Part shown: piece by piece, positions 1 through 27,400 of the stretch | Layout: each line of letters opens with the position of its first letter | Position numbering within the stretch: the stretch's first letter is position 1 | IMG/VR virus record: IMGVR_UViG_3300035070_000219 | Location: 1-27,400 of that record | Strand: one strand, 5' to 3' | DNA length: 27,400 bases | Origin: a virus | Program-made: the position numbers and the translations under genes | The notes under the pieces: model-generated | The model's database searches: none | What the model was told of the DNA's origin: nothing | The model's input: only the letters and a program-made list of their open reading frames with translations

Positions 1-392
1 TGTTTGAACCATCGAGAATCCATTGCCTCATCACCAGCTGCTGACCAGTTTCGAGCGTTCACTTGCTTTTCCATATTTTTGAATGCGCGTAACCGAGGTA
101 GTCCGAGATTGAACATCATATTTCCGATGCACCTCTGGGCCTCTTCGGGGAAATCATCGAAGTCAGGATACAGACGTTTACAGTCAGCCTCCACACTATC
201 TAAGTCTTTCTCAAAAGCTTCATCAATGCGCTTCATCGTGACGTTGGTCCCAATCGACTGCCCATGCTCGGGATCACTTTTCAAGATTAGGTGACCTACT
301 CCCATCGTTGGAAGTCCCAGGTGATCTAGGTAGATCGAGGTGACGACTCCCTCATCCTGTTTCAGCTCTTTCATAAGTTTTGCTCTATCCAT
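1..392 (-). CDS. Endolysin, T4-type lysozyme (GH24), partial (3' end beyond window)
   Basis: This muramidase would cleave the MurNAc-GlcNAc bond of peptidoglycan to lyse the host. The 130 visible residues start at the ATG at 392, one base after the end of the holin gene's stop codon (TAAATG). The N-terminus carries the GH24 catalytic layout: Glu14, then Asp23 nine residues later, then Thr29 six residues after that, followed by MGVGH. This matches the E11-D20-T26 spacing of T4 lysozyme. Further on, 'MMFNLGLPRLRAFKNM' resembles the conserved helical lobe of the family. There is no N-terminal signal or anchor segment, so release should depend on the holin directly upstream. The gene is cut by the window boundary, not by an internal stop; the usual family length of about 150-170 residues implies a few dozen residues are missing. 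On the opposite strand a 96-codon open frame is only a shadow of this gene. Confidence 0.93.
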   Translation of the reverse strand, partial: MDRAKLMKELKQDEGVVTSIYLDHLGLPTMGVGHLILKSDPEHGQSIGTNVTMKRIDEAFEKDLDSVEADCKRLYPDFDDFPEEAQRCIGNMMFNLGLPRLRAFKNMEKQVNARNWSAAGDEAMDSRWFK

Positions 393-770
393 TTATTTGC
401 CTACTTTCTTAACACGTTCAAATGATCTCATTCCGCCAAGTCCGAGCATACCCATTAAAACCGGAAGCATGGTTGAGGTATCTGCCTGTGGAATATCGAT
501 GCCGAAGCCAGCACAGATGGGACTGACTAAAAAGTTAACCATGAAACCGAGGACACATACCCACCCGGTCGCTGGGCGCCAACTCGACTGAAACCAGTTA
601 CCTTTGGCATCCTGTTTATTAACTTCGATCTGCGCCATTGCGATGGACTGGGCATGGTTGTCGGCCATCGTAGATAGCTCATGGGCCAAGCGCATCTTCT
701 CATCTTTATCAATAATTACTTTATCCAACAGACCCGTGACCGGGCCAATCAGAGATCCTAATAAACTCAT
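393..770 (-). CDS. Holin, 3-TM gene-transfer-agent type
   Basis: A 125-aa membrane protein expected to form the inner-membrane lesion that lets the lysozyme out. The N-terminus has a hydrophobic stretch (GSLIGPVTGLLDKVI). It is followed by a charged helical part, the signature 'GNWFQSSWRPATGWV' at about residues 57-71, a strong membrane segment at about 68-90, and a last hydrophobic segment, 'MLPVLMGMLGLGGM', before a basic tail (FERVKKVGK). The WRP-TGW signature and layout fit the 'Holin of 3TMs' family known from alphaproteobacterial gene-transfer agents and marine phages. The start overlaps the upstream stop by ATGA and is preceded by AAAAGGAG seven bases away. The lysozyme follows immediately, giving a classical holin-endolysin pair. 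Assignment is from family recognition, not from an alignment. Confidence 0.88.
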   Translation of the reverse strand: MSLLGSLIGPVTGLLDKVIIDKDEKMRLAHELSTMADNHAQSIAMAQIEVNKQDAKGNWFQSSWRPATGWVCVLGFMVNFLVSPICAGFGIDIPQADTSTMLPVLMGMLGLGGMRSFERVKKVGK

Positions 771-976
771 AGTTCTACTCCTTTTTGATTAGGTTTCTTT
801 ACACACTTCCAACCGACACCAACGAAGCCCGTGAGGACACTCGACAGCTGGTCTCTAATAACCTCAGCTCTCAGCGCACATTCTTGAAAGGTCTCATGTA
901 TGTAATTAACATCGGCAAGCTGCGTACAGTTGTCTGGATTAGACAAATGACACGCTAGGACCACTGCTTTGAACAT
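767..976 (-). CDS. Small four-cysteine protein, function unknown
   Basis: A 69-aa protein starting 'MFKAVVLACHLSNPDNC' with cysteines at residues 9, 17, 33 and 58, a pattern compatible with two disulfides or a metal site. Proteins with this opening and this cysteine spacing are, from memory, frequent in marine podo- and myoviruses near lysis genes, but no function is established. The start codon shares one base with the upstream stop (TGATG) and the 3' end overlaps the holin start by four bases, so it sits inside a translationally coupled lysis block. The N-terminus is mildly hydrophobic but too short and cysteine-containing to call a signal peptide with confidence. Confidence 0.75.
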   Translation of the reverse strand: MFKAVVLACHLSNPDNCTQLADVNYIHETFQECALRAEVIRDQLSSVLTGFVGVGWKCVKKPNQKGVEL

Positions 977-1497
977 CAGTTGACTTTAGCTGCCAGGGGA
1001 TTTTGCAGTACCCTTCTAATCGTCTCTCGAAGATCCTTATCTAGGGTATCCCGGGCTTCTTCTTGCCTGGCAAGCTTGGAATCAATTCGACTTTCCCAGT
1101 CAGTAATTAGGGTGCGTACCAGGTCAACATTACCTCGATTGCGAATGTCTTGCTTATCCAAGTAACCTTGGAGCCTCGAGAGATCTTCTTTACTAGTGAT
1201 CTTAAGATCGTAGATCAGGTCTTGCAGAGTTGAGACAGTAGTTCTGAAGCCACCGATCTGTTCTTCTACCAGGGCGGTCGTAGTTGCACCTTGGGCTTCT
1301 AAAGTCAGCATCTGTTTCTCTAGGTGGCTAATGTTAACAGGTTTGTAAGCTGCAATCTTCTTCTCCATTGCTTTAAACTGAGTGAAAATCTCGAATGCCC
1401 CATAAGCACCACCCAGGATTGTCCCGAGCAGTGGTATCAAGAGTAAGAGCTTACTACCGCCAACCTTGATGCCTTTGTATTCTACTTCTGCTGCCAT
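976..1497 (-). CDS. Membrane-anchored coiled-coil protein, unknown role in lysis region
   Basis: A 173-aa protein with a short N-terminal segment (MAAEVEYKGIKVGGSK). One strong transmembrane helix follows at about residues 17-40 (LLLLIPLLGTILGGAYGAFEIF), and then a long charged, heptad-like region to the C-terminus (KAMEKKIAAYKP, LEKQMLTLEAQ, LRETIRRVLQN). The topology suggests a single-span inner-membrane protein with an extended coiled coil. In this position it could be a spanin-like or holin-modulating factor, but no motif proves that. It has a good ribosome-binding site (GGAAGGA, seven bases from ATG) that overlaps the end of the preceding gene, and it couples to the next gene by TGATG. 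Similar proteins beginning MAAEVEYKGIKVGGSK-like occur in marine phages as unknowns (recollection). Confidence 0.75.
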   Translation of the reverse strand: MAAEVEYKGIKVGGSKLLLLIPLLGTILGGAYGAFEIFTQFKAMEKKIAAYKPVNISHLEKQMLTLEAQGATTTALVEEQIGGFRTTVSTLQDLIYDLKITSKEDLSRLQGYLDKQDIRNRGNVDLVRTLITDWESRIDSKLARQEEARDTLDKDLRETIRRVLQNPLAAKVN

Positions 1498-1500
1498 GGC

Positions 1501-3093
1501 TTAATCCTTCCATTGACTGTCGATCATTTCGTTCATCATAAGAGAGCTACCGATATCCATCAGGTACATTGCTAAGTTATTAGACGGCAGTTGACCGTCC
1601 GGGATAACAGTTCCAAAGTCGAACCCAACTGCATCTTCGATAACCGGGGCGTCCTTGGTATAGGTCGACAGATCAGCTCCAAGCAGTGCAACCATGATCA
1701 CAACTTTCTGTTGGTTGCGGCTGTCATACTTGCCTTTGTCACCCATCTTCTTAATTATTTTTGCAGCCTTTTCGTTCTTCTGTTTTGAAGTAGCTTTTTT
1801 AACAACTGCTTTAGTCTTTGCTTTAGCTGTAGGCTCATTTTTAGCCTCACTGGTAGCCTGTTTAGGTTTGGGTTGAACCTCAACTTCAGTCTCTTTTTCG
1901 ACATCCGCTTGAGGCTCATTCTTAGGCTTTGGACTAGCCTTTACTTCTTTAGTTTCGACTTTGATTTCCCCAGGTACTTCGGAACTTCCTTGTCCGGGAG
2001 CTCCAGCTCCAGCTGGTCCGATGTCTTGGACTTCCTCCAGATCATTGGAGATCGAACTAACGTCGATAGTATCCATTTCAGTATTCGAACCGGGACCATT
2101 AGTACCCATCGGATTAAGGTCCACGGGTGGACCCAGATCCAAGTCCAAATTAAGATCCATAGGCTGTTCAAGTTCGAACTTAACTGACTCAAAAGTGATT
2201 TCATGTATTGGTTCCTCATTTATGTTGATTATCTCAATATGCTCACCTGTATCGTTGACTTCGTGGTGATCGTAAAAATCTTCTACTAGCTCGAGCTCAA
2301 CTGGATCAGTTGTGGGATTCAGTAATAAATATTCAGTTTCAGAGGTTATAAATTGGGTGACGACAGTGTTAACAATGTTCCAGTAAATGTTTGCGTGGAG
2401 ATCATCAAAGACAGGGTATGCTGACGTGAGCTGGTAATTGGTTCCTGACATCTTAATACTGATACGACTTAGGCTGTCTGAGAAATCAAAACTACCTTCG
2501 TAAATACCAATGCTTTCCGTACCAACAGCTGAAAGCACGTCGGTTCCTGAGAGAACTGTTGAACCAGCTGCGTTAATACCCGTAATCGTGATCGAGGTGT
2601 TATCCGAGGACGGGACATCAATTGCTACAGAGTAGGTAACTTCACCCCCTCGTCCTTCCATAGATAATCCTGAGACGTCCAAGTTGTTCCACTCATAGGT
2701 CGTCAGGTTTGTTGATGTTAACCCTGCACAGATATCTGAGGTTCCTAGAGATCGGCACTGAGCTGAGTTGTTCATCGCAGATCCCTTGCCCCCAGGATCT
2801 GTATTTTGGTCCGACCCGTGATTGGTATATCCCAAGCTCTCATCGAGTAGATCGCCTGAGTTACCATGACTAACAGTGTCAGTGGTGACTGTTGTCGTTA
2901 TCGTTGTAATAGTCTCAATGCCGGAGCCATCGTTATAGGTTTCGACAACTGTATCAATCTCTTCGGTTCCAACGGAGGTTACATCACATAGCCCTGTGGT
3001 CGTGGTGGGGCATAGGTCGTTTGCTGTGGCATTAGAGAATAAGCAAGAAAAGCAGCAAGCCAATAATGCCAGTTTTAGCGTCTTTAGGCTCAT
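1501..3093 (-). CDS. Large exported protein with Lys/Glu/Pro-rich linker, function unknown
   Basis: A 530-aa protein with a signal peptide (MSLKTLKLALLACCFSC, likely cleaved after 'SNATA' at residue 24; an LLAC lipobox at 10-13 is a weaker alternative). The mature N-terminal half is Thr/Ser-rich and looks beta-structured, with repeated TITTT/TVTT stretches at about 55-75 and 'SVAIDVPSSDNTSITITG' at about 155. An acidic and then a highly charged Lys/Glu/Pro region (about residues 360-440, e.g. KVETKEVKASPKPKNEPQ) separates it from a compact C-terminal domain. That domain contains 'KIIKKMGDKGKYDSRNQ' and ends 'MIDSQWKD'. It resembles, from memory, a C-terminal domain common in exported proteins of marine phages with no known role. 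ATG at 3093 has AAAAGGAT nine bases upstream; the gene overlaps its upstream neighbour by 62 bases. A periplasmic or envelope role at lysis or superinfection is inference only. Confidence 0.72.
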   Translation of the reverse strand: MSLKTLKLALLACCFSCLFSNATANDLCPTTTTGLCDVTSVGTEEIDTVVETYNDGSGIETITTITTTVTTDTVSHGNSGDLLDESLGYTNHGSDQNTDPGGKGSAMNNSAQCRSLGTSDICAGLTSTNLTTYEWNNLDVSGLSMEGRGGEVTYSVAIDVPSSDNTSITITGINAAGSTVLSGTDVLSAVGTESIGIYEGSFDFSDSLSRISIKMSGTNYQLTSAYPVFDDLHANIYWNIVNTVVTQFITSETEYLLLNPTTDPVELELVEDFYDHHEVNDTGEHIEIININEEPIHEITFESVKFELEQPMDLNLDLDLGPPVDLNPMGTNGPGSNTEMDTIDVSSISNDLEEVQDIGPAGAGAPGQGSSEVPGEIKVETKEVKASPKPKNEPQADVEKETEVEVQPKPKQATSEAKNEPTAKAKTKAVVKKATSKQKNEKAAKIIKKMGDKGKYDSRNQQKVVIMVALLGADLSTYTKDAPVIEDAVGFDFGTVIPDGQLPSNNLAMYLMDIGSSLMMNEMIDSQWKD

Positions 3094-3580
3094 CTACAGA
3101 TATCCTTTTCTTGGGAGGTTTACTTTGCATTTCCATCTTGTCTCGAATTGGAGCACCAGCTGGCATTTCTTCCCAACTAGCCAGCCAAAGATCTCGGGCT
3201 TCTTCACCAATCTTACCCTCTTTTGGGCAATACAGAGCTGCATCCCAGAGGCCTTGGAAGACCCGAGCGTCTTGGCATAAAATACTGACACTACCCACCT
3301 TGAGATTTAGCCCTGCAACCAGCTTCGCCAGGAGCACCAGTTGGCACGTTTCATCAGTTACAGCCATGCCTGTTGAGATACCTATGACACTCGATGAGAC
3401 AGCTCCTGAGACACCAAAACGGCAGACGGCTTGGGGTATCTGAATTGACGGAGAGGCAGCTGTGGAAGGTGAGCTGTTAGTTACTGTCGAAGAGATTGTA
3501 TTACTGTCAGCTGCAATGGCAACGCCATAGCTACAGCACCCTAGGAGAACTAGGGATAGTACCACTAATATCTTTTTCAT
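3032..3580 (-). CDS. Exported or lipoprotein-like protein with C-terminal hydrophobic tail
   Basis: A 182-aa protein opening with a clear export signal (MKKILVVLSLVLLGCC). The LLGC at residues 12-15 could be a lipobox; cleavage by signal peptidase I after 'VAIA' (about residue 23) is the alternative. A low-complexity Ser/Thr/Asn linker follows, then a conserved-looking core: 'AVCRFGVSGAVSSSVIGIS', 'TDETCQLVLLAKLV', 'SVSILCQDARVFQGLW', 'YCPKEGKIGEEARDLW'. The last 12 residues are strongly hydrophobic (GIIGLLLFLLIL). The core recalls, from memory, a family that recurs beside lysis genes in marine podoviruses; the function is unknown. Four cysteines in the core (CR, ETC, ILC, YCP) may form disulfides in the periplasm. 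AGGA lies nine bases before the ATG. Its 3' end overlaps the next exported-protein gene by 62 bases in another frame, so the two may act together. Confidence 0.74.
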   Translation of the reverse strand: MKKILVVLSLVLLGCCSYGVAIAADSNTISSTVTNSSPSTAASPSIQIPQAVCRFGVSGAVSSSVIGISTGMAVTDETCQLVLLAKLVAGLNLKVGSVSILCQDARVFQGLWDAALYCPKEGKIGEEARDLWLASWEEMPAGAPIRDKMEMQSKPPKKRISVDEPKDAKTGIIGLLLFLLIL

Positions 3581-3583
3581 GTG

Positions 3584-3802
3584 TTAAATTCCTATAAGCC
3601 GAAAGATACTTCCTAGTCCCATTTGGTTTGCAAAGAGAATAACGGCTGCACCAACAGCAAACCATTTTATTTGGACGAGTGTCTGATGTATCGAGTACAA
3701 ACTTTTCTTTAGCTCTTTAGAAACACCTCTCAACTCTTTGATACTCTCATCATGGCGATCTATCATCCATTCGGCTTTGTTTAATCTGGTTTCAATGTCC
3801 AT
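3584..3802 (-). CDS. XhlA-like coiled coil plus C-terminal TM protein, possible holin accessory
   Basis: A 72-aa protein with a charged N-terminal helix rich in heptad-like spacing (IETRLNKAEWMIDRHDESIK, then ELRGVSKELKKSLYSIHQTL). One C-terminal transmembrane helix follows at about residues 45-66 (IKWFAVGAAVILFANQMGLG). This layout is that of XhlA/haemolysin-type small phage membrane proteins that work with holins in lysis. AAGGG lies seven bases before the ATG. It is the first of the run of exported and membrane genes that leads into the holin-lysozyme pair, which supports an envelope function. Because a convincing 3-TM holin exists at 393-770, this one may be an accessory or antiholin; the sequence does not decide. 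Confidence 0.72.
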   Translation of the reverse strand: MDIETRLNKAEWMIDRHDESIKELRGVSKELKKSLYSIHQTLVQIKWFAVGAAVILFANQMGLGSIFRLIGI

Positions 3803-3815
3803 TTAACTGCCCTTA

Positions 3816-4196
3816 TTACGGTTGAGGATATTTAGTTTTAATGCGAGCTACTTCGGTCTGCCACGCTGCCAAACCTTTTTCAGCAATGTACTCAATTTGA
3901 CTATCGACCGATCCGTATTCTTCTTTACGGCCTTTTAACCAATCAGGATCTGTTGGGGCATTTGAATCGTCAAAAACACCTACACTACTAGCTAGGGTTG
4001 TCTGTGCAACAGAACCTGTATCACCAACATTAGCCCAACTTGGTACAGCATCGACCGTCTTGGTTGCATAATTTGCCACCCTGACTTCAAACTGACTTTT
4101 AGTATCACCATTTAGGATTGGAACGTCAGCCCAAGCTCCATCGGCAAATTGTACTTTAGCACTACCAGACACTAATTCTTTTATTTCATAATCCAT
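3816..4196 (-). CDS. Small tail-fibre-associated protein, candidate assembly protein
   Basis: A 126-aa protein. I chose the ATG at 4196 (MDYEIKELVSGSAKVQF) because AAAGGAA lies about nine bases upstream; a longer TTG start at 4223 would put that site inside the gene and overlap the preceding small CDS. The N-terminal part looks like a small beta domain (SAKVQFADGAWADVPI). The C-terminus has 'RKEEYGSVDSQIEYIAEKG' then W...VARIKTKYPQP. It resembles the common phage motif R..EYPSI.DQLD......W...I..IK.KYP, found in small tail proteins and fibre-assembly proteins encoded just after tail fibres. Position after two fibre genes agrees with that role. Function is inferred from motif and position only. 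Confidence 0.7.
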   Translation of the reverse strand: MDYEIKELVSGSAKVQFADGAWADVPILNGDTKSQFEVRVANYATKTVDAVPSWANVGDTGSVAQTTLASSVGVFDDSNAPTDPDWLKGRKEEYGSVDSQIEYIAEKGLAAWQTEVARIKTKYPQP

Positions 4197-4209
4197 TGTT
4201 GTATTTCCT

Positions 4210-4383
4210 TTACCATTTGCCAATTGGACATTTTGCAGATTTCAGCCTTGTTTTAAGTTTCATTAAGCACATGCACTTTTTGCATTGTGCGATTGATTTT
4301 CTATACCATTCACATTGCTCACAGATTGCTATCCGTTCTTCTGGATACAAAATGTAATTAACTCTCACTTCTTCTTCGAGCAT
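4210..4383 (-). CDS. Small six-cysteine protein, probable zinc-binding knuckle
   Basis: A 57-aa gene. The ATG at 4383 overlaps the stop of the fibre-tip gene by one base (TAATG), and the TAA is at 4210-4212. The protein begins 'MLEEEVRVNYILYPEER' and has cysteines at residues 21, 24, 34, 37, 39 and 52: CEQC, then CKKCMC, then a C-terminal 'KSAKCPIGKW'. Two CxxC pairs separated by nine residues suggest one bound zinc, with C39 and C52 extra. The pattern RIAIC..C........CK.C.C.M..K..L..A.CP.GKW is, as I recall, widespread in marine phage genomes as an unknown. Coupling by TAATG and uninterrupted codons argue that it is real. Placement between fibre tip and fibre-associated protein hints at a tail or assembly role, but nothing in the sequence proves it. 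Confidence 0.78.
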   Translation of the reverse strand: MLEEEVRVNYILYPEERIAICEQCEWYRKSIAQCKKCMCLMKLKTRLKSAKCPIGKW

Positions 4384-5360
4384 TAAGTATACGCTCCGTG
4401 AATTGTCCCAGAGGCTGTACCTATAATTGTATATGCTGATACTCCTGAGAATGTAATTGCTCGACCTGCGGCACCACCAGCCGAACCAGCGGCTCCATTT
4501 GTGTGATTTCCGTTTGCGCCTGTAGAACCAGTAGCTCCTGCGTTTCCAAATGAAGCGCCGTTTCCACCCGACCCACCTGTACCAGCATTATTTCCAGCAG
4601 AAGAACCAGATGAACCGTTTGTTGCTGATTGGCCGTATCCTTGACCTACGCCACCAGCACCACCACTGGTGCCATTATAGTAGGTATAAACGTAACAAGT
4701 GGTAGTATAAAAAGTACAATTATCTTCGCCCTGTTCACAACACGAACCCTGATGACAACTTGCAAAGTTAGAACGTGCGCTCGCAGTACAATATTGACTG
4801 GGATGCCCACCAAAATAATCACAGTTCTTACATTGAGTACCAACTGAACCTGAAACTTTTCCCTGACCGCCTGTACCTCCTTGGCCTCCACCAGATCCAC
4901 CTCCTGAGATAGAAGATCCAGAAGCCATATTGATTGTTACGCCAGTGGATTGGATTGTCATGGCTGTGCCGCCAGCACCTCCATTTGCAGAACCGCCTGT
5001 TCCTTGGATTGCACCAGCGTGGTCAATAATAAGGGTTCCACCCATACTAGCTGGCACTGTTATAAGACCCATAGTAGTGCCAGAGTTAATGGTATATCTT
5101 TTAGCGGTACTTCCTGTCCAGCTTCCAGAAGTGTTAGCATCAAATAGAGTTTGTAGGTTAGCACTAGATGCCGCAGAAGCAGTCAAGCCTAGCTCACTAG
5201 ATTTACCAAACCCATCGGACATATCAATAGCACCATCGGAAATACCGAATAAACTACGCACACTCGAACTACCCATATTAATTGAGGCAGTAGCTGAATT
5301 ACCAAGTTCTACGTTTACTTGTTGTAGAGAAATTGTATTCCCTGCGGATGGTAATGCCAT
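4383..5360 (-). CDS. Gly-rich, Cys-cluster tail fibre tip or adhesin candidate
   Basis: A 325-aa virion protein, probably the distal receptor-binding part of a fibre. The N-terminus (MALPSAGNTISLQQVNVEL, then 'SVRSLFGISDGAIDMSDGFG') resembles the attachment region of many marine phage fibre proteins. From about residue 115 the chain is dominated by glycine motifs (GGSANGGAGGTAM, SGGGSGGGQGGTGGQG, and later GGAGGVGQGYG and GTGGSGGNGASFG). These alternate with a 46-residue insert holding eight cysteines (C177 to C222, including CKNC and SCCEQ). Such Gly-rich blocks with variable loops between them are the plan of T-even gp38-type adhesins, whose glycine strands pack as polyglycine-II helices. 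Here the loop would be disulfide-rich or metal-bound. The gene starts just after the S74 fibre gene stop with GCGAGGT upstream. The adhesin call is inference from architecture and position. Confidence 0.75.
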   Translation of the reverse strand: MALPSAGNTISLQQVNVELGNSATASINMGSSSVRSLFGISDGAIDMSDGFGKSSELGLTASAASSANLQTLFDANTSGSWTGSTAKRYTINSGTTMGLITVPASMGGTLIIDHAGAIQGTGGSANGGAGGTAMTIQSTGVTINMASGSSISGGGSGGGQGGTGGQGKVSGSVGTQCKNCDYFGGHPSQYCTASARSNFASCHQGSCCEQGEDNCTFYTTTCYVYTYYNGTSGGAGGVGQGYGQSATNGSSGSSAGNNAGTGGSGGNGASFGNAGATGSTGANGNHTNGAAGSAGGAAGRAITFSGVSAYTIIGTASGTIHGAYT

Positions 5361-5363
5361 GTT

Positions 5364-7598
5364 CTACCTCGCTTTCAATTCTTCAATTTCAGCTTTCAGC
5401 TCTTTAATCGCTTCGATCAAGTATCCAGTGATGTTTCCATAGTTAACGCTCATTGTACCCATCTCGTCATCTGCGGTGAGTACAAGTTCTGGTGCTATCT
5501 TCTGTAATTCTTGAGCGATGACACCTGATGAATCTTTGCCTGTTTCATTACGCACATAATGCACACCTCTCATCTCGCTTACTTTAGATAGGGCATCTGG
5601 GATTGTGGTTATGTTAGATTTCAAGCGTTCATCAGAGAAAGCAGTAACATCGTTGTTGAATGTTGCGGCTCCTGCCGCTGACATATCTAGTGTCAGGGCT
5701 GTGATTGTTGAGCCACCATCATTACCTTTAAAAAGCAAGTCTTTATCAGAAACTGCACTCTGAATAACAAAATTACTAGCACTATTAGCAAGATAAGCTA
5801 TTCCCGTACCATCATCTAAGATAGTGATATTACCGCCCCCTGCATCAATGTTTATCTCTCCAGCGACATCAAGGGTAAGATTGCCAGAACTTAGACCAAT
5901 CGTAGTTCCGTCGATGTTGATGTTGTCTATGTCTATACCTGCGTCTGCGGTGATTACCCCAGTCATCGTACCGCCAGATTTTGGTAGGGCATTAGTTGCT
6001 AATGTACCTTGGGCAGCCGTGGCATAATCGCTAGAAGAAAAGGCTTTAACTTGTGCAAGGTTCGTAACCTCTGAGTCCATTAAAGCTCCAGCCGCAGTAA
6101 CATTTGTGACATCTGTAACATCGGCAGATGCTTCTATTCCATTAAGTTTAGAATGATCAGCATCTGTAAAATCGTTTGTAGTAAGTCCACCATCGCCAAC
6201 TGAGGCTAACTCTGATGTCTTAGCAAGTGAAATCCAGTTTCCACCGTGTGCATAGTACGCTAGACCTGTACCATGAACATGGGCGAACATCCCATGATAT
6301 GTAGATGCTGACGGTAAGTCACCAGTCTGCGAATACATATTAGCAAATAACATTTTACCTGTTGTAGTCACATTGTTCGAACCCATGTCCAGGTTTGACC
6401 CAGTCACCGCAGAGATAGCATTGGCAGATGTAAAATTAGTTGCTCCCGTAGCAATACCATCAAGCTTAGTATTATCAGCAGAAGTAAAGTTAATCTCAGT
6501 CAGACCACCATCGCCAACCGAATATGTTGTGTCAGCTGTAGCCGCCCACGTTAAACCTCCAGTATTACCAGATTGAGCTGTAAGAGCGTAGCCATTGGTC
6601 GGACTATTACTGACTTTAAGGTTAGCTTCATCAATTATGTTGTCAGCGACAACTGTAGCACCATCGGCTGTTGAGGTAACTTCTCCGCTATGGTTTGGGT
6701 GGACATAATTATTAGCACTTGCGGCTATGCCATCGAGCTTCGTTCCGTCTACGGAGACATCCCGACCGTCAACATTTCCAGCAGTAATTAAATTTGGAAC
6801 TGTGACGTTACCAGTAAAGGTTGAACCTGACAGGGCTGCCATTCCTGACGCACTAACGAAAGCTGATACCCACGCACTTCCATTGTAATATTTCATATTA
6901 CCACTTGTAGAATTATAATAGAGATCACCAACAGTCAGCGAGTCGCCATCACCATCCGCAGTTGGATCAGAAGAGTGAGCACCCAAGTATTGATCAGTAA
7001 ATAAATCTAAGGATGCCGCTGCGTCAGCAGCACTAGTAGCCGCAGCAGTCGCACTCGTTGCAGCATTGCCAGCTTGAGTGGTAGCTAAGGCTACCTGTGC
7101 TGTAGCTAGTGTCACTTGAGCTGCACCGTTAGTCGTAGCCAAAGCTGCCTGTGTGGTTGCAGTATCCTTATGGCCTGATGCAGTGGTGGCAGAACCAGCG
7201 GCTGCCGTCGCACTCGTTGCAGCATTGCCAGCTTGAGTAGTAGCTAAAGCAACTTGGGCCGTAGCTAACGTAACCTGAGCTGCACCATTCGTGGTTGCAA
7301 GAGCAGCTTGAGTTGTAGCTGTGTCTTTATGCCCGGAAGCTGTAGTTGCAGAGGCCGCAGCGTTATTTGCTTGCGTCGTGGCGAGAGCGACTTGGTCAGC
7401 ACCGTTAGTTGTAGCCAAAGCTGCTTGGGTTGTAGCTGTGTCTTTATGGCCAGAAGCTGTCGTAGCTGAGGCTGCGGCTGCTGTAGCTGATGCAGCGGCT
7501 GCATCTTTTGACGCTGTAGCTGCATTGCTAAGAGTGTTGATCGAAGAGATTGAGGCACTTGTTGTACCCGTATCTGAATAAAAAGAGCTGTCTGCCAT
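5364..7598 (-). CDS. Tail fibre with C-terminal S74 intramolecular chaperone
   Basis: A 744-aa trimeric fibre. Residues 1-200 form an Ala/Thr-rich, probably helical coiled-coil shaft with a repeated ASGHKDTATTQAALATTNGA motif (HKD at 51, 90 and 143). A short domain follows with 'GDLYYNSTSGNMKYYNGSAW' at about 225. The middle carries fibre repeats with the core KLDGIA..A (TKLDGIAASANNY, NTKLDGIATGATNF, SKLNGIEASADVT). The last ~95 residues are a peptidase S74 chaperone domain beginning 'AFSDERLKSNI'. By analogy with endosialidase-type fibres the self-cleavage point is Ser655-Asp656. The end is a coiled coil (AIKELKAEIEELKAR). The chaperone would trimerise the fibre and then be released. GAGGAA lies five bases before ATG. 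The adaptor gene is upstream and the Gly-rich tip gene directly downstream, suggesting that the two form one host-recognition fibre. Confidence 0.9.
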   Translation of the reverse strand: MADSSFYSDTGTTSASISSINTLSNAATASKDAAAASATAAAASATTASGHKDTATTQAALATTNGADQVALATTQANNAAASATTASGHKDTATTQAALATTNGAAQVTLATAQVALATTQAGNAATSATAAAGSATTASGHKDTATTQAALATTNGAAQVTLATAQVALATTQAGNAATSATAAATSAADAAASLDLFTDQYLGAHSSDPTADGDGDSLTVGDLYYNSTSGNMKYYNGSAWVSAFVSASGMAALSGSTFTGNVTVPNLITAGNVDGRDVSVDGTKLDGIAASANNYVHPNHSGEVTSTADGATVVADNIIDEANLKVSNSPTNGYALTAQSGNTGGLTWAATADTTYSVGDGGLTEINFTSADNTKLDGIATGATNFTSANAISAVTGSNLDMGSNNVTTTGKMLFANMYSQTGDLPSASTYHGMFAHVHGTGLAYYAHGGNWISLAKTSELASVGDGGLTTNDFTDADHSKLNGIEASADVTDVTNVTAAGALMDSEVTNLAQVKAFSSSDYATAAQGTLATNALPKSGGTMTGVITADAGIDIDNINIDGTTIGLSSGNLTLDVAGEINIDAGGGNITILDDGTGIAYLANSASNFVIQSAVSDKDLLFKGNDGGSTITALTLDMSAAGAATFNNDVTAFSDERLKSNITTIPDALSKVSEMRGVHYVRNETGKDSSGVIAQELQKIAPELVLTADDEMGTMSVNYGNITGYLIEAIKELKAEIEELKAR
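7031..7472 (-). repeat. Degenerate tandem repeats in fibre shaft coding sequence
   Basis: About 440 bases coding for three imperfect copies of an Ala/Thr-rich unit (ASATTASGHKDTATTQAALA then TTNGA-QV-LAT). Spacing is 39 and then 53 residues, the longer step containing an added VTLATAQVALATTQAGNAAT segment that is itself repeated. Codons differ between copies although the amino acids match closely, so the copies are old or under selection against recombination. Such shaft repeats can change fibre length by recombination. Confidence 0.8.
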
Positions 7599-7619
7599 GT
7601 GTATTCCTCAGTTAAATTT

Positions 7620-8228
7620 TTAAGTGTCGTAAGTAGCGGACGGCCTCATTACCTGAGAAATCCCCGATTGTTCCGCAGCGTTTGCTTGTTCCTGTATTTC
7701 AGTGAGTAGTGAAATGAACTTCTGCTCGAAGACAGCTGTGCGTTCATCTAAATAGTAATCTGCACTATACCCAAGGGCTGCATAACAGATTAAATCTGAA
7801 GCGATCTTAGCCAGAGTACTTTCATCAGAGTCCGCAGTCATCTTTTGAAACTCTCCATAGTAATCAATTAAAAGATTCCCAGAACTTGGATATGGATACA
7901 GTTCTAGCCTTTCTCGTACCCTCGTAAAGAACTTAGGAGTACCCTCCTCTTGCGCTTCTGAGATAGTATTAAACTCATGATGTGGCAATTTTACGAGATG
8001 GGTGTAGCCATGCGATATTGAAATTAACTCCAACATATCGGAAGGCACAATTACAAATTTAACTTTATTGGTTATAGCAACCGTTAAAGTCCGTTCCATT
8101 GGTGGTATCCTAAGCTGACGCTGGATGCGCTGAATACCCTGATCTAGGAAAGTATTTGCTAGGGCATCTGTACAGTCACTTCTATTCAGAAGAGCTTTAA
8201 AATGCGCCCTCAGATCTCCATAGTTCAT
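7620..8228 (-). CDS. Head-tail adaptor protein, SU10-like
   Basis: A 202-aa protein expected to form the ring below the portal that joins head and tail. The N-terminal helical start (MNYGDLRAHFKALLNRSDC, then 'FLDQGIQRIQRQLRIPP') resembles the adaptor family typified by phage SU10. The middle is a beta-rich section ('FVIVPSDMLELISISH', 'RVRERLELYPYPSSGNLLID') that begins after the conserved RQLR/PP turn. The C-terminal half is helical (IASDLICYAALGYSADYYLD, FEQKFISLLTEIQEQANAAE). AAAGGAAA lies about eight bases before ATG. The gene order capsid, 105-aa protein, adaptor, fibre fits a head-completion role. The assignment is from recognised sequence style and gene order; it is most likely an adaptor and less likely another connector ring protein. 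Confidence 0.8.
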   Translation of the reverse strand: MNYGDLRAHFKALLNRSDCTDALANTFLDQGIQRIQRQLRIPPMERTLTVAITNKVKFVIVPSDMLELISISHGYTHLVKLPHHEFNTISEAQEEGTPKFFTRVRERLELYPYPSSGNLLIDYYGEFQKMTADSDESTLAKIASDLICYAALGYSADYYLDERTAVFEQKFISLLTEIQEQANAAEQSGISQVMRPSATYDT

Positions 8229-8240
8229 CTTTAATTTCCT

Positions 8241-8558
8241 TTAATTAAAAGCTTTCTTTTCGGTTGTCATAAAGTAATCGAGGTTTTGGTCTCGAAGTCT
8301 TTTGACAATCTCTTTTCCTGAGACTTCATAAATGTTGAAGCCTTCGCGCATCCACTGATCAACCACAGCTGTTGGGATCGATGCTACACGCATAAATTCT
8401 TTCTCTCTCTGCTTGCCAGAGTCATTGCGTTCATCCTTCAGACCATCCAACCATTTCTGGTCGATATTCTGAGTGTTCTTCATTGTCAGACCATCGGCTT
8501 CATCAAGCCAGTCTGTATTCACGTCGTGCATAAACGTGTTGTCCGTCTTCTTAGTCAT
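8241..8558 (-). CDS. Conserved-type small virion-region protein, unknown
   Basis: A 105-aa, highly charged, mostly helical protein without membrane segments. The first half is polar and probably flexible (NTDWLDEADGLTMKNTQNID). The second half has a compact motif, 'MRVASIPTAVVDQWMREGFN' followed by IYEVSGKEIVKRLR. The RVASIP..VVD.W..EGF stretch is familiar to me from marine podoviruses, where it occurs between capsid and adaptor genes, but it has no assigned role. The start is well supported by AAAGGAG seven bases upstream, the strongest ribosome-binding site in this part of the window. It is separated from the capsid gene by two hairpins, so its dose may differ from that of the capsid protein. 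A head-completion or capsid-decoration role is possible but unproven. Confidence 0.75.
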   Translation of the reverse strand: MTKKTDNTFMHDVNTDWLDEADGLTMKNTQNIDQKWLDGLKDERNDSGKQREKEFMRVASIPTAVVDQWMREGFNIYEVSGKEIVKRLRDQNLDYFMTTEKKAFN

Positions 8559-8584
8559 CTAAAATCTCCTTTGAAAATTAGGGT

Positions 8585-8635
8585 GTCAGAATGCTCCCTG
8601 GGAAGGAGAGCACAAAACCAGGGAAACACTCTGAC
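8585..8635 (-). terminator. Long hairpin downstream of capsid gene
   Basis: The arms are GTCAGAGTG plus CCCTGG on the 5' side and CCAGGG plus CATTCTGAC on the 3' side. They form a stem of roughly 15-17 pairs (a few G.U or bulged) around a 16-base pyrimidine-rich loop. On the minus strand it is followed by ACCCTAATTTTC, a weak T-run. It may be a partial terminator or a 3'-end stabiliser that raises capsid mRNA relative to downstream genes. Confidence 0.6.
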
Positions 8636-8642
8636 GATTTCT

Positions 8643-8668
8643 AGCCCCAGGTAATAAAACCCAGGGCT
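8643..8668 (-). terminator. GC-rich hairpin just after capsid stop codon
   Basis: AGCCCTGGGT and ACCTGGGGCT form a 10-pair stem (two G.U) with a six-base loop, starting nine bases after the capsid stop codon. No T-run follows, so by itself it is more likely an mRNA 3'-end barrier than an intrinsic terminator. It forms a tandem pair with the hairpin at 8585-8635. Confidence 0.55.
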
Positions 8669-8677
8669 AAAACTTGT

Positions 8678-10082
8678 TTATGACAATCCAGTGATCATGC
8701 CGGAGTCAGCAAATGAGTTGTGCTTCAAACTCAATTCTCCAGTCACCGAATGCTTATCTGCGTCACCAGTTTTCGCTAGAAGTGTTCTTGCGAAGCCTCT
8801 GAGTACACACGTTTTAAACATTGCCGGATCGATTAGGAATGCGTGAGTAGTCATTTGGTGTCTGTTAAGGACAACTTTGTATTCGCCATATGGAGAAACA
8901 TAGAGGTCAATCGCATTGACTAAAGATTTAGCCATATCGAAATTTCTCTGCCTACCGCTGGCGGCTGCAAAGCCAGCAACGATTTGCGCATCCGCCGGTT
9001 TAATCATGAACACAGATGGATCTGATCCATTAGTGTAACACGTTTGGCCTAAAGTAAGCAGCTTAGCCTCTGTAAGAGGGTCGGTTGCATTACTTCCCTG
9101 ATCAACAGCAGTAGAGATCAACTGATCTATACTTGCCATTTCTCTGGCTGTCGAAGCATTACCAGCTGCGGCTGCATTAGAAGCTCCACAGAAAGCAAAC
9201 TCAACGTCTCTTTTGACGTTCTTTAGAGTTCGACCCATTTGGTCATTTATGTTCATCTAAGTGCGTTAAACTTAGACCGCCTTATTAATTTAAGACAGCT
9301 AACGATTACTCGTTAGATCGGACTATATCACATCAGCGATTTGCTGATCGACGCGCTTCCACTCACTTGAGTGTACTTCCTTTCGGAATAGTCTCTGCAC
9401 CTTCCTTGATTTCTCAAAGCTTGGCTCATGATTGTCCTCGGCATTACCCGGTGGGGTTTTCCATGAGTTCACGTCGTTTATACTGCGCTTCCATTAATGG
9501 GTTGTTAACGCAGTTTCTTTCGCACGGCCATAGGTTTTCACTGCATCAGAAGTTTCGGAGATTTTAAAAGTCTCAGAAATAATCTGACAAGTACCAGTTC
9601 TTTCCGTGGGGTTCAAAAGCGTAATGTCGGACTGATCCGCACCCTCCACTTTTGCGTTTGCATATGTTATGTAGAGTTCTTTATCTCTACTCTCAATCTT
9701 TCAACTGAGTATCGGACTATATCTTCTCCCTTAAAATATAAGGGGTCATGCGCTCTTGGATTTTCATCACCCGGTCTGGGTTGTATAATCTAGTCTCTGA
9801 ACCTTACACTCATTCCTGAGTGTCTTGGCTGCTGATTGGCGTATCTGTTAAGACTTAGCTTTCCAGCAATTCACATGATTGCAACTAAACATTACTGTTT
9901 AGCGGCCCAAAACTTTAGGCAGCTGATCGTAAACTATCTTCAAGGTAGCTAAAAGTTCTGTTGTGAACCTTTTCACTTTTGAACATAGTGTACATAGGGG
10001 TGTCCGAAGGCGTAATTGTAACTATGACGTCACTAACATCCTCAGCTCGCCCGATTTGGTTATATGTGGAAAATAAAGCGAT
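8678..10082 (-). CDS. Major capsid protein, SU10-like HK97 fold, split by two group I introns
   Basis: The coding sequence is join(9917-10082, 9508-9660, 8678-9243) on the minus strand: 885 bases, 294 residues plus TAA. Exon 1 encodes 'ALFSTYNQIGRAEDVSDVI', then 'TITPSDTPMYTMFKSEKVHN', as in SU10-type capsid N-termini. Exon 2 encodes 'SNAKVEGADQSDITLLNPTE' to 'VKTYGRAKETA'. Exon 3 encodes 'YQMGRTLKNVKRDVEFAFCG' (the spine-helix region) to 'ADSGMITGLS'. Both junctions fall after the first base of a codon (T|CA for Ser56, T|AC for Tyr107). The only in-frame codons ahead of the conserved N-terminus, after the upstream TGA, are AAG GAA TAC ATC ATC. The start is therefore probably ATC at 10082, with AAAGGA seven bases upstream. 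Without splicing the frame ends at the first junction (T plus AA gives TAA). The gene follows scaffold and portal, as expected. Confidence 0.88.
9244..9507 (-). ncRNA. Group I intron 2 in capsid gene, no internal ORF
   Basis: A 264-base self-splicing intron candidate. P1: exon end ACTGCGT (9508-9514) pairs with GCGCAGT (9482-9488), with U.G at the splice site. P3: CGACGTG (9470-9476) with CGCGTCG (9349-9355). P4: CTCATG (9462-9467) with CATGAG (9425-9430). P6: GCC with GGT, capped by CTTTGA-GAAA-TCAAGG, a GNRA loop. P7: GACTAT (9388-9393) with ATAGTC (9321-9326), inside the typical R 'GGTGCAGAGACTA' and S 'GATATAGTCC' strings. P8: ATCAGC with GCTGAT (9332-9348). P9: CTAACGA-GTAA-TCGTTAG. The last base is G, and removal restores codon TAC and the capsid frame. 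There is no homing endonuclease. It shares core strings with intron 1 but has different peripheral sequence. Confidence 0.9.
9661..9916 (-). ncRNA. Group I intron 1 in capsid gene, no internal ORF
   Basis: A 256-base self-splicing intron candidate. P1: exon end AGCTGCCT (9917-9924) pairs with GGGCCGCT (9901-9908), with U.G at the splice site and one mismatch. P3: TCATGTG (9872-9878) with CGCATGA (9746-9752). P4: TTGCTG (9864-9869) with CAGCAG (9829-9834). P6a: ACACTC with GAGTGT. P7: GACTA (9791-9795) in R string 'GGTTCAGAGACTAGA' with TAGTC (9715-9719) in S string 'AAGATATAGTCC'. P8: CCCTT with AAGGG just before S. A 3' hairpin GTAGAG/CTCTAC precedes the terminal G. The 3' exon start CAAA complements TTTG in the guide region, a P10 candidate. 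Splicing joins GCC TCA AAC and restores the frame. The first two intron bases complete a TAA with the last exon base, so ribosomes stop at the junction in unspliced RNA. Confidence 0.91.
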
Positions 10083-10095
10083 GATGTATTCCTTT
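10080..10095 (-). promoter_or_regulatory. Capsid ribosome-binding site with probable ATC start codon
   Basis: AAAGGA at 10090-10095 is followed after seven bases by ATC at 10080-10082, the codon immediately before GCT TTA TTT TCC. The in-frame upstream stop TGA is only five codons before this ATC, and no ATG, GTG or TTG occurs in between. The ATG at 10096-10098 is in another frame and gives only a 12-codon peptide. Confidence 0.6.
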
Positions 10096-10113
10096 CATCA
10101 ATTTGAGTTGGGG

Positions 10114-11139
10114 TTAAGTTTCCCAGCGCGACAAAAGAACCTCTGCGATATCATCAAGATTACCAGACAATTGTGAGCCCTCTTGCATCCGCTTAATTGC
10201 AGCTGCTGTCTTGGCCTGTTTCGCATCTTGCGAACTTGCTGGTGCTTTCTTCGATCTCAATACCTTCACCGGGGGCTTAGAAGCCTTTTTGGTGGCGGCT
10301 GTCTTTTTAGATTCATCGTACAGTCGGGCCTTGTTCAGAATCTTGATCACGCTTGGATCAACGTATTGATCGACCTGATCTTGCTGAAGCCCCTGATTTA
10401 CCGCATAGGTTCGAATAGAATTATAGAGATCGTTCGACCAATCGGGTACATCGTTTTGTAGGGTCTTTATACATTCCTGAGCTTGCAGCTGCTGCTGTTT
10501 CGCTTGTTCCTGTTTAAAACCATCATAAAAACTGTTGGATTCTTCTTTTATAAACTTGAGATTGTCTTCGGCTACTCGAGCTTCATTCCTGAGTTGAGCA
10601 AAATCTTCATCTGACATCTGCTTTGCAGCGACAAGCATATCCACTTTTGAATATGGCTCCCACTGTTTCTCAGCCCGTTCGAGCATCTTTTGATATTGGA
10701 CAGAAGTACGTTCCAAGGCTTCATCAGCCTCTTTTCTTCTCGCACTAGTCTCTTGAGACTTTCTGGTGAGGGAAGCTTCTTGTCCATATAACCTCTTCAG
10801 ATCCTTCAAAGATGCCTGTTCGTTCTTACCATCAATAGTAATGTCGATCAGTGAATCGTCGGTTAATACCGGGTCTTCACTGGTTTCTTCTTCACTTTCT
10901 TCGGTTTCTTCAACAGGGTCTTCGTCAAGCTCTTCATCAGTTTCTTGAACGATTTCTTCTTCCTCGTTTACATCCTGGTCGTCTGTCTCAATGACTTCTT
11001 CGGATGTTGCCTCACTAGAGTTTTCAGTTGGTTGATCTTCATCAACGACTTCCCACCTCTTAAGTATAGCATCTTCAACATCGATTTCACCCAATGCTGT
11101 TGTTACAGGTTCTAGTTCCTGGACGTTGGTATTACTCAA
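10114..11139 (-). CDS. Capsid scaffolding protein
   Basis: A 341-aa acidic protein that should guide procapsid assembly and then leave. Residues about 30-90 are almost continuous Asp/Glu/Thr/Ser (e.g. EEEEIVQETDEELDEDPVEE). The middle is predicted coiled coil ('RRKEADEALERTSVQYQKML', 'GFKQEQAKQQQLQAQEC'). The C-terminal part is basic (KTAATKKASKPPVKVLRSKK), as in scaffolds that bind coat protein through a basic C-terminal helix. The end is 'LDDIAEVLLSRWET'. The start is TTG at 11139, overlapping the upstream TGA by four bases (TTGA), with AAAGGG seven bases ahead. The position between portal and capsid genes is the standard scaffold position. No protease motif is seen, so capsid maturation, if proteolytic, is not explained here. 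Confidence 0.85.
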   Translation of the reverse strand: MSNTNVQELEPVTTALGEIDVEDAILKRWEVVDEDQPTENSSEATSEEVIETDDQDVNEEEEIVQETDEELDEDPVEETEESEEETSEDPVLTDDSLIDITIDGKNEQASLKDLKRLYGQEASLTRKSQETSARRKEADEALERTSVQYQKMLERAEKQWEPYSKVDMLVAAKQMSDEDFAQLRNEARVAEDNLKFIKEESNSFYDGFKQEQAKQQQLQAQECIKTLQNDVPDWSNDLYNSIRTYAVNQGLQQDQVDQYVDPSVIKILNKARLYDESKKTAATKKASKPPVKVLRSKKAPASSQDAKQAKTAAAIKRMQEGSQLSGNLDDIAEVLLSRWET

Positions 11140-11423
11140 TGGTCCACCCTTTCTTCTGTTTCGCGGTTGTCGCGTTCTATTTTAGCCATAATCTCATCCC
11201 GGACACTGACACGCTCTTTAAGAGTGCTCACCAGGTCTACCAACGCTCTGTAGTGCGCGTGGGAAGTATCTCGCTTTTCTTTCTCGGGATACTGAGAATT
11301 GACAAATGTTTGAAATGTAGCGTCAACAATGGAATTTACTGTCCTGTTGAACGCATCTGAATTGAGTAGAGTCTCGGCATCATTACCTTGCTCCACCATT
11401 GCATCGTCACTTTCGTTGCTCAT
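11136..11423 (-). CDS. Small acidic helical protein between portal and scaffold, unknown
   Basis: A 95-aa protein starting at ATG 11423 (MSNESDDAMVEQGNDAETLL). AAAGGA lies upstream; a longer in-frame reading to 11486 would run through the separate 18-aa gene in another frame and lacks a good ribosome-binding site. The chain is helical and charged: 'NSIVDATFQTFVNSQYPEKE', then 'LVDLVSTLKERVSVRDEIMA', ending ETEERVDH. No enzyme motif is visible. It overlaps the TTG start of the scaffold gene by four bases, so its translation probably feeds scaffold translation. A capsid-assembly helper is likely from position only. Confidence 0.75.
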   Translation of the reverse strand: MSNESDDAMVEQGNDAETLLNSDAFNRTVNSIVDATFQTFVNSQYPEKEKRDTSHAHYRALVDLVSTLKERVSVRDEIMAKIERDNRETEERVDH

Positions 11424-11442
11424 CCTTATTCCTTTCTTTTTA

Positions 11443-11499
11443 TTATTTCTTAGGCGGTCTGCCTTTTTTCGTTCCATAAGTTCCAATACCTTTTGGCAT
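11443..11499 (-). CDS. 18-aa basic peptide MPKGIGTYGTKKGRPPKK
   Basis: A micro-ORF: ATG at 11499, TAA at 11443-11445, encoding MPKGIGTYGTKKGRPPKK. It has a very strong ribosome-binding site (AAGGAAGGA) and sits in the gap between the portal stop and the next gene's own ribosome-binding site, so the gap is fully used. Peptides of the form MP.G.GTYG.K.GRPPKK occur in many unrelated tailed phages near portal or head genes (recollection), which supports a real gene. It has five lysines and one arginine, and GRP resembles an AT-hook core, so nucleic-acid or capsid binding is conceivable. The function is unknown. Confidence 0.75.
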   Translation of the reverse strand: MPKGIGTYGTKKGRPPKK

Positions 11500-11520
11500 A
11501 CTTATTCCTTCCTTGTTTAA

Positions 11521-13560
11521 TTACCCGTTAGGGCTTGCAATCGCCCGTACATCATCAGTTGATTGTGCGAGGATCATCTCTGCTTTATCGATCAGTTTCT
11601 TATGAGCAAATTGAGCTTCTTTAAGATCTACGGAGTCACTTTGTAGATTGAAGCTGTTCTGAGCTTTCATTTGATCGAGCTCGAGTTTCATTTGTGCTAT
11701 TTGGTTCTCGAGCATTACTTTCTGCTCGGCTACCGCTGTCTGACGTTCTTGAACTTCCATAGATTTCTGAGCTTGTGCCATCTTCAGCTCTTGCATTGGA
11801 TCTGGCTGCTCTTCTGGAAGCTCTTGAGGTGCTGTTAAGTAGGACTTAACATTCTTAATCCCGGTGATCTCCATGACGTGGGACATAAGATTGTACTGGT
11901 TCTCTGGGGTGTACATTCTCGACAAGCTCGGGTCGTTCTGGAATGTTGTGTGGATGCCCAGGTACTTCTCTGCTTCTTTCTCTTGTTCGCCATATCCCAG
12001 AGCCATTTCAACAGTTACATCACGTTTGGATGCCCAGTCGGATGGTCTAATTTCTACATATTCGCCACCAGTCATCTCTACGATCTTCTGACTGTCTTCG
12101 TTCTCGACACAAAGCTGGTAAACCTTGTGGTAGAGAGGTTTCAGAAAAGTGTTAGCAAAGTTCCTAGCGATTATCTTTTGACGCTGTTGAGACATTGAGG
12201 CCAACTGCTCAACCATAGCTGCCGAGTTCTGTTTACTAATGGCATTTTTGTCAAGGCCTCGGGATAGCCTGGATACACCCGTGGTGTCCTCTTTGTCCTC
12301 GTCTAACATTTGGATTGTTTGGAAGATAAAGGGGTTCAATGGAGCTTGTTGCATAGGAGCAATGGCATCCGGGCGTGTTACGTTTACAAGACCACCAACT
12401 CGGTTATCAATGAGTTCTTTAGGGTTACTGAGGCCACCCTTCACAACAGTGTATCTTGGGTTTGTCGAAATAACTGCATGATCGAGGATTGCTCTGGTGA
12501 GAACTGTCCTAGCGTTTTGTGTGCTTATGATCTTAGCTGCAAAGTTATTTCCAAAAAAGGCGTGAGGAATTGGGAGCGGAACAAATGCTACAAATGGTTT
12601 CTCGGTCACTACATCTTTCGAAAGTAGTTGGTTCCCGGCTTTAACTACACGATATAGTTCGGCAATCCCAGACCCCTCACTATCTAGTTCAAGATAAGCT
12701 TCATAGACTGTTATGTTGCGTACCTGATCTTGATATGCTGATGATCCAAATCCTCTATCCGAGCCAATATCTTCATGCCTGGATAATACTTCTGGATCAG
12801 TTTCTAAATCGACGTCATCATGCTCCCCGATTTTGTCGAGTATCTTTTCATCCCAACCTTCTTTACGAAGCTCGGATAATGTTTTGCGCGTTCTGTGAGC
12901 ACAGAAAATAACGTCCTCTAAACTCTTTGCCTGGGGAGCTATTAAAAACTCCTCCGGGGCGATATTTTCAATCATAACTTGTGAGGTGTCTTCAGTGATT
13001 GCAAAGAAGCCGCTGGTTAAGCCCAGCTCGTCAGGTTCTGAGATCTCATCAATATCGACGTTGTCTTCTGCTAAAATAATGTCCAGCTCGTCCTGGGTAA
13101 GGTCTGTGAACTCTTCAATGCGTGTCTGAGTTTGATCTTGCCAGAATACTTTAGCTATCCCAGCTCTAGCTATGAGCCCATCATGGATTGCAGTAGACAT
13201 TACTGAGTATAGGTCATTCTGGCGGTTGCAAACATAATCGGTGTAGGCCGTACAGACCTCAGCCATAGCAACATCTTCCCCGGTCTGTGGGGCAAACTTC
13301 ACAGTTCGGTTTCCAGCTGAAAAAGTTTCCAGAAGTGTGGCTTTTGAGCTTTCTACAGAGTCATAGACATCCTGGGAGACATACTTACTGTTTCCGTCGT
13401 GTGCTGGGAATGGCAGCGAAGCATTGTAATAATCTAGGACTTTCTTTCTCTCTCGGCTTAACTGGCTGTCGTAGTATCCTATAGATCGTCGGATATTGTC
13501 ATCGACCAACGTGACGATATGTGCGTCACTCAGTTTTTTATAGTCTTTTTTAGATGCCAT
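11521..13560 (-). CDS. Portal protein
   Basis: A 679-aa protein forming the dodecameric portal at the packaging vertex. The N-terminal region (DDNIRRSIGYYDSQLSRERK, 'YYNASLPFPAHDGNSKYVSQ', 'DSVESSKATLLETFSAG') is typical of large podovirus portals. The middle has 'MIENIAPEEFLIAPQAKSLE', 'FVAFVPLPIPHAFFGNNFA', and the stem-like 'GLVNVTRPDAIAPMQQAPLN'. 'TTGVSRLSRGLDKNAISKQN' with the following SAAMVEQLASMSQQRQKII is the conserved helix seen before the crown. The last ~110 residues are a long coiled coil rich in Gln, Lys and Glu (AQAQKSMEVQERQTAVAEQK), as in barrel-forming portals. It starts one base after the terminase stop; the ribosome-binding site is weak (GAAGTG), suggesting translational coupling to terminase. 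Confidence 0.93.
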   Translation of the reverse strand: MASKKDYKKLSDAHIVTLVDDNIRRSIGYYDSQLSRERKKVLDYYNASLPFPAHDGNSKYVSQDVYDSVESSKATLLETFSAGNRTVKFAPQTGEDVAMAEVCTAYTDYVCNRQNDLYSVMSTAIHDGLIARAGIAKVFWQDQTQTRIEEFTDLTQDELDIILAEDNVDIDEISEPDELGLTSGFFAITEDTSQVMIENIAPEEFLIAPQAKSLEDVIFCAHRTRKTLSELRKEGWDEKILDKIGEHDDVDLETDPEVLSRHEDIGSDRGFGSSAYQDQVRNITVYEAYLELDSEGSGIAELYRVVKAGNQLLSKDVVTEKPFVAFVPLPIPHAFFGNNFAAKIISTQNARTVLTRAILDHAVISTNPRYTVVKGGLSNPKELIDNRVGGLVNVTRPDAIAPMQQAPLNPFIFQTIQMLDEDKEDTTGVSRLSRGLDKNAISKQNSAAMVEQLASMSQQRQKIIARNFANTFLKPLYHKVYQLCVENEDSQKIVEMTGGEYVEIRPSDWASKRDVTVEMALGYGEQEKEAEKYLGIHTTFQNDPSLSRMYTPENQYNLMSHVMEITGIKNVKSYLTAPQELPEEQPDPMQELKMAQAQKSMEVQERQTAVAEQKVMLENQIAQMKLELDQMKAQNSFNLQSDSVDLKEAQFAHKKLIDKAEMILAQSTDDVRAIASPNG

Positions 13561-13561
13561 T

Positions 13562-15154
13562 TTAAATCACTTCTATATAATAATTGTCTGTGCTTTCGAT
13601 TGGTGTCCAAGCTCCAGTGTGAACGTGGTTTGCTAATGCAAGCGAGATAACTGTGTCGTCGTAGCAGCCACTGTCGGCTTGCATCGCTCCGCTCTCGGTA
13701 ACGATGTAAGTCATCATTTCCCTGAGAGTTGTTTTACAGTTTAACTCAATCTCTTCTTCCCTCATCGAAGCCCTTAGCTGGTCAATAATGAGAGGCTTGG
13801 TTTTAGCCGTTGTTGAAAACCCTAGTTTAATCGTTTCTCTATCTGTGAGCTTGTCCACTTGCACTTCTGTGTAGAAATTAGGGTACGCCAGGTCTTTACC
13901 CAGGCGCGTACACGTCAGTATCCCATGCGAGTTATTCTCGACGCAGATAAAAGCCTCATTGTAGTACTCTCCCAAGGCAAAAAGAACTTGGGCAAAGTAG
14001 TCCGGGTGGACATGGCCTCGCCATATTGCAACTTGTCTTTTCTTACTGTCGAGTACCTGGGCAACCGAATAGTCACCACCAGATTTCAATCCCATAGCAA
14101 CATCGGCTCCAATGACGTACTGTTCACCCTCTTCGTGAGGTCTAAATGTGGACAGCTCGCCTCGAGCATTGTTTACGAACTCCTCACCCTCGAGGGCCAG
14201 TCTTTCTTTTAGATCTAAGGTATCCTTGATCTTTTCCTGTAGCTGCTCGGGATTAAATACCGGGCGACCCGTGGTTAAGAATGCCTCTTCGGGTTCCGAT
14301 GGGTACTCCTGTCTAAACAAATCAATGCCGTTTTGGGCAATCTTGTGACGCCTAAACATGAGCTGCCCATCATCAAGATCATACAGCTCGGCTAGATCCT
14401 CTTCCTCGGGAGTTCTCTCAAAACTTTCGGCTACTGTTTCCCGGTACTCTGGGTCTGCAAACCAAGGGATAAAAACTGGAACATATCCGTTCTTACCATC
14501 TACTGCACCTCTCCAGAGATCATAGAAAACACCTTGTACACCATTTGCTGTACTTTCGACAAAGATAGCAGTCCCTGGGGAGTTAGGGACAGCTTGTGTC
14601 AAACCATTCCAGTTATCCAGGGCAGTACTTTTCTGCCAGAACGCCAGCTCTGATGCGTGAACATGGGTCAAAGTTTCACCTCGTCCGATACTTTCACCAC
14701 CAGCTGTCGCAACAATAAATGAGCTATCGAGGATGTTGAAGTTTAACTCACGCCTTGAGCTGTACTTGGTTTTAGGCTTTAGAATATCCGGGCAGTGCTC
14801 ATGAAATCTCTTAGTCATATCAAAGAGGGCTCTCGTACTATCCGCATGGTGCGTAACAACCATTGCTTTACACGCTGGTCGCTGCGACACAGAATGGTAC
14901 AAGAAGCCTCCAGTAAAAGTTGATAATCCCTGCTGCCGGGCCTTCAAGATAATTACTCTGACCTTACCTTCATCCTTTAACTGCTTTTGAACAGCGTTGT
15001 TTAAGATTTCTTGGGCATTGTTTAATTTTAGAGGGGCAATCTTTCCTACTTTAGTTCGTATTTTAAGAGCAGCGTTCGAATAAAACTTAAAATCAGTTAA
15101 TAACTTTTTTCGTACTTCGACTAATCTCTTGTCCAATTTTCGCTCCATCTTCAT
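13562..15154 (-). CDS. terL: Terminase large subunit
   Basis: A 530-aa packaging motor with ATPase and nuclease domains. The ATPase has a Walker A-type 'LKARQQGLST' at about 70-79, and Walker B 'LTHVHASELAFW' at 162-173 with catalytic Glu169; 'ATAGGESIGRGETL' lies between them. The nuclease has an RNase H-like beta strand 'YVIGADVAMG' (Asp351), 'AFICVENNSHG' (Glu in the second position) and 'CYDDTVISLALANH' (Asp499/Asp500). It would translocate DNA through the portal and cut concatemers. The start is ATG at 15154 or the ATG two codons later (15148). Either start leaves an overlap of 56-62 bases with the small-terminase gene, and neither has a strong ribosome-binding site, so coupling is likely. 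Length is within the usual range. Confidence 0.95.
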   Translation of the reverse strand: MKMERKLDKRLVEVRKKLLTDFKFYSNAALKIRTKVGKIAPLKLNNAQEILNNAVQKQLKDEGKVRVIILKARQQGLSTFTGGFLYHSVSQRPACKAMVVTHHADSTRALFDMTKRFHEHCPDILKPKTKYSSRRELNFNILDSSFIVATAGGESIGRGETLTHVHASELAFWQKSTALDNWNGLTQAVPNSPGTAIFVESTANGVQGVFYDLWRGAVDGKNGYVPVFIPWFADPEYRETVAESFERTPEEEDLAELYDLDDGQLMFRRHKIAQNGIDLFRQEYPSEPEEAFLTTGRPVFNPEQLQEKIKDTLDLKERLALEGEEFVNNARGELSTFRPHEEGEQYVIGADVAMGLKSGGDYSVAQVLDSKKRQVAIWRGHVHPDYFAQVLFALGEYYNEAFICVENNSHGILTCTRLGKDLAYPNFYTEVQVDKLTDRETIKLGFSTTAKTKPLIIDQLRASMREEEIELNCKTTLREMMTYIVTESGAMQADSGCYDDTVISLALANHVHTGAWTPIESTDNYYIEVI

Positions 15155-15599
15155 CTTCGATTGTAGGTAAAAGTGACGCTAAGAAATCCTCAGCTTTGCC
15201 GACAGTAATGTCAGACTTCGCTGCTGGTTTAGATCGACAGAAATCTAGGATTAATCGTGCAGCTGCTAATCGTTCTCTGGTTTCACCAGGTGTTCGAACA
15301 ACTTCTATTGCTGTTGATAGAGCTTCCTTGGAATACTCGTCATCGATATTAAATTTCTCTGCCATAGTTTCTACAACCTCTCTAGCTTCTTCTTTTATTT
15401 TTGCACGGATTGGAGTTATTTCTGCTAAACGATAACCATCTGGGGTTCCTTTCGGTCGCCCAGGGTTTTTCCTCTTTTTAGTGGACCATTGTCGCCTTAA
15501 CGCTCGACCTTCTTCGGTCTGCATAAGGGTACTGAAGTAGTTATTCTTCGGAGCCTTCTGGGGCTCTTTAGCTACTTTCGGAGCTGACTTCTTACGCAC
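15093..15599 (-). CDS. Terminase small subunit candidate
   Basis: A 168-aa protein immediately before and overlapping the large terminase. The N-terminus is strongly basic (MRKKSAPKVAKEPQKAPKNN; RRQWSTKKRKNPGRPKGTPD), suitable for DNA binding. The centre is a helical oligomerisation-type region (IRAKIKEEAREVVETMAEKF, 'GETRERLAAARLILDFCRSK') that resembles phage small terminases. The C-terminus is acidic ('FLASLLPTIEDEDGAK') and could contact the large subunit. GTG at 15599 overlaps the end of the 1820-aa gene by eight bases. The call relies on position, charge pattern and the ERLAAARLILD-type helix; no definitive motif exists for this fast-evolving family. Confidence 0.78.
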   Translation of the reverse strand: MRKKSAPKVAKEPQKAPKNNYFSTLMQTEEGRALRRQWSTKKRKNPGRPKGTPDGYRLAEITPIRAKIKEEAREVVETMAEKFNIDDEYSKEALSTAIEVVRTPGETRERLAAARLILDFCRSKPAAKSDITVGKAEDFLASLLPTIEDEDGAKIGQEISRSTKKVIN

Positions 15600-18500
15600 T
15601 CAGAGCACCCATTTGCGGACTAAGAGCACCTGGGGGTGGCGGTGGTTGTCTAAGTCGTTCCTCTTCTTCCTGTTCCATGTTCGCTAAAACACCCATAACG
15701 ATTGCCATAATGGTTGCGAGTGGGTAGCTGTAGAACGTCACAGGGTTGTTGCCGCCCATTTTATTAAATACTTCCCGTATGGCTCTAGCAGTTTGGGGTG
15801 CAACCTTTTTAATAAGCTTTGGATTGATAAAGTATACCCACAGTGGGTCTACTGCCATTTCGGATACCGTACGCAAGTACGTACGTCTAAACTGGTTGTT
15901 TATTTCTTGTAACTTAGTGTCGTCAATCCTAGATCTTAAAGCTGGGTTAGCTTTTATGTGCTCTGCTACCTGACGTAACGGGCGTACACCAGTAGTCCCT
16001 AATTCGGGTCGCCTGGCTATTTCAACGTCAATGTTTTCTTGTAGGTTTGCAATTTCTTGGAGTACTTCATTTTCTCTACCGTGATTTTCAATAGCGTCTA
16101 AAATGAAATCCTCAAAAGAACCAACTTTAACGCTTTCCAATGCTTGCTCGGCAAGTACAAATGGGTTTTTCGCCTCTCTGTATTCTGCGCTTGGAACTCT
16201 ATCTACACGTTGGATTGCGAGACCATGTGCAATCTCATGCATTAAACTGGTGAATTCTTCTACAGAGCGTACCGCTCCATTGAACATTGGGTGGTTAGCC
16301 CCTTGTTTTAAGACCCTCACGTTTCCTTTGGTTGTCGACCTAATAAGCCCATCCGCACCCTTTACGTCAGCCATACCAGCGTATTCGCCAGTTGTACCTT
16401 CCGGCATCTCATTTAGCAATGTGACTGTAAGGTTAAGTCCCCTCGCCATTTCTAGAGCTTCACCTAAAGTGCCAATACCATCTTCTAAGTCGCCACCCGG
16501 CTTTCCAATCTCAAAAACCTTCTTAGTTGGTTCGACGTATGGCTTTAGGCGTCGTATGCTCGGAGGATTGGTCCTCGGTTGATTTCCTTCCGGGCTGGTA
16601 AGGGCTGGTCCCCTGGATTGCCTTGTAGGGTTTCCTGGTCCTTCTGCCGTGATTGGGCCAGCTGCACTAGCCCCTGGATAAAGTCGTCCATCTTGTTGTC
16701 GGGTATCTGGTCGACTACTGACTTCTCCGTCTCGACTTGGGTCGCGGAGTGCTTCTTCAATTTGTCCATCTGTTATCCCTTCTTTTTGCGCTAACAATGT
16801 AGCTGCATCTTGGTAGTCTGTGTCTGCCCCATTACCGGGGTCTACACCTAGCTTTTTATACAATAATTTCTCTGGATACCACATCAAAGCTTGGAAATCG
16901 GCAGTTTCTATGTCGATTCCTTGTTCTCTTAGCTTTTCCCGTGCCTTTTCGACAACTTTTCGCATATATGGTCGATCTGGGCCCGATGGTTGGGCTTGCA
17001 TTTGAGGGGAACTATTTAGTACATGAGTTCCAGTAGATTTGAACAATTGAGGCTTCGGTGGGTTCTTTTTATTATTGGCTTTTTGATAATCTCTAAAGTA
17101 TTTCTGCCATCGTTTATCTAAAGCGAAAATAAAGACGTCCATTCTTTGTGGATCTTTGTATAATCCTTTTTTAGTCTCGCCTAATTCTTTTAAAGTATCT
17201 CGAACAAGTTGATTTTCAACTTTTCCACCCTTTTTGATCTCAGTGGCAATTTTATCTCTTGTTTTTGCCATCACTGTATCTGTCTTCTTAGACTCAAAAG
17301 GGCGACCAACCATTCTGTTCCATGTCCTCATCCACCATAAATCCATAGTCAAAGGATTGTAGTTTCCACGAATGTTTTGATAAAACCCTTGGCCTATTTT
17401 TGGGCCTAAGATGTAAGAACCCTTTACCTTAGTATCTACCCTTTCTTGACCGCCTACCTTAATTTCAGTTTTGTTATTAGCATTAAAGCGATCAATGTAA
17501 TCTTTTAGTTCTTTTACTGTAAAATCTTGGTCTAAGAATTGTTGAATAGATATATTAGAACCACTGCGACCAAAGGCATTGTAAAATTTAAAAGCTGATC
17601 GCATTGCTTCAGCTCTGTCACCACCTTTGTTAAAGTTTTCTGGTAATTTACCAGTGTCCATGCCTGTTCTGAAAACTTCTAATGCTAGATTGAAGTTACC
17701 TGTAACCGCTTGTCCGTTTGAAGTTACGGCTAGGGCGAAATCAAACATTGCCTCAGCATCGTCTGATTGCATAATTCTAGGCTCAATTATCGATACAATC
17801 TTTTTGGCAGCTTTAATCTTAGCATCATACCAACCGATAGCGTTTCCATCAGACTCCAAGTTTCTCATAGCTTCTGCAACCATGATATCAGCGATTATAG
17901 GTATATTCTCTTCTGTATACTCATATGGATCAGTACGACCTGTAGCTTTCTCCCAGCGATCTTGAAGAAACTGAGCTGCGTCTTCTTTTGATCTTTTTAC
18001 TTCTGGTTTCCATTTAGGGTCACGCATTGCAGCGACTTCATTTTCATCTGGTAGAATATCGAGTGCTGTTGGCATTTGATTTAATGCTGGCCCGTCGCGT
18101 GGTATTGGTGGAACTTTAGCTTCACGAATTTTGGTAGGCTCTACTGGGTTCTCTGGGGTGTCAAACTCAACTTCATCTTCAACAATTCCTGGGGGTTTCT
18201 GAAAAGCTGGTGCATTTGGCAGAACATCACTACTTTTAGTAAGGTTTTCATATTGATTAAGAGCTGTTGAGTTATCTGTTGTCTGATCGAAAACAGGAAT
18301 ACTCTGGTCAACAACCGGGGGCGTGGTTGTATCTACCTGTTCACCCTGGAACTCATTCGGTTTTTTACTGTATTGTTGCCGGACGATACGATCGACATAT
18401 GGCTTTAGATAAGACTTAACGGCTTTGTTGGGTACACCCTCGGCTTTTGCAGTCTCAACAATTTCATTAGCAGCACTTTCTGGATCAACTCCTAGGTTTA

Positions 18501-21054
18501 AACCTAAGCTGTTCAAAGCTTTTTCTAAAGGAGCTCTGTAGGGTTCCACTGAGCTGTTGGTTTTAGCTCTGTTTGTAAGCTCAGCTAGTACTTTCTTATT
18601 ATCTTCAATTCCTCGAGCGATCGCTGGTGTTTCTAGTTGTGTGTTAGCTGGGCCACCCTGATTTGGGTTTCCTGAGCGTGGTGGTGTTATGCCAAGCTCT
18701 TCAGCCATACCAGCAACGTGCCTAATGACATCATTTAGTACCGGGTCACCTTTTGGACCAACTCTACCGCCCTTACCAACACTTTGTTGATAGTCCGTAA
18801 TACCATCTTTCATACGTTTTGATAATCGAGGAAGACGTTTTAAAATTCGAAGGATAGAAGCAACTTGAGCCCTATTAAGACCAGTAGCATTTTCTAAGGT
18901 TCCTTGGGGGCTATCTGGGTGCGGAGGTAAGTTTCTTTTAGCAGCTTCTTTTGCATCTGCTTCTTGTTGTTCAATTAACAAGCGTTTCTCGTAAGCTTCT
19001 TTTGCTTTTGCTATCTCTTCGTCATATGCTTCTTGTTCTTTGAGGAACTTGTTTTCTTGGTCTTTGAGAGCTTTTGCTGCAAGTATGGATGGACCTGTTG
19101 GGGCATCTAGTGGGTCACCCTTTATGTTGTCTTTTATGTATTTATCTAAAACAGAATATGTACCACGTTTTTTATCAATAGCTTTTCCTACTCTTGTAAT
19201 AGCAAGCTGCCCCAAAATAGAAGCTCCATAAGTTTGCGACGCAACGCCAAGAGATAAAATAGGTTTTATTGAGCTTTTAACTTGTTCGCCTATGTTTTGA
19301 TTTTTACCACCAAGTCTACCCGAAACCGAAAACGTATCAGTAAAAGTAGAAAGCTTTCCTTGTAATCCTTTGCTATCTAGCTGAGTGAGAGCATCAAGCA
19401 TCATCAACGTATTTATGAGGTTTCTACCTTCTTGGGTGTTACCAACTAAAGCTTCAAGAGCATCATAATTTCCTCGACCAACCTGACCTTTTGTCTTGTT
19501 ACGGCCCTCAAGTCGAGCCACTTGTGCTTTTATTAAAACTTTTAATTCTTCTAAACTTTCAACTTGTTTTTCGTTAAGTGGCCCACCTTTTTGACCAAGT
19601 ATCCCGAACATTTTGTTCATTTCTTCTAGAAGCCCAAGGTGTGCATTATCTAAGACAATTTTTGCACCTTTTTTAGACTCTGGATTAATATCCATTAAGT
19701 CAAAAGGCACACCATCCATTCCTCCTGCATCAGCCAAATCTTTTAATATATTAGCTAAACTGGTGTAAGCTTTGGCTTCTAGTGGTGTTAAGTCTTTTTG
19801 AGATTTTAAAGAAATAGTCCCGTCTTTGTTGGTGATGTAAGGTGACTTAATTCTATTTTTAACTTTACCAGCACCAACAATCCCAGCCTCAAAGGGAGCT
19901 TGTCCAAATTCTGCTAGACCCTCGAGCACAATTTCTCTGGGGTTCAATGGTTTACCAGTTAGGTCTTGAGTAGCAAGTTGGGCCGATGCTTCTCCACCAG
20001 AGCCAGCTGCTGCGTTAACAGCAAAGTTTTTCATGATACCTTTACCAGCAGCAGACATACCTAAGACTTCAAAAAGGGTAATCATTGTAGCTCGAGTTGC
20101 ACCAACTTTGGCTGCATCACGCATTAAGTCTCGATCCGCTAAAAGAGCTACCGCTTCTTTTTTTGATAGATTTTTATTGATCCCGTTGTTTTGCAAAAAT
20201 TCGTTAACGCTTGGTCCGTACTCTTGTAAAAACGTACCAGCACCTAAAACCGAAACACCAGCGGCTGGGTTTTTTGTAAGGGCAGATGTTGCTAAACCAG
20301 CAATAATCTGTGGAGATGATTGAACCATGATCTCTGTCATGTACATCCCAAAGCCAGCTGGGTTTTCAAAAGCATCACTTAATAATTGCTTTACGCTATT
20401 ATCTCCATGTTCTTCATGCATCTTCGAAAAAGACTGAGCTGTTGAGTTCTGAGCTATTGAAGCTGCGGCTGCATTTAGCTCATTTGCTTTGGTTATGTTT
20501 TTTACGCCAGACTCTATAACTGCTTCGCGTTTATTAGGGTCTTCACTTAAAGCTTTGGCATTAGCTAGTTTTGTTTTGTAGATATCTAAGAAATTCTGGG
20601 TTCTTGTAGGTCCATAACCCATTTTTGTTAATTCGTTGGCAGCACCCTCTGGAGTGCTTAAATCTGTACCTCGAGACTTTCTTAAATTTGCAATTGCTTC
20701 GTCACTTAACCCAGAATGTTCTTTGAACGACTCCATGAGTAAGTTGTTTTCACCATATTCTCCAGACAGGGTGGCCTCTTCACCAAGTCTACTTGCAGCA
20801 GACCCAGCTATAACAGTAAAGGGTGTAGAAGCCGATCTTAAAAGACCACGCTTTAACTCACGTCCTAATAAAGTTCCTTCGGGGTTGTTTGCTCCTAGAA
20901 CTTGTTCATCAAATACACCACCTCCTCCGAATGGATTGTTCTCGCGTTCTTTTGCTTTCTTGTATTGATCAACTGCAAAGTTAAAATCTGGAGTGCCTTT
21001 AAGATTTTCGTTGTTTAGCAGCCAACTACCTATTTCTTTTGAAGTTTTTGCCAT
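15592..21054 (-). CDS. Giant ejection-type virion protein with HExxH metallopeptidase motif
   Basis: An 1820-aa protein, the largest in the window, likely carried in the virion and ejected into the host. A hydrophobic-amphipathic region at about 235-275 ('MTEIMVQSSPQIIAGLATSA') could insert into membranes. Residues about 680-740 are charged coiled coil and about 960-1060 are Pro/Glu-rich linker. A compact domain at about 1075-1265 contains 'GPKIGQGFYQNIRGNYNPLT' followed by MDLWWMR, reminiscent of a helix-hairpin-helix-like phage domain (tentative). The C-terminal part has 'EEFTSLMHEIAHGLAIQRV', with zinc-type H1606, E1607 and H1610. Then comes a hydrophobic helix at about 1773-1791 (YPLATIMAIVMGVLANM) and an acidic, poly-Pro tail. 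The peptidase could open the cell wall or process virion proteins. GGAGG lies 11 bases before ATG. It is adjacent to two smaller ejection-type proteins and to terminase. Confidence 0.82.
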   Translation of the reverse strand: MAKTSKEIGSWLLNNENLKGTPDFNFAVDQYKKAKERENNPFGGGGVFDEQVLGANNPEGTLLGRELKRGLLRSASTPFTVIAGSAASRLGEEATLSGEYGENNLLMESFKEHSGLSDEAIANLRKSRGTDLSTPEGAANELTKMGYGPTRTQNFLDIYKTKLANAKALSEDPNKREAVIESGVKNITKANELNAAAASIAQNSTAQSFSKMHEEHGDNSVKQLLSDAFENPAGFGMYMTEIMVQSSPQIIAGLATSALTKNPAAGVSVLGAGTFLQEYGPSVNEFLQNNGINKNLSKKEAVALLADRDLMRDAAKVGATRATMITLFEVLGMSAAGKGIMKNFAVNAAAGSGGEASAQLATQDLTGKPLNPREIVLEGLAEFGQAPFEAGIVGAGKVKNRIKSPYITNKDGTISLKSQKDLTPLEAKAYTSLANILKDLADAGGMDGVPFDLMDINPESKKGAKIVLDNAHLGLLEEMNKMFGILGQKGGPLNEKQVESLEELKVLIKAQVARLEGRNKTKGQVGRGNYDALEALVGNTQEGRNLINTLMMLDALTQLDSKGLQGKLSTFTDTFSVSGRLGGKNQNIGEQVKSSIKPILSLGVASQTYGASILGQLAITRVGKAIDKKRGTYSVLDKYIKDNIKGDPLDAPTGPSILAAKALKDQENKFLKEQEAYDEEIAKAKEAYEKRLLIEQQEADAKEAAKRNLPPHPDSPQGTLENATGLNRAQVASILRILKRLPRLSKRMKDGITDYQQSVGKGGRVGPKGDPVLNDVIRHVAGMAEELGITPPRSGNPNQGGPANTQLETPAIARGIEDNKKVLAELTNRAKTNSSVEPYRAPLEKALNSLGLNLGVDPESAANEIVETAKAEGVPNKAVKSYLKPYVDRIVRQQYSKKPNEFQGEQVDTTTPPVVDQSIPVFDQTTDNSTALNQYENLTKSSDVLPNAPAFQKPPGIVEDEVEFDTPENPVEPTKIREAKVPPIPRDGPALNQMPTALDILPDENEVAAMRDPKWKPEVKRSKEDAAQFLQDRWEKATGRTDPYEYTEENIPIIADIMVAEAMRNLESDGNAIGWYDAKIKAAKKIVSIIEPRIMQSDDAEAMFDFALAVTSNGQAVTGNFNLALEVFRTGMDTGKLPENFNKGGDRAEAMRSAFKFYNAFGRSGSNISIQQFLDQDFTVKELKDYIDRFNANNKTEIKVGGQERVDTKVKGSYILGPKIGQGFYQNIRGNYNPLTMDLWWMRTWNRMVGRPFESKKTDTVMAKTRDKIATEIKKGGKVENQLVRDTLKELGETKKGLYKDPQRMDVFIFALDKRWQKYFRDYQKANNKKNPPKPQLFKSTGTHVLNSSPQMQAQPSGPDRPYMRKVVEKAREKLREQGIDIETADFQALMWYPEKLLYKKLGVDPGNGADTDYQDAATLLAQKEGITDGQIEEALRDPSRDGEVSSRPDTRQQDGRLYPGASAAGPITAEGPGNPTRQSRGPALTSPEGNQPRTNPPSIRRLKPYVEPTKKVFEIGKPGGDLEDGIGTLGEALEMARGLNLTVTLLNEMPEGTTGEYAGMADVKGADGLIRSTTKGNVRVLKQGANHPMFNGAVRSVEEFTSLMHEIAHGLAIQRVDRVPSAEYREAKNPFVLAEQALESVKVGSFEDFILDAIENHGRENEVLQEIANLQENIDVEIARRPELGTTGVRPLRQVAEHIKANPALRSRIDDTKLQEINNQFRRTYLRTVSEMAVDPLWVYFINPKLIKKVAPQTARAIREVFNKMGGNNPVTFYSYPLATIMAIVMGVLANMEQEEEERLRQPPPPPGALSPQMGALSA

Positions 21055-21081
21055 AGACTAGGTTGCCTCCGTGAAATTGAA

Positions 21082-21948
21082 TTATTTAATAAGGGCGTCA
21101 AGTCTAGCTTCGTCTTCACTAGAAAATTCACTTGAGCCGCTATCGACTGAACCACCCATAGCCGTGTACATCTTTGTAAGGGCTTTTTCGTATTTAAGCA
21201 GATATCTCATCCAAATTTTCTCATCGACATAAAAGCTGGGAATAGGTGACTCGAACAAGGCCATCTCTCGGTCGGAGATTGCACCTTTTGTCCGAGCAGT
21301 ATTTGCAAGTGTCGCGTCAACCTTAATTTCTTGCATCATTAGCCGTAAGTTTTCTCTTGGATGCCCGGTAACTTTGTCTTTAGTTCTTGTAACACTACCA
21401 GCACCTGGGCCAGTTGTATATTTAGGATATTTCTTCAAACCAGCTATTGCTTGTTTTACAGTTGCAAGTTTAGACCCAGCGTGTGCAAGTACTTCTGCAT
21501 CTTCAGCAGAGTTCTTAGACGCAGCCGCATTAGCTTTTTGGAGAGCTGTCATTTCTGTGTTGTATCTTTCCAGGGCATTCGCTCGATTGGCATCTTGGAT
21601 TGCACCATACTCATCTGTAGCTGCATTAAAGGCAGCCAAGCCACCTTGTTGAGCACCACCCATCATAGCACCACCCGTGCGTATCATCATTTCATTAAAA
21701 TCAATTTGATCGTTTGGTTGACTAATAGATGAACCACGGGCGTTCCCGGTGCTACTGGTCATTCCTGGAGGGGACAAAGTGGTATTGTTTTGCATGGTAG
21801 GGTTATTGTTTAAAGCACCGCCAGTAACAGATGGCATACCACTAAAGTACTGATTGTCGTCTCCCATAGTGCGTGGATCAGTAAGAGCACCTGGGTTGTT
21901 TGCACCTGGGTTATTATTCCTAAAGTACTTCATAAAATCTAGCATCAT
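21082..21948 (-). CDS. Ejection/internal virion protein candidate
   Basis: A 288-aa protein. I use the ATG at 21948, which overlaps the upstream TGA as ATGA and has GAGG four bases ahead; a longer reading to 21969 exists but has no better signal. The first ~90 residues are Asn/Gly/Pro-rich and probably disordered (NNNPGANNPGALTDP). Residues about 85-150 are Ala/Gly-rich helix ('GGAMMGGAQQGGLAAFNAAT', then 'ALQKANAAASKNSAEDAEVL'). The C-terminus is helical and charged and ends 'SSEFSSEDEARLDALIK'. A glycine-zipper-like Ala/Gly segment plus its place between two other ejection-type genes suggests a part of the DNA-ejection conduit. This is position-based; there is no specific motif. Confidence 0.68.
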   Translation of the reverse strand: MMLDFMKYFRNNNPGANNPGALTDPRTMGDDNQYFSGMPSVTGGALNNNPTMQNNTTLSPPGMTSSTGNARGSSISQPNDQIDFNEMMIRTGGAMMGGAQQGGLAAFNAATDEYGAIQDANRANALERYNTEMTALQKANAAASKNSAEDAEVLAHAGSKLATVKQAIAGLKKYPKYTTGPGAGSVTRTKDKVTGHPRENLRLMMQEIKVDATLANTARTKGAISDREMALFESPIPSFYVDEKIWMRYLLKYEKALTKMYTAMGGSVDSGSSEFSSEDEARLDALIK

Positions 21949-22910
21949 TCGCCTCGAGACCTCCACCAATTCTGGACTTTACCGCCCACTCCAAATCCAG
22001 TCTTTGCTCCACCAAACATCGCAGCATTGACATTTGTTTTATTGGCTGTAACTGATGGTGGCGTGTAACTCGCATTCGACAAAATACCGCTTGAGAAGTC
22101 CTTGTTTGCATTCTGATTGAAATAGAGATCGTCATAGTATCTCTTCTCAGCGTCATTCATTGCATCTTGTGAGTATCCTTGGAGACCTTCACCAGCTCCA
22201 ACTCCGTAGGCCATAGCGTCACCCATCTTACCAAACCCGGTCTTATAGGCGTTTGCTAAACCTAAGTTCGCATTAGCAGCGGCAGTTCGATCTGCGTTTG
22301 CCTGGGCCGTGTATTGGTTCATCAGCTGTTGATTAATCTGAGCTCCAACATCAGCCCGTCTGTCGTTGAAACCTCGGTTGGCAATAGCACCAGCCATCAT
22401 AGCCCGAGTGTTGTTGGTATTGCCGGACATAGCTGCTCCCTGGTCAATACCCGTGAGGGTCTGTTCTTCCAGCTGTCGTCGAGGGTCGCGCATAGCTGCG
22501 TCTACGAGTGCTCCAGAGTTCTCGGTGGCGTACTTCTGAGCATCGGCTAGGGTCGTTCCACCAGCAGCTCTGTTGTACATATCCTGATAGTTACCAGCGT
22601 AACCCTTACCGATATTCATCATAGCGTTGGCATCGTTCATCATACCTGGGGTAAATCCACCCATCGTATTATATGCATTTGTGGCGTAAGGGTTGGCGCC
22701 AGCGTATGTACTACCTGAGTAAGATCCTGCACCTTTAATCTTGTTTAATTCTTCGCTGCCGGATTTATACATATCTTCAATGTATGGTTTTGCCATTGTG
22801 AAAGATTCGCGGTTTAAGCGGTTTGCTTCACTCATAGCAGCCCGGTCATCTTTTGCCGCTTTCCTAGCACCAAGCATTCCTATGCCAGCACCTATAATTT
22901 GACCCCACAT
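21945..22910 (-). CDS. Ejection/internal virion protein candidate, gp14-like layout
   Basis: A 321-aa protein starting 'MWGQIIGAGIGMLGARKAAK', an N-terminal glycine-zipper type helix like those in podovirus internal core proteins (T7 gp14-like layout). It continues with charged helix ('RAAMSEANRLNRESFTMAKP') and then Ala/Gly/Asn-rich, Tyr-rich sequence ('GASYSG'-like, TNAYNTMGGFTPGMMNDANA). Further helices follow ('TLTGIDQGAAMSGNTNNTRA', QLMNQYTAQANADRTAAANA). AAAAGGA lies seven bases before ATG. Proteins of this kind insert into the host envelope and form the channel with the larger partner proteins encoded just downstream. The specific similarity to any one phage cannot be checked here. Confidence 0.72.
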   Translation of the reverse strand: MWGQIIGAGIGMLGARKAAKDDRAAMSEANRLNRESFTMAKPYIEDMYKSGSEELNKIKGAGSYSGSTYAGANPYATNAYNTMGGFTPGMMNDANAMMNIGKGYAGNYQDMYNRAAGGTTLADAQKYATENSGALVDAAMRDPRRQLEEQTLTGIDQGAAMSGNTNNTRAMMAGAIANRGFNDRRADVGAQINQQLMNQYTAQANADRTAAANANLGLANAYKTGFGKMGDAMAYGVGAGEGLQGYSQDAMNDAEKRYYDDLYFNQNANKDFSSGILSNASYTPPSVTANKTNVNAAMFGGAKTGFGVGGKVQNWWRSRGE

Positions 22911-22933
22911 ATAAGGTTCCTTTTCTTAACGTA

Positions 22934-23212
22934 TTAAACTGCGACCCAAGCTGAGCCGTTATAGACAACTAACCCTTCAGCGTTATTACTGAGAGGGTTC
23001 CAGGGAAGTGTGGAAAACCTAACCATACCCCGTTTCGGATAAGCTGGTTCCTGGTCTGTCGTTTGAATTGATCCATCGGATAAACTCCGTATTGAGGCTT
23101 CAATGCCCTGGAGTTCACCCTGGATAAAGGTTTGGATGCTCTCTTCTAATTCTGGGATGTAGCGACGGATGTACTGCTTAATGAGCAGGTCGCTACTTTC
23201 GTTAATTGCCAT
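22934..23212 (-). CDS. Small virion-associated protein, unknown
   Basis: A 92-aa protein. Residues 1-50 are probably helical and acidic ('LLIKQYIRRYIPELEESIQT', then 'FIQGELQGIEASIRSLSDGS'). The C-terminal half is a beta-type motif ending 'AEGLVVYNGSAWVAV'. The [G/Y]LVVYNG.AW.. ending is common in short phage tail or fibre-attachment domains (compare 'MKYYNGSAW' in the fibre at 5364-7598). Coupled two bases after the preceding stop with GGGGAAG upstream. A trimeric tail-needle or fibre-docking component is plausible from the helix-plus-YNGSAW design, but that is inference. Confidence 0.68.
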   Translation of the reverse strand: MAINESSDLLIKQYIRRYIPELEESIQTFIQGELQGIEASIRSLSDGSIQTTDQEPAYPKRGMVRFSTLPWNPLSNNAEGLVVYNGSAWVAV

Positions 23213-23213
23213 G

Positions 23214-24830
23214 TTATCGCTTCCCCATTCCGTAGATCTCTACGTCGAAACCTGAGAACGAGAAGTCCTTGTTGTCCGTGATGTCGACCTTGTAGGACAG
23301 ATACCGACCACTCGTTCGCGTATCGATCTTGTAGCCACTTGAGATATCTAAGGTCTGGGATGCACCAAAGGTTGGCACGTCAGTGGCTAACTGAGCTGCC
23401 CCGAAGGTAAAGACAAAACTCTTATCGGAGTTACCCGTCTCAATCTGAGGGGATATCTTACTAATGGCCTTGTACCCGGTCAGGGGCAGCTGGCTCTCAT
23501 CTAAGTCAATCCCAACACGCTCAAGCTTTATGGCTTTGTTTGCTGTTGTGTCCAGGGGGAACGTCAGAGACCCAGCATCAGCTAGGTCAACACCCCATAG
23601 TTTATTCGAGGCAATCCCATTGGCACTGTCCGTCCGGCCAGCCATCAATAGATGTTGGTCAAACCCAGCTTCCTGGGAATAGTAGGTTCCACCGATGTTC
23701 GCGTAGGTCTGGGATGCGGTTGCATAGGTGTTTACTGAGCTTACGTTAGCTGAGGTTGAACTGTAGACGTTCGGTAGGTCGACAAACGACCAGGTCTTAT
23801 CTCTGTAGTTATACACGGCTGCTCGGTTACACCCAGTTGTATTAGGGAAACCAGAGGGGGTCATATCATCCCCGGACACATAGCAGAAGTAGATCTCCTC
23901 AAGGTCTTCATCATGGGCCACAAAGCATCTGTCAGTCAGGGAGTTATTGAGGGATGAAAAGATGTAATCCTTAACGCGCTGGTCGGCTATTGATGTCCTG
24001 GAGACACCATCATTTATATAGATGTCATTACTATCGAAAACAAAGTGCTTCCGTTCAATCTCGACAACACAGTTCTGATTGATAATACCAGCGTCCGCAA
24101 AGACCTTACGAAAGTTAAAGATAAACTGACCACCTACGAATTCCATCTGCCACACCTGGTCACTCGAGTAGATCATGAGGTTCGACCCCAGGGTAGCTGC
24201 ATCAATGATCGGTGTCGTCATTTGCACCAGGTCATTAAACCCAGCTGACTTAGTTGTATCTGTGGGGTCCCAAGAATCTGGGACAGCATTAGCAGTAGCA
24301 ATATTTGACCACTTAACTCGGTTGGGGAAGTTCGTAGACCCCTCGGTCATGTTACAGGCAACCAAGAAGTCACCATAGCTGCGAAGGGATGCACATCGGT
24401 GCGTCGACGTCCAGTTGGGTAGATCAGCGAAGTTCGTACCCCCGGGGGCTCTGTAGACAGGAACCCGGTCAACTCGGTTAATGTAGGTGACATCGGCAAG
24501 GGAGCTGCTCGTATAGGCCTTGGGGCTCGTAGACCCTGAGATGGAACCAGATCGATCCGTAAGAGATCCCGAGCCATACTCATAGACTGCCCAATCATCC
24601 GATACCACAATCACTGTGTCAAACCCAGTTGATGAGTTGATACCGTGGAGGTGCTGGGGTGAGAAACTAATGCTATCTTTGATCACCCGGAATACTGGGG
24701 AGCGACTAACCCTGCCACTTTGGAAGCGCACATTCTTAGCGCGTGTGAAGGCATTGAAGGGTAGGTTGAACGGGTCAACGTCGGTGATAACCCCAGTGGA
24801 ACCGAGGTCGCGTATGGGCAAATTAGCCAT
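23214..24830 (-). CDS. Tail stabilisation-type structural protein, beta-rich
   Basis: A 538-aa protein beginning 'MANLPIRDLGSTGVITDVDP' followed by FNLPFNAFTRAKNVRFQSG, an N-terminus shared by large tail-hub or stabilisation proteins of podoviruses. The rest is beta-rich with repeated blades that look like a propeller: 'FDTVIVVSDDWAVYEYGSGS', 'YGDFLVACNMTEG', 'SNLMIYSSDQVWQMEFVGG', 'HFVFDSNDIYINDGVSRTS', 'RAAVYNYRDKTWSFVDLPNV'. This recalls the P22 gp10-type packaged-DNA stabilisation family. The last ~100 residues form a beta domain ending 'FSGFDVEIYGMGKR'. AAGGA lies nine bases before ATG. It should close the portal and attach the tail spikes or fibres. Assignment is moderate; gene order near the fibre-type collar gene agrees. 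Confidence 0.62.
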   Translation of the reverse strand: MANLPIRDLGSTGVITDVDPFNLPFNAFTRAKNVRFQSGRVSRSPVFRVIKDSISFSPQHLHGINSSTGFDTVIVVSDDWAVYEYGSGSLTDRSGSISGSTSPKAYTSSSLADVTYINRVDRVPVYRAPGGTNFADLPNWTSTHRCASLRSYGDFLVACNMTEGSTNFPNRVKWSNIATANAVPDSWDPTDTTKSAGFNDLVQMTTPIIDAATLGSNLMIYSSDQVWQMEFVGGQFIFNFRKVFADAGIINQNCVVEIERKHFVFDSNDIYINDGVSRTSIADQRVKDYIFSSLNNSLTDRCFVAHDEDLEEIYFCYVSGDDMTPSGFPNTTGCNRAAVYNYRDKTWSFVDLPNVYSSTSANVSSVNTYATASQTYANIGGTYYSQEAGFDQHLLMAGRTDSANGIASNKLWGVDLADAGSLTFPLDTTANKAIKLERVGIDLDESQLPLTGYKAISKISPQIETGNSDKSFVFTFGAAQLATDVPTFGASQTLDISSGYKIDTRTSGRYLSYKVDITDNKDFSFSGFDVEIYGMGKR

Positions 24831-24842
24831 AGTGAGGGTTCC

Positions 24843-25538
24843 TTATGATTTCATTATGTAACACAGGGTGAAGAACGCTGGTCGATTATCGATAGCCGTA
24901 CCAGATCCCGTGGCTGCGGATGTACCTGAGATAGCATGGGTGTGGGAACTCTCAGATCCTATTGTGTGCGTGTGCGCCCCAGATGACGAGGTAGTCTTAG
25001 AAGCACTGTCGCCCCCAGTGTTCCCATTGTTGTGATTAGTGACATCAAAATTGTTACTGTCAGATCCTGGTGAACCTGAGACATTGAAGGTGTGCGTGTG
25101 TGCTCCATCACTAGAGATCGAGTGGGTGTGACTGCCGCCAGCCCCAGAGGTAAATGAAATAGCGTGGGTGTGTGAGGGTAGGTTTGCCTCGGCTATCGTA
25201 AGGGAGTTCGTGCCACCTGTCGTGTTAACTGCGGTAGTCCCAGCTCCCATGACAAACTTGTCGCGCAAGTCGGGTGTAGAGTTACTCCCGTCACATAAGA
25301 CCCAGCCGGTGGGGATAGCGGATTCAGCTCCAGACCAGATGATGATACCACCAGAGGGTACAATCACGGAGTTCAAGGTTGTGTGGGTAGCTGTGACGGC
25401 TCCTGTTATATTGGGGAAAGTTGCCTTGATGGTACTTTTGATTAAACGGATGTGGTCGTCGGCTGCTGAGAGGGCATCGGTACTTGCTGGGTTAGATGCA
25501 TTAAGATCATCAATATGTGTACCAGTTTCTAAGGCCAT
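24843..25538 (-). CDS. Tail collar-domain fibre with HTH metal-site repeats
   Basis: A 231-aa short fibre protein. N-terminal 'ALSAADDHIRLIKSTIKATF' is a typical attachment helix. The collar domain follows at about 65-105: 'PSGGIIIWSGAESAIPTGWV' then LCDGSNSTPDLRDKFVMGAG, the conserved W..CDG...TPDLRD.F.-GAG signature. The C-terminal part carries five [S/A]HTH motifs (e.g. LPSHTHAI, GSHTHSI, GAHTHTF, GAHTHTI, SSHTHAI), as in iron-binding needle tips of T4 gp37 type, and ends 'NRPAFFTLCYIMKS'. This is the first gene after the control region, so it is the promoter-proximal late gene. AGAAGGA lies nine bases before ATG. It is probably a tail spike or fibre with metal-stacked trimer tip; exact receptor unknown. 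Confidence 0.87.
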   Translation of the reverse strand: MALETGTHIDDLNASNPASTDALSAADDHIRLIKSTIKATFPNITGAVTATHTTLNSVIVPSGGIIIWSGAESAIPTGWVLCDGSNSTPDLRDKFVMGAGTTAVNTTGGTNSLTIAEANLPSHTHAISFTSGAGGSHTHSISSDGAHTHTFNVSGSPGSDSNNFDVTNHNNGNTGGDSASKTTSSSGAHTHTIGSESSHTHAISGTSAATGSGTAIDNRPAFFTLCYIMKS

Positions 25539-25867
25539 AGGGGGTATTCCTTCTAAGTGGACCTCCGTTGAAGAAGGTCAATAATAAAAACAACAACGGA
25601 AAGTCTTTAACGTCTTTTTGAAATCATTAAGTCATTTGTCGGTATGGGGGTCATTTTTGCCTGGCATGGATCCTAAAATCTGCCTGTCATTAGCTAAGTC
25701 ATTGTTTTTATTACATTCGTATGGTCAACAGATAATATATCTATTGTTCATAATGGATGAATTGAGTTCCAGACATTAGCGACATTTGTCTCTCTGAAAT
25801 TTGTTGGAATAAGGGTATTTTTATTGGTTACAAATCGGGACCTAGTAATCGACAAACAATTAACTAC

Positions 25868-25916
25868 ACCTAAGTATCTTAGTTAACCTAAGTTAAACCT
25901 AAGTATCTTAGTTAAC
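25868..25916. repeat. 20-bp direct repeat with internal palindrome
   Basis: Two identical 20-bp copies of ACCTAAGTATCTTAGTTAAC at 25868-25887 and 25897-25916 (period 29). Each holds the palindrome CTAAG-TAT-CTTAG and a GTTAAC. A partial copy, ACCTAAGT, lies between them at 25886-25893. Repeat-plus-palindrome next to TATAAT boxes is a typical layout for a regulator binding site or replication-origin iteron. Confidence 0.8.
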
Positions 25917-25921
25917 TTAGT

Positions 25922-25936
25922 ATTATAAAGATTATA
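25922..25936 (-). promoter_or_regulatory. Candidate late promoter, two TATAAT boxes
   Basis: On the minus strand TATAAT occurs at 25931-25936 and again at 25922-25927. A -35 box 17 bases ahead of the first is poor (CTGAAG). Transcription from either would begin within the 20-bp repeats and read towards the collar gene at 25538. This leaves a leader of roughly 370 bases. It could be a sigma70-like promoter or AT-rich noise. Confidence 0.35.
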
Positions 25937-26182
25937 ACTGCTTATTATTCTCTCTTCAGTCCACTTAATAACTCCAGTTACTCCTAAGTATACCAGAGTA
26001 GACCCTTACATCTATCTACAAGGGTAGACACCTAGGATTTCATTAGTAAAACAAAGGTCTTCACTAAGTTTATCTAATGATATAATAGTGAACTTGGTAG
26101 CACCGGGGGAGCAGTGCAGACCCTCAGTAGACCTATAGATGTCTACATCATCAGGATAACTCTGTCTCACCTCGGTGTTGCT

Positions 26183-26266
26183 CTAGAGTGCCTTAATCAT
26201 AAAGTAGATGCAGACAGCTGCTGCTATCACCAATACCGTGATTAGTCTTCCGTATGTTAGTTTCAT
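26183..26266 (-). CDS. 27-aa single-span membrane peptide
   Basis: A short gene: ATG at 26266, TAG at 26183-26185, encoding 27 residues. The sequence starts 'MKLTYGRL', has a transmembrane stretch 'ITVLVIAAAVCIYFMI' (residues 9-24) and ends KAL. AAGGA lies seven bases upstream, a good ribosome-binding site, and the gene begins 18 bases after the ribonucleotide reductase stop. The basic N-terminus and hydrophobic core suggest an inner-membrane peptide. The role is unknown; early-region placement beside RNR rather than the lysis genes argues against a lysis function. Confidence 0.65.
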   Translation of the reverse strand: MKLTYGRLITVLVIAAAVCIYFMIKAL

Positions 26267-26284
26267 ATGATGGTCCTTCCTTAG

Positions 26285-27400
26285 TTACTCACACGTTCTC
26301 TGGCCAGTAGCTGGGTCAATGAAGCAAGCCTCAGCAGCAGCTGGTGGTGTTGGTGTTTCTTCAGTGTCAGCTGGTGTCTCGGTTAGTATTCCCATGCGTT
26401 TCCCTGATGCTCTGAATGTGGTGATGCCTTTGCATCCGGATCTCCAGGCATCCAAGTATAGGTCTTTGAACTCCTCGAAGGTCACCTCATCCCCTACGTT
26501 ACAGGTCTTCGAGACTGCGCTGTCGACCCAACGACTTGCAGCTATGAGGACGTCCAGGTGCTGCTTAGCGGTAAGCTGGTTAGCAGTCTTACCCTCAATA
26601 CCTTGAGAGTATGCGTAGTCCTTCACAGTCTCAACTCTGTCACCATCGAAGGTTCGCATGGTTCTGTCATAAGACAACATGAAGGGTGGCTCGATGCCGC
26701 TTGAGACATTGTCAGCTGTAAGGCTTATGGTCCCGGTTGGAGCAATGGATGTGAGGTGCGAGTTACGAATACCGAACTCCCACATGTGATCTTGAGTTGC
26801 CTCGGGTAGTCTTTGGATGTACGGGCTCTGCATATAGTCTGAGATCTCGAGAGCTGGGAAGCTGCCCTTCTCTGCTGCGAGCTCAGTGCTTGCGAGATAA
26901 CAGGTGTCTCTCAGCTTCTCTAGGATCTGGTTCGTGAAGGTTAGGAAGGCATCGCTTCCATAGCTCTTGTTTAGCATCTCACCAGCGTTAGCCAGCCCAG
27001 TTATTCCTAGGCCCATACGACGCTTGTTCTTAGCCTCGAGCTCCTGTTCCCTCAGTGGGTAGATCGTGTTGTCTATGACGTTGTCCATAGCTCTCACGAC
27101 GTGGTGTATATCTGTGTCAAACTGGTCCCAGTCGAAGAACGGAGTGCTCACGATGAAACCTGAGTCCATCCGACGTCCAACGTACTTCACCAGGTTAAAA
27201 CTACCGAGCAGACAGGCACCGAAGGGTGGCAGTGGTTGCTCACCGCAGGGGTTGGTTGCAGCTATCCTCTCACAGTAGGCTAGGTTGTTGTTGTCATTGA
27301 TTGTGTCCAAAAACAGAACACCAGGCTCTGCCCAGTCCCAAGTGCTCCTCATGATCACATCCCAGAGTGCCTTGGGGTCGATGGTCTCATAGACCTTGTC
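26285..27400 (-). CDS. nrdJ: Class II (B12-dependent) ribonucleotide reductase, C-terminal part
   Basis: The last 372 codons of a ribonucleotide reductase; the frame continues beyond base 27400 ([15 protein letters not shown] precedes the first in-window methionine-like GTG). It converts ribonucleotides to deoxyribonucleotides for phage DNA synthesis, using adenosylcobalamin as radical source. Visible signatures are '[20 protein letters not shown]' with the N-C-E triad of the thiyl-radical site, '[20 protein letters not shown]', '[20 protein letters not shown]' then [10 protein letters not shown], and '[20 protein letters not shown]'. The C-terminus has the redox-type cysteines in '[13 protein letters not shown]'. 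The class II call rests on the [18 protein letters not shown] block and on the cobalamin-type C-terminal layout; the N-terminus is unseen. It is an early/middle gene in typical phages, so the window spans the early-to-late boundary. Confidence 0.9.

Follow-up and report, generated by a model that had tools for sequence, protein, structure and literature searches.

The major capsid gene of a phage lineage with SU10-type heads is interrupted at many sites by short group I introns. These are very probably genuine ribozymes and members of a capsid-gene intron swarm that moves by DNA recombination, its sites being set by a match to the intron guide. The window, by which we mean the whole stretch of DNA analysed, is a 27.4-kb uncultured virus record (IMG/VR), probably from an uncultured marine phage, and there is good support for reading the two inserts in its major capsid gene as group I introns without an ORF. 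In phages, group I introns have mostly been portrayed as passengers of homing endonucleases in genes for DNA metabolism, and the spread of endonuclease-free group I introns is a long-standing question. The introns of this lineage are themselves of a known kind; what is new is that they are gathered in a single gene of one lineage, where they occupy many sites and have no recognised endonuclease. Such short introns come and go between close relatives within an essential virion gene. In the many pairs of occupied and empty alleles that the lineage supplies, endonuclease-free spread can be tested. Virome surveys with the capsid gene as marker can also overlook or mis-call genes that are split by introns.

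The two introns of the window

The features considered here are listed below; L323 is the closest relative of the window.

13560-11521, minus strand: portal gene, SU10-type head module
11139-10114, minus strand: scaffold gene, SU10-type head module
10082-8678, minus strand: whole capsid gene including both introns, SU10-type head module
9917..10082, minus strand: capsid exon 1, codons 1-55 and base 1 of codon 56, apparent start ATC (spliced frame, SU10_MCP match)
9661..9916, minus strand: group I intron 1, 256 nt, ORF-less, site 56.1 (RF00028, 92.9 bits; spliced-alignment boundary; 99.6% identity in L323)
9905..9908, minus strand: intron 1 IGS core GGGC, pairing with exon end GCCU (9920-9917), U.G at the 5' splice site
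9791..9801, minus strand: intron 1 R strand, 5' side of P7 (RF00028 match, anatomy)
9714..9725, minus strand: intron 1 S strand, 3' side of P7 (RF00028 match, anatomy)
9508..9660, minus strand: capsid exon 2, 153 nt (spliced frame, SU10_MCP match, spliced alignment)
9244..9507, minus strand: group I intron 2, 264 nt, ORF-less, site 107.1 (RF00028, 55.8 bits; spliced-alignment boundary; covariation in 12 sequences)
9482..9488, minus strand: intron 2 IGS GCGCAGT, 7-bp P1 with exon end ACTGCGT (9514-9508)
9389..9400, minus strand: intron 2 R strand (RF00028 match, anatomy, covariation)
9320..9329, minus strand: intron 2 S strand (RF00028 match, anatomy, covariation)
8678..9243, minus strand: capsid exon 3, ending in the stop codon (spliced frame, SU10_MCP match, spliced alignment)
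8896..8897, minus strand: empty site 222.2, where L323 has a third group I intron (258 nt, L323:9907-10164, 88.1 bits)

The original prediction had placed two group I introns at 9916-9661 and 9507-9244 and had named an Rfam search as the check. In that search (cmscan), both matched RF00028 above its gathering score of 50 bits, intron 1 at 9926-9692 on the minus strand (92.9 bits, E 5.9e-23) and intron 2 at 9590-9299 on the minus strand (55.8 bits, E 8.1e-12); no other Rfam match was found in the whole window. The RF00028 model sets the 5' end of intron 2 too far upstream, inside exon 2, and this boundary is fixed by sequence and protein evidence. A spliced-alignment program was written for the analysis, with a profile built from 31 relatives whose capsid gene is uninterrupted, and it demanded of the splice sites only that the 5' exon ends in T and the intron in G. 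Run blind, it placed the introns at 9916-9661 (256 nt) and 9507-9244 (264 nt), in phase 1 of codons 56 and 107, thereby returning the predicted junctions, phase and spacing of 153 nt.

The joined frame of 294 codons matched Pfam SU10_MCP (PF17236) at 4.3e-74 over residues 7-293, spanning both junctions, across which SU10-like sequence had been predicted; it also matched PHROG 1328 at 2e-74 over residues 1-293. The expected 294-codon frame was thus continuous and of SU10 type once the introns were removed, but its count begins at an ATC and not an ATG, and the range 8678-10082 first given is that of the whole capsid gene, within which the introns lie. The apparent ATC start (10082-10080, minus strand) is preceded by a good Shine-Dalgarno sequence and recurs in L323 (L323:8700-8702), while L003-L006 have TTG there and L077 and L253 have ATA. 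A non-canonical ATC start is odd for a capsid gene that is expected to be highly expressed. Without splicing, the frame meets a stop immediately in intron 1 (GCC TAA) and, in intron 2, four codons in, so that unspliced RNA codes for a 55-residue fragment only. For an SU10-type capsid protein to form, both introns would have to leave the late capsid mRNA themselves.

Both introns have P1 with U.G, P3, P7, P8, a P9 hairpin and the R and S strands, the R and S strings being found as predicted. The fold of intron 1 has a basis of four sequences only. Intron 2 and its 11 site-mates share a conserved core of P3, P4, P6, P7 and P8 with strong covariation. In the site-107.1 structure (12 introns, with P7 added as a pseudoknot), 99.2% of cells were paired, as compared with 82.1% after shuffling and 35-44% when the structure was slid; double-sided changes were present in 34 of the 59 pairs, as compared with 19.5 after shuffling. 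Since the structure was derived from the same alignment, the paired percentage is favoured and the double-sided changes are the stronger evidence. Two hairpins lie between R and P3' in the site-107.1 introns; subgroup IA2 (phage type) is marked by extra hairpins P7.1/P7.2 between P7 and P3, and these introns may belong to it.

The window and L323 are 94.9% identical over 7.3 kb. Their introns are nearly the same, at 99.6% identity for intron 1 and 99.2% for intron 2 (251 of 264 nt aligned), and the exons have 27/166, 13/153 and 72/563 mismatches (82.7-94.5% identity). The upstream gene is 98.3% identical (1.7% mismatch) and the region just downstream of the capsid gene (8100-8677) about 99%; across 8100-10080 the capsid exons form an island of 8-17% divergence between well-matched flanking genes. 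Third codon positions of the spliced frame hold 73 of the 112 exon differences, a distribution which, as far as sequence comparison can tell, places the spliced capsid frame under purifying selection. In the stretch bounded by introns 107.1 and 222.2, L004 is the better match to L323, at 89.6% as compared with 82.7% for the window. Recombination of capsid alleles thus appears to take place here, and the introns may serve as junctions for it.

Introns across related capsid genes

Four capsid-based IMG/VR scans and one genome-contig scan were de-duplicated to 195 distinct capsid gene regions, a sample gathered by similarity rather than as a census and made up mostly of metagenome fragments; L323 was found later and lies outside the counts. 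Fifty-two of these genes were interrupted, 45 by one intron, six by two and one by three, giving 60 introns at 13 sites. Such an arrangement, originally described as unusual, is so among phages at large but not within this lineage, in which one to three introns were present in roughly one in four of the capsid genes sampled. Sites are given as codon.phase in the L003 frame, with gene counts in brackets.

Sites 7.1, 17.0, 19.2 (15), 23.2 (2), 25.0 (2), 51.2 and 56.1 (2)
Sites 87.1 (7), 107.1 (14, the window and 13 other sampled genes), 113.2, 222.2 (12), 225.1 and 273.2

Removal of the introns restored the exons exactly at all 13 sites in the 52 genes, and intron-bearing loci of relatives had RF00028 matches wherever they were scanned. 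In each of the 60 introns the last base is G, and every 5' exon ends in T, both being demands of the spliced-alignment program. Conservation at the insertion sites did not significantly exceed that in the remainder of the protein (P 0.10). An apparent 5' bias of the sites proved to be an artefact of querying with the C-terminal exon; an N-terminal query added 222.2 and 225.1. Two 'introns' of L039 had no Rfam match, were taken as a frame error and were dropped.

Intron lengths were 232-285 nt, with one exception of 519 nt at site 107.1 (L210:2477-2995). This intron holds a 93-codon ORF whose start resembles a signal peptide (MKHTILFIMLLWSSQAIA). No match to it exists in Pfam, and cargo other than an endonuclease would be odd. 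The ends of a 40.7-kb contig, G011, overlap within the capsid gene (L222 is the end and L051:1-546 the start) and are 96.6% identical, one with the 222.2 intron and the other intron-free, which suggests that both capsid alleles were present in one sample. The sole locus from the genome-contig scan, L300 (PBDH01000050.1), is an intron-free capsid gene of the lineage on a contig binned in a gammaproteobacterial MAG; it is likely to be a free virus in the bin and is possibly a hint to the host.

RF00028 was searched for in 78 whole records and the window (1.89 Mb, of which the capsid gene makes up roughly 4%). All 41 introns found lay in the capsid gene, as checked against locus coordinates, in a search that would miss introns too degenerate for the model; the records were chosen for holding the capsid gene, a choice that does not favour intron absence elsewhere. 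Mobile RNA elements thus have a hot spot in the capsid gene, with introns at 13 sites there and none elsewhere where searched. No group I introns were present in the five nearest GenBank phages examined (capsid 31-37% identical).

No ORF within the introns was recognised as an endonuclease, the 93-aa ORF of L210 included. Profiles for GIY-YIG, HNH and HNH_3 had no match in 50 records of the lineage, nor had LAGLIDADG_3 in 25. The near-complete relative G014 encodes a T7-like RNA polymerase, a helicase-primase, endonuclease I and an integrase, with no homing endonuclease among the Pfam families listed (25 of 37).

Patchiness, exon matching and local exon divergence

Intron presence was patchy. 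On the capsid protein tree, the fewest changes needed were 13 for the 15 carriers at site 19.2, 11 for the 12 full-length carriers at 107.1 and 9 for the 12 carriers at 222.2, and most carriers have intron-free neighbours. Introns were more alike than exons in 267 of 270 same-site pairs (introns >70% identical); ribozyme constraint may contribute to this high identity.

The exon sequence that precedes an intron matches its guide. At site 19.2, the final six exon bases were GGACAT in 14/15 intron-bearing genes as compared with 14/162 intron-free genes, and at 107.1 they were CTGCGT in 12/12 as compared with 27/165; intron-free genes have many synonymous variants at those 6-mers. A P1 of at least 6 pairs could be formed by 74% of distinct combinations, as compared with 7% at control sites. 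Codon 56 is Ser (TCA) in the window and Ala (GCA) in L003-L006, and P1 requires that T. A GCCT/GGGC match is common to several sites (25.0, 56.1 and 87.1).

Near-identical pairs of genes revealed exon divergence beside the intron. Between L118, with a 19.2 intron, and L113, with none, 14 of 885 exon positions differ, and every one of these lies in the 51 nt upstream of the intron; there is one difference in the 800 nt upstream of the gene and none in the rest of the gene. In L108/L107, 8 of 8 exon differences are likewise within 51 nt upstream, with more differences upstream of the gene. Of the 10 differences in L094/L191, seven fall in the 47 nt that follow the 87.1 intron, a polymorphism that is invisible from the last exon alone, and 8 of 18 in L293/L292 lie within 30 nt. 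When 21 pairs were pooled, 96 exon differences were within 15 nt of the site, as compared with 33.5 expected (P 5e-5), and the excess beyond 9 nt was not significant (P 0.08-0.14). It follows that exon adaptation to the intron guide probably accounts for part of the signal, and we claim co-conversion only for the named near-identical pairs, on which, few as they are, the long conversion tracts rest.

Intron sequences mostly group by site, with 18 changes over 13 sites; the 56.1 intron of the window is on a very long branch and its placement was not used. The two 23.2 introns (L109 and L110) nest among the 19.2 introns with support 95/93. Site 23.2 is 12 nt downstream of 19.2, with an identical GGACAT exon end and the same guide, GTGTCC. 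Such an arrangement suggests that the exon match guided a hop, a candidate short-range transposition that fits reverse splicing and ectopic DNA conversion alike. Whether site 19.2 was colonised twice gave a p-AU of 0.087.

Spread of the introns and comparison with known systems

In the explanation that we favour, short ORF-less group I introns would keep entering, leaving and re-entering the major capsid gene of the lineage. They would spread as selfish elements through DNA recombination between co-infecting phages, with gene conversion of a short stretch of flanking exon, and usable sites would be set by a match of roughly 4-7 nt between the exon and the internal guide of the intron. The identity of the introns, exon continuity, the many sites, the confinement to the capsid gene, patchiness, exon matching and local exon divergence are direct observations; splicing in vivo and the agent that initiates movement are what we infer. 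This initiator might be a free-standing nuclease acting in trans ('collaborative homing'), encoded outside the examined records or belonging to an unrecognised family, or might be nothing beyond the phage's own recombination machinery.

Collaborative homing proper is the more specific version of this explanation, in which a free-standing endonuclease of other phages or of hosts would cut intron-free capsid sites. The patchiness and the short one-sided tracts fit such a route, which is known for ORF-less phage introns (PMC3984707), and a distant SU10-like phage, MW202481, has an annotated HNH gene near its capsid gene. The 13 sites would demand many specificities or a relaxed one, however, and with GIY-YIG, HNH and HNH_3 absent from 50 records and LAGLIDADG_3 from 25, we regard this version as plausible but on balance doubtful. 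The same want of endonuclease genes would favour spread mainly at the RNA level, in which excised introns would reverse-splice into guide-matching capsid mRNA, be copied to DNA and be recombined in. The nesting of the 23.2 introns in 19.2, 12 nt apart with the same GGACAT and GTGTCC, and the GCCT/GGGC match at 25.0, 56.1 and 87.1 would agree with this, and restriction to one gene would follow if the capsid mRNA is, as presumed, the most abundant late transcript. Yet a reverse transcriptase would be required, the introns cluster for the most part according to site and not genome, as in ordinary homing, and the diverged exon tracts beside them point to DNA conversion. RNA-level spread as the main route is therefore unlikely, and there is an equally small chance that the lineage is a natural phage case of RNA-level group I transposition, with endonuclease-free introns hopping within a single late gene.

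It had originally been proposed that capsid output could depend on splicing efficiency, ions or guanosine, and the 55-residue product of unspliced RNA would be in keeping with this, as would T4 splicing, which needs translation and follows growth state (Sandegren and Sjoberg 2007, in PMC3073962). An in-frame stop just past the 5' splice site is a common group I feature, however, and a need for upstream translation is common in phage group I introns (PMC3073962), so neither lends special support to regulation. A conserved switch would be expected to keep its site; here no site is conserved, near-identical capsid genes lack the same introns, and related genes with and without introns coexist. 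We consider a regulatory function very improbable. Still less credence can be given to a decaying or mis-assembled gene, with non-functional inserts or an artefactual frame break. The non-canonical ATC start would suit it, but it is already contradicted: both structure and start recur in L323, an independent contig, and the covariation, the purifying selection in the spliced frame and the exact restoration of exons at 13 sites in 52 genes all argue against it.

Mycobacteriophage LittleE (Cluster J) likewise has a group I intron in its major capsid gene; that intron is about 0.8 kb and carries its own HNH gene, and its splicing is supported by the size of the capsid protein and N-terminal sequence across the junction (PMC3706429); an intron in the capsid gene of lactococcal Tuc2009 is cited there as a precedent. 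LittleE is one phage with one intron, whereas the present introns are mostly 232-285 nt, have no endonuclease ORF, number up to three per gene at 13 sites and lie in an unrelated capsid family. Several group I introns in one phage gene, as here, are known from Twort and the Bastillevirinae (Landthaler and Shub 1999, cited in PMC11878797). Those of the Bastillevirinae are mostly in DNA polymerase genes, and also in terminase and RNR genes, with a mean of 802 nt (PMC11878797), in contrast to the capsid-only, mostly minimal ribozymes of this lineage. The Jug huge phages likewise have a swarm of short (about 206 nt) group I introns, with metatranscriptome splicing for 37/76, but theirs are 360-402 kb genomes with introns in many genes and hundreds of endonucleases (PMC12363816). 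Here the genomes are about 40 kb, one gene is affected, none of the endonuclease families searched was found, and splicing is predicted from sequence. PMC3984707 describes how ORF-less group I introns can be mobilised by free-standing endonucleases, and also reverse splicing, which has been proposed without direct experimental evidence. Our introns resemble those of the first kind in being ORF-less and apparently mobile, but a partner endonuclease was not found among the four families searched. A literature search, with subscription papers outside it, did not find a capsid-restricted, multi-site, endonuclease-free intron set described, and such a swarm appears to be undescribed.

Two further genes of the window drew attention. 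A glycine-rich tail-type protein (4383-5360, minus strand) has a cysteine-rich insert (CKNCDYFGGHPSQYC...CCEQGEDNCTFYTTTC). A 1820-codon ORF without a Pfam match (15592-21054, minus strand) adjoins a small terminase candidate and probably encodes an internal virion protein.
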